The notes below the pieces were generated by a model. The model was given only the letters and a program-made list of their open reading frames with translations, was not told where the DNA came from and ran no database searches. Source: an uncultured Marinicella sp. (GTDB lineage: Bacteria; Pseudomonadota; Gammaproteobacteria; Xanthomonadales; Marinicellaceae). Taken from it: a stretch of DNA of 64,000 nucleotides. The DNA is taken from NCBI GenBank assembly GCA_947502595.1, contig CANNAM010000010.1, forward strand, positions 1 through 64,000, read 5' to 3'. The position numbers and the translations under genes are program-made. Numbering within the stretch: position 1 is the stretch's first letter; each line of letters begins with the position of its first letter. Positions 1 to 64,000 of the stretch are shown here, in pieces.

Positions 1-47
1 AGGCAAATGGTGGGCGACCTCCCTTAATGGCCGCATGAATTCTGTTT

Positions 48-419
48 TTGGCAACAGTTAAAAATGGGGGTGTTACCGAATCAATAGCCTTTATGTTTGC
101 AATACTATTCATCCCTATACTTATTATTTCATTCTTTGGACTAAACTACATCGTTTTTGCTGAACTTAGTAACAAATATGGAAAAGAAACTGCTCAAACA
201 ATCATTGAGAGTTTTAAAGAGAATCAAGGTTGCGATCTTAAAAAGGAAAAACCTTATAATTGCGCTTTTGTATATTCGGATAACGATGTAATGATTAAAA
301 GTGGGGTAATTATTGCAACTCATGAAGATAAATATCTATTGTGGAATGGTAAAGTTTCTCAAATCTATACAATCAACGAAACCAATTTAAAATTTAAAAG
401 CGGCTTTGACGAGAAATAA
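48..419 (+). CDS. Small predicted membrane protein of unknown function
   Basis: I do not recognise this 123-residue protein. A hydrophobic stretch near residues 14 to 36 predicts one membrane-spanning helix. A soluble tail follows, with two cysteines and many charged residues. The first possible start is a TTG without a clear ribosome binding site. An in-frame ATG at 93, inside the hydrophobic segment, is an alternative. An in-frame stop at 36-38 limits upstream extension, so this may be the remnant of a longer gene. It converges on the AlbA_2 gene and shares the AT-rich composition of the island. It could be a small effector or immunity membrane protein, but nothing in the sequence proves that. 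Confidence 0.45.
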   Translation: MATVKNGGVTESIAFMFAILFIPILIISFFGLNYIVFAELSNKYGKETAQTIIESFKENQGCDLKKEKPYNCAFVYSDNDVMIKSGVIIATHEDKYLLWNGKVSQIYTINETNLKFKSGFDEK

Positions 420-465
420 CATCAGGTTAGACAGTTAGAGTATTTAATTTTTTTAAAAACAACAT

Positions 466-1851
466 TCAGAACATTCTCATTCGTCCTTGAATTAAACGAT
501 CAACCATCAATTTAACTTCACTAACATCAACTGAAAAACCATTAAAATGGTTAAATAACTCATTGAATACCGGAGTGAGAACATCTGCTAAAGATGAATG
601 GGCTATGCCAGAATTAAACTCAAATTGAGCCGTAATTACATCAGTGGAACATTTACGGTCGTTTAAATAATGTCTATCAACAGGACTTGTCCAATTATTT
701 ATCTTCCTGTCATTCATCCCTGACCAACGCACTTCGCAAATCAAAGCAACTTCTGATAAAGTCATGTTTTTAATAATATCTAAAGCTGAAAGGAAGACTT
801 CTGATATTCGAAGTATGTTTAATTGATAATCTAACGAAGAACCTGGAACAGGCCTTTTATCTGAGGTGTCAATATCATCAGGTAAATATCTTAGTAAGTA
901 AAACTCACCGTCAGGACTTATTCTCCAAAATTCAACATACCCAGAAATTGTATTATCAAGCGAGGCTACAGTTGACTGCCAAGCCTTCTTGTAAACTTCT
1001 TGGGTGTAAACATCATTATTCGAACCACCAAAGATGGACCAAGATGGAAAGCCAGTGTAATTTTTATTAGATGCATTTATTAATCTTTGAAAGTCATCAT
1101 CTACATTGTGCTTCATTAGATCACCGCTTACTTTGATTGCCACTTCGTAGGAACCGAATCTTGGTATGCTATTTTGAGCGGCTTTTTGTTCAAAAATTGC
1201 GTAAGAATTATTCATCAACTTATTCACCTCATCATAAACAGTAACTTCACTTTTATTGATGTTAAGAAGTGCTTCGATGGCTTCTATTCCAGAATTTGAC
1301 AGGTGTCGTTTAACAAATGCCGCAATATCAGCCTCTCTGTTTAAAAAACACCGGTCTAAAATGTCTGGCCAATCATCTGATTTGGCCTCAGATGTGCTTG
1401 GAGTATTGTTTCTATTCAGTGTGCGTGTATAAAGAGTATTATCTTTAATTAGATATTTACCCCGTTCTCCAATTAACTTGGCTTTTGTAACAACAGGCAC
1501 CTTTATTCCACCTGGTACCTCGATAACAACCAGTTCTATACCGTCCACTACTGGGTAGTGGACAAAAATCTCAAACTTTGTGGCTGAATACCTATTAACA
1601 AGTATGTCAATTGCATCTTGTTTGTAATGGCTTTTTGGGTCGATTCCATCAGGTGAATCATTCGGTAGGAGAGTGGTATCATCAAATCCCACCATGAGGT
1701 ACCCACCATCAAAGTTACGGAGTGATAAAATTGTTCTGACCAACTTAGCGGCATGTCCTACATTTTCAAGATCAAGCCAGCCCTTTAATTCAGTATTGAG
1801 TGTTTCTCTTGGTCTTTCGGCAAGTTGTTGAATAAATTCATGTGTGGCCAT
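466..1851 (-). CDS. Schlafen/AlbA_2-domain putative ATP-binding protein
   Basis: The N-terminal 140 residues match the Schlafen AlbA_2 (divergent AAA_4) pattern. An E-T-L-N-T-E-L-K segment near residue 17 is followed by a helix and then N-F-D-G-G-Y-L-M-V-G-F-D-D near residue 47. Proteins with this domain bind nucleotides or nucleic acid and are often transcriptional regulators or parts of defence loci. The remaining 320 residues are a C-terminal region I cannot assign. An AGAGG ribosome binding site sits 7 nt before the ATG. The gene lies 50 nt downstream of the SH3-tailed gene on the same strand, so the two are probably co-transcribed. The role in the island is inferred from context only. 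Confidence 0.75.
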   Translation of the reverse strand: MATHEFIQQLAERPRETLNTELKGWLDLENVGHAAKLVRTILSLRNFDGGYLMVGFDDTTLLPNDSPDGIDPKSHYKQDAIDILVNRYSATKFEIFVHYPVVDGIELVVIEVPGGIKVPVVTKAKLIGERGKYLIKDNTLYTRTLNRNNTPSTSEAKSDDWPDILDRCFLNREADIAAFVKRHLSNSGIEAIEALLNINKSEVTVYDEVNKLMNNSYAIFEQKAAQNSIPRFGSYEVAIKVSGDLMKHNVDDDFQRLINASNKNYTGFPSWSIFGGSNNDVYTQEVYKKAWQSTVASLDNTISGYVEFWRISPDGEFYLLRYLPDDIDTSDKRPVPGSSLDYQLNILRISEVFLSALDIIKNMTLSEVALICEVRWSGMNDRKINNWTSPVDRHYLNDRKCSTDVITAQFEFNSGIAHSSLADVLTPVFNELFNHFNGFSVDVSEVKLMVDRLIQGRMRMF

Positions 1852-1901
1852 TGCAACCTCTAGGTTTAATTACCATCCTAAATGGAGTAAAAATAAAATG
1901 G

Positions 1902-3200
1902 TTATATTTTTGGTGAAGGCTCAAAGAAATGTATGTATTTAAGAGCAATCCAGCCTTCCTCAGTCTTGTTGTTAACAATTACGAAGACATTGGCCCATTG
2001 GCTCCTAGATTCAAGTACTGTGACAAATGTCCTGTTTGGTATTTTAATAGCATCATCCGTGTATTCTAGCCCCGGTCCATTCCTTAAAAACACATTGCCA
2101 TTTTTACTTTGAGTTTTTACCACTCCATTAGAGATGGTATTGGTTCGACTTTTAGACTCTGACTCAACGGTCAAATTAACTTGAGGCTTGAAGTTAATTA
2201 CTGTATTTGAGTTATCAATGTTGACAACTAAGTCTGTGGCTAAATAAAGGCCTACTATCTGTACATATGATTTTGGGTCTTTAAGATAGGACAGTAACCA
2301 TTTTGGCATCTTACCTTTTTTTACGTCCTTGATATCTTGGTCAATATTTTCAGTGATTTCATCAGGACCTAAAGGATATGCATCATCGGCATGTATTTCA
2401 GGAGCATAGATATCTAATGGATCAGAAAACCATCCCTCGCGGATATCATATGGAACATCAGCAATAGTTTGGGCCAATTCCGCCATGGCATCAGAAGCTC
2501 GGTACCATTGGCTCATATTGCTAAGCATAAGATCCATTGAATCTTGTGTAATATCGCCCAACAAAGCACTGATGTTTGGGATTTCAGCTTGTCCGAATAA
2601 CGAGCTGGCACTCAAGATATTTTGCTTTGTTTGCTCGGCGAGTATGTTTAAATCATTAAACTCATGCACAAAGGATGATGAAAGAACGTTACGAGCAAGT
2701 TCTTCATTGCTGATTATAGATGCCGATGCCAAAGAGTGTATGCGTTTGATCTCATCGTCAAAATCAATACCCAGCGCTGAAATGAATTGATCATTCCTAC
2801 CAGTTAATTCATCAATGGCTGCCCGTGATGTTTCCACTGTTTCAAGGTGAGAAGAATGAGGGGTATCTAACAATCCTTTGAACATTTTTTCACCAGGGCC
2901 CATTGCAATCTCTTTTAATTTACTCATTTCAGCCGCAAAAACATCAACACCTGGATTTAATAATCTCAAGTGAGTCTCGGCTAAACTAAGGTTTTGTTCG
3001 ATATCAAGGTTTTCAAGTGCAAGTGTGATGGCTGCATTATTGGCTGAATACACATCATCCAAAATGGTACTGGCAAGATTTTCCGGGACATCTGTAAAAA
3101 CGCCTTTGGCCATCTCAATTAATTGTTCGTTAGGATCCAACTCACCAAGAAGACTGGCAGTGGCAGAAGAGTGGTCAAGGAGCCATGGTTTATTTCGCAA
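1902..3200 (-). CDS. Cytoplasmic protein with C-terminal bacterial SH3 domain
   Basis: This is a 432-residue protein without a signal peptide. The first 260 residues are predicted to be mostly helical and acidic, and I recognise no family there. A short hydrophobic stretch lies near residues 312 to 325. The last 70 residues form a bacterial SH3 fold: V-F-L-R-N-G-P-G, then a V-T-V-L-E strand, then an E-G-W-I-A-L-K-Y-I end. Bacterial SH3 domains usually bind peptides or peptidoglycan. The start used is TTG, and no stronger in-frame start or ribosome binding site is visible. It is the first gene of a likely two-gene unit with the AlbA_2 gene and is divergent from the helicase gene. The function is unknown; partnership with the AlbA_2 protein is inferred from spacing. 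Confidence 0.6.
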   Translation of the reverse strand: MRNKPWLLDHSSATASLLGELDPNEQLIEMAKGVFTDVPENLASTILDDVYSANNAAITLALENLDIEQNLSLAETHLRLLNPGVDVFAAEMSKLKEIAMGPGEKMFKGLLDTPHSSHLETVETSRAAIDELTGRNDQFISALGIDFDDEIKRIHSLASASIISNEELARNVLSSSFVHEFNDLNILAEQTKQNILSASSLFGQAEIPNISALLGDITQDSMDLMLSNMSQWYRASDAMAELAQTIADVPYDIREGWFSDPLDIYAPEIHADDAYPLGPDEITENIDQDIKDVKKGKMPKWLLSYLKDPKSYVQIVGLYLATDLVVNIDNSNTVINFKPQVNLTVESESKSRTNTISNGVVKTQSKNGNVFLRNGPGLEYTDDAIKIPNRTFVTVLESRSQWANVFVIVNNKTEEGWIALKYIHFFEPSPKI

Positions 3201-3746
3201 TGTTCTGTTTAAATATTTAGATTACTTTTATTTTACCACACAAAACCACTTTCACAAATTGTCATTAAAAGTACTTGGAATATGTCTAACTAGGCTTTGA
3301 TCTTCGAATTATTTTGGTTTTTATTGCTGTACTCACAATAAATAACTACACTTGAAAAAGTCCTAATTTAATTTAGTATAAGCAACCAATCCATTTTTTT
3401 ATTCTGGAACATATCTAAAATTCTCAGGCTTTTCGAAACATATATTAACTCCTAACATTTTTTGTACTATAAATAAAATAAGTTTTAATGGTGTGCTTTC
3501 GCACATTAATTTATACTTGTTAGGTACGCGATATTTGATTTATTGTTATGTAGCTTTGGCTCTAGTAAAAAGAAGCTCTAGTTTTTCAAAATAATATTTA
3601 AAATCATTAAATTAAAAACAATGCTTATTAATTAACCTTAAAATAAAGTAAATATATTCAAATATACAGATTAAATGAATGGGTTTTGTTGCAGACAGTT
3701 TCTGTTATATAGGCATTAATTAAGTAAGGAAATTAAATTTACTATT
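3201..3746. other. AT-rich intergenic region between divergent island genes
   Basis: These 546 bases separate the SH3-domain gene (minus) from the helicase gene (plus) and must hold both promoters. I see no convincing gene. A small hairpin (TGTGC-TTTC-GCACA, about 3492-3506) lies in the helicase leader. An AAGGA at 3726-3730 is 16 nt before the helicase ATG, which is too far for a strong ribosome binding site. Confidence 0.5.
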
Positions 3747-6700
3747 ATGGAAGTTAAGCTCGAAACTGAAAATCTAGAAATCTCAGAACCTATTTATTAT
3801 CAAAAAGAAAAAACTCCTATTGGGTTATTATCTGAATTGGCACTAACTAATGGCAAATGGGAATTTTCATCTTCTCATTTACATTCTAATGTTTATGAGC
3901 TAACTCACAAGACTGGCCTTCAATTCTCTGCAGAACTAACTGAAGGTAAGGAACATAAACAAGGAACATACAAAATAATAAGTTCTATAAAAAAAACAAC
4001 ACAATCATCATCAGTAAACACTGTTAATATCAGTGGTGAAGGTCGTTCCGGAAAGAAATTAAGAAAAGCTCAATTAGGTTCAATTCATGCGCTTTTGGCT
4101 CATTGGTCATTAAATAATAATGCTGCAACTATTGTTTTACCGACTGGCACTGGCAAAACTGAAACTATGTTGACAGTAACCCTAATTGACAACGCCACAA
4201 GAGTACTTGTAGTTGTTCCTAGTATCGAGTTAAAGAATCAAATAGCAGATAAGTTTTTATCATGGGGCATGCTAAGGGAATTGGGAGTAATAGATGATAA
4301 CTATCCCAACCCTAAAGTTTTAGTACTAAATAAAACTATACCCGGAGTTGATTCAATAAAATATTTAGAAATGTCAGATGTGGTAATAACTACTCCTGCA
4401 TTGATAGCAAGAGCAAGTGATGAAGTAAAAGCAAAAATATCAAATATTTTTAGCCATCTTTATTTTGATGAAGCACATCATGTTGCTGCTAACGAGTGGG
4501 CTTCTCTTAAAAAATTATTTAAAAAATTAAAAATTGTACAATTTACAGCTACTCCATATAGAAATGACAGACAGCCTATTGAAGGAAAAATTGTATACAA
4601 CTATCCGTTATCAAAGGCATTGGAAGAAAATTGCTTTTCAAGAATATCACTAATTTCAGTTGATGAAATACATCCAAGGAAAAAAGACAAGTCAATCGCT
4701 GTTGCCGCAATGGATAGGTTATATAAAGATAGAAAGGCAGGGTTTAAGAATCACTGCATGATGGTTAGAGCATCTGGTAAAAGCCAAGCTGAGTACCTTT
4801 ATTCAAAATACAAAAAATGGTACCCTGGCGAAAGAATTATAATGATTCATAGCGGTACTCCTGGAAAAAAAGAAATAATAAAGAGTATAAAAAACAATAA
4901 TTACGACATTGTTATTTGTGTAGAAATGTTAAAAGAAGGTTTTGATCATCCTGAGTTTAAAATTGCGGCAGTCCATGGAATGCATAAATCATTATCAGTA
5001 TTATTGCAATTCATTGGTAGATTTACTAGAACAAGGAGTGATTTGGGAGATGCTTCTTTTGTAATAAATTTTGCTGATGAAAAAATGTCAAACGAGCTTG
5101 AGAATTTATTCCAAGAAGGTGCTGGATGGGAAAATGTTATAAGTGAAATTGCAGATGCAAGAAAGCAACAAGCTGAATCATTATTGGAGTTCTTGCAGGA
5201 TTGCCAGCCTTTGGCTGGTTTTGATTCACCAGACATAAACTTAAATCCGAAAGTAGTCTACCCACCTCTTAGTTGTATAAGTTTTAAATGCAAAAATGTT
5301 GACTGGTTTAAATTCAATGATGCCTTTAATTTACAAAAATATGCATTATCGCAACCATATATAAATAGCAAGAAAGGCGTATTTTATTTCACAACCCAAA
5401 AAAGAGAAAAAGTAAAGTGGGTAAAAAGCAAACAAATGAAAAACCAAACTTGGGATTTAATTGTAATGCACCATGATCCATTAAACAAAATGTTGTATGT
5501 TGGTTTTACCGAGAAAAAACTACCGATAGATGAAATTGTTGAGTCAATATCAGTGGATGATGCTAAAAGATTTGAGGGAGACTGTGTTTTTAACGCGTTT
5601 GATTCAATTAAAAGACTATCAATAGTTCATGCCGGCATATTTAAACCAGCAAACCACTTACATAGGTATTCGCGATTGAGTGGAGCAGATGTAACTACAG
5701 AGCTTACAAGATGGAAATCTGAGGGTCGATGTCAGAAATCTGACTTTGTAGGAATTGGATTTAGGGATGGTTTTCCAGTAAGTATTGGTGCATCTGTAAA
5801 AGGTAAAATATGGAGTCCTGCACGAGTGGGAAACATAAAGGAGTGGACTGAGTGGTCAAAAAATATTGGGAGGTTAATTACTGATAAAAACATTAACTCA
5901 AATCAATTATTAGAAGATTCTGCAAAGAAAATTGAAATCAAAAATTACCCTGATAATATGGTAGTACTAGCAGCAGATTGGGCTGACAATATCTTTCGTA
6001 ATATTTATAAAATTACAATTGAAGATAAAGGGAAAGATCCAACTTTACTGTCGGAAGCATCGATAAAATTTTTATCTTTTAAAGGAAATGAGTCTAAGTT
6101 TAATTTTATAACATATGAAATAACAATTCCATTTACTATAGAGCTTGGTGGTGAAAAAGGTCATAAGGTCATCGGGCTAGATGATTCTGAAATAATCGTA
6201 GAAGGTTTGAAAAGCAAACCTTTAACCTTAAAAGAGTTTTTTCAGGAAAACCCACCTACAATGTTTTTAATAAATGGTTGCACTATCTCAGGGTGTATAC
6301 ATACTGATTATGGGGAATGCGACATTCAGATTATTCCTGATGATTGTATTGAACCGTTAATCTGGAGTGGTGTAGATTACACCATTGAGTCACTGTATAA
6401 GAGCAGTGAAAGCAGAGAAAACTCTATTCAAGAGTACATGATGCAACATCTTTTACAAAAAGGTGCCACAATTGTTTTTAATGATGACAATGCAGGAGAA
6501 TCAGCTGACATCGTAGCCATTTTTTTATCAGACGAAGAAGTTAAATTTGAAATGGTACATTGCAAGTATTCAAAAGCAGTAAAAGGAGCACGTAAAACAG
6601 ATTTATATGAAGTTTGTGGTCAAGCAATCGTTTCTTTAAGATACAAGTGGAAGCCTGAAGAACTGTTAAAACATATGCAAAGAAGAAATGGTGCAGGTGT

Positions 6701-6917
6701 TTTGAAAAATAGAAGATTTTATCACGGACAGGTATCTGATTTAGATAGAGTTAAAAACTGTTTGAAATATTGCGATGTCAAATTTAGATTTGCTATTGCT
6801 CAACCAGGGGTTAGTAAATCATCTCTAAACAACGATATGAAGAGAGTCTTAGGATCTGTTTATTCTACAGTTGTTGAAATGACTGAAACAAAGTTACATT
6901 GCTATATTAACACCTAA
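3747..6917 (+). CDS. DEAH-box helicase with possible C-terminal nuclease-like domain
   Basis: This 1056-residue protein carries a superfamily 2 helicase core: Walker A L-P-T-G-T-G-K-T (131-138), D-E-A-H (about 240), F-T-A-T-P (about 265) and motif VI Q-F-I-G-R-F-T-R (about 421). This is the arrangement of type I/III restriction and defence helicases. About 480 residues of unassigned sequence follow. Near the C-terminus, S-A-D-I-V-A-I (about 917) and V-H-C-K-Y-S (about 935), then a D-L-Y-E-V-C-G-Q segment, resemble a PD-(D/E)XK-type core in which the usual E/Q-x-K reads H-C-K. I infer DNA translocation with nuclease activity or a nuclease-derived fold. No methyltransferase is nearby, so a classical restriction-modification pair is unlikely. 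Its stop codon overlaps that of the recombinase on the other strand. Confidence 0.8.
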   Translation: MEVKLETENLEISEPIYYQKEKTPIGLLSELALTNGKWEFSSSHLHSNVYELTHKTGLQFSAELTEGKEHKQGTYKIISSIKKTTQSSSVNTVNISGEGRSGKKLRKAQLGSIHALLAHWSLNNNAATIVLPTGTGKTETMLTVTLIDNATRVLVVVPSIELKNQIADKFLSWGMLRELGVIDDNYPNPKVLVLNKTIPGVDSIKYLEMSDVVITTPALIARASDEVKAKISNIFSHLYFDEAHHVAANEWASLKKLFKKLKIVQFTATPYRNDRQPIEGKIVYNYPLSKALEENCFSRISLISVDEIHPRKKDKSIAVAAMDRLYKDRKAGFKNHCMMVRASGKSQAEYLYSKYKKWYPGERIIMIHSGTPGKKEIIKSIKNNNYDIVICVEMLKEGFDHPEFKIAAVHGMHKSLSVLLQFIGRFTRTRSDLGDASFVINFADEKMSNELENLFQEGAGWENVISEIADARKQQAESLLEFLQDCQPLAGFDSPDINLNPKVVYPPLSCISFKCKNVDWFKFNDAFNLQKYALSQPYINSKKGVFYFTTQKREKVKWVKSKQMKNQTWDLIVMHHDPLNKMLYVGFTEKKLPIDEIVESISVDDAKRFEGDCVFNAFDSIKRLSIVHAGIFKPANHLHRYSRLSGADVTTELTRWKSEGRCQKSDFVGIGFRDGFPVSIGASVKGKIWSPARVGNIKEWTEWSKNIGRLITDKNINSNQLLEDSAKKIEIKNYPDNMVVLAADWADNIFRNIYKITIEDKGKDPTLLSEASIKFLSFKGNESKFNFITYEITIPFTIELGGEKGHKVIGLDDSEIIVEGLKSKPLTLKEFFQENPPTMFLINGCTISGCIHTDYGECDIQIIPDDCIEPLIWSGVDYTIESLYKSSESRENSIQEYMMQHLLQKGATIVFNDDNAGESADIVAIFLSDEEVKFEMVHCKYSKAVKGARKTDLYEVCGQAIVSLRYKWKPEELLKHMQRRNGAGVLKNRRFYHGQVSDLDRVKNCLKYCDVKFRFAIAQPGVSKSSLNNDMKRVLGSVYSTVVEMTETKLHCYINT

Positions 6918-7867
6918 AACTTAACAACTAAACTAGCCGAATCTTTATGGTGCTGAGCTCTTTTGTCATACATTTGAGTTGTAGCTATATTGGCATGTTT
7001 TACAGTGTTTTGAACATCTTTAATGTCACAGTTGTTTTCAAGAGCTTGGGTAATGAACGTGGCTCTGGCAGAATGCGGGGTTATTAGTTTGGGTAACCCA
7101 GCCTTCAATACATACTTATCGAATAAGTAATTAAAAGCCCTGGGTGACAATGGTTTGATTTCATCTTTGCTTTTATTATTGCTCATTGAAGTGAATAGGG
7201 GGGACTCATCATCATCAATATGGAATGCTTGTTTCATATAGACCTGAAGGATACTATGCAATTCTGGATGGATGGCCACCCGGTTTTTCTTACCGCCTTT
7301 AACTTTGAAATCAATGACGTTGTATCCATTGTCTTCAAGTAAATTTTTTGCTTTAAGTGAACGCACTTCAGATCTCCTGCAACCAGTATAGAAGTATATG
7401 TATAGAATGGTGGTATCACGAATTCCTAAAGGCGTATCCATGCCTGGTGCATCAAGAATCATTCGTGCTTGTTCCTTGGTAAGTACTGGTGACTCTACCT
7501 GATCTTGTTGGACTTTAGGTCTGATTAACCCATGCGTTGGATTGATCGACATTAATTGCTTCTCGCACAAATGATCAAATAATGAGGACAAGGCGGATAT
7601 GCGACTATTAACTGTTCTATTTGATGCACCAGACTTCATCATGGCATCTCGCCAAGATATGATGTGAGCTGAGGAACTTGAGCGTAAATCATTTTGGTTT
7701 CCTATGCTGTGAAACTTAAAGTATTCACGTACAGCGACAGAATAAGTTGACTTTGTTGCAGGTGAAGTGAAGTTTGCTAACCATACAGATTCTTCGGGTA
7801 TGTGAGCAAGTAGTTTAAATCTTTGATCAGTTTTTATTAACTTTCTGTTTTTGTCAGATTTTTCCAT
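6914..7867 (-). CDS. Tyrosine recombinase / phage-type integrase
   Basis: This 317-residue recombinase has an N-terminal SAM-like core-binding domain (about 25-105) and a C-terminal catalytic domain. The catalytic residues are visible: R164 in G-C-R-R-S-E, K190 in V-K-G-G-K-K, H265 and R268 in P-H-S-A-R, H291 in K-H-A-N, and the nucleophile Y300 in Q-M-Y-D-K-R. Its length and layout resemble XerC/XerD and simple island integrases that cut and rejoin DNA at short core sites. It is not XerC or XerD by context, since it sits within AT-rich accessory DNA. The last four bases overlap antiparallel with the end of the helicase gene. It probably mobilised this island or a neighbouring cassette. Confidence 0.9.
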   Translation of the reverse strand: MEKSDKNRKLIKTDQRFKLLAHIPEESVWLANFTSPATKSTYSVAVREYFKFHSIGNQNDLRSSSSAHIISWRDAMMKSGASNRTVNSRISALSSLFDHLCEKQLMSINPTHGLIRPKVQQDQVESPVLTKEQARMILDAPGMDTPLGIRDTTILYIYFYTGCRRSEVRSLKAKNLLEDNGYNVIDFKVKGGKKNRVAIHPELHSILQVYMKQAFHIDDDESPLFTSMSNNKSKDEIKPLSPRAFNYLFDKYVLKAGLPKLITPHSARATFITQALENNCDIKDVQNTVKHANIATTQMYDKRAQHHKDSASLVVKF

Positions 7868-7885
7868 AGTGTGATTTTAACATAT

Positions 7886-7927
7886 CCTACTTCACATAAA
7901 ATATATTATAGGAAGTAAAATAGTAGG
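7886..7927. promoter_or_regulatory. Nested short inverted repeats upstream of the recombinase
   Basis: CCTACT (7886-7891) pairs with AGTAGG (7922-7927), and the partly overlapping TACTTC (7888-7893) pairs with GAAGTA (7912-7917). The element lies 20 to 60 bases upstream of the recombinase start codon, in AT-rich DNA. It could be an operator for the recombinase promoter or part of a recombination site. Both readings are inference. Confidence 0.3.
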
Positions 7928-7981
7928 GCAGTTATTAGAAAAAATTTCATTGAAATCTTTTTAATTTTAATTAATTTGTTC

Positions 7982-8395
7982 CTAATTGGCTGTTTGATCA
8001 AAGCGGCCATATGCGAGTGAAGCAATAAGGTCTATATTTTTACCAGACTTGATACCTTCAATTGGAGTGATACAGGTTCCATCGTCCATAACAAGAGCAT
8101 CATGTTTATTAAGTAAAAATAAACAAGCATCCCAAAACATGCCATCCCTAGAACATAGAATTTTAATAATACGAGTAATCCCAGGAATTATCCTGTTGCC
8201 TTGAAACTGAAATACTGGGTATTTCCATTTACCATCAACCGATATTGCTAAGAGTTCATTCCGTTTTCGCATGTCAGTTACACAAGGATGATCTATACCT
8301 AATAAATCTGCAACATTATTTGTACTGTATAGGCCACCATAATCTAACAACATCTTCTGTTTAGCTTCAGTAACCGTTAATTTTAATTTATTCAT
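7982..8395 (-). CDS. Xre/ParS-antitoxin-like DNA-binding protein
   Basis: This 137-residue protein starts with a helix-turn-helix-like segment: Y-S-T-N-N-V-A-D-L-L-G-I, then a recognition-helix-like segment ending R-K-R-N-E-L-L-A. The pattern W-K-Y-P-V-F-Q-F ... P-G-I then T-P-I-E-G-I-K-S-G follows. That order recalls the MbcA/ParS/Xre antitoxin group, where small Xre proteins bind DNA and neutralise a RES-domain toxin. No RES-like toxin gene is adjacent, so it may be an orphan regulator or the directionality factor of the recombinase. An AGGTGG ribosome binding site precedes the ATG. It lies 114 bases upstream of the recombinase gene on the same strand. Confidence 0.6.
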   Translation of the reverse strand: MNKLKLTVTEAKQKMLLDYGGLYSTNNVADLLGIDHPCVTDMRKRNELLAISVDGKWKYPVFQFQGNRIIPGITRIIKILCSRDGMFWDACLFLLNKHDALVMDDGTCITPIEGIKSGKNIDLIASLAYGRFDQTAN

Positions 8396-8504
8396 ATTCC
8401 ACCTAATTTTGTAATAATCAGTTTCTCGGAGGAACTTACTTCTTCATTTGTCATGTAAGCCATTTTTGAATTATTGAGAATCTGTTTCTTTAATTATTGA
8501 ACAG

Positions 8505-8529
8505 TAAGTTCTCAAAACATGAGAACTTA
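8505..8529. promoter_or_regulatory. Perfect 9-bp inverted repeat upstream of the HTH gene
   Basis: TAAGTTCTC (8505-8513) and GAGAACTTA (8521-8529) are exact inverted copies separated by 7 bases. The dyad lies about 110 to 135 bases upstream of the Xre/ParS-like start codon. It could be that protein's operator. No run of T follows on either strand, so a terminator is less likely. Confidence 0.4.
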
Positions 8530-8552
8530 AAAAATGAATATTTGAATATACA

Positions 8553-8750
8553 TCCGGACTCCATTTAAATGATTTTGCTTGTTCCGGACGCCGTTTACCT
8601 AGAATTAATTGTTTTAGCCGAATCCATGTCTTAATGAGATGGACGCTATTTTCATATAGTTACTTGGGAAATCTAAGAGTCGGACGCCATTTTCTTAAAG
8701 TTACTTGGCTAAATGGGAATATAGGGCTGTATTTTCTTAAAGTTACTTGG
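8553..8750 (+). repeat. Cluster of five degenerate direct repeats (GGACGCCATTT type)
   Basis: Copies of a GGACKCCATTT-like unit start at 8556, 8586, 8641, 8682 and 8724. The last three extend into a shared second block, TTCTTAAAGTTACTTGG or close to it, giving units of about 41 bases. The fifth copy is the most diverged at its start. Open frames here are only translations of the repeat. The array lies in a 620-base gene-free stretch (8396-9017) at the edge of the accessory island. Repeated transposase-binding sites at the end of an IS21-like or Tn7-like element would look like this, but no transposase is present. Recombinase arm sites are another option. Confidence 0.55.
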
Positions 8751-8935
8751 GTGTCCATCCACAACCAGCAAAATAGGTTCATTCTCGTCATTTCATATAT
8801 GCGTATAATATATATTATGTTAAATTATAGATGTGATAAAGAATTCTATAAATGAAGGAATATGTATAACTTTCAATAACTTAACCTGTTTTATTAAATT
8901 AAACTGTTATTTGTATAGACTGCACAGTAACGGCA

Positions 8936-8967
8936 CAGCCTCATTGCGTTCAATTGTAATGAGGCTG
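8936..8967 (-). terminator. Terminator-like hairpin after the SulP-USP operon
   Basis: CAGCCTCATT (8936-8945) and AATGAGGCTG (8958-8967) form a perfect 10-bp stem with a 12-base loop, 50 bases downstream of the tandem USP stop on the minus strand. No T tract follows, so termination may be Rho-assisted. It marks roughly where core DNA begins. Confidence 0.5.
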
Positions 8968-9017
8968 GTGAAATTATGGGTTGCGCTGTGCGAGCAAATT
9001 CAGGCTGAATTATCCTG

Positions 9018-9875
9018 TTACCGTAAAATCAGGATGGGTACAGTGCTGGTGGCAATCATCTTGGTGGTGTTGCTGCCGACAAAGAATTCTCTGATTCTTG
9101 AATGACCGTAGGCGCCCATGACTTTGAATTCGATGTTGTGTTGCGCTTGGAATTGAGTCAAAGCATCTACCACGTTGTCATTGGGTAGTAAATGCGCGGT
9201 GACGTTGTGGCCTTGGTCTTGTAAAACTTGATTGGCGGCATTGAGCTTGTTGTTATTGTCTGCTGAATCATTGCCAACCATCACTAAATGCCCAGGGAGT
9301 TGTTTTAACAATGGACTTTTGGCGATGCGGTTGATGGCTGTTTCTGCCGTTTCACTGCCATCATAAGCAAGCATGTAATTGCTTGGTTTGCTGAATCTGC
9401 CGGTGGCCATCAGTACGGGCGTGGCGATTGATCTGACTACATTTTCCACATGTGAACCGATTGACTCGACTTGTGACTCGTGGTCACTGCCTTGGCGGCC
9501 GATAACAAACAGCATGGCATTGGGTTCGGCTTCTAATAAGGCATTGACCAATTGATCGTGGCGTTGTTCAGTGAGTACATCGGCAATGCCTTTTTCCTGT
9601 GCACGACTTTTTGCATCTTCTAATATATGTTTGCCGTGTTCTATGGCCAGCCTACTCCTCTGTTCGTCTAGCTTAGTGAACTCAGTGAGTAAATGTTCAC
9701 GACTGCCTAAACCTATGGAGCCTGATAAATCATTTTGGGACTGTGTTTGGTTTTTTTCTAAGACATGCAAAAACTTCACTGGCGCAGCCAAAACCTGGCT
9801 GGCCCAAACCGCAGAATCACAAACCGCAGTAGAAATACGCGAACCATCAACACATGCAATAACTTGTTTTTTCAT
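9018..9875 (-). CDS. Tandem-domain universal stress protein
   Basis: This 285-residue protein has two UspA-type domains (about 1-145 and 155-285). The second carries the nucleotide-binding signature G-A-Y-G, nine residues, then G-S (about residues 255-269). The first has a degenerate version (I-G-R-Q-G-S), so ATP binding probably resides in the C-terminal half. Universal stress proteins are cytoplasmic and support survival in starvation and low oxygen. The gene starts 16 bases after the SulP transporter gene on the same strand, so the two should be co-transcribed. The USP may modulate or respond to the anion transporter, which is an inference from linkage. Confidence 0.9.
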   Translation of the reverse strand: MKKQVIACVDGSRISTAVCDSAVWASQVLAAPVKFLHVLEKNQTQSQNDLSGSIGLGSREHLLTEFTKLDEQRSRLAIEHGKHILEDAKSRAQEKGIADVLTEQRHDQLVNALLEAEPNAMLFVIGRQGSDHESQVESIGSHVENVVRSIATPVLMATGRFSKPSNYMLAYDGSETAETAINRIAKSPLLKQLPGHLVMVGNDSADNNNKLNAANQVLQDQGHNVTAHLLPNDNVVDALTQFQAQHNIEFKVMGAYGHSRIREFFVGSNTTKMIATSTVPILILR

Positions 9876-9891
9876 AGCATTTTTTCCTTAA

Positions 9892-11385
9892 TCAGTGACC
9901 AGACATCATTTTTTCAACTTCTTCAGGTTTATCATACACCCCAAATTTGTCAACCACAGTCTTGCTGGCTTCATTCATACCAACTATATTAACCTTAACA
10001 CCATCACGTCTGAACTTAATCACCACTTTATCCAGTGCGCCTACGGCGGTGATGTCCCAAAAATGGGCTTGGCATAAATCGATGGTGACTTCGCTGATCA
10101 CTTCTTTGAAGTCAAATGAGTCAATAAAGTGATCGGCAGAGGCAAAGAAAACCTGACCTATGACCGTATAGGTTCTGGACTTTGAATCTGCATGTTCCAG
10201 GTCATTTTTAACCACCATAAAGCGACCGATTTTATTGGCAAAGAATAAGGCAGCAAGTAACACACCAACGAATACGCCAATGGCCAAGTTGTGTGTGGTT
10301 ACGACCACTGCAACAGTGGTTAACATCACGATATTGGTTGATATGGGGTGTTTTTTGATGTTTTTCACAGAGTCCCATGAAAATGTACCGATGCTGACCA
10401 TGATCATCACAGCCACCAAAGCGGCCATTGGGATTTGTTTAATCCAATTGTCTAAAAACAACACCATGATCAACAAAAAGATGCCAGCAGCCAAGGTTGA
10501 GAGTCGACCACGACCACCTGATTTAACGTTAATAATGGATTGACCAATCATCGCACAACCTGCCATGCCACCCAATAAACCTGAACCAATGTTGGCAATC
10601 CCCTGCCCCTTACATTCGCGGTTTTTATCACTCTTGGTATCGGTTAAATCATCAACAATAGTGGCTGTCATCATTGATTCTAGCAAGCCCACTGTGGCCA
10701 AGCCAGCCGCATATGGGAAAATAATTGATAAGGTAGTGAAATTCAATGGCACATCGGGCCAGAGGAATATAGGTAAAGTATCAGGCAGCTCACCCATGTG
10801 ACCAACTGTGCGGATATCCAGTCCAATCAATATTGAGAAAATAGTCAGTGACACAATACAAATCAGTGGTGATGGCAGTAATTTGCCAATATAAGGTATC
10901 AATGGAAATAAATAGATGATGCCTAAACCTGCAAGGGTCATGGCATACACATGCCAAGTGACATGGGTTAACTCAGGCAGTTGGGCCATAAAAATAAGGA
11001 TGGCCAAAGCGTTAACAAAACCAGTAACCACTGAACGTGAGACAAAGCGCATCAGGTTACCTAGTTTCAAATAACCTGCCAGAATTTGCAGCACGCCAGT
11101 GAGCAACGTAGCAGCCAACAAATACTCCAAACCATGCGTTTTAACCAAGGTTACCATCAGCAAAGCCATGGCGCCTGTGGCGGCACTGATCATCCCCGGT
11201 CTGCCACCGACAAAAGCGATAACAACGGCAATACAGAATGAAGCATACAGGCCAACCTTCGGGTCTACACCAGCAATGATTGAAAAGGCAATCGCCTCGG
11301 GAATCAATGCCAGGGCAACCACTAAACCGGCTAAAAGGTCGTTCTTGGTGTTAAAAAACCAATGCGTTTTTAAAGAGTTAAGCAT
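9892..11385 (-). CDS. SulP-family inorganic anion transporter with STAS domain
   Basis: This is a 497-residue inner-membrane protein with about 10 to 14 hydrophobic segments. The N-terminal region contains [15 protein letters not shown], typical of SulP (SLC26-like) transporters of sulfate, bicarbonate or dicarboxylates. A C-terminal STAS domain (about 410-490) includes the [11 protein letters not shown] strand-helix element. The substrate cannot be fixed from sequence; marine SulP proteins include sodium-bicarbonate carriers such as BicA. It is the first gene of an operon with the tandem USP. No strong ribosome binding site precedes the ATG. Confidence 0.9.
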
Positions 11386-11739
11386 ACGTAATCACATTAA
11401 AAAATAAACTGAAATCCGCTGTACCAAAGTTATCCATGGTACCGAGGTGTTGCTGCTGAAAATAAGGCAGTAGTGCGCGAGCTGATGAATCCGGATTTGT
11501 TACTACGGAGCCAATTTTGGTGCTGCGCTGCACAATGAAATATCAGGGTGGATTGATCAAAATAGCTCATGTGCTGTTACTGAGAGCGCGACATTCTACT
11601 GTGCAGGTGTGCAAAAGTAAAGTTTGCGGGCAATTATGTAAGCCAGTGAATCGTGAGATTGATTTAAACAGCTGTTTTGCTGCCAAACCCATCCACAGCA
11701 GCTACCAATGCCGCTGTATTGCTGTTGTTTGGGTATGAA
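11386..11739. other. Intergenic region upstream of the SulP operon
   Basis: These 354 bases separate two minus-strand genes. A plus-strand open frame at 11517-11738 has unusual composition, no ribosome binding site and no recognisable domain, so I do not call it. The SulP promoter should lie here, but I cannot place it with confidence. Confidence 0.4.
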
Positions 11740-12465
11740 TCATGTGTCCAACTCATGTTGTAACCGTGCCAGTGCCTGTTCTGCAGTCACATAACCCACT
11801 GCCAAAGGTGTTGTTTGTTCATTCCTGGTTAACAGCAGCGTTGGAAAAGAGCGCACCCCTAATTGTCGACAAAGCGTGAATTCTTGTTCTACCGCTTGCA
11901 GGGTTTTGGGCGAATTGAAGGTGGCAGAAAACACCGCAAAATCCAGTCCCAGATTGGCACAAATACTGGCATAAAAATCAATCGATCTGGGGTCTTGTCC
12001 TAAGGCGTAAAACTTATGTTGTACTGCTGCAAGGAAGTCCAAGACCGATGATTTAATTGATGGGTCATTTGCTTGTAATAACTTGAAAGTAACCACCGAC
12101 CGACAAGCTGGTTCGGTGTCATAATTGAATTCAGGTAATTCCAACAAAGTATAGTCAAAGGGTTGACCAGTGGTTTGGGCAATGTGCTGCCATTCATTGC
12201 GTAAAAATGACTTGAAAGCAGCGTTCCATAAATCACCACCACCAGCTCGTAAGCCACCCATAATCAGCGTGAAGTCGCCCCCCTGCTCTGTGCAAAACTG
12301 TGCCACTGCACTGACTGTTGGTGAAATACCCCAACACCAGGAACACATGGGGTCACCCACATAATGTACAGCCCAACCAGAGCCCTTAATGACTGCTGTG
12401 TCGGCTGTAGAGATGGCTTGTTCTGGCAACAAACAAGCACCAGTAATTGGATCACACTCTATCAT
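11740..12465 (-). CDS. DsbA-family thioredoxin-fold protein (FrnE/DsbA-like)
   Basis: This 241-residue protein has no clear signal peptide. After about 35 residues comes a thioredoxin-fold start Y-V-G-D-P-M-C-S-W-C-W-G, with a C-S-W-C active site. A long helical insertion follows, then a cis-proline loop region R-S-F-P-T-L-L-L near the C-terminus. This is the pattern of cytoplasmic DsbA-family oxidoreductases and isomerases of the FrnE/HCCA group. These proteins handle disulfide exchange or act on small thiol substrates; the exact substrate is unknown. A GAGGG ribosome binding site precedes the ATG. It stands alone, with gaps on both sides. Confidence 0.8.
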   Translation of the reverse strand: MIECDPITGACLLPEQAISTADTAVIKGSGWAVHYVGDPMCSWCWGISPTVSAVAQFCTEQGGDFTLIMGGLRAGGGDLWNAAFKSFLRNEWQHIAQTTGQPFDYTLLELPEFNYDTEPACRSVVTFKLLQANDPSIKSSVLDFLAAVQHKFYALGQDPRSIDFYASICANLGLDFAVFSATFNSPKTLQAVEQEFTLCRQLGVRSFPTLLLTRNEQTTPLAVGYVTAEQALARLQHELDT

Positions 12466-12697
12466 GAAAAAAACCCTCGAATTCAGTCAGTTATTGATGT
12501 ACTCATATTGGGTCAATCAATAATAATGCAATGGCCTCTACATAGGGCCTGTCTTGGCTTTGTTTCACGTAGACCCTATGTTTTAGATATTGGTAGCAAC
12601 AAACACTGCCACCAAAGAGCCATGGTTAAGTCTGTCACAATAGCCAGTAAATACTCAGGTTGGCATGATTTGTCTAGCAATGATTGTTTAAATTGCC

Positions 12698-13018
12698 TTA
12701 TTCATTATTAAAATATGCAAGTAATTGACTGCCTATGATTTGTTGTTGGTCCACCAGGCACATTCTGATGCTGTTTGTAATGAGTATCCTGGCACAACAG
12801 TACTTGTCCTCATATGCGATATAAACTTCAAAAGCATGGTCACAACAAGGTGATGGCTTTACCGCACTTTTAGGCAGCCAAACAACCCGATCTGTGCCGC
12901 ACAATTTAAACAGGTAGTCGTCCAAGCATACACCAAGCCATTGGTCCTTAGTCAAAGTCACCATCCCTGAGTTAATACTGTGATTTAATTTGGGTTCAAT
13001 TTTTTGTACTTGCTTCAT
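12698..13018 (-). CDS. Small hypothetical protein, cysteine-containing
   Basis: I do not recognise this protein. I chose the ATG at 13018 (106 residues) because AGGA lies 8 bases upstream. The longer GTG reading from 13060 overlaps the terminator hairpin of the preceding gene. The product looks soluble, with paired cysteines (P-C-C-D-H and K-Y-C-C-A-R) that could bind metal or be redox-active, and mixed strand-helix character. It has no signal peptide and sits alone between the secreted repeat protein and the DsbA-like gene on the same strand. A link with the DsbA-like protein is possible but only from position. Confidence 0.5.
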   Translation of the reverse strand: MKQVQKIEPKLNHSINSGMVTLTKDQWLGVCLDDYLFKLCGTDRVVWLPKSAVKPSPCCDHAFEVYIAYEDKYCCARILITNSIRMCLVDQQQIIGSQLLAYFNNE

Positions 13019-13048
13019 TATTAAATTCCTGGAACATTCAATTAAAGC

Positions 13049-13081
13049 AACCACTGGCACAACTTAATGAAACCAGTGGTT
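13049..13081 (-). terminator. Hairpin downstream of the secreted repeat protein
   Basis: AACCACTGG (13049-13057) and CCAGTGGTT (13073-13081) form a perfect 9-bp stem with a 15-base loop, starting 8 bases after the stop of the minus-strand gene at 13089. The following bases are only mildly T-rich, so it is a moderate terminator candidate. Confidence 0.55.
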
Positions 13082-13088
13082 GTGGTAT

Positions 13089-14693
13089 TTATTGCAGTAA
13101 TGCGGATAAATAAACACTGCCATTGTTTTTAATTTCTATCAGTTGGTACAAAGGTTCAAAATTTAAGTCCAGTTTGCCCGGCTCTACTGGGTCCCTGAAT
13201 TCCAGTTCTGTTGCATTGCTGGTGACTGTGAAAGTGGTGATGGTTTGTCCACCTACCACCAGTTGATAATTCCCCTGTTCAAGGTCTTCAACTTCTACTT
13301 TGAAATCGATTCGATCAGATCGCACTTCATAGTCAACACTGCCGCTGGCATCTGCGTCCATACCGGTGTTGGTGAAATCAACCTCAATTTCAATGTTTTG
13401 AGTACCTGTACCACTGCCATTGTTTCCGCCATCATCACTGCAGTCCTCATTGCTTGGGCCTGGATCACAGTCATCATTGCCGGTGTTTGCTGCTGGTGTA
13501 ACTGGGAAGTTCACTGTGAATAAAATATCAGCACCTTGGGTAATGGTTAAGACGGCTCCAAGTGGATTGAAATTAAGTAATTGTTTACCGGCTTCTACAG
13601 GGTTGCGAAACTCCAGCTCACCTTCTGGACCAGTTGGTGTTTGGGTTATTTGTATAACACCTTGTATGTCACCGTTGATATTGAAGTCATAAAAACCCAA
13701 TGGCACATCTTCTAACTCAACTTGAAAATCCACTCGATCGGCACGCTGTTTAAGTTTGGCTTTTGCTTGTGCTGCAGGGTATATTGCCGTATTGGTAAAA
13801 TATACTTGGGTCTCACTGTCTCCAAAAGGTGGTGCATCAGGGCTGCTGTTCCCACCAGTATTAAGACCACCGCCACTGCTGTGCTCTGTGGTTAAATAAA
13901 CCAGGTTATTTTGTACAATATCAATCACTTGATTTTGCGGGTTAAAATCCAGTCTTAATTTTCCTGGCTCTACAGGGTCTCTGAACTCTACTTCGCCTTC
14001 GGTTCTGCCGCCAGCTGTGGTTTTAACTTGGATGTTGGCTTGCATAACATCGCCTACAAACAGTTGGTAAGTTCCAACAGGTAAATCCTCTATTTCAACA
14101 GCATAGTCAATTCGATCGGTGCGTTGCTCATATTTGGTCTTGCCACTGGCGTCGGCGTCTAAGCCTGTGGACTGTAATGGTGTTATTACATCAGCTTCTT
14201 TTAATGTATCTGCCAATTCATCAAACAATCCACCAGTACAGTTAAGGTTATTAATAACGGTGTTTCTAACGACTGGCATGCTACCAGAACTGAAACCACC
14301 TATGACAGGAGACCAACTGACCGTTCCATGGTTGCAGTCTGTGAAAGTGAAGTCAACACTGCCCCACAACGTTCGGGTTACTTCAGCCGAGTTGTGTAAA
14401 TTTCCAAATTTACCACCTTCGGCGAGCACCATTTCAAAATGAATTGATTGGTTTTCAATTTCCCCCACCCCTGTTAGCCAATATTGATTGCCATTGGTGT
14501 CGAAAGTAAACCAAGTGGACAAAGCTTTTTTCTGGTCATTACTTTTAATGATTTCGATTAAAAATCCTTGTCCGCTTTTGTCTGGGTCATACCAGCCACC
14601 AGTAAAGCTTTTGGTGATAATTATATTACTGGCCGAACTGGATGCAGTAAACATTGTTATGAATATAAAGGTAAATAAGGTGTGAATTTTCAT
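13089..14693 (-). CDS. Secreted modular protein with three approximately 80-residue repeats
   Basis: This 534-residue protein has a signal peptide (about 1-22). An N-terminal domain contains G-G-W-Y-D-P-D-K-S-G-Q-G-F and a W-F-T-F-D-T-N-G-N-Q-Y-W strand pair; I have seen this type in exported proteins of Xanthomonadales-like bacteria. Three repeats follow (about 175-270, 293-390 and 440-534). Each begins R-x-D-R-x-D-F/Y-x-V-E-x-E-D and ends E-F-R-D/N-P-V-E-x-G-K plus a hydrophobic strand. Low-complexity D/G/N/S linkers separate them, and two copies contain D-A-D-A-S-G, possibly calcium-binding. I know no named domain for the repeat. A strong AGAGAGG site precedes the ATG. It is likely periplasmic, surface or extracellular; function unknown. 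Confidence 0.7.
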   Translation of the reverse strand: MKIHTLFTFIFITMFTASSSASNIIITKSFTGGWYDPDKSGQGFLIEIIKSNDQKKALSTWFTFDTNGNQYWLTGVGEIENQSIHFEMVLAEGGKFGNLHNSAEVTRTLWGSVDFTFTDCNHGTVSWSPVIGGFSSGSMPVVRNTVINNLNCTGGLFDELADTLKEADVITPLQSTGLDADASGKTKYEQRTDRIDYAVEIEDLPVGTYQLFVGDVMQANIQVKTTAGGRTEGEVEFRDPVEPGKLRLDFNPQNQVIDIVQNNLVYLTTEHSSGGGLNTGGNSSPDAPPFGDSETQVYFTNTAIYPAAQAKAKLKQRADRVDFQVELEDVPLGFYDFNINGDIQGVIQITQTPTGPEGELEFRNPVEAGKQLLNFNPLGAVLTITQGADILFTVNFPVTPAANTGNDDCDPGPSNEDCSDDGGNNGSGTGTQNIEIEVDFTNTGMDADASGSVDYEVRSDRIDFKVEVEDLEQGNYQLVVGGQTITTFTVTSNATELEFRDPVEPGKLDLNFEPLYQLIEIKNNGSVYLSALLQ

Positions 14694-14766
14694 GGTTAGC
14701 CTCTCTGCAGCGGTTGAATTTAAATTAATATTATCATGTAATTTGTATTTTATAATTCAAAATGGT

Positions 14767-14798
14767 GCAAATAATCAATGTTTATTTGATTTATTTGC
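14767..14798. promoter_or_regulatory. Imperfect inverted repeat in a divergent promoter region
   Basis: GCAAATAATCAA (14767-14778) is matched by TTGATTTATTTGC (14786-14798), which is its inverted copy with one extra T. It lies between the divergently transcribed secreted repeat protein and the DUF6502 gene, about 65 bases before the DUF6502 start. An operator role is inferred from position and symmetry only. Confidence 0.3.
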
Positions 14799-14862
14799 AT
14801 TTATAATTGCATTTAGCCATGTATTTTGCTAAATTGTGCTTAAATAATCAGGAACCAGTGAA

Positions 14863-15684
14863 ATGACACAGCCATTCAATAACGTAATCAGACAAATGTT
14901 GATACAAATATTCAGGCCTTTGGTTAGAATCATGTTGCGACTGAATGTACCCTTCAATGAAGTCAGTGAAGTGCTGAAATGGACTTATGTTGATGTGGCC
15001 AATCAACATTTTGGCATCAATGGGAAAAAGCCAACCAAGTCGAGAACATCTGTTATTACAGGTTTGGCTCGGGCTCAAGTTGATAAACAAATGAAGCTCG
15101 ACCTGTTTAATAAAGAAAACAGTCAATACAACTGGAACAGAGCTGTGAGGGTCTTAACTGGCTGGATCGAGGATTCGCAGTACCTTGATCAACATGGCAA
15201 AGCAAAAATTATTCCAATTGAGTCTGGTACTGAAGCAGACTTTAAAACTTTGGTTGAAAGGTACTCTGGTGGTACAACTTACCGTTCAATTTTAGATGAC
15301 TTATTGCAATCAGAATCTGTGGCTGTCAAAAACGACCGTGTGGAGTTACTTAAGCCCTTTTATTTAACAGTTAATGATCCTGATGATCTACAAAAAATCA
15401 ACTTTTTGGGCGTTTCTACACAATACTTAATTGAAACCATAGACCATAACATTGATCCCAACAGGCCTAATCCCAGGTTTCAAAGAATTGTATTTCACGA
15501 ACATTTACCCCAATCATTAATCAACATCGCAGAATCGTATGTCAGAGAACAAAGCCAAAAACTGGCCAATGATGTCGATGAATATTTAGAACACCTGATT
15601 CAACACGCCAACCCTAATGAGGATGATGAACTGATACCTTATTTAGGGCTGGGACTTTATTTTTACAAAGCTGGTGACGAGTAA
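14863..15684 (+). CDS. DUF6502 family protein
   Basis: This 273-residue soluble protein begins with a helical region: R-P-L-V-R-I-M-L-R, then F-N-E-V-S-E-V-L-K-W-T-Y-V-D-V-A. A helix-turn-helix-like segment ending S-V-I-T-G-L-A-R follows, as in the DUF6502 family. The family appears to be a cytoplasmic regulator-like protein with no proven role. The gene is followed after 31 bases by a DUF5666 secreted protein on the same strand, a pairing I have seen repeatedly in gammaproteobacteria. It may control that gene. The C-terminus is acidic. Confidence 0.75.
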   Translation: MTQPFNNVIRQMLIQIFRPLVRIMLRLNVPFNEVSEVLKWTYVDVANQHFGINGKKPTKSRTSVITGLARAQVDKQMKLDLFNKENSQYNWNRAVRVLTGWIEDSQYLDQHGKAKIIPIESGTEADFKTLVERYSGGTTYRSILDDLLQSESVAVKNDRVELLKPFYLTVNDPDDLQKINFLGVSTQYLIETIDHNIDPNRPNPRFQRIVFHEHLPQSLINIAESYVREQSQKLANDVDEYLEHLIQHANPNEDDELIPYLGLGLYFYKAGDE

Positions 15685-15715
15685 TCTTCCGCAACGAAAC
15701 ATCTGGAGAGCAAAA

Positions 15716-17215
15716 ATGACAACATTAAAAATAATTTTATTAGCCTTCATCCTGATACTGGGCATTGAATATGCTGGTGCCAGTGATGAGCTTATTATGG
15801 GGCAAGGTGGTACCGGCATAACCATCAATGACATTAGGAATTTTCAAACCAATCAAGCCACAGTGTTCAAGGAAGATGGTGAAATTGTTCCTGGCATCAC
15901 TGGACAAGGTGGTACGGGCTTCAAAGTCAGGTACCGAATTGCAAGTGATGTTAGCCCTGACATAACAGCAGGTACTGTCACAGAAATTGATTTGATCAAT
16001 ACCCACAAAGGTCCCATCACCTCATTAGATCCTTTCAGGGTTTTCAATGTAGACGCTATGTTAACCGCCAACACCTTTTATGATGACAACCTCAGTTTTG
16101 GTGACATTGTAGTTGGCGATGAACTGAAGCTCAGTGGTTTCGTTGACGCCAACTCCTCGTTATTGGTTAGTCGGGTTGAAGCTGACAATGAACCATTGAC
16201 TGAATGGAAACTATCTGGTTATGTGTCCGGACTTAACAGCACCCAATTCAACATACAAAACCAAGTGGTTATTTTCGGTGGTGTGACTCCAGATGATTGC
16301 GATTTCGGGTTGGAAAATGGTGACTTTGTTGAAATAAAAGCCATGCCAGATGCCATGTTTGTTGCGGGTTCACCATTGAGCACTGTAACTAAAATTGAAT
16401 GTAAACCTGAGGGTATCATTACTTTACCAGGTGATGTGATTCCTGTGGCATTGGAAGGTTTGGTGGATTTTGAAAGCATTGAATTTAATAATTTTTTCAC
16501 CATCGCAGCCCAACAAATCAACGTCAGTGGTACGACCGTTTATATCAATGGTGAAATCGATGATATTGTGGTTGGTGCCAAGGTAGAAGTTGAAGGTTTG
16601 ATGAATACCAGCACATCTGTGATTGAAGCTTTTAAAGTAAAATTCAAAGAAGTTAGGTTTAAATTTGAAGAGCCGGTATTGCCTGTCGATGTGGTTACTG
16701 GGCAAAGCATCCAATTGTTTGGTCAAATCATTCTATCCACACCTCAACTGCGTGACGAAGATGGCATTATGAACTCAGGCTTAGCCGCAGCAACACAGGT
16801 CGAAGTCAGGGGGTATGCCGACAGAGACGGTAATCTTTATGCAACCAGGGTAAGAGAACGTGGTAACCCAGATGCTAATGACGTCAGGGCTGATGGGCAA
16901 ATAACTGCGATTAATGCACCATTCATCGAAGTCTATGGTGTCACTGTTGATACCAGCAGCAGCATATTTTTTGATACCAACGGTGCTGCCATGAATGCCA
17001 CAGATTTCTTCGCAGCAATTGCAGTCGGTTCTGAAGTTGAGGTTGAAGATGCAGTTGTTAATGAGATGACCAATGTGATATCAGGAGGCATAATCAGAAT
17101 TGATGAAGACGATGATGTCAGTCGATCCAACCATATGCTCGGGGCCTCAGAAGGTCTTGGTATTGGTGTCATAACCAGTGGTGCAGATCTGATTTTCAGG
17201 AATTCATTTGAATAA
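15716..17215 (+). CDS. DUF5666-domain secreted protein with NSFE C-terminal tail
   Basis: I chose the ATG at 15716 (499 residues) because GGAGAG lies 6 bases upstream. A longer reading from 15674 would overlap the preceding gene without a ribosome binding site. The signal peptide ends near A-G-A-S. Two G-Q-G-G-T-G motifs occur near the N-terminus. Several DUF5666-type beta units follow, each of the kind I-T-A-I-N-A-P-F-I-E-V-Y-G followed by V-G-S-E-V-E-V-E. The C-terminus ends L-I-F-R-N-S-F-E, resembling a short tail shared by unrelated exported proteins in Xanthomonadales/Marinicella-like bacteria. It is presumably exported; function unknown. A strong terminator follows. Confidence 0.75.
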   Translation: MTTLKIILLAFILILGIEYAGASDELIMGQGGTGITINDIRNFQTNQATVFKEDGEIVPGITGQGGTGFKVRYRIASDVSPDITAGTVTEIDLINTHKGPITSLDPFRVFNVDAMLTANTFYDDNLSFGDIVVGDELKLSGFVDANSSLLVSRVEADNEPLTEWKLSGYVSGLNSTQFNIQNQVVIFGGVTPDDCDFGLENGDFVEIKAMPDAMFVAGSPLSTVTKIECKPEGIITLPGDVIPVALEGLVDFESIEFNNFFTIAAQQINVSGTTVYINGEIDDIVVGAKVEVEGLMNTSTSVIEAFKVKFKEVRFKFEEPVLPVDVVTGQSIQLFGQIILSTPQLRDEDGIMNSGLAAATQVEVRGYADRDGNLYATRVRERGNPDANDVRADGQITAINAPFIEVYGVTVDTSSSIFFDTNGAAMNATDFFAAIAVGSEVEVEDAVVNEMTNVISGGIIRIDEDDDVSRSNHMLGASEGLGIGVITSGADLIFRNSFE

Positions 17216-17236
17216 TTGATACCAGTTAAAAAAACC

Positions 17237-17267
17237 AAAAGCCAAGTTTTTATACTTGGCTTTTTTT
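17237..17267 (+). terminator. Rho-independent terminator after the DUF5666 gene
   Basis: AAAAGCCAAG (17237-17246) and CTTGGCTTTT (17255-17264) form a perfect 10-bp stem with an 8-base loop, followed by further T. This is a strong terminator 21 bases after the stop codon. Its A tract could also serve the convergent USP gene. Confidence 0.9.
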
Positions 17268-17378
17268 ATTCAAAATTCACTTAACAGCAATGTAGTTTAT
17301 GACATAACCACCAATGAACTGGGTGCTGAACAGCATGTTATGGATGAGGTTTTTATCACTGCTGACTGCGCACAGTGC

Positions 17379-17822
17379 TTAGTCGGCTGTTATCCTTACC
17401 ACCAACACATCACACGATGCCCCATGAATCACACTGGATGCAGTAGAACCTAGTAATAGGCCCAGTCCGTGTCTTCCATGGGAGCCAATTACAATCGCAT
17501 CCGCTTCTGTCTCAACTGCAAACTCACGAATTTTTTTAGCAGTACTGCCAATTTTTATATGAATATTTTCATTGGGAATGCCGTGTTGCTCAGCGATTTC
17601 AGACATCAGTTTGTGTGCTGCTTTTTGGGTTTCACCATGCACCCCTGGTAAATCTGCCCTGGGTGGTGCCAGTGATGCACTGGGAAATATCATCACCACG
17701 TCCATAACATGAATGAAATGAATTTCGCCTGCTTCGGCGGCTATACCTTTGGCCTTGGTGACTATTTGGTTACAATCAATGAAAGGGTCAATAGCAACCA
17801 ACACCTTTTTATACATAGACAT
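17379..17822 (-). CDS. Single-domain universal stress protein (UspA type)
   Basis: This 147-residue protein is one UspA domain. V-L-V-A-I-D-P opens the fold. The C-terminal nucleotide loop reads G-S-H-G-R-H-G-L-G-L-L-L-G-S, a variant with eight rather than nine residues between the glycines. GGAG lies 6 bases before the ATG. A perfect FNR/Anr-type box sits 54 to 67 bases upstream of the start, so induction at low oxygen is likely, as for Anr-controlled USPs in Pseudomonas. It is one of three USP genes in the window. Confidence 0.92.
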   Translation of the reverse strand: MSMYKKVLVAIDPFIDCNQIVTKAKGIAAEAGEIHFIHVMDVVMIFPSASLAPPRADLPGVHGETQKAAHKLMSEIAEQHGIPNENIHIKIGSTAKKIREFAVETEADAIVIGSHGRHGLGLLLGSTASSVIHGASCDVLVVRITAD

Positions 17823-17875
17823 TTACTTCTCCTATATTTGCCTATTCAGATTACCATGAATCACAACTTTTATTA

Positions 17876-17889
17876 TTGATTTATATCAA
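17876..17889 (-). promoter_or_regulatory. FNR/Anr box upstream of the single-domain USP gene
   Basis: The 14 bases read TTGAT-TTAT-ATCAA, an exact match to the FNR/Anr consensus TTGAT-N4-ATCAA. It lies 54 bases upstream of the USP start codon, a spacing that fits a class II activator site if transcription starts close to the gene. Confidence 0.7.
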
Positions 17890-17917
17890 ATAACTTATGC
17901 ACCCAAATACCTTTATC

Positions 17918-18556
17918 TCAGTTTTTCATCTCAACCACCCAAATACCTCTTAATTCATTGTTTCCATAACCTAAGGCTTTATCTTGAGGATACAGTTGCT
18001 GTATTTTTTTCAATGTATTGGACTTGATGTCTTGCTCAGGCGTACCGTGACATTGAAGGCACATTGGGTTGGTGGTGATTGGATAATAACCAATAGATTT
18101 GTTTTCAGACTTGATTAATTCAGGGCTTGGTTGGGTATTATTTTTGAGCTGCTCTTTACTTTTAATGATGTATTCCAGTTCTTGGGTGTTGGGTTTATTG
18201 GCTGGGTTTCTGTTCAAATCTGACACCCTTTTAATATTTACCATACTGTTTTTTACAGTTCTCTCAGTCAATGGTATGGCGTTAACTTGGCAGAATTCCA
18301 AAGCGCCAACTGCACCCCTGTCGGTGATTGCTTGAATCAAGTTTTTACCCAGATTGGCTTGTGTCGCGTTGACATATTGCTGCCCTTGCTCAAGTTTAGA
18401 CATTACCTCACCCTGAGCATTGAGTTGTATAGATTTCTGATTGTCCATCTGCTTGCTGGTAGGCAAAATTTCTCGACTGTTGGTGATTGCACAATTAGAC
18501 AATCCAACGATAATGGCAGCAGCCAAAGCTGCTTTGAACAACAAGGTTTTATTCAT
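17918..18556 (-). CDS. Tll0287-like (DUF3365) heme-binding lipoprotein
   Basis: I chose the ATG at 18556 because it gives a short lipoprotein signal with lipobox L-S-N-C at residue 22. Longer readings add an N-terminus unsuitable for export. The mature part has the DUF3365/Tll0287 pattern: A-L-E-F-C-Q-V-N-A, then N-R-N-P-A-N-K-P-N, then a single c-type heme site C-L-Q-C-H. G-I-W-V-V-E near the end also fits. Members are periplasmic c-heme sensors or redox proteins. It lies about 100 bases downstream of the MBL-fold gene on the same strand. A membrane-anchored periplasmic redox sensor is the best guess. Confidence 0.8.
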   Translation of the reverse strand: MNKTLLFKAALAAAIIVGLSNCAITNSREILPTSKQMDNQKSIQLNAQGEVMSKLEQGQQYVNATQANLGKNLIQAITDRGAVGALEFCQVNAIPLTERTVKNSMVNIKRVSDLNRNPANKPNTQELEYIIKSKEQLKNNTQPSPELIKSENKSIGYYPITTNPMCLQCHGTPEQDIKSNTLKKIQQLYPQDKALGYGNNELRGIWVVEMKN

Positions 18557-18653
18557 GATTTTGTTTGCTCTTAAACTTAAACAATAATTGGCCTCTGACA
18601 TAGGTATGATAAGCTGATTTTGGCTGTTTTGAACACGGTGCAATTATTTGTAC

Positions 18654-19514
18654 TCACAGCGTGTTGATTGGTATATGGATGTATTGTATTCCATTAGCGG
18701 CTTTTGGGCCGAAACTACCCAGTCTCATGTTGGTTTGAATTGAGGGTAAAATCAACTTAGGCACACCCAGTGTTTTGTCCCTGGCAACTCTGGCTGTAAC
18801 ATACTCTGTCAATGTAGTGTGTTGGTTCAGCATTTTGTTGTTGGATTTTTGCTGACCTATGGTAGTTTGGCTGGTAGGTTCTTGCCCCTCGGGTGGATAA
18901 TCATGGCATAAATACATCAACGTTTCATCGGGCAAAGTATAAATGCGTTGGATGGAGTTGTACAAATCTTGGGCATCGCCACCAGGAAAATCAACCCGTG
19001 CTGTGCCTAATTCAGGTGCAAACACTGTATCGCCCACAAACACTGCATTTTCTATGTGGTAGGTAGAACAAGCTGGTGTGTGACCTGGCGTGTGTAAGAC
19101 TTCAGCAGTTAAGTTACCTATTTTGAACTGATCACCATCAGCAAATAAATGGTCAAATTGTTCACCGCTGATGGGTATTTCATTGGTTAAATTAAACAGC
19201 GGTACCCACATTGCTAAGACCTGCTTGATGCCAGTGTCTATGGCTGTTTTACCGCCTATGTGTTGTTTGAGGTAAAAAGCGCCGGTGATGTGATCGGCAT
19301 GTATGTGGGTTTCCAGAATCCACTCGTTGGTTAAACCTGCATTGTTAATAAAAGCAATGACCTTATCCAATCCTTCGGTCGAAAACTTTGCCGCATCCTG
19401 GTCATAATCTAGTACTGAGTCTATAACAGCGCAACGCTTGGTCGCAACATCTATAACGACATAAGTAAAGGTTGAGGTTTGTTCATCAAAAAATGTTTTT
19501 ACTTGCATAGTCAT
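18654..19514 (-). CDS. MBL-fold metallo-hydrolase, persulfide dioxygenase-like
   Basis: This 286-residue protein carries the metal-binding motif T-H-I-H-A-D-H, then T-P-G-H-T-P-A-C-S, G-D-T-V-F and C-H-D-Y. This set matches the ETHE1/Blh group of MBL proteins, non-heme iron persulfide dioxygenases that oxidise glutathione persulfide to sulfite. No rhodanese domain is fused. The gene follows tamB by 14 bases on the same strand and precedes the heme lipoprotein. It may be co-transcribed from the tam operon. A glyoxalase II-like hydrolase is the alternative, but the conserved A-P-E-L-G-T-A-R-V-D-F-P-G segment favours the dioxygenase group. Confidence 0.8.
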   Translation of the reverse strand: MTMQVKTFFDEQTSTFTYVVIDVATKRCAVIDSVLDYDQDAAKFSTEGLDKVIAFINNAGLTNEWILETHIHADHITGAFYLKQHIGGKTAIDTGIKQVLAMWVPLFNLTNEIPISGEQFDHLFADGDQFKIGNLTAEVLHTPGHTPACSTYHIENAVFVGDTVFAPELGTARVDFPGGDAQDLYNSIQRIYTLPDETLMYLCHDYPPEGQEPTSQTTIGQQKSNNKMLNQHTTLTEYVTARVARDKTLGVPKLILPSIQTNMRLGSFGPKAANGIQYIHIPINTL

Positions 19515-19528
19515 AATTGAATTTTCGG

Positions 19529-22500
19529 TTATTGCTGTTTTTTTATTTTGGGTTTATTGTCTGCTTTGCGGGTGTAAACCAGCTCAATGGACTGGTCATC
19601 ACCTTGGGTGGTTTGTAAGTTAAGGTATTGGTTCAATCGGTATTTAAGCACCCAAAATCCAACCCTGTTGAACAATCCTTGGTTGTAAGAAACATAGAGT
19701 TTATCATTGATTTTTTTACCGGCCTCGATAACCGTATCCGCGGCAGTGGCTGCTTCTTTGATGGTCAATACATCAATCCCGAACTGGCTTTGAATTTGGT
19801 TGAATAAAGGGCTGCTCTTATTCAGCCCCATGACTATGGCCGCTTGTTGTAACTGTTGGCCAGTTAAATTGCCAGAGCCTTCCAACCCTTGACCAGTCAT
19901 GATATAGGCCAGAATTTCAAGATCAGATAAACTCGGTTCTGAGTACAGGTCAGATTGTAAGTTATTCACAGTACCACCCAGATTAACACCCGCAACCACT
20001 TCGCCTGAATTGGATTTTCTACTGGCTTTGACATTCAGACGCGGGTTGTCCAACGGTCCTGTGAACGTCAGCTCACCTGCTGTGATATCGAGCTTTTGGC
20101 CATAAATCTCATAACTGCCATCATTTAGGTTCAGCACCCCAACACCTTTGATGTTGCGATCCAAACCTTGGTTCAACTGTATATCACCGGTTAATTCTGC
20201 ATTTAACCCAATGACATCTAATTTAATGTGCTCTTTGATTTTTGCATTGATGTTTAAAGTAACAGGATAATCAACCCGCTCCACTGCTTCTGTGCTGTGG
20301 ATTTCCATATCTGCTGAATTACTTATGGTACTTGGTGGTAACTGTTTGATAATGACATGGCCATAATCAATCAAGACATCACCACTGATGTGGGTGGTCA
20401 ACTGATTGGCGGTCACTTGTAAATCAGGAGAAACATTGAATTTAATTTCAGGCAAGTTCATCAACATGAAATTATCACCTTTGAGGTCTCCGCTGTACTC
20501 CCACTGTTGTTTTGATAATGTCAGCTTGCCTTGTGAACTGAAATTGCCTTGGTTGACATCGGCTACATTGCGTCCTGACAATTGAATCAGATAAACAGGT
20601 TGTCGCAAGCCTTCGGTATTGATGCTGATGTTCAGTTGTTCAATGATGGTTCCCAGACGGGTTAATGTCAGGTACCCTGCTGGCTGACTGAAGGCAACAT
20701 CAATGTCCGGTTTAAGCAAATCACCTACGATGGTACCGGTGATTTTAAGCTGACCTTGCATTTCTTTGACTTCATCGGTAAGTTCGGTAATCAGTTCAGT
20801 GCCATTGAACACCCCGTCGACACTGGCTTCGATTTGCCATGCCTGCAGTTGTGATTGCAACGGTGTCAAAGCTTGTTGATCGGCTGCTGTTGGCTGATTA
20901 GGCAGATGGTTGAGCTTGCCTTGGAGTTGGATATAGCTTTGATCAGCCAACTTACTTTCGATGCTCAGAACCACCTGCTGGTTATTGGTGCTGGCTTTAA
21001 CTGCCAATAATTCGATGGCAGTTTGGTATGTGATTTGGTCAGCACTGCGCAATGTCATTTCACCTTCATTAAGGCTGATGTTCGAGTCAATATTAAACTT
21101 ATTTTGTTGCAATTCAAATTCAGCTTTACCTGAGAGCTTGCCTTTGATTTCAAGTTGGTCTGGTAAAAATATTTGTAGCGGTATAAGACTGAAAGACTCA
21201 ACAGTGAATGAACCTTGATAGTGGGCTTTGTCTTGGCTGATGTCATTCAGGTTTAAACACAAGGTGCCAGCTTCAACACCCTGCCAACACCCAGGTTCAA
21301 TACTGATTTGTTCAGCAATCATTATAGCTATCGGTGCTTGTAGTTTAATCTTTTTACCTGATTCAATGATCAATTCATGGGTCTTGAGCTGGCCTTGCCA
21401 CTGCGCTTTGGTTGGTGGCATGCCAGCAGCTTGGCTGGCTGCTTGAAATTGCCCTGTCAGGCTAAAAAAACTACTCAAGTCTGGCATCTCTAGTTGCACA
21501 TCTACTTGGTGCTTGTCCAACCAACCAGATTGTTTGACAGTAACAGATGAGATTTGTTTTTCACCCCAGGAGGCATTTGTGGCGGTTATTTCGGTCTTCA
21601 CAGACTGCTGCCATTGACCCTGAGAGTTAAGCACCAATTCAGCCACTCGGTAGTCCAGGTAATGCAGTGCCTGCGCTCTGATCTGGGCATCAATCTGCGG
21701 CTTAAGGTGGTCACCACTTATATGAATTGAACCATGCAACTCACCTGACAACTCCTGATCCAATACACTTAAGTCTGGCCAGACCAAGTCAGCAGTTAAA
21801 GTGACTGCTGTGGGGGACACTTCACCATTGATGATGATTTGGTTTTCACCTAGCAACAAAATGAGTTTATCGGTAGCCAACGTGTTTTTACTGTAGTGGG
21901 CAGCACCCATAAGTTTAAATGGTTCACCTTTGAGTTGGCCGGTGATTAAATTGTTGCTGGCATCGATGCTCAGCTCATCATGTTCATTCACATTGATGGC
22001 TAACTGCAACTGACCATTGATCATTCCTGGCCAATCATTGAGTATTTGTTGCGGATTAAAATTTTTCACCACTACTTGAGAGTTCAGGGCAAATTGATCT
22101 TGCCAACTCATCACCACGCTCAGCTCGATAGCGCCTTCTGAGGTTTTGACTTGAAACTTTTCTGTACTTAATTGTTGGCTGTCACCCTGAGCCCTTAGCG
22201 TGATCTGACTGGTGGGTAAATCAGTTTGTTTTACTGCGCTGTCCAGTGTGATGTGATAAGCATTGAGGTGGCCATTGATTTGGGCTTCTAGGTTTTCAAA
22301 GTTGATTGTCTGCTGATTGAAAGCAAGCACAGCGGAGCTGCTGGCAAAGGTCACAGCTAAACTGGGGGTTTGTTGCAACGCAGTCACTGAACCATTCAGC
22401 TTAAACTGTCCAGACAGCAGCTCACTGTCTAACAGCAGGTCATGACTTATTTGTAATTGGTTTAAATCACCTTGCAAGCCCCCTTGCCCATTCACTTGCT

Positions 22501-23116
22501 GTTCTTCAAGTTGAGCCTGCCACTGGGTAGTTAGGTCATAGCTCAAGCCTTCGCCATACGCAATATCACCAGCCATTTGCAAGCCGTAAGTTGCTGCATT
22601 GATTTGTAGGTCATTGATTATGGCTTGTTCGGTTTGGATATCAGCCAGCAAAACCACGCTGTCAATGTGTTCAGTTGTTGTGCCAGATTTGATGGTCAGC
22701 TGATTGATTGTTAGCCCCTGCAAGTCAATACTCAAAGGTAAGGTCAAGCCAGTAAATGGACTGCTTGCAGTGGCTGGTTGGGCTGTTTCTTTGAGTACCA
22801 CATCAACCATTTTCACACTGACTTCAGCCAACTCCACATGTCTGTTAAACCATGACCAATTTGATTTATAACTTAAAAATTCAGCTGAAACATCAATACT
22901 TTGGTCTGAATATTTAAAGTTATTTATTCTTAATCCATGGGCCAAATTACCCTCAATGCTGTCATAGCGCACATCTACTTCAGCAAACTTTATGGCCTGA
23001 TTGATCGCCAATCGACTGCCACTTTGGCTGTACAGAACAAAAACACCTAAAGCCACCCCCAACACCAACAATAACATCAGCAGCCAAGCCATCAATTTAA
23101 TGGATTTCTTAATCAT
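19529..23116 (-). CDS. tamB: TamB, translocation and assembly module inner-membrane protein
   Basis: This 1195-residue protein has one N-terminal membrane helix (about 8-30). A very long beta-rich periplasmic region follows, ending in the conserved TamB/DUF490 domain (about 850-1195). Motifs there include G-V-L-N-L-N-D-G-S-Y and L-A-Y-I-M-T-G-Q-G. TamB forms a periplasm-spanning groove thought to carry phospholipids to the outer membrane and to help assemble some beta-barrels with TamA. Its start overlaps the tamA stop by 4 bases, a typical translationally coupled pair. The length is close to that of E. coli TamB (about 1259). Confidence 0.95.
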   Translation of the reverse strand: MIKKSIKLMAWLLMLLLVLGVALGVFVLYSQSGSRLAINQAIKFAEVDVRYDSIEGNLAHGLRINNFKYSDQSIDVSAEFLSYKSNWSWFNRHVELAEVSVKMVDVVLKETAQPATASSPFTGLTLPLSIDLQGLTINQLTIKSGTTTEHIDSVVLLADIQTEQAIINDLQINAATYGLQMAGDIAYGEGLSYDLTTQWQAQLEEQQVNGQGGLQGDLNQLQISHDLLLDSELLSGQFKLNGSVTALQQTPSLAVTFASSSAVLAFNQQTINFENLEAQINGHLNAYHITLDSAVKQTDLPTSQITLRAQGDSQQLSTEKFQVKTSEGAIELSVVMSWQDQFALNSQVVVKNFNPQQILNDWPGMINGQLQLAINVNEHDELSIDASNNLITGQLKGEPFKLMGAAHYSKNTLATDKLILLLGENQIIINGEVSPTAVTLTADLVWPDLSVLDQELSGELHGSIHISGDHLKPQIDAQIRAQALHYLDYRVAELVLNSQGQWQQSVKTEITATNASWGEKQISSVTVKQSGWLDKHQVDVQLEMPDLSSFFSLTGQFQAASQAAGMPPTKAQWQGQLKTHELIIESGKKIKLQAPIAIMIAEQISIEPGCWQGVEAGTLCLNLNDISQDKAHYQGSFTVESFSLIPLQIFLPDQLEIKGKLSGKAEFELQQNKFNIDSNISLNEGEMTLRSADQITYQTAIELLAVKASTNNQQVVLSIESKLADQSYIQLQGKLNHLPNQPTAADQQALTPLQSQLQAWQIEASVDGVFNGTELITELTDEVKEMQGQLKITGTIVGDLLKPDIDVAFSQPAGYLTLTRLGTIIEQLNISINTEGLRQPVYLIQLSGRNVADVNQGNFSSQGKLTLSKQQWEYSGDLKGDNFMLMNLPEIKFNVSPDLQVTANQLTTHISGDVLIDYGHVIIKQLPPSTISNSADMEIHSTEAVERVDYPVTLNINAKIKEHIKLDVIGLNAELTGDIQLNQGLDRNIKGVGVLNLNDGSYEIYGQKLDITAGELTFTGPLDNPRLNVKASRKSNSGEVVAGVNLGGTVNNLQSDLYSEPSLSDLEILAYIMTGQGLEGSGNLTGQQLQQAAIVMGLNKSSPLFNQIQSQFGIDVLTIKEAATAADTVIEAGKKINDKLYVSYNQGLFNRVGFWVLKYRLNQYLNLQTTQGDDQSIELVYTRKADNKPKIKKQQ

Positions 23117-24876
23117 AAATCCGGCCCTATGGTGACATGTAGACGGAAGTCTGATGCCTCTTGATTCAGAGGCACGCCGACATCAATGCGTATCGGTCCA
23201 ATGGGAGAAAACCACCGCAGTCCTGCACCCACACTGTACTTCAGATCAAAATTATCAGAGAAAGCATCACCAAAATCAGTGAACGCGGCCACCGCCCATT
23301 GTGGTGCAAACTGGTGTTCAAACTCAATGCTGCCAATGGCCATGTGTTTGCCACCGGCTAAATCGCCTGAACTGTTTAGCGGAGAAATGGTCTGGTAGTC
23401 ATAGCCTCTGATGCTGTGATCTCCACCAGCAAAAAATCGGTATGTGGTCGGTAATTGGTTGAAATCACTGCTGGCAGTGGCACCAAATTGAGCGCGATAT
23501 ATTAACCGGTTGGCGTCACCCGCCTTATGAATGAATTTACCGCCCAAAGTCAATTGAGCAAAAGCAGCATCTGACCACAAATCTTCACTGGCCCCTTTGA
23601 ACTCAGCTTGGATTTTATACCCTCGTGTGGTTCGAGTTAGGCTGTCTGCATCGGTTAACGACCAACTGATTCCTGGCACCAGTAACAGCGATTCACCTTG
23701 CTCCATACCGGTGTCAAACTTTTCATGCAAAACATCAATAAAAGTGATGTTTTGCCAACTGTTGGCATGAATTCTGGTTTGACTTAAGCCTAACTTACTG
23801 GTTTGGCTGTCAATATTATTACTTTGCTCATCACGGTAACCCAGTTGGATGTTGTACCACTTAGCAGCAGGTTGCTTAACAGCTGGAATTTTGTACGATG
23901 CTGACAACTCATTCCTGAGTTCAGATAAATTCAACTGACTATTCAGTTGGTGACCTTTGGTATTGATTCTGTGGTTATTGTATTTAAATGATGATTTGGC
24001 CCCTGCATCAGTAGAATACCCCAAACCCACAGAGTAATCATATTTGGCCGCCGGAGATAAAGTGATGGTAATTGGTACAGTGACTGTGACTGGGTCGTGT
24101 TGGTTGATATCAAAACGCACTTGAGAGAAATAGCCATAGGAATTCAGTTTTTGTTTTAACTGATACAATTGGTTTTGAGTAATGAATTCATTGGCTTTGA
24201 TACTGATCATACGGTGCATTAAATCAGCTTCTAAAAAAGGTTGGTCGACCACCACATTAACTGGGCCAACACGGTACCTAGGCCCTGTATCGAAAGTTAA
24301 TCTGATAGCGGCACTGTTTTGCTCAGGGTAAACTGTTATTTTTTGGTCAGTGAACTTGGCATCAAGGTAAAATTTTTCATTGGCCAAACCCAATAATTTA
24401 TTTTTTAAAGCATCGTACTTGCTTTGGTTCAATGGTTGACCAACACCTATACCATGGTTTTCAAGGATTTGGATGAAATCTTGATCTTGACCAGCAGAAA
24501 CAGAAATTTTTGCTGACTCAATCACCGTCAAGGGTCCAGGCTGGATGTCAATAACCACAGTTTCGCATGATTCTGTTTTTTTGGCCTGTAATGTGGCTTT
24601 GGCATTGAAGTAGCCAAAGGGCTGTATAGCTGCTTGCACTTGGTCTAGTAAGTCTTTGTGCTGCCGACTGATGGGTGAAACAACCGACAGGCACACATAG
24701 GTTCTGCTGCTCAAAAACGCCAATACATTACTCTCAATGTTGTCATCAACCCCATTGATTTCAAACTCTATTGCTGCGACTGTAAAAGGCAGCAGCAAAC
24801 AAAATAACCAGCACCAGTTTGTTTTGCGGTGAGATTCTGACAATGCTTTCATATTGACAGTTGTATCCAACGACAT
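23113..24876 (-). CDS. tamA: TamA, Omp85-family outer-membrane assembly protein
   Basis: This is a 587-residue Omp85 protein: a signal-like hydrophobic segment (about 22-36), three POTRA domains (about 38-270) and a 16-strand beta-barrel. The conserved barrel motif F-F-A-G-G-D-H-S-I-R-G-Y-D-Y is visible near residue 485. The C-terminal strand is S-D-F-R-L-H-V-T-I-G-P. It partners TamB, encoded immediately downstream with a 4-base overlap. The start is uncertain: ATGs at 24876 and 24852 both lack a clear ribosome binding site. Its length matches E. coli TamA (577). Confidence 0.95.
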   Translation of the reverse strand: MSLDTTVNMKALSESHRKTNWCWLFCLLLPFTVAAIEFEINGVDDNIESNVLAFLSSRTYVCLSVVSPISRQHKDLLDQVQAAIQPFGYFNAKATLQAKKTESCETVVIDIQPGPLTVIESAKISVSAGQDQDFIQILENHGIGVGQPLNQSKYDALKNKLLGLANEKFYLDAKFTDQKITVYPEQNSAAIRLTFDTGPRYRVGPVNVVVDQPFLEADLMHRMISIKANEFITQNQLYQLKQKLNSYGYFSQVRFDINQHDPVTVTVPITITLSPAAKYDYSVGLGYSTDAGAKSSFKYNNHRINTKGHQLNSQLNLSELRNELSASYKIPAVKQPAAKWYNIQLGYRDEQSNNIDSQTSKLGLSQTRIHANSWQNITFIDVLHEKFDTGMEQGESLLLVPGISWSLTDADSLTRTTRGYKIQAEFKGASEDLWSDAAFAQLTLGGKFIHKAGDANRLIYRAQFGATASSDFNQLPTTYRFFAGGDHSIRGYDYQTISPLNSSGDLAGGKHMAIGSIEFEHQFAPQWAVAAFTDFGDAFSDNFDLKYSVGAGLRWFSPIGPIRIDVGVPLNQEASDFRLHVTIGPDL

Positions 24877-24988
24877 TTATTGATGCCATTCAAAACAACC
24901 ATTGTGTTTTCAACACAGGTAATTCTGTATGATAAAAATGGTTGGCTGTGGCCCTCGTTCAAAGCATGTGCCACTGTTGGAGTGGAAC

Positions 24989-25867
24989 TCATGGCTGGCC
25001 TTGTGTCATTGTTGCAATAGCATCGTGCTTGGGCTCGGTAAAATTGACGTGCACATCTCGTTGTGGAAAGGCCACCACAATGCCTGATTCTCGGAAAGCT
25101 TTTTCAATTAAGAACCTAATTTCGCTGCGAATCAGTCGCAATTCTTTGCCAGACTGTACAGACACCCAGAAAAACAGATCGAAAATCAAGGCACTGTCGC
25201 CAAAATCTTCAAACACAACCACATAATTGGGAAAGTCTTGCACCAAGTCATGGTGCTCAAGTACTTGTTCTAGTTGCTGTTTTACGAGTTGAACATCAGA
25301 ACCGTAGGCCACCCCTACCCTGACTGAGGTGCGGATAAAGGGGTCGTTTAAGGTCCAATTAACCAACCTGGATTCGAGTACTTGGCTGTTCGGTACTATG
25401 ATGTGTGCCCCATCATTGCGGCGGATTTGAGTTGACCGATTACCAATACCAATCACTGAACCCAAAAAACCGTCTATTTCAAGGATATCCCCCATTCTGA
25501 TGGGTTTTTCAGACATCAAAATCCAGCCGCTGAGGAAGTTTTCTATGATATTTTTTGCCCCAAAACCAAAACCAATGGCTACTGCTCCTGATATGAATGC
25601 GAACGTGGCCAAAGGTATACCTAAGTAAGTTAAAACTGACAACAAAACCAACACTATCATACTGAAAAATATGATGCGTTGAATGATGGCTTTGCTGTCT
25701 TGGCTGATGCGGGTTTTACTGAGCAACTTCCTGACAATCAGAAAAGCCAACAACCGACTCATCAACCAAGCGGCAACCATAAACCCCATGGAGTAAAGTA
25801 TTTGTAACCAAGTAACGGCTGCACCGTTACCCAAAGTAAATGCAGCTTTGTTTAAGAAATCGAACAT
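24989..25867 (-). CDS. MscS-type small mechanosensitive channel
   Basis: This 292-residue inner-membrane protein has about three membrane helices in the first 120 residues. The third is the pore helix, with a G-A-V-A-I-G-F-G-F-G-A-K-N pattern. A soluble beta domain (M-G-D-I-L-E-I, then I-V-P-N-S) and a C-terminal alpha-beta domain follow, as in MscS. Such channels release solutes on hypo-osmotic shock. It lies between the DUF1684 gene and tamA, all on the minus strand. It is distinct from the larger YbdG-like channel at 35004-36251. Confidence 0.92.
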   Translation of the reverse strand: MFDFLNKAAFTLGNGAAVTWLQILYSMGFMVAAWLMSRLLAFLIVRKLLSKTRISQDSKAIIQRIIFFSMIVLVLLSVLTYLGIPLATFAFISGAVAIGFGFGAKNIIENFLSGWILMSEKPIRMGDILEIDGFLGSVIGIGNRSTQIRRNDGAHIIVPNSQVLESRLVNWTLNDPFIRTSVRVGVAYGSDVQLVKQQLEQVLEHHDLVQDFPNYVVVFEDFGDSALIFDLFFWVSVQSGKELRLIRSEIRFLIEKAFRESGIVVAFPQRDVHVNFTEPKHDAIATMTQGQP

Positions 25868-25895
25868 TTGATGATTATAAACCAGTCATTAAAAT

Positions 25896-26810
25896 CTAAT
25901 ACACACTATTGGCATACTTCTTTTCCCCTGCCTCAATTTTAACTGGTAGGCGATTCTGTAGTGGCGGCAAAGTACAAGTTGAGTATTTTGTAAATGCACA
26001 AGGTGGGTTATAGGCTTTGTTGAAATCAATGCGAACTTGGCCCAGTTGATTGACTTTGCCGTCGGTGTAGAGGAATCTGCCTGAACCATAAGTGGTTCGT
26101 CCATTGGTTGGGTCAGCAAAGATCAGATAATATGAATCATCGGCATCCAAAGCATCCAAACTGTATGCTTCGCCATCAATGGTGAATTCCAGCCTGCCTG
26201 GGGACTCTGCATTACTGAGGATGCCCAGGACATTAACTATGGGAATGGTTTTGATAGGATTGTAGGCGATGAATTTGGCATCAATGCGCAACGCCTCATC
26301 TTCAGGAAAATACTCCAAGCCCAAGAACTCAGTGCGGGTTTTGGCTTCAGAGTCTTTGATTCTGACCGCCATCTTGCCCCGTTCAATCACATAAAATTCA
26401 AAAGTATCCACTTTAAATACGGTGGTTTCAGCTACGCTGGTGTCGGCATTGACGGGAATAGAGCCAATAATCTTATGATCATTGGCAGTGATTGCCACAT
26501 CTGAAGCCACTCTGAAAGACATGCTTTTATCTCGTTTTAAGTGCAACGTGCCCAAATACTCAGGACCATGCGCGAGCTGGATGTCATTATCGACTGCCGA
26601 GCCCATGGTGTTATCACCCACATGTAGCCACTCAAGTCCAACTAAACTCAACCAGCCATGAGGTTGCATCAAACCCTCTAATCGATTGGTTTGCCATGTT
26701 TGATAAGCCGTTTTGGGCTCAATTACAGCACTGTTTGTTGACTGGGCTGATTCGGCAGCATTTAATTGGCAACTAAGGAGCAATAAGCTTATTAATGTGT
26801 AACCTTTCAT
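25896..26810 (-). CDS. DUF1684 lipoprotein
   Basis: I chose the ATG at 26810 (304 residues) because the following residues form a lipoprotein signal with lipobox L-L-S-C. A longer reading from 26867 adds 19 residues before it. The mature protein matches DUF1684: W-Q-T-N-R-L-E-G-L then G-W-L-S-L-V-G-L-E-W-L near the N-terminus, and C-terminal N-P-P-C-A-F-T with P-P-L-Q-N-R-L-P-V. The function of the family is not established. The gene sits 28 bases before mscS and after rlmKL on the same strand. Confidence 0.85.
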   Translation of the reverse strand: MKGYTLISLLLLSCQLNAAESAQSTNSAVIEPKTAYQTWQTNRLEGLMQPHGWLSLVGLEWLHVGDNTMGSAVDNDIQLAHGPEYLGTLHLKRDKSMSFRVASDVAITANDHKIIGSIPVNADTSVAETTVFKVDTFEFYVIERGKMAVRIKDSEAKTRTEFLGLEYFPEDEALRIDAKFIAYNPIKTIPIVNVLGILSNAESPGRLEFTIDGEAYSLDALDADDSYYLIFADPTNGRTTYGSGRFLYTDGKVNQLGQVRIDFNKAYNPPCAFTKYSTCTLPPLQNRLPVKIEAGEKKYANSVY

Positions 26811-26881
26811 CGGTGGGTATAACGTGTGAATAAGCTTACATGTTAAGTGCTTAGTTGTTAATTTCAAGTCAATTTAAACAA

Positions 26882-29035
26882 CTAGTTTGGTATTTTATGT
26901 TGTATTTTAAAGCAATGGTGTATTTTGGCGTTCTTGAAATCGGGGTCATAACTTTTCTTTGTGATATCTTCAACGTCAAATAGCTCTTTAATTTCAGTGC
27001 TTAATACAAATTTTTTAAAGTTGTTTGAAAAATATAATATGCCACTTTTACTGAGTAGCTTCATACAAGCTTCGATCAACTTTTGATGGTCTTTTTGAAC
27101 CTCCCAATCTTCTTCACGAGAATGCGAATTAGAAAATGTTGGGGGGTCTGCTATGATTAAATCGAATGGTTCCTTGCTGCGGGACAAATAAGTCATCACG
27201 TCAGCCCGTACAAAACTATGCTGAGCTCCTCTCAAGGCATTCAAAGCGAAGTTATCTTCTGCCCATTTGAGGTAGGTTTTTGAGGTATCTACACTGGTGA
27301 CAGCACTGGCTTGTCCTTTGGCTGCAGCCACCGAAATGGCACCGGTGTAACTGAATAAATTCAAAACACGCTTGCCTTTAGACTCTGCTTGAACCTGATT
27401 GCGCAACCACCGGTGGTCTAAAAACAACCCAGTGTCCAAATACTGCTCTAAATCGACCAGGTATTTTCGCCCTTGTTCATTGATTACAAAGCGGTCTTCT
27501 TGGTCATTGAATTTGTTGTATTGTTGGTTGTCCTTCTGAATCAGGCGGGTTTTTAAGTGGATTTTTTCTGGCTTGGGTTGAAGCACTGATTGCACTGCCA
27601 ACATCACATGATTTAAATGTAAAACAGCTTTTTTGGGTTCTATGCTTTTGGGTGCTTGGTACTCTTGAATGTGAACGTGATTTTGGTAACAGTCTATGGC
27701 CACAGCGTACTCAGGTAAGTCAGCATCATACAGACGATACGCTTCAATTTGCTGTTTGTCTAACCATTGACTCAGTTGATTTTTGTTCTTCTTTAACCGA
27801 TTCGCCAGCATTTGAGCTGCTGCGGGTAAAGCAAACAGTTGTCCTGCTGGAATATCCAAAAGATTGCCTGGTTCCACCTCAAACAACCTGAGTTGAACTG
27901 GAATGGCACCGTTAAGCAAAGCATAAGAATTAGCGCCACGGTAGCCCAATAACCATCCCTTGGCTTCATCAGGTGTTAATACTGCGGCTTTGGCTTGCTT
28001 GACATTGGACCTCAACCAATCGCGCAACTGCAACCAACTGGACAAGTAGTTCTTTTGTAAGCGCACACCATACGGTGGATTACAAACAATCAAATTATTC
28101 CGAGGTGGAATGCGAAATCGATCCAGCGTTTGGTACTGAAAGCTGATGCGTTTATTGTGTGGCAAGTTACTCAGATTCAGTTGCGCTTGAGCAATGGAGT
28201 CTTTGTGATGATCAACCCCAATAACTTGCCCACTGAATCGCTCCATACCATCAGCAGCACGCTGTTCCGCCTTAATCATCATTTGCGTCCATAAATTTGA
28301 GTCAAAACCATGCCATGAAAACAAGGCGTGACTTTTTAACTGCAAATTAGGCGCGATGTCACAGGCCATTTGCCAACCTTCAGTCAATAACGTACCTGAA
28401 CCACACATCGGGTCAATTAAATTATGGTTGTTGGCTGCTGCAGCTGGCCATCCTGCACGGATCAACACCGCTGCGGCTAAATTTTCTTTCAACGGTGCCA
28501 AAGTATTGGTCCCGCGATAACCACGTTGATGCAAACTGTGGCCTGTTATGTCTTGATAAATGTCCAACTGTTTGTACTTTAAACGTGCATAAACACTCAG
28601 GTGGCCGTCGGCTTTTACCACTTTAGGTCTGAAGCCATAGGCTTCGTTCAGTTGATCACAAATGGCGTCTTTGGTTACTTGAGATGAAAAGTGGGTGTTT
28701 TTGAGTTCTTTGTTGGTACCATTGAATTTAATTGATAAGGTCTTGGGAATCTCTTTGCATAAGCTTGACCAAGTTATTGCACCAATGGCGCGGTACAAAT
28801 CTTTCTGATTGGCACATTGCGCCGAGTCCACTTTGAGGTAAATGCGGTTGGCCAAGCGAGACCACATCACGGCGTGGAGCCATACTTCAGCACTCGCTTT
28901 GGCATGCACGCCCGCCAAGCCTTCTGCGGCTTCACTGGCACCTAAATTCAACAGCTCATCTTTTAACAGCAGCTCTAAATGTTTAGGACAACTGACAAAA
29001 GCATCCAATAGTTGTTCGCCTGTGGAATCATTCAT
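26882..29035 (-). CDS. rlmL: RlmKL, bifunctional 23S rRNA methyltransferase
   Basis: This 717-residue protein has a THUMP domain (about 50-155) and two SAM-dependent methyltransferase domains. The first (about 160-400) has D-P-M-C-G-S-G-T and N-P-P-Y-G, typical of m2G formation. The second (about 520-710) has L-N-L-F-S-Y-T-G and D-P-P-T-F-S-N-S. This is the RlmKL fusion, which makes m2G2445 and m7G2069 in 23S rRNA; E. coli RlmKL has 702 residues. The start overlaps the purT stop by 8 bases. Confidence 0.95.
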
Positions 29036-30218
29036 GGTTAATGTGTACCTTTATGGTGTTTGCCATATCTGTGACTTTTTTTCTGGCCGCATTCAATGAC
29101 CGAGCGGTTGCCAAACAAACACCTAGTCTGCGTTTGCCGTTGATTTCTGGCTTGCCAAACAAGCGTATTTGGGTGCCCTTTTGCGTCAATGCTTGATCAA
29201 CTTGACTGAATGTTGGCGTGGTGCCTTCACCTTCACCCATAATAACGTGTGATGCCGAAGGGCCGTTTTGTTGAATGGTGGGAATGGGCAAACCCAAAAT
29301 AGCCCGCACATGCAAGGCAAATTGACTTAAATCTTGTGAAATCATGGTGACCATACCAGTGTCGTGTGGCCGAGGTGACAGCTCAGAAAAGATCACTTCA
29401 TCTCCACGCACAAAAAACTCAACTCCGAAGACCCCATAGCCACCCAAAGCATCGGTGACTTTTTTAGCCATTTCTTTGGCTTTGGCCAAGGACGTATCGG
29501 TCATTGGTTGGGGTTGCCATGATTCTTGGTAATCGCCATGCTCTTGTCGATGGCCTATCGGCTCACAAAAAGTGGTGCCTTCAATGTGCCTGACAGTCAA
29601 TAAAGTAATTTCGTAATCAAACTTGATAAAGCCTTCCACAATGACACGACCAGCTCCAGTTCGACCGCCACTTTGTGAATAATTCCATGCGGCCTCTATA
29701 TCCTCAGGGTTTTTAATGGTGGTTTGTCCTTTACCTGATGAACTCATCACAGGTTTAACCACACAGGGTATGCCAACTTTTTCAACGGCCTGGACAAACG
29801 ACTGGTAATCGTCAACAAATTCAAACGGACTACAATGTAAGTCCAATTCAGTGGCTGCCAGCAACCTGATACCCTCGCGATCCATGGTCAAATGTGCAGC
29901 ATTAGCAGATGGCACAACGGTGTAACCTTGGCGCTCAAAATCAAGTAACAATGCGGTGTTGATGGCTTCAATTTCAGGCACCAACAAATCGGGTTTATGT
30001 TGTTCGATGACTTGGCTTAATTGATGTTCATCTGTCATATCAATTACTTTGAACTCGTCTGCCACGTGCATGGCAGGTGCGTTTGCATAACGGTCCACTG
30101 CAATGGTATGAACACCCAGGCGCTGGGCCTCGATAACCACTTCTTTGCCTAACTCGCCGGCCCCTAACAGCATGATCTTAATGGGAGCGGTACGATTGGA
30201 ATTGAAAAATTGATGCAT
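29028..30218 (-). CDS. purT: PurT, formate-dependent GAR transformylase
   Basis: This 396-residue ATP-grasp enzyme converts glycinamide ribonucleotide to formyl-GAR using formate and ATP in purine synthesis. Visible features are the N-terminal [11 protein letters not shown], the ATP-grasp glycine-rich loop V-M-S-S-S-G-K-G-Q, and the metal-binding region F-G-V-E-F-F-V with E-L-S-P-R-P-H-D-T. Its length is close to E. coli PurT (392). The 3' end overlaps rlmKL, suggesting co-transcription. Confidence 0.97.
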
Positions 30219-30478
30219 GATTGATACTGGCTTACAAATAACAATGCGGCATTATATCACCATTCAGTTGGATACTCGTTGGCATAATACGCGACATTTA
30301 AACCCATTGATTAGTGGTTAATAAATGTTTCAGTCGAGCAAACACAGCTTGAAACTGTTGTTCGCCATTATGGTCTAAGGAAGTGTTGAATCAGTGTTTT
30401 GCTGTACTCAAACTGGCAAAAAACATCACTTCAAGTTATTATAACGACCATTTTTAAAATTAAACTTCAGAGGTTTTA

Positions 30479-31090
30479 ATGAACAAATTCAAGATTGCTC
30501 GTGTATTTACTGTTTTAGTATTCAGCTTTTTCATCCATACAGCACTGGCTGAGAACCCCTTGGTTAAAATGCAAACATCAAAAGGTGATATTTATTTAGA
30601 GCTTTATGCAGACAAGTCCCCTGTTTCAGTGGCCAACTTTTTATCTTATGCCAATGAAGGCTTTTATGATGGCACCATTTTCCATCGAGTCATCAGCACT
30701 TTCATGATCCAAGGTGGCGGCTTCACTGAGGCATTGGAAAGAAAACCAACCAAAGCGCCAATTAAAAACGAAGCCAACAATGGTTTGAAAAACCTGAAAG
30801 GCACCATAGCCATGGCCAGGTTACCTGACCCACAGTCAGCCACCTCACAGTTTTTTATCAATGTGCAAGACAATGCGGCCTTGAACTTTACTGGTGAACA
30901 AAACACCAACACCTGGGGTTACGCTGTTTTTGGTCAAGTTGTTCAAGGCATGGATGTGGTGAATGAAATCAGGTTCACACCCACTGCTGGTAAAATGCCA
31001 TTCAGGAAAGATGTACCAATTGAAAACATTGTGATTAAATCAGTGACTGTTGTAGAGCAATTGCCTGTGGAAAAGCCAGCTGCTTTATGA
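30479..31090 (+). CDS. Periplasmic cyclophilin-type peptidyl-prolyl isomerase
   Basis: This 203-residue protein has a signal peptide (about 1-24, ending A-L-A) and a single cyclophilin domain. Conserved elements include F-H-R-V-I (catalytic arginine), M-I-Q-G-G, M-A-R and S-Q-F-F-I-N-V. It resembles PpiA, which speeds proline isomerisation in periplasmic folding. AGAGG lies just upstream of the ATG. The stop overlaps the lpxH start (ATGA), as cyclophilin genes often precede lpxH in gammaproteobacteria. Confidence 0.93.
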   Translation: MNKFKIARVFTVLVFSFFIHTALAENPLVKMQTSKGDIYLELYADKSPVSVANFLSYANEGFYDGTIFHRVISTFMIQGGGFTEALERKPTKAPIKNEANNGLKNLKGTIAMARLPDPQSATSQFFINVQDNAALNFTGEQNTNTWGYAVFGQVVQGMDVVNEIRFTPTAGKMPFRKDVPIENIVIKSVTVVEQLPVEKPAAL

Positions 31091-31791
31091 CCACATACTT
31101 CATATCTGACCTGCATTTGTGTGACCAACAGCCAGACATCACCAGGTCATTCATTACGTTTTGTCGAAACCAAGCCTGCCACGCGCAGGCTTTGTATATT
31201 TTGGGCGATTTTTTTGAATATTGGCTGGGCGATGACGCCTTGGATAACACCGCCAAAGTGGTACAAAAAGAACTGTCTGAGTTAAGTGAATTGGGTGTAG
31301 CCCTTTATTTTATGGCTGGTAACCGTGATTTTTTGTTGGGCGAAGCATATGCCAGCAGTTGTGGCATGCAAATAATCAACGAACCTACCACCATTGATTT
31401 ATATGGGGAAACGGTACTATTGGTTCATGGCGATGCACAATGTACCGATGACCAGCCTTACCAACAAGCCAGAGCCATGTTTCGAGATCCTAAATGGCAA
31501 CAGCAGTTCCTCAGTATGGACATAGCACAGCGTATTGACTTTGCCCAGAAGGCCCGCCAGCAAAGTCAACAGCACACTAAAAACACAACGGCAGAAATAA
31601 TGGATGTTAACCCCCGCGCCATTGCTGCCTTAGTTGCTGAACATGGGGTTAAGACCATCATCCACGGACACACCCACCGCCCCGCTGTACACCAAGAATC
31701 AGACAAGCAACGCATTGTTTTAGGCGACTGGCATCACCAAAGCAGTTATTTATTGGCCAACGAGCAAGGCTTTCGACTGATTTCCAGCTGA
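31087..31791 (+). CDS. lpxH: LpxH, UDP-2,3-diacylglucosamine diphosphatase
   Basis: This 234-residue metallophosphoesterase performs the fourth step of lipid A synthesis, splitting UDP-diacylglucosamine to lipid X and UMP at the inner membrane. Motifs are clear: I-S-D-L-H-L, L-G-D-F-F-E-Y-W-L-G-D-D, G-N-R-D-F-L-L-G, H-G-D, and H-G-H-T-H-R-P. The usual H-G-D-T-L-C-T reads H-G-D-A-Q-C-T here, a mild variation outside the metal ligands. It is translationally coupled to the cyclophilin gene. Confidence 0.96.
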   Translation: MTTYFISDLHLCDQQPDITRSFITFCRNQACHAQALYILGDFFEYWLGDDALDNTAKVVQKELSELSELGVALYFMAGNRDFLLGEAYASSCGMQIINEPTTIDLYGETVLLVHGDAQCTDDQPYQQARAMFRDPKWQQQFLSMDIAQRIDFAQKARQQSQQHTKNTTAEIMDVNPRAIAALVAEHGVKTIIHGHTHRPAVHQESDKQRIVLGDWHHQSSYLLANEQGFRLISS

Positions 31792-31905
31792 TTCAAGATC
31801 TGTTTCATGCCACATTCATTGATTATTCAGCAAATATTCTGGTCATTGGGTTTATCTGTTTTTCGTGATAAAATCAGCGCCTGATAAATTTAACCGAGAT
31901 TGAGA

Positions 31906-33396
31906 ATGACCGTATTTAATCAATTGCTTCAACTCCGAAGCGCCCAAGGACACGTAATGACTCATGGCTTAAAAGATGAAGCCATTAAACAATTCATCGA
32001 TTCAGACCCACAATTAGTCAACGCCATCAACGCAGCCACTGAAGAAATTGTTCGAATCAAGGCGGAGTACCCACAGCTCATCGATATGGATGAAGCCGAT
32101 CAATTGTCCTTTATGCATGCAGATTACATTAATTTTTATGCAGCCGATGCGGTCAATCCCTATGTTGCTTTAACGGCCAAAGGCCCTTGGGTGATCACCC
32201 TCAAAGGGGCTGTGCTACACGACAGCGGCGGGTATGGCATGTTAGGTGCAGGACATGCAGCTGACCACGTACTGGCTACCATGGCAAAACCCCATGTAAT
32301 GGCTAACATCATGACCCCCAGCTTTTATCAACGACGTTTATCAGATTTATTAAAACAACAGATAGGCAAAAACCGAGGTGGCTGTCCATTTGAAAAGTTC
32401 ATTTGTATGAATTCAGGTTCAGAAGCAGTTACCGTGGCATCCAGAATTTCAGATGTGAATGCCAAAAACCAAACTGGCATGAAAGGTGAGCATTATGGCA
32501 AAACCATTAAAATCATGGCTTTGGAAGGCGCTTTCCATGGCCGCACCGATCGACCCGCACAGTATTCCGACTCATCACTGAAATCGTACAAAAAGAATTT
32601 AGCTTCTTTTCAAGGCAGAAATAACCTCATCACCGTACCAATCAACGACGTGGACGCCCTTAAACAAGCGTTTGATGATGCGGCGAAAAACAATGAGTTT
32701 ATTGAGTCTTTTTTCATTGAACCTGTCATGGGCGAAGGCAATCCAGGCATGGGTATTACCCCAGAATTTTACGCCACTGCCAGAGAGCTGACCGAACAAA
32801 ATGGCACCTTATTCTTGGTTGACTCAATTCAAGCAGGTTTGCGTGCGCATGGCTGTCTGTCTATTTGTGACTACCCTGGTTTTGAACACCTGCCTGCGCC
32901 AGACATGGAAACCTATTCAAAAGCAATGAATGCTGGACATTATCCATTGTCGGTATTGGCGATGAATGCCAAAGCTGCACAAATGTATGTGGTGGGCATT
33001 TATGGCAACACCATGACAGCCAACCCCAAAGCATTGGATGTCGCTTACACCGTATTGACTCATTTAAGTGATGAAACCAAAAACAATATCCGTGAAATGG
33101 GCCAGTTATTTGTGACTAAGCTGAAAGCATTGCAAGCCAAAATGAACGGTGAAATAACCAATGTTCAAGGCACCGGTTTGTTGTTTTCGTGTGAATTAGA
33201 TCCCGTATTCAAAGCATATGGCAAAAACAGCATTGAAGAATACCTGCGTTTTAACGGTTTAGGTGTGATCCATGGTGGTGAGAATTCTTTGCGTTTTACC
33301 CCACATTTTAATATCACAGAAGCCGAAGTTAATCTGATTGTTGATGGTGTGGAACAGGCTTTGTTGAACGGTCCAAAAGCCAACTCAGCAGATTAA
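31906..33396 (+). CDS. Class III PLP-dependent aminotransferase, substrate unknown
   Basis: I chose the ATG at 31906 (496 residues), since the longer start is a TTG two codons upstream. It is a fold-type I, class III aminotransferase: M-N-S-G-S-E-A-V for phosphate binding, G-A-F-H-G-R-T, F-L-V-D-S-I-Q-A-G with the pyridine-binding aspartate, and the Schiff-base lysine in Y-S-K-A. The N-terminal part is longer than in common acetylornithine or GABA transaminases. The substrate cannot be told; lysine or another omega-amino acid is possible. It stands alone ahead of asnS. Confidence 0.8.
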   Translation: MTVFNQLLQLRSAQGHVMTHGLKDEAIKQFIDSDPQLVNAINAATEEIVRIKAEYPQLIDMDEADQLSFMHADYINFYAADAVNPYVALTAKGPWVITLKGAVLHDSGGYGMLGAGHAADHVLATMAKPHVMANIMTPSFYQRRLSDLLKQQIGKNRGGCPFEKFICMNSGSEAVTVASRISDVNAKNQTGMKGEHYGKTIKIMALEGAFHGRTDRPAQYSDSSLKSYKKNLASFQGRNNLITVPINDVDALKQAFDDAAKNNEFIESFFIEPVMGEGNPGMGITPEFYATARELTEQNGTLFLVDSIQAGLRAHGCLSICDYPGFEHLPAPDMETYSKAMNAGHYPLSVLAMNAKAAQMYVVGIYGNTMTANPKALDVAYTVLTHLSDETKNNIREMGQLFVTKLKALQAKMNGEITNVQGTGLLFSCELDPVFKAYGKNSIEEYLRFNGLGVIHGGENSLRFTPHFNITEAEVNLIVDGVEQALLNGPKANSAD

Positions 33397-33438
33397 GCAT
33401 TTACCAATAAATTATTAACTATAAAGTCTAAAGCAGTT

Positions 33439-33464
33439 AAAGCCACTGCATAAAGTGGCTTTTT
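33439..33464 (+). terminator. Terminator-like hairpin directly before the asnS ribosome binding site
   Basis: AAAGCCACT (33439-33447) and AGTGGCTTT (33454-33462) form a perfect 9-bp stem with a 6-base loop, then TT. The asnS ribosome binding site AAGGAG begins at 33465. It may end the aminotransferase transcript or act as an attenuator in the asnS leader, because almost no room for a promoter remains between hairpin and gene. Confidence 0.7.
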
Positions 33465-33477
33465 AAGGAGACATTCA

Positions 33478-34878
33478 ATGCAAACGCATGCTATTAAACA
33501 TTTACTCAATGACAGCGTCAAAGCAGACACTGTTATTGAGATCAAAGGCTGGATCAGAACCACCCGTGACTCAAAAGGTGGTTTTTCATTTTTAGTGGTG
33601 CATGATGGTTCATGTTTCGATGGCATCCAGGTGGTTGCCAACAATGAACTGCCTAACTACACAGCTGAAATACTTAAATTATCCACAGGTTGCTCAGTGG
33701 TCATTCAAGGCAAGTTAGTTGAGTCAGGTGGTAAAGGTCAACAGTATGAAATTCATGCCGACTCGGTTGAAGTGATAGGTTGGGTTGAAAACCCCGATAC
33801 CTACCCGGTTCAGCCAAAACGTCACAGCATGGAATTCTTACGTGATGTGGCACACCTGCGCCCACGCACCAATACCTTCAGTGCCATGCTTCGCATCCGC
33901 AATACCATGGCGCAAGCGGTACACCAGTATTTCAATCAACAAGGGTATTTTTGGCTACATACCCCTATCATCACTGCCAGCGACTGTGAAGGTGCTGGTG
34001 ATCTGTTCAGGGTTTCAACTTTAGATTTAATGAATTTACCTAAAAACGACCAAGGCAATGTTGATTTCAGTCAAGATTTTTTTGGTAAAGAAACCTACTT
34101 AACTGTTTCAGGCCAGTTGAATGCTGAAAGCTATGCATGTGCGCTCAGTAAGGTCTATACCTTTGGACCAACATTCAGAGCGGAAAATTCACACACACAA
34201 AGACACTTGGCTGAATTCTGGATGGTTGAACCTGAAGTGGCATTTGCTGATTTGAATGATGCAGCACAATTGGCGGAAGATTTTTTGAAGTTTGTGGTTA
34301 AACAAGTGCTTGAAAACAACATGGATGACATGCAGTTTTTTAATAGTTTTGTCGATAAAACTGCCATTCAAAGATTGGAAACTTTATGCAACGACAGCTT
34401 TGAACGGGTCAACTATGCCGATGCTTTAGAAATCCTCAAACAATCAGGCAAAACTTTTGAATACCCTGTTGAATGGGGTTTAGATTTGAAAACTGAACAT
34501 GAGCGTTATTTAACTGAAGTACACTTCAAAAAGCCAATTGTGGTGATGAATTACCCAGAAGAAATCAAACCTTTCTATATGCGCTTGAATGACGACGGTA
34601 AAACAGTAGCAGCCATGGATGTATTGGTACCTGGCATTGGTGAGATCATGGGTGGTGCGCAACGTGAGGAGCGTTTAGACTACCTGCTTAAACGTATGGA
34701 ACATCACCAATTGGATGCCAATGAATACAAATGGTACACCGACCTAAGAAGGTACGGTACAGTGCCGCATGCAGGCTTTGGTGCTGGTTTTGAGCGTCTG
34801 GTTAGCTACGTCACAGGATTATCTAATGTTCGTGACGTGATTCCTTTCCCCAGAACACCAGGCACAGCTAAATTCTGA
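33478..34878 (+). CDS. asnS: AsnS, asparaginyl-tRNA synthetase
   Basis: This 466-residue class IIb aminoacyl-tRNA synthetase charges tRNA-Asn with asparagine. It has an N-terminal OB-fold anticodon-binding domain (about 1-110, with [11 protein letters not shown]). The class II core follows: motif 2 [15 protein letters not shown] and motif 3 G-A-G-F-E-R-L near the C-terminus. Length matches E. coli AsnS (466). AAGGAG lies 7 bases before the ATG. A strong terminator follows. Confidence 0.97.
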
Positions 34879-34904
34879 TTAGCAGTGTGACCCATGTGTT
34901 ATTC

Positions 34905-34932
34905 AAACAGGGTGGCTTAGGTCACCCTGTTT
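34905..34932 (+). terminator. Terminator after asnS
   Basis: AAACAGGGTG (34905-34914) and CACCCTGTTT (34923-34932) form a perfect 10-bp stem with an 8-base loop, 27 bases after the stop codon. The T stretch after the stem is short. Confidence 0.8.
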
Positions 34933-35003
34933 AGCTTTAAAAACGCAGAAATTACTGCCCGCTTCTATTAAAGCCACAATTTTGCTCAATACAAAAAGCG
35001 CAT

Positions 35004-36251
35004 TCATTCTTTACGACTGACAACCAGCTTATCGAAATCCGCACTGCCTGGAGATTGATGTATACGCAAATCGAAAGCGGCTATGACAGCATAAATATGA
35101 TCGAATACATCACTTTGAATGCTTTCGTATTCTTTCCATACTGTGGTATTGGTAAAAGCATAGACTTCTAATGGAATGCCCTGGTTGGTCGCTTGTAATT
35201 GCCGAACTATCAGTGTCATCTCTTGATGGATGTATGGGTGGTTTTTTAAATAATTGAGCAAGTATGCTCGCAAAGTTCCAAGGTTGGTCAGTCGTCGTCC
35301 ATTAACCACCGAGTCCATGTCAATATCATGTTGTTTATTGTAGGCGTTAATTTCATCCAGCTTTTCATGCAAGTAAGGCGCCAATAGATTGGCTGCTTGC
35401 AAGCGATCAATCAGTTCTTGATCCATGAACTTAACACTGGTGACATCTACATATATAGCACGTTTAATGCGCCTGCCACCAGATGCTGACATGCCTTGCC
35501 AGTTTTTAAAAGAATCCGCAATCAAAGCATAAGTGGGAATGGTGGTGATGGTTTTATCCCAATTTTGTACTTTAACGGTGGTTAATCCAATTTCTATCAC
35601 ATCACCATCAGCGCCATAGCTTGGCATTTCTAACCAATCACCTAATCTGAGCATGTTATTAGCGGACAATTGAATACCCGCGACAAAGCCCATGATAGGG
35701 TCTTTAAATACCAACATCATCACAGCAGTCATTGCACCTAAACCACTGATGATCAACATCGGGGATCGGTCAATGATGACTGCCACAATGATGATAACGG
35801 CAATGATAGAAATAAATAACTTGATGGCTTGTAACAAACCTTGAATTGGCAGGTTCTTTGTGCGTTTATTCTTGCGAGTCAAATAGCCAAAAGCATCAAC
35901 CAAGGAAAACAGGGTCAAGGTGGCGAACACAATCACCCAGATAACAGTTGCAGTGAGTATGCCATGGTAAAAAACAGACTCATGGTTAACCCACAACGTC
36001 ACCTGAACAAATAACAAGATGCCTTGAGCAGTCAAAGCCAAGCGACTCAAAAATTTGTCTTCTATCAGGATTCGCCAGTTGTGGCGAGATTTTCGCGCAA
36101 ATTTGGCAATCATTTTAATTAATACTGAATGAAAAAACCAATGAATCACCAGTGACAGCAATACAATGGCAGTTAATATCAGCAAGGTCATTTGCACAGA
36201 TGACAGCTCAATTCCCAAAGCAGAAAGCCATTGATTAAAGTGGTTTTTCAT
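35004..36251 (-). CDS. YbdG-like MscS-family mechanosensitive channel
   Basis: This 415-residue inner-membrane protein has five N-terminal hydrophobic helices, then the MscS pore and beta domain. G-L-G-A-M-T-A-V-M-M-L-V-F-K-D-P is the pore helix, with L-G-D-W-L-E-M and I-P-T-Y-A following. Its size, the M-S-A-S-G-G-R-R-I-K-R segment and the C-terminal extension fit the YbdG/MscM group, which gives small conductance and osmotic-stress sensing. It lies downstream of the uspE-like gene on the same strand, with the structured element at 36300-36378 between them. Confidence 0.9.
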   Translation of the reverse strand: MKNHFNQWLSALGIELSSVQMTLLILTAIVLLSLVIHWFFHSVLIKMIAKFARKSRHNWRILIEDKFLSRLALTAQGILLFVQVTLWVNHESVFYHGILTATVIWVIVFATLTLFSLVDAFGYLTRKNKRTKNLPIQGLLQAIKLFISIIAVIIIVAVIIDRSPMLIISGLGAMTAVMMLVFKDPIMGFVAGIQLSANNMLRLGDWLEMPSYGADGDVIEIGLTTVKVQNWDKTITTIPTYALIADSFKNWQGMSASGGRRIKRAIYVDVTSVKFMDQELIDRLQAANLLAPYLHEKLDEINAYNKQHDIDMDSVVNGRRLTNLGTLRAYLLNYLKNHPYIHQEMTLIVRQLQATNQGIPLEVYAFTNTTVWKEYESIQSDVFDHIYAVIAAFDLRIHQSPGSADFDKLVVSRKE

Positions 36252-36299
36252 CGGTATTTTTACTTGGTATCAAACGCTTAAATATGGGGGTTAATAGCT

Positions 36300-36378
36300 G
36301 GTTTTAAAGGTACAAGTTTTACTGCGACCAATCTTCGCAGTAAATTGTAATGACAGCCACAACTGCACCTTTAAAACC
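36300..36378. other. 79-base nested inverted-repeat element (possible structured RNA)
   Basis: GGTTTTAAAGGT (36300-36311) and ACCTTTAAAACC (36367-36378) are perfect 12-base inverted copies. Inside lies a second perfect hairpin, TTTACTGCG (36318-36326) with CGCAGTAAA (36336-36344) and a 9-base loop. A competing pairing of GCAG at 36337-36340 with CTGC at 36363-36366, extended by TTGT and ACAA, is also possible. The whole could fold as a branched structure on either strand. It lies between the uspE-like gene and the YbdG-like gene, both on the minus strand, in what would be the intercistronic RNA. No T tract follows on the minus strand, so a simple terminator is unlikely. Confidence 0.5.
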
Positions 36379-36397
36379 TATAATGATAAACCAAATT

Positions 36398-37351
36398 TTA
36401 CTCAGGTTTTACGGGACTGATAAAGGCTTCAGGTTTAACAGCCAGTACCGAACAATCAATATTAAATAATACCGCTTCAGCCGTGTTACCAATCAGAAAC
36501 CCTGGGATTCCAGTACGCCCTACTGTTCCCATTATCAATAGTTCTGGCTGCAACTGTTCAACCAGCTCTGGGATTTTGAAAGCCGCAGGCCCTTGGGTTA
36601 AATGTAATATAGGGTTTAAGAACTTATGGGTGGTCTTACCATGGGCTGACAAACAAGAATCAACAGTTTTTTGCAGCCATTTTTTGCGTTTTTTTTGTTC
36701 TTCCTCTAACATCAAGTCCACTTCCTTGGTTGAATAATCCATGCGTGCCGAGCGTTTTAAATTTTCATTGTCTAATCGCCAACTGTGCACCACATGAAAT
36801 TCTGCCAATTGTGACAGTGCCAGTGACACACCATAATTCAAAAGCTGTTTATTTAACCATTCATTTTCCTGGTTATCAGGTTCATAATCTATGGCCACTA
36901 GAATTTGTTTAGCCCCCAATTGTTCTGCCGATTTAATCAACCAAACTGGACAAGGGCACATGCGCAATAATTTCAAATCCTGACTACCAAATAGCATGGT
37001 TTTAAACCCCGAGGGTTCTACGGGTTTGATGAGCATATCTACTTCGTACTCAATGACTTCTCGTATGATGTCCAGAAATGGTTTGCCTGAAAATACTTTA
37101 ACTTCAACTTTCAGCTCATCAGCCAGTGGTTTGACACGTTGCAACAGTTCTTGGTACTTATGTTCCAACATTTCATGCAATAATAAATTGCCACTGGGCT
37201 GATCACGACCAAGCTTTCTCAAGCTTTCATAGCAGCCAGCTACGGTCATTTTAGCCTGGTGTGTTTGGGCCAATTCAATGGCTTGCTGTAGGGCTGAGTC
37301 GTCTTTGCTGTTGATTTCATCTACAAAAAGAATGTGGTTGATTTTTTGCAT
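36398..37351 (-). CDS. uspE: UspE-like tandem universal stress protein
   Basis: I chose the ATG at 37351 (317 residues), which has GGA about 10 bases upstream. A longer reading would run across an FNR box. The product has two USP domains. The C-terminal signature G-T-V-G-R-T-G-I-P-G-F-L-I-G-N-T-A-E and the C-P-C-P-V-W-L-I-K segment resemble E. coli UspE, which has 316 residues. UspE proteins act in stress resistance and motility or aggregation. A perfect FNR box lies 56 bases upstream of the start. Confidence 0.85.
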   Translation of the reverse strand: MQKINHILFVDEINSKDDSALQQAIELAQTHQAKMTVAGCYESLRKLGRDQPSGNLLLHEMLEHKYQELLQRVKPLADELKVEVKVFSGKPFLDIIREVIEYEVDMLIKPVEPSGFKTMLFGSQDLKLLRMCPCPVWLIKSAEQLGAKQILVAIDYEPDNQENEWLNKQLLNYGVSLALSQLAEFHVVHSWRLDNENLKRSARMDYSTKEVDLMLEEEQKKRKKWLQKTVDSCLSAHGKTTHKFLNPILHLTQGPAAFKIPELVEQLQPELLIMGTVGRTGIPGFLIGNTAEAVLFNIDCSVLAVKPEAFISPVKPE

Positions 37352-37406
37352 AGCAATTTCCAAGAAATGAATACAATTATCATACCACCAGCCAAGACTT
37401 AAGAAT

Positions 37407-37420
37407 TTGATATTAATCAA
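37407..37420 (-). promoter_or_regulatory. FNR/Anr box upstream of the uspE-like gene
   Basis: The 14 bases read TTGAT-ATTA-ATCAA, a perfect FNR/Anr consensus dyad. It lies 56 bases upstream of the chosen uspE start, almost the same spacing as the box before the USP gene at 17379-17822. This argues for oxygen-dependent control of both. Confidence 0.7.
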
Positions 37421-37449
37421 TTAAATATGCCAACTGATGGTAAATATTA

Positions 37450-39357
37450 TCATCCTAAGCTGTTTTGGTCTACTTTGATACTGGCTGAAGGTTTACCCAG
37501 ATAAAAGCCCTGTAAATAGTCCACACCTAATTGTATGGCCATTTTTGTGGTGGCTTCATTGTGACAGTATTCAGCAGTTACTTTGATGTCATGTTTATGT
37601 GACAGTAAAACTATTTCCCGGGTGATTTTCTGTGCATCAGCATTAAATTCAATGGCACTGATGATAGAGCCATCAATTTTAATAAAATCAATAGGCAATA
37701 ACGACAAACGATCAAAATTAGAATAGCTCCGGCCCAAGTCATCTAAGCCAACTTTTGCTCCAAATCGTTGCAACCGAATAATGAAACGACGCACTGTTTC
37801 AAGCGCATCAATCGCTTCAGTTTCTAAAATTTCAAACTGAATCCGCCTGGCGATTTTGGAATTTTTTACTGCATTTAAGATGAATTCTCTGGTATCAGGG
37901 TTCATGATGTCAGTGATGCTTAAATTTACAGAGACAGTGAAATTGCCAAGTACAGCAGCTTGAATTGACTTGCGTACCATGCGTCGAGTTATTTCTGCGT
38001 ACATGCTCGCACGTCTGGCCACAGGAATGAACACATCTGGTGTGAGTTCAACTTGTCCATCTTGATAAACTATTCTGGCCAAGCATTCGTATTTTGCCAA
38101 TTCCCTGGTTCTGGCATGGAAAATGGGTTGCCAGAAAGGTACCAAGCGATCTTCATCTAGCGCCAATTGTAATTGTTGCTTTATAGTAGAAATTTGTTGA
38201 TAAGCTGCAGGTATGGTTGAACTGTGACTGTCATACACAAAAATCCGAAGATTTTTACTTTTGGCTTCTTCTAAAGCTATATTGGCCAACATATAGGCAT
38301 CTTCATGCTGATTAACACAACCAACAGTAATCACCAATTTGATGAACTCATTGTTATTGATTTTATAGCGATGATTTTCTAAGTATTCATTCAACTGTTT
38401 CGCTAGTGCAGTAACATCTGTAACCTTCACTGAGGTATTATCAAGTAATGCGAAGACATCACCACCTATGCGGTATGGTTTGGGCTGTTTAAGAATTGAA
38501 TGGTTAAAGTTTATCAGTCTGCATGTAAACTCTTGCAATATACAATCCACCACAGCCGGTCCATAGGTATTGATAACGTCTTTGAAATTTTTTATATCAA
38601 TGAATATTAAATGAGTGGGTTTTGGCTCAACTAAATCTTGTATCAATTGCTTGCGATTTGGAAGTCCAGTTAACTCATCTTTAAACATGGAATTGAGTTT
38701 TACTTGCCATTCTCTTTGTGAGCTTTTCAGAAATAGAATGAAAATTGGCGTAATTAAAAGCGTCAATAAGCCAGCCATCATTAACGCATAAGCTGCACTT
38801 TGTACAACCACTGAATCAATTTCATTTATGTTAACATCAGCACCAATGACATAAACTTCACCTGCACTGGTTTGGAATGGCACATACACCGATCTGAACG
38901 AGCCCCAGCGATCATGGTATTCAGCGCTTTGTTTAAGTCCAGTTTCAAACACCTGAACGATGGTGTCATTCATCTCTGGGTATTTGGTGTAGTAACTCGG
39001 CTCATAAGAGTCCAGCGCCAACTCCTCTTCAGTGGCACTGGAAGCAACAAATAGAATGTCATCTCCAAAACGTTTTAAACTGTATACGTACTCAACCCCA
39101 ATGTCTTTAGCAAATCCGTACAGCTTTACCCCCAATTGATAATCCTGCTCCACACTGAGTGAACTTTTATTGCGTAAATTATCATGAAAATTCTTGCCCA
39201 TAATGGCACGAGTCGAATGAACAGCAGTTATCAGTTTTTTGTCAATTGCGGTGACCATCTCGCCACGCAGGTGTTTATAGTGAAGAAAACAAATGACAAA
39301 AATTGCAAACAAATACAAAACAGCAACCAGGGCAAATTTTTTTAAGTATTTTTGCAT
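37450..39357 (-). CDS. EAL-domain c-di-GMP phosphodiesterase with degenerate GGDEF domain
   Basis: This 635-residue inner-membrane protein has membrane helices at about 8-26 and 188-210 enclosing a periplasmic sensor-like domain. A GGDEF domain (about 225-380) follows, with motif G-G-D-V-F (298-302). The catalytic glutamate position is valine, so cyclase activity is unlikely. The C-terminal EAL domain (about 395-630) reads E-C-L at the EAL position and keeps V-N-L-S, E-I-L-E, D-D-L-G, K-I-D, A-E and Q-G-F. The key catalytic residues therefore appear present and phosphodiesterase activity is plausible. GTP binding by the broken GGDEF could be regulatory. Confidence 0.88.
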   Translation of the reverse strand: MQKYLKKFALVAVLYLFAIFVICFLHYKHLRGEMVTAIDKKLITAVHSTRAIMGKNFHDNLRNKSSLSVEQDYQLGVKLYGFAKDIGVEYVYSLKRFGDDILFVASSATEEELALDSYEPSYYTKYPEMNDTIVQVFETGLKQSAEYHDRWGSFRSVYVPFQTSAGEVYVIGADVNINEIDSVVVQSAAYALMMAGLLTLLITPIFILFLKSSQREWQVKLNSMFKDELTGLPNRKQLIQDLVEPKPTHLIFIDIKNFKDVINTYGPAVVDCILQEFTCRLINFNHSILKQPKPYRIGGDVFALLDNTSVKVTDVTALAKQLNEYLENHRYKINNNEFIKLVITVGCVNQHEDAYMLANIALEEAKSKNLRIFVYDSHSSTIPAAYQQISTIKQQLQLALDEDRLVPFWQPIFHARTRELAKYECLARIVYQDGQVELTPDVFIPVARRASMYAEITRRMVRKSIQAAVLGNFTVSVNLSITDIMNPDTREFILNAVKNSKIARRIQFEILETEAIDALETVRRFIIRLQRFGAKVGLDDLGRSYSNFDRLSLLPIDFIKIDGSIISAIEFNADAQKITREIVLLSHKHDIKVTAEYCHNEATTKMAIQLGVDYLQGFYLGKPSASIKVDQNSLG

Positions 39358-39527
39358 ATTGCTAAACCGCTTACTTTTGAATTTCTGGGTTAACTATTTT
39401 GTCACTTATGGAAGCAAATTACCAAACATTGATGACGAAATTATAGCAAGCTGAAATCAATTACAATCCAATCAACTTTAGCTGCCATTCTAGGTGCCTG
39501 GCTTGAATCCTTTTATTATGCACCAAT

Positions 39528-39543
39528 TAAACAGTACTGTTTA
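39528..39543. promoter_or_regulatory. Perfect 16-base palindrome
   Basis: TAAACAGTACTGTTTA is a perfect palindrome lying 22 bases after the corA stop and about 170 bases upstream of the EAL gene start. It could be an operator for the EAL gene. It lacks a loop, so a terminator is less likely. Confidence 0.3.
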
Positions 39544-39564
39544 TTAATTGACACACCACTTAGC

Positions 39565-40638
39565 TTAAAGCCATTTTTTGCGGCGGAAGAAAAACACCAT
39601 GGAAACAGTGATAATAATCATCACAATCCACACAATCAAATAGCCGTATGGCGAGGTCAATTCAGGCATACTGAAAGCACCCAGAGTTGGGTTGAAATTC
39701 ATGCCATACACGCCAACTATGAAAGTCAGTGGAATAAAGATGGTAGATATAATGGTCAGTATCCTCATCACTTCATTGGTTCTGCTGTTGGAGCTTGATA
39801 AGTGGGTATCCAACATGCTGCCGGTTAATTCTCTGAACGATTCCAATAAATCGATCAACTGCACCGTGTGATCATAACAATCTCGCATATATATTAAAGA
39901 CTTGTCTTTAATAAAACCGCTTTCATTTCTCAGCAACTTATTGACCAAGTCGCGTTGCGGCCACATGGTATGACGCAACATAATCAACTCTCTTTTAAGT
40001 ATATAAATTTTTTCAAGCGTGCCGTTATCTGTTTCAGTTAAGATCAACTCTTCAACTTCTTCTATTTGTTGACTGTACCTCTCAAGTACAGGAAATCCTT
40101 CATCAATAATGGCATCAACCAAGGTGTACAACAAAAAATCTGAGCTGCGCATCCTGAGCTGGGTGTTACTGTCGTTCAAACGAATCATTATTTTGTCAAA
40201 AACATCGGTTTGATTTTGACATACAGTGATTAAGAACTGATGGTTATAAAAGAAACTTATCTGCCCTATTTCAATCAGTTCGTTTTGCACCTTGGGTAAA
40301 TTCATGACCATGAAAACAAACTCATCATAACTGTCAACTTTAGGGCGCTGACCTGTGTTGAGCACATCCTCAAGAGCCAGTTGATGCAATTTAAAAATTT
40401 GGCCTAATTGAACCAAACTATCAACATCTAAGTGCCCTTCAATATTAATCCATGCCACTTCCCCTTCCACGAGGTGGTTGGGGATGTCAGATACTTGTAC
40501 ATCGTCTTCAATGCTTATGTTTTGTTGGTTATAACTGACCAGTTTTATTTGTAACGGCTCAGACTCAGGGTTACCTTCAGCATTCAATGTGCCCGGAATG
40601 GTGCCTGGCTTGTGGTATTTTTTGGAAAATAATTTCAT
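39565..40638 (-). CDS. corA: CorA-family magnesium/cobalt transporter
   Basis: This 357-residue protein has a large cytoplasmic N-terminal domain and two C-terminal membrane helices. The diagnostic Y-G-M-N-F-N sequence follows the first helix. It ends with a short basic tail. CorA proteins form pentameric channels for magnesium. The G-M-N motif and overall length support the assignment over the related zinc transporter ZntB, which shares the motif. The N-terminal extension (about residues 1-30) is poorly conserved. Confidence 0.92.
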   Translation of the reverse strand: MKLFSKKYHKPGTIPGTLNAEGNPESEPLQIKLVSYNQQNISIEDDVQVSDIPNHLVEGEVAWINIEGHLDVDSLVQLGQIFKLHQLALEDVLNTGQRPKVDSYDEFVFMVMNLPKVQNELIEIGQISFFYNHQFLITVCQNQTDVFDKIMIRLNDSNTQLRMRSSDFLLYTLVDAIIDEGFPVLERYSQQIEEVEELILTETDNGTLEKIYILKRELIMLRHTMWPQRDLVNKLLRNESGFIKDKSLIYMRDCYDHTVQLIDLLESFRELTGSMLDTHLSSSNSRTNEVMRILTIISTIFIPLTFIVGVYGMNFNPTLGAFSMPELTSPYGYLIVWIVMIIITVSMVFFFRRKKWL

Positions 40639-40826
40639 CTTGAGTCAGTTGCGTTCCTTTCTTATCAGTGACCAAAGGCCAAACCCATATCAGCACTTTG
40701 AATTAAACATACATTGCAGAAGTAGATACAGCTTAACGGCAACTTTGGTTTCATTATTTGGTGTTCAGCATCACCCAATTATCTGCTAATGAATTGGATA
40801 AACATGAGTATATTTGTATCAGTTTA

Positions 40827-41321
40827 TTATTCAAAATACACGGCTTTGAACACAGCCAAAGGTGCGCGTTTACCTATGTTCAATTGTAGGGTGTCTTTGT
40901 ATAAGGTGTAGTTGTTTGTGAGATTTAACACCTCAAGAAATGCCTGCTCATTAACCTCAAGATCAGGACAGGCCATCATCGTCGTGGCCAATTCTGTAAA
41001 CTTAATTTTCATGCCTTTTTCAAAAGCATAGGTGCCAAAAAAGTTATTACAACCTGCAAAGCCAGAAACCCTGCTTTGTTCGGCACTTAATTTAATATGA
41101 ATTTCGCGTTGTTGATCTTCTGTCATGGTTACTGGTCGACCTTCAAGTTCGATCAACTTCCAATATTTACCCACTATTTGTTCAGAATAATCTAAAGGTG
41201 CTGACTCTGTATGCGACTTATCAATTATTGCATTTTGCGGTTCGTGGTGCGTAGATTGACAGCCAACTGTCAAGATGGCTGCTGTTACAATAACTAACAT
41301 CGTATTGAAAAGTTTTAACAT
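40827..41321 (-). CDS. META-domain (HslJ-like) lipoprotein
   Basis: This 164-residue protein has a lipoprotein signal with lipobox T-V-G-C at about residue 20. The mature part is a META domain: K-Y-W-K-L-I-E-L-E-G-R-P, then S-G-F-A-G-C-N-N-F-F-G-T-Y, then T-M-M-A-C-P. The pairs of cysteines are typical of the HslJ/META group, linked to heat shock and novobiocin resistance in E. coli. It is probably an outer-membrane lipoprotein. It stands alone. Confidence 0.88.
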   Translation of the reverse strand: MLKLFNTMLVIVTAAILTVGCQSTHHEPQNAIIDKSHTESAPLDYSEQIVGKYWKLIELEGRPVTMTEDQQREIHIKLSAEQSRVSGFAGCNNFFGTYAFEKGMKIKFTELATTMMACPDLEVNEQAFLEVLNLTNNYTLYKDTLQLNIGKRAPLAVFKAVYFE

Positions 41322-41423
41322 ATATCACCTGTGGTTATTATTTTAAATGTATGAATCAATAAACTTTCAGTGCTATAAAAACAGCACATGACATTATTCT
41401 AACTGATTCTGTTTGAGGAGTAT

Positions 41424-42221
41424 TTACCTTTTTCTGAATTTGGCTACGCTGCCGGCCATTAAAAACCGAATGAGCTTATCCGGTAAAATACGGGTCAGTA
41501 AAGCAATCGCTCTGTTGCGCCATCCATTGATGTAAACAGCTTGATTGACATTTACTGCAGCTATGCCTTGGGCCACCACTTCATCTGCACTCATCCACAG
41601 CTTATTTGACATCTTTGATACCATCTCACGGGTACCATTGACATCGTGAAATTCAGTGTAAGTAAAACCAGGACACAAAGCGGTCACATGCACCCCATGG
41701 TCGGCAGCTTCCAAATGCAATGAATGTGAAAACTTAATGACAAATGATTTAACTGCACCATACAGGGTGTGCCCAGCAGTTGGTGGCGTCAACCCAGCCA
41801 AAGAAGCCACATTGATGATGTAGCCTTGTTTTTGTTGTTGCATGCCAGGGTAAAATAAATAACTGAGCTCCACCACAGAACTCAACATCACTTGCAGCAT
41901 GGCTTGGTGGGTGTTCCAGTCAACTGAATCAAAATCACCTGGTACGCCATAACCAGCGTTATTAACCAACATAGACACATGATAATCATGACTGATACAG
42001 TGCTGATATATCACCTGATTGGCAGCAGGCTCAGCCAGGTCAGCTACCACATAACTACAGTCAACAGCATGCTGCTGAGTTATTTTGTTTTGTAGAGATT
42101 GTAAGGCAGATTCACGCCTTGCCACCAATATCAGTGACCATCCAGCAGCTGCCAATTGTTCAGCAAAACAAGCACCAATGCCTGCTGAGGCACCAGTAAT
42201 CAATGCGTATTTTTTATTCAT
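41424..42221 (-). CDS. Short-chain dehydrogenase/reductase
   Basis: This 265-residue NAD(P)-dependent oxidoreductase has the classical SDR motifs. T-G-A-S-A-G-I-G near residue 9 binds the cofactor. N-N-A-G is near residue 88, and Y-G-A-V-K holds the catalytic tyrosine and lysine near residue 153. A-R-R following the second strand suggests NADP preference. The substrate is unknown. The gene is separated from the upstream cytochrome genes by a strong terminator. Confidence 0.88.
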   Translation of the reverse strand: MNKKYALITGASAGIGACFAEQLAAAGWSLILVARRESALQSLQNKITQQHAVDCSYVVADLAEPAANQVIYQHCISHDYHVSMLVNNAGYGVPGDFDSVDWNTHQAMLQVMLSSVVELSYLFYPGMQQQKQGYIINVASLAGLTPPTAGHTLYGAVKSFVIKFSHSLHLEAADHGVHVTALCPGFTYTEFHDVNGTREMVSKMSNKLWMSADEVVAQGIAAVNVNQAVYINGWRNRAIALLTRILPDKLIRFLMAGSVAKFRKR

Positions 42222-42232
42222 AGCAGATAAAA

Positions 42233-42255
42233 AAAGGCCAGTTAGACTGGCCTTT
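42233..42255 (-). terminator. Strong terminator after the cytochrome c pair
   Basis: AAAGGCCAGT (42233-42242) and ACTGGCCTTT (42246-42255) form a perfect 10-bp stem with a 3-base loop. On the minus strand it is followed by T residues. It lies 8 bases beyond the cytochrome stop codon at 42264. Confidence 0.9.
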
Positions 42256-42263
42256 CGTTTGAA

Positions 42264-42590
42264 TTATTTGATGGAAAAACTGTGTAGCCTATTTTCAGGT
42301 AATGTCGAGTAATACAGGGCCAAGTTAGCGATGTCTTGATCAGTTAAGGTTGCTGCGAATCCAGCCATAATGGCATTTTTTCTGGCACCAGAACGGTAAT
42401 CCATCAATGCGCGCTCTAAATAATCAGCATACTGACCGGCTAAAATAGGATAAGTTTCATCTATCCCAACACCGTCCATGCCATGACATGCCACGCAAAC
42501 TTGTTGGGCTTTGGCTTTGCCTTGTTCGGCATCTGCTGCATAGACCAATGATGTGCAAACCAATAACAATAAAATTAATAAATGTTTCAT
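42264..42590 (-). CDS. Small class I cytochrome c
   Basis: This 108-residue protein has a signal peptide (about 1-18, ending V-Y-A) and one c-type heme site C-V-A-C-H-G. A later methionine in N-A-I-M-A-G-F is the likely sixth ligand. It is a periplasmic electron carrier. It lies 13 bases after a second small cytochrome c on the same strand, so both form an operon ended by a strong terminator. They may feed a terminal oxidase, but no oxidase is in the window. Confidence 0.9.
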   Translation of the reverse strand: MKHLLILLLLVCTSLVYAADAEQGKAKAQQVCVACHGMDGVGIDETYPILAGQYADYLERALMDYRSGARKNAIMAGFAATLTDQDIANLALYYSTLPENRLHSFSIK

Positions 42591-42603
42591 TTCAGTTCCT
42601 CAG

Positions 42604-42912
42604 TTATTGGTTCAATGTTTTAAAGTAAGATACGATATCAGCAATGTCTTGATCTGATAAATCTGCAGCTTGTGCATGCATGGTGTTATGACTTCTTTCA
42701 CCTGAGCGGTAAGCCTTAATTGCTGCAATCATATAAGCTTCATTTTGACCACCTAATCGCGGCACATGATATTGAGGGTATGCATTTTGGTAAAAAGGGA
42801 TACCATGACATCCTGTACAAGTGTAACCTGTTACCTTGCCCTTTTCTGGGTCACCAGCTGCCATCGTTTGCATGCTTGCAATCATTAAAATCAAAAGAAC
42901 TAATTTTTTCAT
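42604..42912 (-). CDS. Small class I cytochrome c
   Basis: This 102-residue protein has a signal peptide (about 1-18, ending T-M-A) and one heme-binding C-T-G-C-H-G. A later methionine in N-T-M-H-A is a possible axial ligand. It resembles its downstream neighbour in length and layout and probably arose by duplication. The region upstream (42913-43112) is shared with the divergent pruA gene. Confidence 0.9.
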   Translation of the reverse strand: MKKLVLLILMIASMQTMAAGDPEKGKVTGYTCTGCHGIPFYQNAYPQYHVPRLGGQNEAYMIAAIKAYRSGERSHNTMHAQAADLSDQDIADIVSYFKTLNQ

Positions 42913-43112
42913 CTTATGCCAAAGTTAAATAAAACGCACATTATAAGCAGATACTGGGTTTGACTCAATCGAATTCATTTGATTAAGCCTAAAATCTTTT
43001 GTCATAGATGCATGGACAACCAATAAAATCATCCACACCTTACTGACAGAGTTCAATTTTGCGCTGTTCAATATTAAGCCGTATAATTATCTTTTTATCT
43101 GAGAATTAAGTC

Positions 43113-44741
43113 ATGATCAGCGCCAACATTCCACAAACCCCTGCGGTTAAAAACGAACCAATCAACGCATACTTACCCGATAGTCCTGAAACAAAATCGT
43201 TGCAACAGACTATGGATCAAATGGCAAAACAACATGCCGACATCCCTTGTTATATCGATGGACAAGAAATCAGGACCGGACAAATTGAAAATGTGGTGAT
43301 GCCACACAACCACCAACATGTGCTAGGTCACGCCCATATCGGTGGTGAAAAAGAACTGCAAGCAGCTGCCAATGCAGCAATCAAGGCACAACATGAATGG
43401 GCTGCCCTGCCTTGGCAGTCACGTACCGCTGTGTTCCTAAAAGCTGCAGACTTATTTGCTGGACCTTACCGCAACGCCATCAACGCCGCAACCATGCATG
43501 GGCAATCTAAAAATTGTTACCAAGCAGAAATAGATGCCGCATGCGAGCTGATTGACTTTTTACGTTTTAATGCCTATTTTTACCAACAAATCATGCAACA
43601 TCAACCGGTGTCCTCACCGGGTGTTTGGAATCAACTGGATTGGCGTCCATTAGAAGGTTTCGTGATGGCCATCACGCCGTTTAATTTCACTGCCATCGCC
43701 GGTAACTTGCCGGCCACACCTGCCATGTTGGGTAACACCGTGGTATGGAAACCTTCTGGCACGCAAATGCTTTCAGCGCATGTCATCATGCAGGTATTCA
43801 AAGCAGCAGGACTGCCTGATGGGGTGATTAATATGGTGGCTGCAGATGGTCCTGTAGCTGGTGCAGCATTGTTGCCAAGAGCAGACTTGGCTGGTGTTCA
43901 TTTCACTGGATCCACCCCAACTTTCCAACATATCTATGCAGAAGTTGGCGGCCATATCAGCCGTTACCGCAGTTACCCAAGGTTGGTCGGTGAAACGGGA
44001 GGCAAAGATTTTGTGTTTGCCCACCAATCAGCTGTTCCAGAAACAGTAGCCACTGCATTATCAAGGGGCGCATTTGAATACCAAGGACAAAAATGTTCGG
44101 CGGCTTCCCGCGCCTACATTCCTGCATCAATTTGGTCCGCAGTCAAAGCGCAATTGGTGGCGGATATACAGTCTTTTAAAATGGGCTCAACCCGTGACTT
44201 CAGCAACTTCATTAACGCCGTCATTGATGAACGTGCCTTTGATAAAATAAAAACTTACCTGGACTATGTTAATCAAGCATCCGATGCAGAAATCATCGTT
44301 GGCGGCCAATGTGATAAGAGCGAAGGTTATTTCATTGAGCCGACGGTCGTGGTGACCAGCAACCCACAGTTTAAAACCATGCGTGAAGAAATATTTGGGC
44401 CAGTATTGACCATTTATGTTTACCAAGAGAATGACTTTGAAGACACATTGGATTTATGTGACCAAGGCTCAATGTATGCACTGACTGGCGCCATATTTGC
44501 CCAAGACCGTTATATGATCAATCACATGGCAGATAAGCTGCGTAATGCAGCAGGGAACTTTTACATCAATGACAAGCCCACAGGGGCTGTGGTAGGCCAA
44601 CAACCTTTTGGTGGTGGAAGGGCATCGGGCACCAACGACAAAGCCGGTAGTGCATTGAACCTGTACCGTTGGCTTTCACCAAGAACCATCAAAGAAACGT
44701 TTGTTCCACCTAACGATTACCGTTATCCATTCTTGGGCTAA
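43113..44741 (+). CDS. pruA: L-glutamate gamma-semialdehyde dehydrogenase
   Basis: This 542-residue aldehyde dehydrogenase oxidises glutamate semialdehyde (1-pyrroline-5-carboxylate) to glutamate in proline breakdown. Visible motifs are F-N-F-T-A-I-A-G-N-L, the NAD loop F-T-G-S-T-P, E-T-G-G-K-D with the general base glutamate, and Y-Q-G-Q-K-C-S with the catalytic cysteine. The length and the N-terminal segment fit the stand-alone type also found in eukaryotes, not the PutA fusion. No proline dehydrogenase gene is nearby. Confidence 0.93.
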   Translation: MISANIPQTPAVKNEPINAYLPDSPETKSLQQTMDQMAKQHADIPCYIDGQEIRTGQIENVVMPHNHQHVLGHAHIGGEKELQAAANAAIKAQHEWAALPWQSRTAVFLKAADLFAGPYRNAINAATMHGQSKNCYQAEIDAACELIDFLRFNAYFYQQIMQHQPVSSPGVWNQLDWRPLEGFVMAITPFNFTAIAGNLPATPAMLGNTVVWKPSGTQMLSAHVIMQVFKAAGLPDGVINMVAADGPVAGAALLPRADLAGVHFTGSTPTFQHIYAEVGGHISRYRSYPRLVGETGGKDFVFAHQSAVPETVATALSRGAFEYQGQKCSAASRAYIPASIWSAVKAQLVADIQSFKMGSTRDFSNFINAVIDERAFDKIKTYLDYVNQASDAEIIVGGQCDKSEGYFIEPTVVVTSNPQFKTMREEIFGPVLTIYVYQENDFEDTLDLCDQGSMYALTGAIFAQDRYMINHMADKLRNAAGNFYINDKPTGAVVGQQPFGGGRASGTNDKAGSALNLYRWLSPRTIKETFVPPNDYRYPFLG

Positions 44742-44867
44742 AACCGGGCTCAAATCAATGGCTTGCCGCAGACATTCACTGGGCATGTCTGTGCTGCCAT
44801 TGTCCGGACATTCTGGGTTTAATAATCACCGCATGGCAAGATCCACTGCCCGACCAGTCAGCCCAAA

Positions 44868-45824
44868 TTACTGGGTTTCGATGCCATTTAAAAATTTAAA
44901 CAAATCGCTGTCGGTTGATAACACCAAAGTGGAGTTATTTGAAATAATCAGCGGGTATGCTTGCATGGTTCTGGTGAACTCATAAAGATCAACAGCTTGT
45001 TGGTTTTTGTTGTAGGCTTGAGCGTAGATTTCGGTCGCTTTGGCATCTGCCAAGCCGCGAATTTCTTCTACTTCTTTGTAGGCTTCTGATTGGATTTTAT
45101 TCAAGTCTCTGACGCGGTTACCACGGATTCGTGCCGCCTCACCGTTACCCTCTGATAAGAACCGTTCTGCAATTTGACGGCGTTCACTGATCATGCGGTC
45201 ATATATTTTAGGTCTGACACTTTCATTGTAGTTGATGCGTTTAAAACGAATATCGAGCAGCTCGATACCAAAAACCTGTACTTTTTCAGCGGCAGCAGCA
45301 AATATTTCTTCCTCAACCAGCTGTCGACCTTTTTGTATGGGCACTAAATTTCCCATGTCATTATCACGTTCTGCATCATTGAGCAGCACATCACGCATGG
45401 GTATGCGACCTTTGGTGGTTCTGATGATTTCTATCAATTCATGCTTGGCCACCGCGTTACGTGTTTCACTGCCTAAGATATCATCTAACCTGGACTGCGC
45501 ACTGCGCTCATCCCTGAGTCTTAAAAAGTACTGGAGTGGATCGGTGATGTGCCAACGAGCAAATAAATCTACTGAGATATACAGCTTGTCTTTGGTGGGC
45601 ATATCAGAGGGCGTCCCATCCCACTCTAAAACCCTTTTGTCGATGCCGTTAACTTCTTGAATGAAAGGCACTTTATAATGCAGTCCTGCTTCAACTACTG
45701 GGGCACCAACAGGCTTACCAAACTGAGTGATGATTACCTGCTCCACTTCATCCACGGTATACAATGCTTCTTTAATAGTAAATACCAGTAGTATCGCTAC
45801 AATAATTCCAATCAAAGCTTTCAT
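44868..45824 (-). CDS. hflC: HflC, FtsH-modulating membrane protease regulator
   Basis: This 318-residue protein has one N-terminal membrane helix and a SPFH/Band 7 domain with coiled-coil. Motifs include Q-F-G-K-P-V, D-L-F-A-R-W-H-I and the S-E-G-N-G-E-A-A-R-I-R-G coiled segment. HflC pairs with HflK around the FtsH protease in the inner membrane. Its start overlaps the hflK stop by 4 bases. The upstream hflK is broken, so the complex may be impaired or the break may be a sequencing fault. Confidence 0.93.
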   Translation of the reverse strand: MKALIGIIVAILLVFTIKEALYTVDEVEQVIITQFGKPVGAPVVEAGLHYKVPFIQEVNGIDKRVLEWDGTPSDMPTKDKLYISVDLFARWHITDPLQYFLRLRDERSAQSRLDDILGSETRNAVAKHELIEIIRTTKGRIPMRDVLLNDAERDNDMGNLVPIQKGRQLVEEEIFAAAAEKVQVFGIELLDIRFKRINYNESVRPKIYDRMISERRQIAERFLSEGNGEAARIRGNRVRDLNKIQSEAYKEVEEIRGLADAKATEIYAQAYNKNQQAVDLYEFTRTMQAYPLIISNNSTLVLSTDSDLFKFLNGIETQ

Positions 45825-46890
45825 CGTTTTGCTCCCTGTGCTGGTTTGCTGGTATTTGAATCCAGATTAAGTAATGGCAATAAATTATTGGTAGACACAT
45901 CAATGATGACTTTTGATTTGATGTCAGGCAGTACTTGTTCCATGGTTTCTATATAAATTCTGCGTCGCGTTACTTCGGGCGCTTTGTTGTATTCTGTTAG
46001 CAGCGCATTGAACCTAGCAACATCACCTTCGGCTTCATTGATTCGCTTCAATCGATAACCATCGGCTTCTCTTATGCGCTGGTCTTTCTCACCCATAGCC
46101 AATGGTATAACCTTGTTTAGTCACGCCTGGCTTCATTGATGAGTTTTTCTTTTTCTTGTTGGGCTTGATTAACCTCATTGAAAGATTCTTGCACTGGTTT
46201 AGGTGGGTTGATGTTTTTTAACTGTACTTGGTCAATACTGATACCCATGGTGTACTTGGTAGCCAGTGTTTGCATCTTAACCAAGGCCTCAGATTCAATT
46301 TCTTGGCGCCCAATGGTGATCACTTCATCTACAGTTCGATCACCCACAACTTCTCGCATCACTGACTCTGAAACGTAACGCAAGGTTTCACTGGGGTTAC
46401 GAACTTCAAACAGAAACTTTGATGGATCTGAGATTCGATACTGCACCACCCATTCAACCAATGCAGCATTCAAATCCCCTGTCACCATTTGAGTTTCATG
46501 TTTTCTGTCGCTGCTGTGTGCGCTTTGATAAGGGTCATTTGCTCCGGCTGTTTTGAAGCCAAACTCTTGCTTCAATTGGCGTTTAACTGGGACAATTACA
46601 GCAGTATCAATACCCAGTGGCAGTTTCATGTGTAAGCCCGGTTGTACTTCCTTCAGGTATTTACCAAAACGCTGAACCACGGCCACTGAATCACTGGGGA
46701 TGGTATAAACCGAACTCCATACGGCTATGACCAGTAATCCGATAAGCGCAAAAAGCACCATGCGCTTTGGTCCCCCATCGGAGGCTTTTTTATTAAACAA
46801 TGACAGCCATTTTTTCAGCATATCATCTAAGTCAGGCATGGGTTGTTTGCTGGAACCCCAAGCATTTCCAGGTGGGCGTGTACTATTCAT
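45821..46890 (-). pseudogene. hflK: hflK interrupted by a one-base frameshift
   Basis: The 5' part (46117-46890, 257 residues) has the glycine-rich N-terminus, one membrane helix (about 44-62) and the SPFH domain of HflK, ending ...N-E-A-R-R-D at a TAA at 46117-46119. The remaining HflK sequence (...V-I-P-L-A-M-G-E-K... to E-T-M-E-Q-V-L-P) continues without a gap in the minus-one frame to 45821. The total is 1070 bases, one short of a multiple of three. Inserting one base in the codon after the last aspartate restores a D-Y-N-K-V-I-P reading. I see no slippery heptamer, so a real deletion or an assembly error is more likely than programmed frameshifting. The 3' end overlaps hflC by 4 bases. 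Confidence 0.88.
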
Positions 46891-47042
46891 TGGTATTTGG
46901 CATGATTGATGCGTCCGGTGAGCGACAAAAGTGTTTTGTCTTTATGCTAGATATATTGGGGCATTGGCAGATAAAACAAGCAGTTAGACAGATTTGTGGG
47001 CGCTTAATCAGTTCGCGATTATTTGTTGAACAATAAATAAAA

Positions 47043-47064
47043 AAAGGAGCTAAAAAGCTCCTTT
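47043..47064 (-). terminator. Terminator after the DUF1328 gene
   Basis: AAAGGAGCT (47043-47051) and AGCTCCTTT (47056-47064) form a perfect 9-bp stem with an AAAA loop. On the minus strand it is followed by T residues. It lies 25 bases past the DUF1328 stop codon. Confidence 0.85.
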
Positions 47065-47089
47065 CAATAATATATTTCTATGACAGTAC

Positions 47090-47254
47090 TCACTTACCCT
47101 TGAGCAAATGCATCACTGCTGAAACCAGCAACAACACCAAAAATATATAAAAGATGATTTTAGCGATGCCTGCTGCTGAGCCGGCTATGCCGCCAAACCC
47201 CAAAGCACCAGCAATCAAAGCGATGATTAAAAATATTAATGCATAACGTAACAT
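47090..47254 (-). CDS. DUF1328 small membrane protein (YtjA-like)
   Basis: This 54-residue protein begins [11 protein letters not shown] and contains [18 protein letters not shown], diagnostic of DUF1328. It is almost entirely hydrophobic, with two membrane segments. GGAG lies 8 bases before the ATG. The family is small, often stress-related, and of unknown function. It lies downstream of the BON-domain gene on the same strand, with its own terminator. Confidence 0.93.
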
Positions 47255-47333
47255 AATGTTCTCCTTCTTTGGTTTAAGTGATTAAGACATCCTTGTCAAT
47301 TGATCCTATTTTATCAGTAACTATTGACCAAGC

Positions 47334-47945
47334 TTAGCCTTCGTCATCAGCTTCAACAGTTAAGTGATTATGTACCTTACGTACACCGTCTGTGTTTTGA
47401 GCCAGTTTTTCAGCCAGGTCTTTGTTGGCTGCAGAGTCTGCTTCACCTTTCAAGCTCACCTCACCATTCATGGTGTCAACATTGATGTCTAAACCATCAA
47501 CCTCACCACTCCACAAAAACTTTGACTTAACTGCTGCAGTAATGGTCGCATCATCATACCAAGTACCCCAACTGCGCTCGTCACCTTCTTTGTATGCAGA
47601 CTTTTTCATTTCTACATCTTCTTTAACCACCAATTTGTTTTCTACATCAACCACACCTTTGATGCTTTTGGCGATTTCAGTGGCCAACTCTTTGTCTACA
47701 TCTGATTTAACTGTACCAGTTAAGTAAACTTTGTTTGCCTTGACATCGGTATCAATGGTGAAGTTGTTTAAGTGGCGGTTGACCAATAATGCCGATTCAA
47801 CTTTGCCATCAATCCAAGCGTCTTTTAGCTTGTCATCAGTGTCATAGTGACTGTTGTCAGCAAATGCCATTGCGCTCATACCAAAAGCCGCAACGTAAAG
47901 TGATGTTTTCAAAACTTTTTTAATAGATGAATTTAATGTATTCAT
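47334..47945 (-). CDS. Periplasmic protein with two BON domains (OsmY-like)
   Basis: I chose the ATG at 47945 (203 residues) because GGAG lies just upstream. A longer reading lacks a ribosome binding site. A signal peptide ends near A-M-A-F-A-D. Two BON domains follow (about 40-115 and 130-200), each with a V-x-L-x-G-x-V/A strand and a conserved glycine. OsmY-like proteins are periplasmic and appear under osmotic or envelope stress. Probably transcribed with the DUF1328 gene. Confidence 0.9.
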   Translation of the reverse strand: MNTLNSSIKKVLKTSLYVAAFGMSAMAFADNSHYDTDDKLKDAWIDGKVESALLVNRHLNNFTIDTDVKANKVYLTGTVKSDVDKELATEIAKSIKGVVDVENKLVVKEDVEMKKSAYKEGDERSWGTWYDDATITAAVKSKFLWSGEVDGLDINVDTMNGEVSLKGEADSAANKDLAEKLAQNTDGVRKVHNHLTVEADDEG

Positions 47946-48514
47946 TAGTTTTCTCCTGTAAAAATTTAAGTTTAAATTTATCATTTACTTTTATATGGTT
48001 TTGGCAGATTGCCTACCTGCAAAACTTGCTGGCCAAAGCCAAACATAAGAAGTAACATGGCCACCATTCTCCTGAACCACCGTGATATTTTTGTGAATAA
48101 AACATCAATTTCATGTGTCGTTCCGTACATTTAAACAAATTAGCACAATAATTCATTATGCTATATATCCTTTAGTATCAATGTCTTAAATCATTCAAAT
48201 AGAATAAATAATTGAGCAAAAACAACGTAAAAGAAAGATTCACATGTACTTTATTATTCAGTAACAGTGGTGTGCCAATAGGTTTTTGAACACCCAAACA
48301 GGATCAGTTTTGAAGCCGGTATACTTTACCTCTGCTGCTGCAAGGTCAAAGCCCAAATCAAAAACCACTCAAGTAATGTACGTTGGTTTATTCTGATAAC
48401 TTACAGAACAATCGAGGTTATGAAGCAAACTGAAAAGGTGCGAATTTGCTTGAATTATTGTTGTCAATGAAAAGCATTCCTTTGCTTTATTGAGGATGTT
48501 AAAAATGAAAGGAA
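47946..48514. other. Intergenic region upstream of the BON gene
   Basis: These 569 bases separate two minus-strand genes and contain no open frame I can support. I saw no RNA gene. The BON-gene promoter must lie at the left end and the terminator of the gene at 48515-49540 at the right end, but neither has a sharp signal. Confidence 0.4.
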
Positions 48515-49540
48515 TTACCGGTCAAAGCTGTCCTGCATATTTTCAATGCTGGCCTCAACTTTTTTTGGTTTATTGAAATAAGCAATGTGATACACAGCTT
48601 CGCCTTCTTGAACCAAAGGGATGTTTTGTTTGCCAATGATGATGCCATCGGCATTGCTCAATACTTTGGCAGAAACATCACCCAAGGGTTTTTTAATTTC
48701 AGCCAACACATCATGCTCAGCCACCCTGTCACCCAATTGTTTTTTATGAATCACAAACCCGCTGTCAGGCGCCCTCACCCAGCCACTGTTCCTGGCTACA
48801 AAGGGTTCAATGGGTTTTCTTTTTGATCTCAACTTAGGCAACATTTCTAAATGCCGCAGCACATTAATGATGCCTTTGACCCCAACTTTTATTGATAATT
48901 CATCGAACCGCAGTGCTTGACCTGCCTCGTAAAGCAGCATTGGAATACCATGCTCATCAGCACATTCACGCAATGAACCATCACGGAGATTGGAGTTAAT
49001 CATGACTGGTACGGCAAATGCTTTGGCCAGTTCAAAAGTGGTGGGATCATCTAAATTGGCCCTGATTTGTGGCAAATTACTGCGGTGAATCGCACCAGTA
49101 TGCAAATCAATGCCATAATCACATTTGGTCACCACTTCTTGCATAAACAAATGGGCAATGCGACCGGCCAATGAGCCTTTCGCTGAGCCTGGAAAACAAC
49201 GGTTCAAATCCCTGCGATCAGGTAAATAGCGACTTTGATTCAATACCCCAAAACCATTAACTATGGGTACAGCTATCAAAGTGCCTCGCAGTGAGTTGAT
49301 GGTTTTGCTGTTGATGATGCGGCTGATGATTTCAATGCCATTCAGCTCATCACCATGAATCGCGCCACTGATAAAAATAGTTGGACCTGGCTTTTTGCCA
49401 CGCTTCACATAAATTGGAATGGACATATTGGTGTCCGTATACAAACGCACAGTGGGTAATTCAATTTTTTTAGTTTCACCCATTTTGATGTGATGACCAC
49501 CAATAATCAGTTCGTCGCTAGATTGTTTTTTTTGATTCAT
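48515..49540 (-). CDS. Succinylglutamate desuccinylase/aspartoacylase-family protein
   Basis: This is a 341-residue zinc carboxypeptidase-fold hydrolase. Zinc-binding G-A-I-H-G-D-E-L-N-G is near residue 60, followed by N-R-C-F-P-G and D-L-H-T-G, as in the AstE/AspA family. The C-terminal part forms a lipoyl-like beta domain (I-H-K-K-Q-L-G-D-R-V). It probably removes an acyl group from an amino acid, but the substrate is unknown. The ATG at 49540 has AAGGTGG upstream; a GTG five codons earlier is possible. Confidence 0.82.
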   Translation of the reverse strand: MNQKKQSSDELIIGGHHIKMGETKKIELPTVRLYTDTNMSIPIYVKRGKKPGPTIFISGAIHGDELNGIEIISRIINSKTINSLRGTLIAVPIVNGFGVLNQSRYLPDRRDLNRCFPGSAKGSLAGRIAHLFMQEVVTKCDYGIDLHTGAIHRSNLPQIRANLDDPTTFELAKAFAVPVMINSNLRDGSLRECADEHGIPMLLYEAGQALRFDELSIKVGVKGIINVLRHLEMLPKLRSKRKPIEPFVARNSGWVRAPDSGFVIHKKQLGDRVAEHDVLAEIKKPLGDVSAKVLSNADGIIIGKQNIPLVQEGEAVYHIAYFNKPKKVEASIENMQDSFDR

Positions 49541-49710
49541 ACATTCAAAGCCCACCTTTTAAGGTGCGCAAATAAGCTCATGACTAATAAGCATTAATTA
49601 TACGGTGAAAGCAATAACAATGGTGTGAGTAATTTAACTTCCGAAGCACTGTATAATTACCATGACTATATAAGCCAGCCTGACTTTGTAGGCAGGCATC
49701 ACCGCACAGT

Positions 49711-49751
49711 AATAAGGCCCCGCTACAGGATCAGCTGTGGCGGGACTTATT
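49711..49751 (-). terminator. Long imperfect hairpin downstream of the cus operon
   Basis: AATAAG (49711-49716) pairs with CTTATT (49746-49751), CCCGC with GCGGG, and ACAG with CTGT, leaving a short central loop. The stem has three small mismatches. It lies 35 bases after the cusA stop on the minus strand, so it is a likely transcription end, though without a T tract. Confidence 0.55.
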
Positions 49752-49785
49752 TGCCTGGCTGCTTATGGCTGCATAACTATACTGT

Positions 49786-52700
49786 TCATGTCATTACCTT
49801 TTGTTGGCTATCAGCACTGTGCGTTATCTCAGTTTTTGCATGGGCTGAGGAACGCCAAAGGAAATAAATAACTGGCAATACAATCAAAGTCAAAACCAAA
49901 GCACTGATCATCCCACCGACCATTGGTGCTGCGATTTTACTCATCACTTCAGAACCAGTTCCCGAGCCATATAAAATTGGCAGCAGGCCTATGATGATGG
50001 ATAGAGAAGTCATCATCACAGGACGAACCCTGTGACCAGCGCCAGCGGTTACCGCAGCCAGAATGTTTTGCTGTGTTGGCTGGGTATTATTGGCTTGGTG
50101 TTTGAGCAGCAATGATTGGTAAGCCTGATTCAAATACACCAACATAATCACCCCTATTTCAACTGCCACCCCAGCCAATGCAATGAAACCAACGCCCACA
50201 GCAATAGAGTAGTTAAAGCCTTCCAAGTACATCAGCCAGATGCTGCCAACCAAAGCAAATGGTAAGGTGCCCATGATGATGGCCACTTCAGTGAAATTCC
50301 TGAAATTCATGAACAACAACAACACTATGATGCCCAGGGTTAAGGGCACCACGTAGGTCAACTTTTGTTTGGCTCGCAGCATATATTCATACTGTCCAGC
50401 CCAAGTAATTGAGTAACCTACCGGCAGCTCCAATTGTTGGTTAACGACTTGTTGTGCTTGCGCTACATAAGTACCCACATCAATCCCTTCAATGTCTACC
50501 AATGACCAACCAGTCAAGCGTGCATTTTCACTTTTGATTCCCGGTGCACCGTCTTCGACAAACACGTCAGCGACATCACCCAAGGCAATCACTTGTTGGC
50601 TGTCAGTAATGATCGGTAGTTGCGAAATTTTCTCAGGTGAATTGCGGTAAGCTTGTGGGTACCTGACATTAACCGGATACCGCTCTTGGCCTTCAATGGT
50701 TTCGGTGACATTCATACCGCCTATTGCAGAAGCAATCACTTGTTGTATCGCAGCTATACTTAAGTTGTAACGAGCTGCTCTTTCACGGTTGATATCAATT
50801 TTGATGTACCGACCACCAGCCACCCTTTCTGAATACACCGATGCCGTACCGGTTACATCCTTAAGAATTTGTTCCAATTGCTTACCGATGGCTTCAATCT
50901 CATCCAGCTTAGGCCCTGAAATTTTAATCCCAACGGGTGTCTTTATACCAGTGGCCAACATATCAATTCTGGTTTTAATTGGCATCACCCATGCATTGGT
51001 CACACCGGGTAGTTTAACCAAGGAATCCAGTTCGTTTTTTATGTCCTCTGCAGTTATACCCGCTCGCCACTGATCCTTCGGTTTGAACTGTATGAAGGTT
51101 TCAATCATGGTTAATGGTGCTGGATCGGTGGCTGTGTCAGCCCGGCCTACCTTACCGAAAACCGTTGCCACTTCGGGGACAGTTTTGATTAACTTGTTGG
51201 TTTGCTGTAACAGTTGTCGCGCTTTACCAATTGAAATTCCTGGGTAAGTTGTCGGCATATACATCAAATCACCTTCGTCCAAGGCTGGCATGAATTCACT
51301 GCCAATTTTATTGACCGGCCAAAAACCAATCATCAACACCACAAAAGCCAACAACAACGTGCTTTTGGGGAAGCGTAAGGCTGTTTTCAGTATTGGCATA
51401 TAAATGGCGCTTAACAACCGACTGGCTGGATTTTTGTGTTCCGCTAAAATCTTACCACGCACAAAATAACCCATTAATACTGGCACCAATGTAACCGCCA
51501 AGGCAGCTGCCGCAGCCATGGCATAGGTTTTGGTGAATGCCAGCGGTGAAAACATCCGTCCCTCTTGCGCTTCCAAGGTAAACACTGGAATAAAACTGAC
51601 GGTAATAATCAGCAAACTAAAAAACAAAGCAGGACCAACTTCAGACGCTGATTTGATGACAATTTGCCACCTGTTTTGATCATTCAATTCGGTGTTTTCT
51701 AAGTGCTTGTGCATGTTTTCTATCATCACTATGGCACCATCTATCATTGCACCAATGGCAATGGCTATACCCCCAAGTGACATGATGTTGGCATTCAAAC
51801 CCTGCATGTGCATCACAATAAAAGCCGTTAATATTCCCACCGGCAATGACAAAATAGCCACCAATGATGACCTGACATGGAACAAGAAGATAATACACAC
51901 CAGAATAACCACAGCAAACTCTTGGAGTAGTTTTTGCCACAAGTTATCAACCGCCTGTTCAATCAATGCACTGCGGTCATATACGGTGATGATTTCAACC
52001 CCGTCAGGTAAACCTTTTTTTAATGACTCGAGCCGTTTTTTAACCCCGTCAATGGTGTCTTGGGCATTTTCACCAAAGCGCATACTGATGATGCCACCTA
52101 CGGTCTCCCCTTCACCATTGAGGTCAGCCACACCTCGTCGCATCTGTGGGCCTAAAGTAATTTGCGCCACATCTTTCAGCAAAACCGGCGTACCATTACT
52201 GGTTGTGCCCAATGGCACCAACTCAAGATCACTGACACTTTTAATGTACCCAGTGGCCCTGACCATGTATTCAGCTTCTGCCATTTCAACCACTGATGCC
52301 CCAACCTCTTGGTTGCTGTTTTTAATCGACATCAACAACTTTGATAATGGAATGCTGTAGGCTTGGAGTTTTTGTGGGTTTACTTTGACTTGGTACTGTT
52401 TAACCATGCCACCAATGGCTGCCACTTCTGAAACCCCTGGTACTGTTTGTAACTCATATTTTAAAAACCAATCTTGTAGGCTGCGCAGTTGGCTCAAATC
52501 ATGTTGACCCGTGCGATCAACCAATGAATAGATATAGACCCAACCCACACCAGTGGCATCAGGACCCAGTTGTGGTTTGGCATTTTCTGGTAAGGCAGGA
52601 GCCACTTGACTCAAATACTCCAATACTCGACTGCGGGCCCAGTACAGATCGGTGTCTTCATCAAATATGACATACACAAATGAATCACCAAAAAACGAAT

Positions 52701-52953
52701 ACCCTCGGACCGTTACCGCCCCAGGCACCGACAACATGGCGGTGGTCAGCGGATAAGTCACTTGATCCTGAACCACTTGTGGCGCCTGACCAGGGTAACT
52801 GGTTTTAATGATAACCTGAACATCGGACAAGTCTGGAATGGCATCTACTGGTGTGTTTTTGATTGAATATACGCCAAACCCAATCAATACAGCGGTTGCC
52901 AACAACACCAACAATCGGTTGTTCACTGACCATTTAATCACTGCACCTATCAT
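49786..52953 (-). CDS. cusA: CusA, copper/silver RND efflux pump
   Basis: This 1055-residue inner-membrane RND transporter drives copper(I)/silver(I) out of the periplasm and cytoplasm using the proton gradient. It has 12 membrane helices and two large periplasmic loops. The three methionines of the CusA metal pathway are visible in L-M-Y-M-P, T-M-I-E-T-F-I-Q-F and D-M-L-A-T-G-I-K, favouring copper/silver over the zinc/cobalt CzcA type. It is the last gene of cusCBA, overlapping cusB by 4 bases. Confidence 0.95.
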   Translation of the reverse strand: MIGAVIKWSVNNRLLVLLATAVLIGFGVYSIKNTPVDAIPDLSDVQVIIKTSYPGQAPQVVQDQVTYPLTTAMLSVPGAVTVRGYSFFGDSFVYVIFDEDTDLYWARSRVLEYLSQVAPALPENAKPQLGPDATGVGWVYIYSLVDRTGQHDLSQLRSLQDWFLKYELQTVPGVSEVAAIGGMVKQYQVKVNPQKLQAYSIPLSKLLMSIKNSNQEVGASVVEMAEAEYMVRATGYIKSVSDLELVPLGTTSNGTPVLLKDVAQITLGPQMRRGVADLNGEGETVGGIISMRFGENAQDTIDGVKKRLESLKKGLPDGVEIITVYDRSALIEQAVDNLWQKLLQEFAVVILVCIIFLFHVRSSLVAILSLPVGILTAFIVMHMQGLNANIMSLGGIAIAIGAMIDGAIVMIENMHKHLENTELNDQNRWQIVIKSASEVGPALFFSLLIITVSFIPVFTLEAQEGRMFSPLAFTKTYAMAAAAALAVTLVPVLMGYFVRGKILAEHKNPASRLLSAIYMPILKTALRFPKSTLLLAFVVLMIGFWPVNKIGSEFMPALDEGDLMYMPTTYPGISIGKARQLLQQTNKLIKTVPEVATVFGKVGRADTATDPAPLTMIETFIQFKPKDQWRAGITAEDIKNELDSLVKLPGVTNAWVMPIKTRIDMLATGIKTPVGIKISGPKLDEIEAIGKQLEQILKDVTGTASVYSERVAGGRYIKIDINRERAARYNLSIAAIQQVIASAIGGMNVTETIEGQERYPVNVRYPQAYRNSPEKISQLPIITDSQQVIALGDVADVFVEDGAPGIKSENARLTGWSLVDIEGIDVGTYVAQAQQVVNQQLELPVGYSITWAGQYEYMLRAKQKLTYVVPLTLGIIVLLLFMNFRNFTEVAIIMGTLPFALVGSIWLMYLEGFNYSIAVGVGFIALAGVAVEIGVIMLVYLNQAYQSLLLKHQANNTQPTQQNILAAVTAGAGHRVRPVMMTSLSIIIGLLPILYGSGTGSEVMSKIAAPMVGGMISALVLTLIVLPVIYFLWRSSAHAKTEITHSADSQQKVMT

Positions 52954-54518
52954 TGTTCAGACTCCTTTGCTGAATGGTCCATTTTGGAATGGTCCATTTT
53001 GGAATGGTCCATCTTGGAGTGGTCCATCTTGGAATCGTCCATCTTAGAATGGTCCATCTTAGAGTGATCCATCTTAGAGTGGTCCATTTTGGAATGGTCC
53101 ATCTTGGAGTGGTCCATCTTGGAATCGTCCATCTTAGAATGGTCCATCTTAGAATGATCCATCTTAGAGTGGTCCATCTTAGAATGATCCATCTTAGAAT
53201 GATCCATCTTAGAATGATCCATCTTAGAATGATCCATCTTAGAATGGTCCATCTTAGAATGGTCCATCTTTGAATGATCCATCATTGAGTGGTCATGACC
53301 ATCCACTGACATTCGACTGAAGTCGGAGGTTTTACTCGACTCTGAATCAATTAAAAACTGTGCAGATGAAACCACACGGTCGCCAGCTTCAAGCCCTGCA
53401 ATGATTTCTGTGAATGCATCAAACCGTTTGCCAACAGTAACCTCAATAGATTTGAACTTACCCTCATCTAGTTGTAACACCACTCGGTCAGCATGGCCTG
53501 TTCTGATCACTGCTTCTGTGGGTACAAGTAAAGCTTCGGATTCTGGCACCGTAGACAGCTTAACTTCGGCAAACATATTGGGTTTCAGCACCTGATCAGG
53601 GTTATTGAAACGCAACCTCAGCTTAAGTGTTCTGGACTTGGCATCTAAGCTTGGATAAATAAAATCAACCTTGCCTTGCCATGTTCTACCAGGCAAAGCA
53701 TCAAGGGTCATGGTGACAACTTGGCCCAATGAAACAGCAGGCGCTTGTTTCTCCAGTACATCAACCTCAACCCAAACCTCGGCTAAGTTAGCCACAGTCA
53801 TGATATTGTCACCAGGTTTCACGTAAAAACCTGCCCTGACCTCTAAGTTATCCAATATACCTTCATGCGGTGAGTAAAAAGTCACACGCTGCTGTGCAAT
53901 TTTATTTTGTTTCAACTGTTTGATTTGTGCGCTTGAAAATTGCAGTGACTTGAGCCGATTTTCAGCGGCTTGAATCAGACGGCTGTTGTTGCGGGTCAAT
54001 GCCAACAACAACTCTTCTTGGGCATTGACCAATTCAGGTGAATAAATGTCATACAAGGGTTGTCCTATGGCCACAGGCTGGCCAAATGATTTGATGTGCA
54101 GCTCTTCTATCCAACCAGCCACTCTGGGATGGATATGGAACAATTGCTCTGCGTCGTATTTAACTGTACCCATGCCAGTGATGGATGAAGTTACCTTTTT
54201 GAATTCAGCAGTGGCTGTTCTTACCCCTAAATTATTGATCACAGCTGGAGAAATTTTGACAGTTCCTGCACTGTCGCTGCTGCCCGAGCCATCATCTCCA
54301 TAGTACGGCACCAACTCCATACCCATTGGCGACAGACCAGGTTTATCTCTGCGGTAATTGGCATCCATCGGAGCCACCCAATACAGCGGCTCCCTGACTT
54401 TTTCAGTCGCTTCTGTTGATTCAGCTTGAATCAATGCTGTATAGGCATAAGTGCCCGCTATACCTAACAACAGCCCAATCAGCAGGGCTGGAAAAACATG
54501 TTTAAATTGAATCCTCAT
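52950..54518 (-). CDS. cusB: CusB adaptor with a 20-copy Met/His tandem repeat tail
   Basis: This is a 522-residue periplasmic membrane-fusion protein. A membrane anchor (about 10-28) and a heavy-metal-binding segment Y-W-V-A-P-M-D near residue 47 precede the barrel-sandwich and beta-barrel domains. After about residue 405 comes D-G-H-D-H-S-M-M, then 20 consecutive D-(H/D)-S-K-M units. Eighteen carry histidine and two carry aspartate at position 2. E. coli CusB has no such tail. The repeats likely bind copper(I) or silver(I) and raise local metal before transfer to CusA. No CusF gene is adjacent, so the tail may replace it. Overlaps cusC and cusA by 4 bases each. Confidence 0.93.
   Translation of the reverse strand: MRIQFKHVFPALLIGLLLGIAGTYAYTALIQAESTEATEKVREPLYWVAPMDANYRRDKPGLSPMGMELVPYYGDDGSGSSDSAGTVKISPAVINNLGVRTATAEFKKVTSSITGMGTVKYDAEQLFHIHPRVAGWIEELHIKSFGQPVAIGQPLYDIYSPELVNAQEELLLALTRNNSRLIQAAENRLKSLQFSSAQIKQLKQNKIAQQRVTFYSPHEGILDNLEVRAGFYVKPGDNIMTVANLAEVWVEVDVLEKQAPAVSLGQVVTMTLDALPGRTWQGKVDFIYPSLDAKSRTLKLRLRFNNPDQVLKPNMFAEVKLSTVPESEALLVPTEAVIRTGHADRVVLQLDEGKFKSIEVTVGKRFDAFTEIIAGLEAGDRVVSSAQFLIDSESSKTSDFSRMSVDGHDHSMMDHSKMDHSKMDHSKMDHSKMDHSKMDHSKMDHSKMDHSKMDHSKMDHSKMDDSKMDHSKMDHSKMDHSKMDHSKMDHSKMDDSKMDHSKMDHSKMDHSKMDHSAKESEQ
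52978..53292 (-). repeat. 21-unit 15-bp tandem repeat in the 3' part of cusB
   Basis: Units of 15 bases start every 15 positions from 52978 to 53278 without a break in frame. A longer 90-base (six-unit) pattern is visible: units at 52993-53082 closely match those at 53083-53172. The array therefore probably grew by block duplication. Length variation between strains would keep the reading frame. Confidence 0.9.
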
Positions 54519-55906
54519 AATGCAGCTCCGGTGGCATGGTTGTTTGAACCGGTTGTGGCATTGGAACCGGCTAACAGGTAGTTTATTTTTGTGATGGTTT
54601 TGGCTTTATTGACTTCGATTTCAAGGGCGTCAATCTGGGCGTTTAATTCGGCAATTTTTGACCTCACCACTTCTGCGAAATCGCCATCATCATGGGTATA
54701 CGCGGTCAGTGTGGCTTGGGCTTGTTGACTCATCTGCGGTAACAGGGTGTTTTGATACAGTTGCTGCCTTTGTTGTAAGCGCAGTAATTTTGATTTTTCC
54801 GCTGCAAAAGATGACATCATTTGCCGCAACAACAACGTCTTCTGACTTTCCTTGGCACTGACTGATGCAACGGCTGCTTTGACTTCTTGATCTTGTCGGT
54901 TGCGGGTAAAAATAGGTAAGTCAAAAGTCACACCAACTGAAAATAGGTCGGCTCGTGACATGCCACTATCCGCATCTGCACGGTACCCATAACTGGCATT
55001 GACTCCCCATGCTGGCCGGTATTTTTGTTCAGCCAATTCAACCCCTTTATTTTCAGCTTCTATTTGGGTGTCCACAGCTTGCACCGCAGGGTGTTGCATC
55101 AGGACAGCAATCAACGCTTGTTGTTGACTGTCAGTTTCTGCACCCAACACAGCGTTATTTAATGGCTCAATAACTGGCAAAGTGGAGGACACATCAATGG
55201 CTGAACTGTTCAATACAGCTGTATAAGACTTAGGTGAATTGAAATAGTCTTGAATAATCAAACCATTTAAGCGCTCAGAACTGTCCTCTTGGGCTTGCCG
55301 CAACAACGTCAAACGGTCTTCCAAGCGCGTTAACTCAAGTTCAGCTCTGATCAAGTCATGCTGCCTGGTTTGACCATAGCCTGAGGCATAACTGGCTGCC
55401 ACTAAATCAACCAATTGTTCGAACAATGAGCGGTCTTTTTCAATCAAACTGATGCTTTCTTGCGCTAAATAAGTATCCAGCCATAATTGACTGGCTTCCA
55501 TGCTTAACAATGCCATGCGATTGGCCCTAAGCAACGGTTGTTCAGTGGCCAACAAATTCATTTGTTCGGTTTTTAAAGACCGGGTCTTACCCCTGGACAG
55601 CATTTGAGTGACGCCCACTTTTAACTGGGTCATGGCTTCTTGATTGAAGGAAAAGTTATCAGCCCCAAGGCCTGCGAGGCCCACTGACATTTGTGGGTCA
55701 GGCAGTTGGCCTGCAGCAACCGCCATTGATTTAAGCTTGCTCTGGGTGAATCCACTGCCCTTGAGCCAAGGGTCATTTATTTTGGCCAGCTTAATGGCTT
55801 CAGCCAATGACAACTCATGTTCAATTGTTTCACCATAGGGTGCAGAAAATGGCACACATACAATCAGTAAAACCAGTGCCTGCCAATGTTTAGTTAATTT
55901 AATCAT
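54515..55906 (-). CDS. cusC: CusC, TolC-like outer-membrane efflux channel
   Basis: This is a 463-residue outer-membrane factor. I chose the ATG at 55906 because AGGGG lies just upstream and a signal peptide follows. The protein has the two duplicated TolC-type coiled-coil halves, with S-L-A-E-A-I-K-L-A near the start and P-I-F-T-R-N in the second half. It lacks a lipobox, unlike E. coli CusC. It completes the tripartite pump with CusB and CusA, encoded next with 4-base overlaps. Confidence 0.9.
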   Translation of the reverse strand: MIKLTKHWQALVLLIVCVPFSAPYGETIEHELSLAEAIKLAKINDPWLKGSGFTQSKLKSMAVAAGQLPDPQMSVGLAGLGADNFSFNQEAMTQLKVGVTQMLSRGKTRSLKTEQMNLLATEQPLLRANRMALLSMEASQLWLDTYLAQESISLIEKDRSLFEQLVDLVAASYASGYGQTRQHDLIRAELELTRLEDRLTLLRQAQEDSSERLNGLIIQDYFNSPKSYTAVLNSSAIDVSSTLPVIEPLNNAVLGAETDSQQQALIAVLMQHPAVQAVDTQIEAENKGVELAEQKYRPAWGVNASYGYRADADSGMSRADLFSVGVTFDLPIFTRNRQDQEVKAAVASVSAKESQKTLLLRQMMSSFAAEKSKLLRLQQRQQLYQNTLLPQMSQQAQATLTAYTHDDGDFAEVVRSKIAELNAQIDALEIEVNKAKTITKINYLLAGSNATTGSNNHATGAAL

Positions 55907-56033
55907 ACCAACCCCTTGTTGGTTTAAGGCGCATCCAAACCAATGGATGTCGCTCATACTTTAAATAAGAGGTGATTTCACCCCTGCCAATACATGCTGT
56001 TGGCGTCCAAAATTAAGACGCAACTGTCCTGTG

Positions 56034-56480
56034 TCAGCAGAAAATGGGTGGGCGGAATAACGCCGAACTGGTATTTGTGTTGATAAAAAGGGTGGATTTC
56101 ACAACCGAGGTGGTTGCTGTTGGATAAAACTCTGAATGAGTTGGGTTTTCAATTATAGGACTTGAACTGTTACAAGTGCCTTGCGGACACAGACAGTCTG
56201 ATGCACAACAATCACTCATGTCAGCATGGGATGTAGGTTCCATTTTTGCACCATGCATATTGTGCCCAGCATGTGGGTTATCTACTTCGGCTGCATGGCT
56301 GTTAGCCATGGTAACTTGATGAGTGCCCATGTCATGATTATCCATTGCCATCTGGCACACAGCACTGTCTGCCATAACTTGGCTCAGTGAAAACACAAGC
56401 ATGAGAAAGGCCATGATTTTATTGCTGTGTTTGTATGTAGTGACTTGCTTTATCATCGACTCTATATGATACTTAATCAT
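56034..56480 (-). CDS. Secreted Met/His/Cys-rich protein, CopL-like
   Basis: This 148-residue small protein has a signal-like hydrophobic segment (about 20-37). A middle region is rich in H, M and D (D-N-H-D-M-G-T-H, H-A-G-H-N-M-H-G), and a cysteine cluster D-C-C-A-S-D-C-L-C-P-Q-G-T-C follows. It ends L-F-R-P-P-I-F. This resembles CopL-type metal-binding regulatory proteins and unnamed small proteins before copper efflux operons. It probably binds copper in the periplasm. It lies 127 bases upstream of cusC on the same strand and may be co-transcribed. Starts at 56480 and 56456 are both possible. Confidence 0.7.
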   Translation of the reverse strand: MIKYHIESMIKQVTTYKHSNKIMAFLMLVFSLSQVMADSAVCQMAMDNHDMGTHQVTMANSHAAEVDNPHAGHNMHGAKMEPTSHADMSDCCASDCLCPQGTCNSSSPIIENPTHSEFYPTATTSVVKSTLFINTNTSSALFRPPIFC

Positions 56481-56577
56481 TCGATAAGTTCAATGTTTAT
56501 CCCAATTTTATGGCCAACTTTTAATCAGCAATGTTGTTTAAATTATTTTATCGCAGTGCTTAATCCAGGTGTTTTCA

Positions 56578-57477
56578 GTGTTTAATTTCTCACAAGTTAC
56601 CATGCGTCGTTTAGTTAAATTCAATGCAGCTTTTTTACTCAATCCACGCAGCCCTTTGTGGCTGCAAAGAATGGGTTTAAATTTGCTGGGTGGGCATGGT
56701 GTTTTACCGAAAAACATCGGCATCGAGAAAAGCAAATTAGCTGGCATGCAGGCATGGTGGTTTCATTTTCAAAAGCAACAGTCCAAACAAGTGATTTTAT
56801 ATTTCCATGGCGGCGGTTACAGCATTGGCTCACCGAAATCACACCGTGATCTATGTGCTTACTTGGCCAATTATGCCGAAGTGTCTTTGTTGTCTGTGGC
56901 TTACAGGCTGGCACCTGAACACCCCTTCCCGGCTGCACAAGAAGATGCCATGGCAGCCTATCAAGCCTTATTAACCCAGGGTTATGAAGCCAGCGATATA
57001 TGTTTGGCTGGGGATTCAGCCGGTGGTGGACTGGCATTGGGACTGGCCATCAAGCTGCTGCAACAACATGCAGCCCAACCGGCATGTTTGTTCTTAATCT
57101 CACCTTTGGTAAATGCCCAACGCATGAACAGCAGTTACATCACCCAATACGATGTGGATCCAGTCATCAGCCACCGCTGGAGTCAACAAATGGCCAATAA
57201 TTATTTACAAGACTCTGCTGAGTTAAGACAACAGGCTTGTTTATCTGACCATGACCTCACTGGCTTGGCACCGCTGTTGATTCATGTTGGAACCGATGAA
57301 GTGCTGCTAGATGACAGTGTGCAGTTGAAACAGCGAGCCACTCAAGCAGATGTAGCAGTTAAATTATTGGTTTATCCTGAACTTTGGCATGTGTTTCACT
57401 TTTCTGCCAGCATCTTTGCAGCTGCCAGGAAAGCCTTGCAACAAGCCGGACAATACATTCAAACCCAGTTCAAATGA
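56578..57477 (+). CDS. Alpha/beta hydrolase, hormone-sensitive-lipase-like esterase
   Basis: This is an approximately 299-residue esterase of the HSL family. The oxyanion motif H-G-G-G-Y is near residue 80. The nucleophile elbow G-D-S-A-G-G is near residue 145, with the acid in T-D-E-V-L and the catalytic histidine in L-W-H-V-F-H. I prefer the GTG at 56578, which has AGGTG upstream; an ATG at 56602 is the alternative. The substrate is a short-chain ester of unknown kind. It overlaps the MBL gene by 4 bases, forming a two-gene operon. Confidence 0.85.
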   Translation: MFNFSQVTMRRLVKFNAAFLLNPRSPLWLQRMGLNLLGGHGVLPKNIGIEKSKLAGMQAWWFHFQKQQSKQVILYFHGGGYSIGSPKSHRDLCAYLANYAEVSLLSVAYRLAPEHPFPAAQEDAMAAYQALLTQGYEASDICLAGDSAGGGLALGLAIKLLQQHAAQPACLFLISPLVNAQRMNSSYITQYDVDPVISHRWSQQMANNYLQDSAELRQQACLSDHDLTGLAPLLIHVGTDEVLLDDSVQLKQRATQADVAVKLLVYPELWHVFHFSASIFAAARKALQQAGQYIQTQFK

Positions 57478-58220
57478 AATTACACCACTTAACCGGTTAC
57501 ATTCAGTCAATTTATTTAGTTGAATACCCGCATGGCCTGTTGCTGCTGGATGGGTGCTGTCGAGCCGATGTCAATATGATCAAGGATTTCATAACTCAGC
57601 AATTAAAGCGGCCATTGTCTGATTTGAAAACCTTGGTGGTAACCCATATGCACCCAGATCATGCAGGTGCAGCACATAAACTGCGCAAACTCACTGGCTG
57701 TGTGATTGTCGCTGCTGACAGGCCCAAACAATGGTACCATGGTATCAATGGCCTATTGATGCATTGGATTGACATGGCTTTGACTGTTTATGTGGCAAAA
57801 AAGCTGAAAAAACCAATGCGGAATGTGCTCTACAGCCGCAAGTTAAAGCCTGATGTTAAAGTAAAAGAAGGTGATCAAGTGCCCTTTTTTCCTGAGTGGT
57901 CATTGCTTGAAACCCCAGGTCATACCGATCGAGATTTATCAGTTGTGCATGAACAGAACAACTGGGTCTATGTGGCTGATTTGATCATTAAGCTCAGGAC
58001 TCGGTTCATTGCGCCCTTCCCGATTTTTCACCCCAATCAATACCGCCAATCACTGCTCAGAATCAAACAACTTGCGCCGCATAAAATCATGTTGGCCCAT
58101 GGTGGCATTTTACCCATGCAAGAAGCTGATTATGACCAAGTGATTGAACGAGCACCTGAGTTGCCACGCACCCCATTAAGGGCATCCTTACTTAAAATCA
58201 AAAAAATTACGGGCAAATAG
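57474..58220 (+). CDS. MBL-fold metallo-hydrolase
   Basis: This is a 248-residue protein starting at the ATG that overlaps the esterase stop (ATGA). Metal ligands appear in T-H-M-H-P-D-H-A, then T-P-G-H-T-D and L-A-H-G-G. It has no signal peptide. The family covers lactonases, glyoxalase II and other hydrolases; the substrate is not defined. Co-transcription with the esterase suggests a shared small-molecule degradation step. A strong terminator follows. Confidence 0.85.
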   Translation: MKLHHLTGYIQSIYLVEYPHGLLLLDGCCRADVNMIKDFITQQLKRPLSDLKTLVVTHMHPDHAGAAHKLRKLTGCVIVAADRPKQWYHGINGLLMHWIDMALTVYVAKKLKKPMRNVLYSRKLKPDVKVKEGDQVPFFPEWSLLETPGHTDRDLSVVHEQNNWVYVADLIIKLRTRFIAPFPIFHPNQYRQSLLRIKQLAPHKIMLAHGGILPMQEADYDQVIERAPELPRTPLRASLLKIKKITGK

Positions 58221-58276
58221 CTTGGCAGCACTGCAACTGCTCAAAGGGTTTTTAATCACAGTTCAGACCAGACATT

Positions 58277-58307
58277 AAAAAAGCCCCAAGTAAAACTCGG
58301 GGCTTTT
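58277..58307. terminator. Bidirectional terminator between MBL and acylase genes
   Basis: AAAAGCCCC (58279-58287) and GGGGCTTTT (58299-58307) form a perfect 9-bp stem with an 11-base loop, with A residues on the left and T on the right. It serves the plus-strand MBL gene and the convergent minus-strand acylase gene. Confidence 0.88.
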
Positions 58308-58334
58308 GAGACTGCATAATTAGACTGTTGTTGA

Positions 58335-61196
58335 TCAGGGTTCGAAATGATAGATTTCATTGGCAATGATCATTATGGTGTCTAAATCTGTGATTAAAGG
58401 CATGTAACCATTCACCAACCAAATAAACAGTTGATTGACATAATTTGCACCTGATGTGATAACGCCACTTTGGCCACCAGGCAAAATTTGTTCTGCCTGA
58501 ATACCGCGACTGGTGGCTGATGCCACAAAACGCCTGGCTGGACCATGTGAAAACATGAATTCATTGCTGCCATCAGCACGGGTGTTGTGTGCAGAGGCGT
58601 CTAAAGCTTCGTATCCACCAGATCGAGCCACACCTGACAAGCCTTCAACTGTTGATAGACCAAACATGCCATTGGGCACAGTCAATGATGCACCTAAAGG
58701 GTGTGAGAAGCTGATGCGGTGTAATTTACCCCAACGGTAATCATTCAAATCAGTTGAATTACCAAATGCTTGAGAGAAATCCTCACCAGCCATGGCATCC
58801 AAAGCTTGCTTTAACGAAGCCAAAATAACGTAGTCTCGGGCATCTTCTCTGCTGGGTGCTTGTGGGTTGGTGAAGAAGTTAATTCCAGACGCGCCATAAC
58901 CTTGGTTGCTGGCAAAGTTGTCTAAAAAGTTATGTAAAGCGTTGATTGAAGCATGACTGCCTGGACGGTTGCTGGTCATTACATCTTGGCCAATCGCTGC
59001 ATCAATACCGGCCAAGGTCACATCAATGGTGTTATTGATGGCTTTGGCTCGCCACACAGCGTAAATACTGGCAGCCACTGAGTTGCTACTTTCAGCTGCT
59101 GATGGTGCTGACAACAAGAAAGGATTCTCAAATGGATCATAACCTTCTGCCAAGCCAGTGGGCGTGCTGTAATCCCAGCCAGCCAAATACCCAGCTGCTT
59201 CAACCACCCTTGGGTCAGCTAAAAACTGAGCAATGCCTGGCCATGCGTCACCTGCTGATGCACGCGCCACAGCATTCATTACATGTGGTGTGATTAACTC
59301 AGCATCTAGTAACTGATGATTGGCCTGAAATGCTTTCATGTCTTGTAAAGTAAAGTTACCACCTGCTGCTATTTTGTCTTCAATCAAACGATCGATTCGA
59401 CCCATGCGATATGAACTGAAACTGCCCTTGGAAACATAATATAAACCGCCACCTGGTCGCACTTGATTGAACACATTATTGTCCAGTGACACTCCAATTG
59501 GGTCATTGTTGGCATTGGCTACATAACCACTTTCAGGGTTAATGCTGAACGGCATTTCGTCAAATGGAATGACGGCATAATTAGTTGCCTGGTTGACATC
59601 TCGTTCAGCCACTGGTAGCCATTCATGTTTATAGGTTCCAGTACCGTCACGAATGAACATCGGTGGCGTGCCATCAGGTTGCATCATGGTTTGCAAATCT
59701 TCCCGTAAAGGCACTTCTGCTCCAGTGAAATAGGCAATGTTGCCATCCACATCAGCCACCCCAAAGTTTTGTGAGCCTACATCAAATTTTGTCAAAGCAG
59801 TTCTGAACTCATCAATATTGGCTGCTCTGGACATCTCAAAGAAAGCCTCCACTTCTTTGGTCGGTCCATACATGGTGTATTGCATAGAAACGGCCCTGGC
59901 ATTGGCTGTATCTACACTTAAAATCGGTCCAAAGTCTCTGCGCGGCACCAAGAAAGTTAATCCACCAGATGTGTAGCCCACCTCTTGACGCTCGGTGTTG
60001 TTCATTACACCATCACCAATCATGTTGGCGTTGTAAGTTTGAAACACCCAAACCAAAGGCTCTTCTTGACCTTGGTAAACAGTGTGTGTTGGTACCCCAA
60101 AAGTGTTGGTTTTAATCGCCTCAAAAAAGAAATCGGTTTCATCTACAGGATTAACTGTGCTGCCCCAACACAGTGTTGAGTTACAGCCTTGTGCCATCAC
60201 CGGCGCACCAGGAAAACCAACACCAGCGACATTCAAACCAGTCTCGGCAGCCATGTGTGCAGAATAAAAAATTGAAGGGTAATCCAGACTTAAATGTGGG
60301 TCATTGGCAATCAAAGGAAAACCATCTTCAGTTAAATCACCGGCAATCATCCATATGTTTGAGCCTTTGTCTGAATCATTGTCGTTTTTCAGGCTTTTGG
60401 TGATGGCAGAGCTTTCCCATTGGTTTTTGATGTCGTGTAGCAAGTTCAAATCAACTTCAGACAAATTCAATGTAAAGTCACCAATCGACTTTTGCAAAGT
60501 GTGTTCGGTTTTACCTACCCCGCCAATTGAAGACAAGAAGTCTGGCACGCTGACACGACCATCTGCTGGCGCTGCACGGTACAAATCTTCCATAAACAAT
60601 GCGGTGCCATCAAATCCAGCGGCAGCACCCACTTGTTGGAAGGTGTTGATGGTTATGGTGTTGTCAATTTCATTCAAATCGTTGGATAACTGAAAAGCCA
60701 ATACTTTGGCAATCGCAACAGAATGGATTGGTAGCCATGGATCTGTTTCAGTCAATTCTAAGCCACTGTATTCTATTGGCAGTGGGTTATTGGCTAACCA
60801 TGCATTGACGCCATCTGCATAAGCTTTGAGCATGCCTTGTGACTTGGCAGACAATGCTGGCAACGAAACCCTGGCGGCCCGTTCAAAACCAATTGTTCTG
60901 AATTGTATGTCATTTGACAAGGCAGCGGTTCCTACCAATTCAGACAACTTGCCTTGCGCTATTTTGCGGGTGTAGTCCATTTGAAACAACCGGTCTTTGG
61001 CATGTAAATAGCCAAGTACAAAAGAGGCGTCTTCTTCAGTCGCTGCCGAGATACTGGGTATCTGGGTGTCATTATAATAGACTTTGGCTGGCGCGCTTAA
61101 TTGGCTGTTGGTCATGACTGTTTCATCAGCAACGGCCTGTACACTCATGGCCATCAATAAACAAGCAGTCAAGCGCTTGATCGGTTTAGGATTCAT
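58335..61196 (-). CDS. Penicillin-acylase-family N-terminal nucleophile hydrolase
   Basis: This is a 953-residue exported protein with a signal peptide (about 1-22). It is translated as a precursor and expected to self-cleave. D-K-G-S-N-I-W-M-I-A-G marks the nucleophile serine of the beta chain near residue 280, and N-D-P-H-L follows. The family includes penicillin G acylase, cephalosporin acylase and quorum-quenching AHL acylases (PvdQ type). The substrate is not predictable; it is longer than typical PGA (about 850). A CRP-like site lies about 150 bases upstream. It is alone on its transcript. Confidence 0.9.
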   Translation of the reverse strand: MNPKPIKRLTACLLMAMSVQAVADETVMTNSQLSAPAKVYYNDTQIPSISAATEEDASFVLGYLHAKDRLFQMDYTRKIAQGKLSELVGTAALSNDIQFRTIGFERAARVSLPALSAKSQGMLKAYADGVNAWLANNPLPIEYSGLELTETDPWLPIHSVAIAKVLAFQLSNDLNEIDNTITINTFQQVGAAAGFDGTALFMEDLYRAAPADGRVSVPDFLSSIGGVGKTEHTLQKSIGDFTLNLSEVDLNLLHDIKNQWESSAITKSLKNDNDSDKGSNIWMIAGDLTEDGFPLIANDPHLSLDYPSIFYSAHMAAETGLNVAGVGFPGAPVMAQGCNSTLCWGSTVNPVDETDFFFEAIKTNTFGVPTHTVYQGQEEPLVWVFQTYNANMIGDGVMNNTERQEVGYTSGGLTFLVPRRDFGPILSVDTANARAVSMQYTMYGPTKEVEAFFEMSRAANIDEFRTALTKFDVGSQNFGVADVDGNIAYFTGAEVPLREDLQTMMQPDGTPPMFIRDGTGTYKHEWLPVAERDVNQATNYAVIPFDEMPFSINPESGYVANANNDPIGVSLDNNVFNQVRPGGGLYYVSKGSFSSYRMGRIDRLIEDKIAAGGNFTLQDMKAFQANHQLLDAELITPHVMNAVARASAGDAWPGIAQFLADPRVVEAAGYLAGWDYSTPTGLAEGYDPFENPFLLSAPSAAESSNSVAASIYAVWRAKAINNTIDVTLAGIDAAIGQDVMTSNRPGSHASINALHNFLDNFASNQGYGASGINFFTNPQAPSREDARDYVILASLKQALDAMAGEDFSQAFGNSTDLNDYRWGKLHRISFSHPLGASLTVPNGMFGLSTVEGLSGVARSGGYEALDASAHNTRADGSNEFMFSHGPARRFVASATSRGIQAEQILPGGQSGVITSGANYVNQLFIWLVNGYMPLITDLDTIMIIANEIYHFEP

Positions 61197-61518
61197 TCAT
61201 CATCTCCAGTGTTGTTAACGTTGTCCCCGAAGGAAATTCATAGATAAGGATTCAGTATCAAGGTGTTTGACAACATCAAGACATTATTAGATTAAATCTG
61301 GGTAGCTTCAGCTGGTTGTATGCATTAATACACACAAATTCAAACGTGACACACATCACAAATCAATCATTAATTTATACTATAAATCAATGAAAATTAA
61401 CAGTTTTATTTAGGCTTAATAAATGACGATCAGATGACTTGTACAGAAACGAGCGGATTAATTCATGAATTACATTGAAACTGAGAACAGCACACAATAC
61501 AGTTAAAAATTACAGGGC
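61197..61518. other. Intergenic region between the acylase and transporter genes
   Basis: These 322 bases hold no supported gene. They include the acylase promoter region with the CRP-like dyad at 61343-61362, and the 3' flank of the transporter gene. Confidence 0.4.
61343..61362 (-). promoter_or_regulatory. CRP-like dyad upstream of the acylase gene
   Basis: Read on the minus strand the site is TTTGTGA-TGTGTG-TCACGTT, matching the CRP half-sites TGTGA and TCACA except one base. It lies about 150 bases upstream of the acylase start codon. cAMP-CRP or Vfr control is plausible if the transcript starts well upstream. Confidence 0.45.
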
Positions 61519-62796
61519 TTATGACAAATTTTTGTACTTTTCAAAAGCCTGTATGGCCATACGCCCGACAGTCACAGCGTTCCACAGCCAAACCACACAC
61601 AGCAGCGCACCAATAATGGCCAGAATGCGCAAGTCTTTAGAAAAAGTCACGACAGTTTTAACAAATATCAACTGGGCAAACACATCGCCACCGCGGTAAA
61701 TCACCGTATCCAGAAAGTTTTTGAATTTATATTTAATGTTATCAGGCAATCCAGTAAACAACCAATCCTGGGGTGGTTTCATGATGCCGTACGCACCACT
61801 GCGTTGTAATATAATGGCCCCAAGCACCACATACAGCACCGGCATTAAGCCAAACAACAACAACGCAAAGACCATCATGGTTGGGTATATGCCAAGGATG
61901 CGCTGTATTTTGACTTTCTGCAACAACCACGGAATCAGTATCAACTGGAAGAATAAAGTCAGCACATTGGTCAATGTGTTGATGTTAGCAAATACGTAGG
62001 TGCGCTGATCCCGTTCTGGGAAAAACTGACTGACATACTGACCTTGCAAATAATAAAAAATAGAACCTATGATGACTGCAATAACGGTCATCAAAGCGAT
62101 TTGCTGTAAAAACTTTGAACCCATCAATAACTTCAAGCCTTCAATTGGACTGCCACCCAATGGTGCTTCTAAGTTGATGGTAGACTCAGTGGCAAAGCGC
62201 CTGACTTTAATCACTGCAAAAATACACAACAACAAAAAACTCAAAGACACCAACAGCAAATTTATGGTGCCCAACCAATACACCAATTGACTGGTAATTA
62301 AACCACCTAAAATACCACCGGTGCTGCCACCTGCGGCAATTACACCAAACAACCGTTTACCCTGCTCTTTGTTGTAAACATCGGCCATAAAGCTCCAAAA
62401 GATGGAAACTATGAACAAGTTGTAAACACTGACAAAGACAAAGAACACCCGCGCCAGCATGACGTTGTCAGTGCCCGCCCAGTGAAACAGGCACCATAAC
62501 AAAAATATCAACAACGCAAAAAAACCGTAGACAATTGGAATGAATTGTTTTCTGGAGTAATTGGACACCACTTTGCCATACACAGGCTGAATCATTAACA
62601 TCACAATGAAAGTGGTTAAAAACAACCAGCCATAATTTTCAGGTCCAGCAGTAACCCCCATTTCCTCGCGAATTGGTCTGAGGATAAAATAACCAGTCAA
62701 TAAAAACACAAAATATAAAAATGACCAGATCAAAACTGGCCACTCGTGCGGTTTAACTTGATTCTTAAAATAAGTCTTTATGTTATTGAATAGCAT
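61519..62796 (-). CDS. MFS-like transporter resembling the NTP/NDP exchanger family
   Basis: This 425-residue inner-membrane protein has about 12 hydrophobic helices. It opens with Y-F-I-L-R-P-I-R-E-E-M-G, and G-G-S-T-G-G-I-L-G-G-L occurs near residue 160. This pattern is seen in proteins annotated as NTP/NDP exchange transporters (ATP:ADP antiporter type) in free-living bacteria, where true nucleotide exchange is unproven. Its start overlaps the alr stop by 14 bases on the same strand, so both are probably co-transcribed. Confidence 0.75.
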   Translation of the reverse strand: MLFNNIKTYFKNQVKPHEWPVLIWSFLYFVFLLTGYFILRPIREEMGVTAGPENYGWLFLTTFIVMLMIQPVYGKVVSNYSRKQFIPIVYGFFALLIFLLWCLFHWAGTDNVMLARVFFVFVSVYNLFIVSIFWSFMADVYNKEQGKRLFGVIAAGGSTGGILGGLITSQLVYWLGTINLLLVSLSFLLLCIFAVIKVRRFATESTINLEAPLGGSPIEGLKLLMGSKFLQQIALMTVIAVIIGSIFYYLQGQYVSQFFPERDQRTYVFANINTLTNVLTLFFQLILIPWLLQKVKIQRILGIYPTMMVFALLLFGLMPVLYVVLGAIILQRSGAYGIMKPPQDWLFTGLPDNIKYKFKNFLDTVIYRGGDVFAQLIFVKTVVTFSKDLRILAIIGALLCVVWLWNAVTVGRMAIQAFEKYKNLS

Positions 62797-63898
62797 AGAA
62801 TTTTACTCGCCTAGTTATACCACAACTCAAGGTATATGGAATGAGTTTCAAATCCTCAGCTACGGACTCAATGGGTAAATCACCGCCCCAAATAGTGACT
62901 TGTTTGCCGGTCATCTGGTGATCAAAGTTGGTGATATCGATGGCAATCATATCCATGGATACCCGACCTATCACCGGTGCTTTTAAACCATCCAGTAACA
63001 CCGAACTACCGTGCTCAGACCAAGGGTAGCCATCGGCATAACCAATGCCAACGATGCCAATACGCATGTCATGCTTGGCCATGAAATTGCCGCCATAACC
63101 GACCAGTGCACCGGCCGTGATGGTTTTACTGGAGATGATCTTTGCGGTTAAATGCATGGCTGGTTTCAAACCATAGGTGTGCCCCCAATAACCCGCTGCA
63201 AGCGGTGAAATACCAAACAAACCAACCCCAACTCTGGCCCATTCATCTGGCTCAGCCAATTGATTGAGTACCGCACCGGTGTTACTGAAAGAGTATTCAT
63301 GCCCCAAAGACTTGAGCCATGAATTACACTGTATTTGTGTCTGGGTTTGGGCGCTGTTGAGCAAATCTGAACTGGCAAAATGTGACATCAGCCGAATGGT
63401 AGCTACTGCATCAATGGCTTTTAATTCAGCCAGTTTGTCCGCCAATTCATTTTTATCAAAACCCAAACGGTTCATGCCAGTGTCAATTTTTAACCACACA
63501 TCAATTTCAGCAGGACTGTTAACCTCTTGCAGCAAGCCAATCTGATAGTCTTGATGGACAACCACATCAAAGCGCTGTTCAATTGCCTTATTCATCTCAT
63601 AGCGATTGAACACCCCTTCAAGCAGCAGTATTTTTTTATCGGCAGCCAGTTCACGTAGCTCCAATGCTTCTTCAATGGTGGCTACGGCAAAAGCATCACA
63701 GGCACTCAATGCGGGCACCACTCGGGTCAGTCCATGGCCGTAGGCATCGGCTTTGACCACTGCAATCACTTTCCCACGGTGCAGTTGTTTGAACACATTG
63801 AGGTTGTGTCTGATGTGTGTGGTGTTGATGTAAGCTGTGGTACCACGCTCACGGTGCAAGCTGGACTGATGGTTGTTGAGGTTGTTTTGTTTTGGCAT
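62783..63898 (-). CDS. alr: Alr, alanine racemase
   Basis: This 371-residue PLP enzyme converts L- and D-alanine for peptidoglycan synthesis. The cofactor lysine is in V-V-K-A-D-A-Y-G-H-G near residue 50. The TIM-barrel region is followed by a beta domain with G-R-V-S-M-D-M-I and a Y-T-L-S-C-G-I-T-R-R C-terminus. It begins 2 bases after the dnaB stop, the order also seen in E. coli. About 20 residues precede the usual start region, so a later start is possible. Confidence 0.95.
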   Translation of the reverse strand: MPKQNNLNNHQSSLHRERGTTAYINTTHIRHNLNVFKQLHRGKVIAVVKADAYGHGLTRVVPALSACDAFAVATIEEALELRELAADKKILLLEGVFNRYEMNKAIEQRFDVVVHQDYQIGLLQEVNSPAEIDVWLKIDTGMNRLGFDKNELADKLAELKAIDAVATIRLMSHFASSDLLNSAQTQTQIQCNSWLKSLGHEYSFSNTGAVLNQLAEPDEWARVGVGLFGISPLAAGYWGHTYGLKPAMHLTAKIISSKTITAGALVGYGGNFMAKHDMRIGIVGIGYADGYPWSEHGSSVLLDGLKAPVIGRVSMDMIAIDITNFDHQMTGKQVTIWGGDLPIESVAEDLKLIPYTLSCGITRRVKFYAIQ

Positions 63899-63900
63899 GC

Positions 63901-64000
63901 TCAGTGGAAGTCTGAACTGTGTTCATCCTTGATCAGGATGTCATTCTCGTAATTGTCAAAGCGGGTGAATTGACCTCTAAAGGTTAAATCTACTTTACCA
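63901..64000 (-). CDS. dnaB: DnaB replicative helicase, 3' end only
   Basis: The last 32 codons before the TGA at 63901-63903 read G-K-V-D-L-T-F-R-G-Q-F-T-R-F-D-N-Y and then an acidic tail. This matches the C-terminus of the hexameric replicative helicase DnaB (G-x-V-x-L-x-F-x-G-x-x-T-R-F-x-N). The gene runs off the window. Its place directly before alr matches the usual gammaproteobacterial order. Confidence 0.85.
   Translation of the reverse strand, partial: GKVDLTFRGQFTRFDNYENDILIKDEHSSDFH

Follow-up and report, generated by a model that had tools for sequence, protein, structure and literature searches.

A probable one-gene defence enzyme that joins a RadD/XPB-type helicase to a predicted nuclease domain with an H-x-K motif

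The gene at positions 3747 to 6917 of the window, the 64,000-nucleotide stretch of Marinicella DNA analysed here, probably acts as a single-gene defence against phages or plasmids. Our preferred reading, to which we assign a probability of about 0.7, is a stand-alone, single-polypeptide defence enzyme in which an ATP-driven SF2 motor and a C-terminal, metal-dependent HxK nuclease would act against phage or plasmid DNA. This reading is supported by helicase motifs, a nuclease core, invariant residues, mobility and defence-rich neighbourhoods, all of which were taken from sequence or from a structural model. The chances seem roughly even for a broader proposal, namely a new and widespread one-protein immune family, present in at least nine phyla, in which a RadD/XPB motor drives an E-x2-D...H-x-K nuclease of an HxK clade shared with the defence candidate PDC-S71.

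The full-length protein was modelled with AF2 at a mean pLDDT of 84.8. Its N-terminal segment is shorter or missing in some homologues. The layout of the gene, with the evidence for each part, is as follows:

3747 to 6917, forward strand: whole gene, SF2 helicase plus PD-(D/E)XK-fold (HxK) nuclease; intact reading frame with an ATG start, 1056 aa
3747 to 4046, forward strand: N-terminal ~100 residues, beta-rich, variable and of low confidence (AF2 model, homologue alignment)
4053 to 5066, forward strand: SF2 helicase core of the RadD/XPB/ResIII type, residues ~103-440 (Pfam, Foldseek, VIA-align)
4146 to 4160, forward strand: helicase motif I (Walker A), GTGKT, residues 134-138 (alignment)
4467 to 4478, forward strand: helicase motif II, DEAH, residues 241-244 (alignment)
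5154 to 6356, forward strand: conserved middle region, residues ~470-870 (alignment; no Pfam family)
6387 to 6914, forward strand: predicted C-terminal PD-(D/E)XK-fold nuclease domain, residues 881-1056 (AF2, VIA-align)
6483 to 6509, forward strand: acidic half of the predicted active site, D913-D-N-A-G-E918-S-A-D921 (alignment)
6558 to 6566, forward strand: HxK motif, H938-C-K940 (alignment)

An earlier note, made from the DNA letters alone, had placed a helicase in this exact reading frame and had described a single-protein arrangement. Both statements hold, as Pfam matches ResIII (E=1.3e-22) and Helicase_C (E=6e-8) and one frame carries both the helicase and the nuclease domain. Past residue ~440 Pfam gave no match. 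The matches in PADLOC, NCBIfam and PHROGs cover essentially the helicase part (PbeA, SauUSI-like mREase_IV, RadD and "DNA helicase"); no family in these four libraries covers the C-terminal half, and none of them names the full-length family. By sequence, the relatives in the PDB are XPB, SauUSI, RadD and UvrB. The helicase core matched RadD in Foldseek (E 6.6e-14) and RIG-I, FANCM and RadD in VIA-align (Z 26-28). Conservation was read from an alignment of 95 sequences, the window protein and 94 full-length homologues from plasmid copies, genome contigs and viral contigs. In the Walker A motif, G136 and K137 are invariant (95/95), with G134 kept in 94 and T138 in 92; in the DEAH motif, D241, E242 and H244 are invariant and A243 is kept in 93. 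Judged from sequence and model, residues ~103-440 form an active-looking SF2 helicase of the RadD/XPB/ResIII type. RadD and XPB share the core fold and motifs with the window protein, but they are repair and transcription helicases without such a nuclease domain.

SauUSI (PDB 7clg) was matched by sequence at E 4e-7 with the single protein and 2.5e-17 with a profile, and also by Foldseek. This closeness favours a type IV or sequence-specific restriction enzyme, in which the middle region would be a target-recognition domain and a modified base or site would be needed, as in SauUSI. The middle region, in which G630, G646, W689 and W703 are invariant in the alignment, is large and conserved and matches no known family, and most loci need no methyltransferase; both points suit such an enzyme. 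However, no SRA, PUA or other reader was detected in the domain scans, and the nuclease differs in type and in position from that of SauUSI, a PLD domain at the N-terminus (PMC7913695). We consider this reading unlikely. SauUSI, in which ATP drives translocation and then cutting of methylated DNA (PMC7913695), also carries a C-terminal SRA reader. Like the window protein, SauUSI and PbeA belong to the ResIII/RadD-like helicase group and have a nuclease in the same chain; their nucleases are of the PLD/HKD type (PMC7913695, PMC10853773). Identity with either was rejected, as the Pfam scan found no PLD domain in the window protein.

The earlier note had also read S-A-D-I-V-A-I ... V-H-C-K-Y-S as a C-terminal PD-(D/E)XK-like nuclease with histidine in place of the usual E, D or Q. 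Both motifs occur in the protein (FNDDNAGESADIVAI ... MVHCKYS), and E881, D913, E918, D921, H938, K940, Q959 and R980 are identical in all 95 sequences. Since most of the aligned homologues are only 25-33% identical to the window protein, the H-C-K motif is not a product of chance. HxK is universal, its middle residue being C in 70 sequences and L in 23, and the distance from D921 to H938 is 17-22 residues.

The model agrees with the nuclease reading as well. Residues 800-1056 were predicted by AF2 from 82 sequences with a pLDDT of 92.3, giving a helix at 894-904, strands at 909-912, 922-927 and 931-939, a helix at 950-967 and a strand at 1010-1023. This is the alpha-beta-beta-beta-alpha-beta order of the PD-(D/E)XK core, which the earlier note had proposed to look for. 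In the model, D921 starts strand 2 and H938-x-K940 ends strand 3, so that an invariant aspartate and an invariant lysine stand where the fold has them, with histidine at the place of the usual E, D or Q. Because all 95 sequences have HxK instead of (D/E)xK, the domain is termed PD-(D/E)XK-fold here: it is related to the superfamily at the level of the fold, has a variant motif and is not a canonical member.

Among solved structures, VIA-align ranked HamA of Hachiman first for the nuclease domain (Z 9.3 over 164 residues, rmsd 4.3), followed by FokI (8.6), N.BspD6I (7.5), AF1548 (7.5), SduA of Shedu (6.9), NucS/EndoMS (6.9) and Upx (6.7), where a Z of 8-9 barely exceeds the background range given by the tool. 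Foldseek alone gave nothing at E<=0.001, with FokI best at E 0.01, and a sequence search of the PDB with the nuclease profile gave no match up to E 5. Since the top VIA-align matches, of moderate Z, nearly all share one nuclease fold and the motif positions agree with it, the predicted PD-(D/E)XK-fold nuclease domain is a convincing assignment. H938 would hold the place of the motif's E/D/Q, and E918, D913 or E881 may be the source of the missing carboxylate. A PLD/HKD reading of H-C-K was rejected: an aspartate follows five residues after the lysine in 15/95 sequences and HxK(x4)D(x6)G occurs in 1/95, and the predicted core is of the PD-(D/E)XK type. Nothing relevant to the HxK variant or to the full-length family was found in the literature searched, which included few subscription papers, and an earlier description is possible.

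The suggestion that the protein is Hachiman-like stood for the nuclease, which resembles HamA, and for the general pairing of a helicase with a PD-(D/E)XK nuclease, but not for the system as a whole. Hachiman consists of two genes, its HamB is a Ski2-type helicase and the HamA active site is E138/K140, an E-x-K (PMC12278908). The window system is one polypeptide with a RadD/XPB-type motor and H-x-K. Membership in Hachiman was rejected on the single gene, the lack of a DUF1837 match in Pfam and neighbours other than HamA/HamB. A Ski2-type helicase was rejected too, the closest relatives being RadD, XPB, SauUSI and UvrB, with RIG-I among the structural matches. Hna of S. meliloti (SMa2245) is comparable in plan: a single-gene helicase with a C-terminal PD-(D/E)XK nuclease that acts by abortive infection, and whose 3'-5' ssDNA exonuclease is restrained by ATP until phage SSB releases it (PMC13381803). 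In contrast to the window protein, Hna has 845 aa, a DinG/XPD-like helicase and an ...FECK... motif. Identity with Hna had been suspected for single-gene helicase-nucleases on rhizobial plasmids, and it was rejected at E 0.15 in BLASTP against the 845-aa pSymA frame and E 0.44 with the nuclease profile.

The HxK domain is not restricted to the full-length family. When 398 genomes of the phylum were searched with a profile of the C-terminal domain, the matches comprised four full-length copies, three short frames or fragments and five helicase-less proteins of ~600 aa (L160-L164) that end in the same nuclease domain, with the motif DD..(G/D)E.AD...H(V/S/A)K. Three of the five match the PADLOC model PDC-S71 over its full length, and the two more distant ones fall outside it. 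These proteins still score at E 7e-21 to 2e-8 against a profile from which the window's clade was left out, and hhalign gave a probability of 98.8 between the family's nuclease domain and the PDC-S71-type domain. PDC-S71 thus resembles the window protein in a homologous C-terminal nuclease domain, and differs from it as a single gene of ~600 aa that has no helicase and is only a computational PADLOC candidate for phage defence. The 589-position PDC-S71 model is not matched by the window protein in PADLOC and is matched by 2 of 13 family members (best E 5e-5). Since HxK is found in helicase-less relatives too, it characterises a nuclease clade that comes in two or more architectures and is not a quirk of one protein.

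These relatives bear on whether the domain could be catalytically dead. With the canonical D/E/Q of (D/E)xK replaced by histidine, an inactive nucleic-acid-binding domain is conceivable, in which case the HxK domain would sense or bind nucleic acid and the helicase would act alone; some other defence helicases do carry a dead domain of this fold (BrxHII, PMC12839542). However, the motif is usually lost from dead domains, whereas here eight polar residues including K940 are invariant and the E-x-x-D/HxK pattern is kept in helicase-less proteins. A dead domain therefore appears improbable.

The family is scattered and mobile. Searching plasmids with tblastn matched 157 records, 54 of which cover at least 80% of the query; the nearest copy is on A. 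baumannii pABA-2f10 (61% identity) and the other plasmid copies are at ~30%. The alignment as query found 80 loci in genome contigs and 27 in viral contigs, unlike the single protein, which had no match in the genome contigs. A class-wide tblastn returned mainly helicase-only matches with UvrB-sized frames. In the tree, the window protein groups with the A. baumannii plasmid copy and a Pedobacter sp. of the Bacteroidota, at 57-62% identity. At least nine phyla are represented, namely Pseudomonadota, Bacteroidota, Bacillota, Actinomycetota, Planctomycetota, Verrucomicrobiota, Nitrospirota, Armatimonadota and a Parcubacterium. They are intermixed, with 16 label changes where 8 would be the minimum, and a Klebsiella grimontii plasmid copy sits inside the Bacillota branch. 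This sequence-based pattern fits horizontal spread, without proving each single transfer. Among complete E. coli genomes, 15/5426 carry the gene, labelled just "DEAD/DEAH box helicase" in RefSeq (September 2026). A 55% homologue in a record labelled Acinetobacter phage MD-2021a (L166, CAKLQF020000001.1) lies beside phenylacetate (paa) genes. It was not counted as a phage gene for that reason, and the record looks like a bacterial contig mislabelled as phage.

In the window, the gene lies within the first ~9 kb, where GC is 0.30-0.39 compared to 0.39-0.46 beyond. The features around it are:

466 to 1851, reverse strand: protein with a Schlafen AlbA_2 domain (Pfam E 2e-5)
1902 to 3200, reverse strand: 432-aa protein with a C-terminal bacterial SH3-like domain (Pfam)
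6914 to 7867, reverse strand: tyrosine recombinase (Pfam Phage_integrase E 3e-26)
7982 to 8395, reverse strand: HTH protein beside the recombinase (Pfam HTH_17 E 2e-4, under the gathering score)
8636 to 8750: three imperfect 32-nt direct repeats, spacing 41/42

The recombinase is tail-to-tail with the helicase-nuclease gene, with a 4-bp overlap, and is the probable mobility gene of an island. Positions 1 to ~9000 are probably this mobile island, bounded on the right by the recombinase, the HTH gene and the repeats and cut on the left by the contig end. In a genome of the same genus (G668; L186:8204-9957), a 61% identical recombinase has the same 4-bp tail-to-tail overlap with an unrelated 271-aa frame; from this shared geometry, the recombinase possibly carries exchangeable cargo at its 3' end. 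The AlbA_2 and SH3 genes are upstream of the helicase-nuclease gene on the opposite strand. AlbA_2 domains are frequent in defence islands. The AlbA_2 protein had no PADLOC match, and Pfam found no second known domain in the SH3-like protein. Signs of a defence island in the window are limited to the AlbA_2 gene and the low-GC stretch with the recombinase.

The homologues have richer surroundings. Some stand alone, and others are beside defence genes, on plasmids and tRNA islands. One adjoins Gabija (GajA/GajB; L032), another Lmu (LmuA/LmuB; L043), and a third, on a Roseibium plasmid island (L165), occurs with CBASS (SAVED), AbiEii and a PDC-S71-like gene. At a cut-off of 1e-10, 128 adjacent genes matched 422 PADLOC models compared to 107 for 128 distant genes (>6.5 kb away on the same set of contigs), a ~4-fold difference that is approximate since models and not proteins were counted and the distant set held ~40,000 residues compared to ~48,000. 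Repair-type genes, radA or a UvrD-like helicase, are near some copies. At L189 and L190, a large UvrD/AddA-like helicase gene precedes the homologue by 13-14 bp on the same strand, which points to a second recurrent partner.

The proximity to radA or UvrD-like genes, together with RadD, XPB and UvrB as best helicase matches, would be expected of a RadD-like repair or recombination helicase-nuclease that travels on mobile elements without serving defence. Its very patchy occurrence, both in the phylum and in E. coli, its location on plasmids and islands and its defence-rich neighbours make such a role very unlikely.

The earlier note's remark that there is no methyltransferase nearby is correct for the window's first ~9 kb, where reading frames and Pfam gave none, and HsdM/HsdS partners are likewise missing from the window. 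It does not extend to one clade of homologues, the only one with a complete type I restriction-modification operon directly ahead of the gene. Type I neighbours were found on Vibrio p337 (L038), at L188 and in two E. coli tRNA-Leu islands (L192, L193), where the gene follows hsdS by 6-12 bp on the same strand as hsdR-hsdM-hsdS. All three E. coli chromosomal copies viewed (L191, L192, L193) also have a ~415-420-aa protein ~150 bp downstream on the same strand. An accessory subunit of type I restriction-modification, which the hsdS spacing in E. coli and the similar loci on p337 and at L188 would favour, is the least probable reading and was rejected as a general rule, since the association is clade-specific, most loci (the window included) lack hsd genes, those hsd operons have their own HsdR, and in the tRNA-Phe island of E. 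coli A19 the gene is intact beside fragmentary hsdR and hsdM.

For the preferred reading, a stand-alone defence enzyme, we infer the following mechanism. The RadD/XPB/ResIII-type motor would use ATP to bind, translocate on or remodel foreign (phage or plasmid) or abnormal DNA and, directly or via the middle region, would bring the DNA to the nuclease or activate it. The predicted catalytic set is E881, D913, E918-x-x-D921, H938-x-K940 and Q959, with H replacing the canonical E/D/Q. DNA cutting coupled to ATP would confer the putative anti-phage or anti-plasmid role, and the outcome could be direct clearance or abortive infection.

Bacterial immunity has repeatedly made use of helicase-nuclease proteins, as seen with Hachiman, Hna and SauUSI. 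If active, the family would add a stand-alone member that is widely distributed, uses a different motor and has an unusual active site with a histidine. It would also explain genes that RefSeq calls only helicases and would give a mechanism-level prediction for the candidate PDC-S71. For enzymology, the HxK site poses the question of how a PD-(D/E)XK fold may catalyse with histidine in the place of the second carboxylate.

Follow-up and report, generated by a model that had tools for sequence, protein, structure and literature searches.

A tandem Met/His pentapeptide array on a CusB-type adaptor of Marinicella, a candidate substitute for a fused CusF domain

The Cus cluster and its repeat-bearing adaptor

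The window, that is, the whole stretch of 64,000 nucleotides from an uncultured Marinicella sp. that was analysed, carries a minus-strand gene cluster in the order copL-like/cusC/cusB/cusA (Table 1), with a 4-base overlap at each of the cusC/cusB and cusB/cusA junctions. The adaptor core of CusB was recognised by PF16576 (E 1.6e-79) and TIGR01730 (148 bits, cut-off 94.9) and its heavy-metal-binding domain by PF19335 (24.2 bits, cut-off 23.6), and the closest solved chain was that of E. coli CusB (3ne5_B, E 4e-57). Against the NCBIfam CusB model PRK09783.1 the score was 232.8 bits, below the cut-off of 390, and by this model the protein is classed as a CusB-type relative and not as the equivalent of enterobacterial CusB. 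The methionines of its W-x-x-P-M and M-G-M motifs (M51, M65, and M67) align with the three Met of the solved E. coli CusB and are invariant across 26 aligned relatives. In the pump, M566, M616, and M665 align with M573, M623, and M672 of E. coli CusA, the three Met of its periplasmic metal site. Considering that the three-Met sites of both CusA and CusB are kept, the acceptors for a metal feeder are therefore in place.

Table 1. Features of the cus locus, in window coordinates
Feature	Position	Strand	Evidence
CusA-type RND pump, 1055 aa	49786..52953	minus	TIGR00914 1228 bits, cut-off 701
CusB-type periplasmic adaptor, 522 aa: N-terminal helix 8-31 (predicted), heavy-metal-binding domain with M51/M65/M67, adaptor core, repeat tail	52950..54518	minus	
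Pentapeptide array, CusB C-terminal tail, aa 413-517	52968..53282	minus	unit-by-unit reading, 21 units
Six-unit duplication, overlap entry: units 12-13 and units 14-17	53028..53117	minus	unit comparison
CusC-type outer membrane factor (OEP family), 480 aa	54515..55957	minus	
Cys/His/Met-rich small protein, 148 aa, weakly CopL-like, first gene of the cluster	56034..56480	minus	33.8 bits, cut-off 40

The CopL-like protein had no Pfam match, even at E<=1; it could be one more protein that handles metal in the periplasm and feeds or regulates the pump. The same genome also holds two CopA-type multicopper oxidases, two CopBs, and three copper-type P-type ATPases above the family cut-off. The Cop system is thus doubled beside Cus: two separate copA-copB clusters are found on contigs C1 and C31 (L192-L195), with response regulator and histidine kinase genes on the opposite strand.

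The C-terminus of this CusB is formed by tandem Met/His pentapeptides, in frame within the cusB reading frame. An earlier note, made from the sequence alone, had placed them at 52978-53292 and counted about 20 Met and 18 His per 100 residues, which proved right to about 10 bases and within one unit, respectively. Read unit by unit from 53282 down to 52968, the array consists of 18 MDHSK, 2 MDDSK, and a final MDHSA, and its 105 residues include 21 Met, 19 His, and 23 Asp. Tandem Repeats Finder reported the region 52972-53294 with period 15, 21.5 copies, 90% matches, 0 indels, and a score of 450; the sole other tandem repeat reported in the window lies at 22405-22442 (18 bases, 2.1 copies). In an AlphaFold2 model made with 26 aligned CusBs the adaptor core was confident and pLDDT was below 50 across nearly all of residues 389-522. 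This is in line with a disordered tail, a prediction weakened by the low pLDDT that is always seen for low-complexity sequence. A plus-strand ORF (52974-53273, 99 aa) was rejected as a gene, being the reverse reading of the repeat, and the Pentapeptide-repeat family (PF13599/PF00805) was rejected as a chance resemblance of period five (PF13599 27.4 bits, cut-off 38).

Growth and selection within the array

Units 8-13 (53177-53088) and units 14-19 (53087-52998) are identical at 89 of 90 bases and, because they differ at that single base, a recent growth of the array by duplication of six units is read from the sequence. The peptide itself is held by selection while the DNA drifts. By comparison with the unit consensus, the 20 internal units showed 23 silent and 2 replacement differences (15 and 1 with the second duplicated block left out), where 6 of the 45 possible single changes of a unit would be silent. 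All four silently changeable third positions vary and, among the other eleven positions, one does. The corresponding p value, 2e-18, or 1e-12 without the duplicated block, is optimistic since the units share ancestry, and the direction is plain because the silent sites vary and M, D, H, S, and K are kept.

Silent and replacement differences were also counted in other arrays, giving 6/0 in the CopB of G383, 4/1 in the CusB of G012, and 2/2 in the CusB of G003. The signal was weaker in the CusB of G013 (12 silent, 10 replacement) and in the CopB of G113 (1/4), which counts against the reading that we favour below; some other arrays were too uniform for this comparison.

CusF domains, repeat tails and the recurrence of the motif

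CusF is well studied as the chaperone that serves the Cus pump in the periplasm. The earlier note held that a CusF gene elsewhere in the genome, combined with a tail that binds no metal, would refute a replacement of CusF by the tail, and the search for such a gene returned none: PF11604 had no match in the window's CusB and 0 matches in its genome (99.78% complete, 64 contigs), and a profile of 14 CusB-fused CusF domains gave 0 matches there at E<=10. Among the genomes of the family PF11604 matched 20 of 33; the 13 that gave no match include the window's own (G000), G012, G003, and G016. The 14-domain profile matched G126, G088, and G772 (3 of 8 genomes) and found no CusF in G012, G003, G016, G032, and G099. 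PF11604 also found none in the genomes of L042, L046, L052, L075, L077, and L080, some of them MAGs of completeness not given, and matched in the other 4 searched alongside. Hence, CusF was found in 0 of 9 genomes with a repeat-bearing, CusF-less CusB (G000, G012, G003, G016, G032, G099, and those of L046, L075, and L077), despite its known role for the Cus pump. It was equally found, with PF11604, in 0 of the 3 genomes where CusB has neither CusF domain nor array (L042, L052, and L080). Since these three lack domain, array, and genomic CusF, a feeder may be dispensable, which argues against the replacement of CusF by the array.

The tails after the adaptor core were read in 110 loci, namely, the best 80 of 405 relatives (on named contigs) and 30 loci from the window's genome and its relatives, and CusF domains in them were scored with a home-made profile. 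The counted set comprised 95 CusBs with at least 45% identity and a tail, window included; 15 loci were dropped, and L106 is a fragment without a tail. The profile missed the divergent fused CusF of L096 (G005), which Pfam matches and which, at less than 45% identity, lies outside the counted 95. In most CusBs the core ends in a conserved stretch, S-S-K-x-S-D-F-x-R-M, after which the CusF domains come, and the tail of the window's CusB begins at the position of these fused domains. One to three CusF-type domains followed the core in 84 of these 95 CusBs and none in 11. At least three M-x-H motifs were present in the tails of 8 of these 11, the exceptions being L042, L052, and L080, and outside CusF in 10 of the 84 CusF-bearing proteins. 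Array and CusF are therefore not mutually exclusive, both being present in 10 of 95 CusBs. Their association (array with CusF loss) had a raw Fisher p of 4e-5, which ignores kinship, and a kinship-aware test leaves one usable pair on supported branches.

Other tail architectures were also seen. Many Colwellia-type CusBs (L001, L010, L015, and others) have as their only fused CusF one without the M-x-M pair and the metal-site His, with the fold kept. Two Shewanella CusBs (L033 and L050) carry about 20 units of HDMSSM/HDMGSM type before a CusF domain without Met ligands, a different motif and a different order of parts.

Three arrangements occur in the genus of the window: CusF together with an array, a long array by itself, and a short array by itself. 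A repeat tail without CusF domain is found in G000, G012, G003, and G016 (19, 11, 7, and 3 M-x-H motifs, respectively), and CusF followed by MDHSxM- or MDHSQHxM-like units in G001, G002, G011, and G013. In a quickly built tree of the CusB core, with SH-aLRT as the only support measure, the first four group as a single clade with SH-aLRT 100, and the four with CusF plus repeats are its sister group. The clade of all eight has SH-aLRT 91, not starred, and its neighbours mostly bear CusF. The simplest story that we can infer is that the repeats arose behind CusF, that CusF was lost once in the clade of G000, G012, G003, and G016, and that the array then lengthened in the window's species. The repeat-only tails of L046, L075, L077, and L095 are placed elsewhere on this tree. 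More than one origin of the repeat-only tail is likely, because that state requires five changes on the best tree, two of them forced by well-supported branches.

The motif was also searched as a 33-base degenerate pattern of three Met separated by DHS[KQ], reading one locus per matching genome. Matches were obtained in 18 of the 398 genomes searched from the order and in 3 of 369 sampled from the class, the window's own being in both. Because the pattern read backwards matched 0 of the 398 order genomes, the array is judged not to be a product of chance. The 20 genomes with a motif array carry it in CusB (7), in CopB (12), or in a protein of G656 (1). In CopB it sits at the N-terminus; in CusB it is C-terminal in six cases (G000, G012, G003, G013, G126, and G088) and N-terminal in one (G099). 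With a slightly longer pattern, the window's genome gave 15 matches, all within the CusB array; in its two CopBs the corresponding stretches are looser (MDHGDM, for example).

Some of these loci have features of their own. In the CusB of G099 (L169, 1321-2760) the MDHSQM array directly precedes the heavy-metal-binding domain, and the 14-domain profile found no CusF in that genome. In G656 (L197, 913-1812, minus strand) a small protein with weak multicopper-oxidase and sub-threshold cupredoxin matches has six MDHS-type units after the signal region. The copB array of G383 (L166, 1300-1560) has 15 uniform MDHSK units that do not share the reading frame of the signal-peptide end; ahead of them MDHSTM is read in a different frame, and one unit differs by a base in length. 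This frame break could be a sequencing error or slippage within the array, and the repeat might serve for on/off switching.

Proposed role of the tail and comparison with known systems

The earlier note had offered two roles for the array, a copper/silver sponge or a substitute for CusF. The second is now the leading idea, because the genome has no CusF and the tail occupies the position of the relatives' fused CusF, and the first stays as its rival. Taking into account as well the selection on the residues and the recurrence of the arrangement, we propose, with a probability of about one half, that the tail acts as a disordered arm with multiple Cu(I)/Ag(I)-binding sites, tethered to the CusB core in place of a CusF metallochaperone domain. 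The tail would collect periplasmic Cu(I) on its repeated Met/His ligands and would hand it by ligand exchange to the three-Met site at the CusB N-terminus, to that of CusA, or to both. The array would in this way take over from the fused CusF as tethered collector and compensate for its loss. In E. coli, CusF passes Cu(I) to the CusB N-terminus, by which CusA is activated, and the activated pump can then take the metal of CusF (PMC6235853). If a disordered repeat can do this job, what the pump needs would be local tethered Met/His ligands and not a specific fold. Against the tail as feeder, it might be that other periplasmic copper proteins of the genome feed the pump.

A broader version of this proposal is more tentative, and we consider it possible but doubtful. 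An unfolded array of metal ligands, gaining and losing units of five residues through slippage, would have taken the place of a folded metallochaperone domain in more than one lineage. The feeder would then be an arm resembling a polymer, and its capacity would evolve with the number of repeats and vary from strain to strain. The earlier suggestion that copy number could tune resistance found no support: M-x-H counts differ greatly among the four CusF-less congeners, but the comparable N-terminal region of PcoB can be greatly truncated with copper resistance left intact, according to PMC12509749.

The main rival is that the array only buffers periplasmic Cu or Ag beside the pump, with no directed handover, as was proposed for SilE. 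Its 21 units could bind several ions, and SilE, disordered and with His/Met ligands, is called a molecular sponge in PMC8686694; the presence of the same array on CopB, which is not an RND adaptor, also suits this role. Yet a buffer need not sit exactly at the CusF position nor accompany the absence of CusF, and the tail of G016, with only 3 M-x-H motifs, would have little capacity, so that we regard it as a serious alternative that is nonetheless rather unlikely. It is less probable still that the array is mostly neutral, a short motif expanded by slippage in a tolerant tail with useless excess units. The recent six-unit duplication, the wide differences in unit number between congeners, and the existence of tails with neither CusF nor array (L042, L052, and L080) are what such a process would leave, but neither the excess of silent over replacement differences among the units (23 to 2) nor the return of the same motif in copper proteins is expected from it.

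That selection on Met and His speaks also against a structural role, in which a disordered tail would lend stability to CusB, to the pump, or to a partner and its metal ligands would be of little consequence. Levels of PcoB and PcoA do fall when the disordered region of PcoB is lost, but replacing nine His or four Met is reported in the same source to disrupt PcoB efflux (PMC12509749), and we hold this role to be improbable to much the same degree as neutrality. Least credible is that the methionines scavenge oxidants and so protect the pump under copper stress. Oxidation and repair of CusF Met under copper stress are treated in PMC9302797; this role leaves unexplained the conserved His and Asp and the restriction to copper-related proteins.

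Returning to the tethered arm in place of CusF, we compared it with what is known of similar segments. In the open-licence PMC literature, among the matches listed, there was no title describing a tandem-repeat CusB tail and no related paper for MDHSKM-type and MDHXXM-type motif strings. The PCuAC chaperones such as AccA are periplasmic copper proteins that, like the window's CusB, end in a flexible His/Met tail. Unlike what we propose for CusB, however, the AccA tail is short, binds mainly Cu(II), and is dispensable in vivo in Neisseria, which makes it a counter-example to the feeder reading (PMC13006917). The N-terminal region of PcoB/CopB is likewise a disordered ligand-rich segment on a copper-efflux protein, and several CopBs bear the very same MDHS[KQ]M array, although on another host protein, an outer membrane barrel, and at the other end. 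In PcoB this His/Met region is described as needed for copper efflux and as tolerating both swapping and shortening, including a large truncation (PMC12509749).

Closer to the window's protein is the C-terminal peptide 401-430 of Salmonella SilB, which is likewise a disordered segment with Met residues at the end of a CusB homologue; it binds Ag+ and was proposed to usher it to the pump (PMC8686694). It differs in having about 30 residues with two sites and no tandem array, in a system that also has SilF and SilE. The nearest comparison is with the adaptors that carry a fused CusF, known on SilB/CusB and found as CusB-CusF fusions in 22 gammaproteobacteria (PMC4446572, PMC3548706); the C-terminal domain of Cupriavidus metallidurans SilB is CusF-like (PMC4446572). 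These fusions resemble the window's CusB in that the same adaptor is extended at the same terminus, by a part thought to be involved in Cu(I)/Ag(I) handling (PMC4446572, PMC3548706). The difference is that the extension there is a folded beta-barrel, whereas the CusB of the window has in its place a tandem array, predicted to be unfolded, and no CusF domain.
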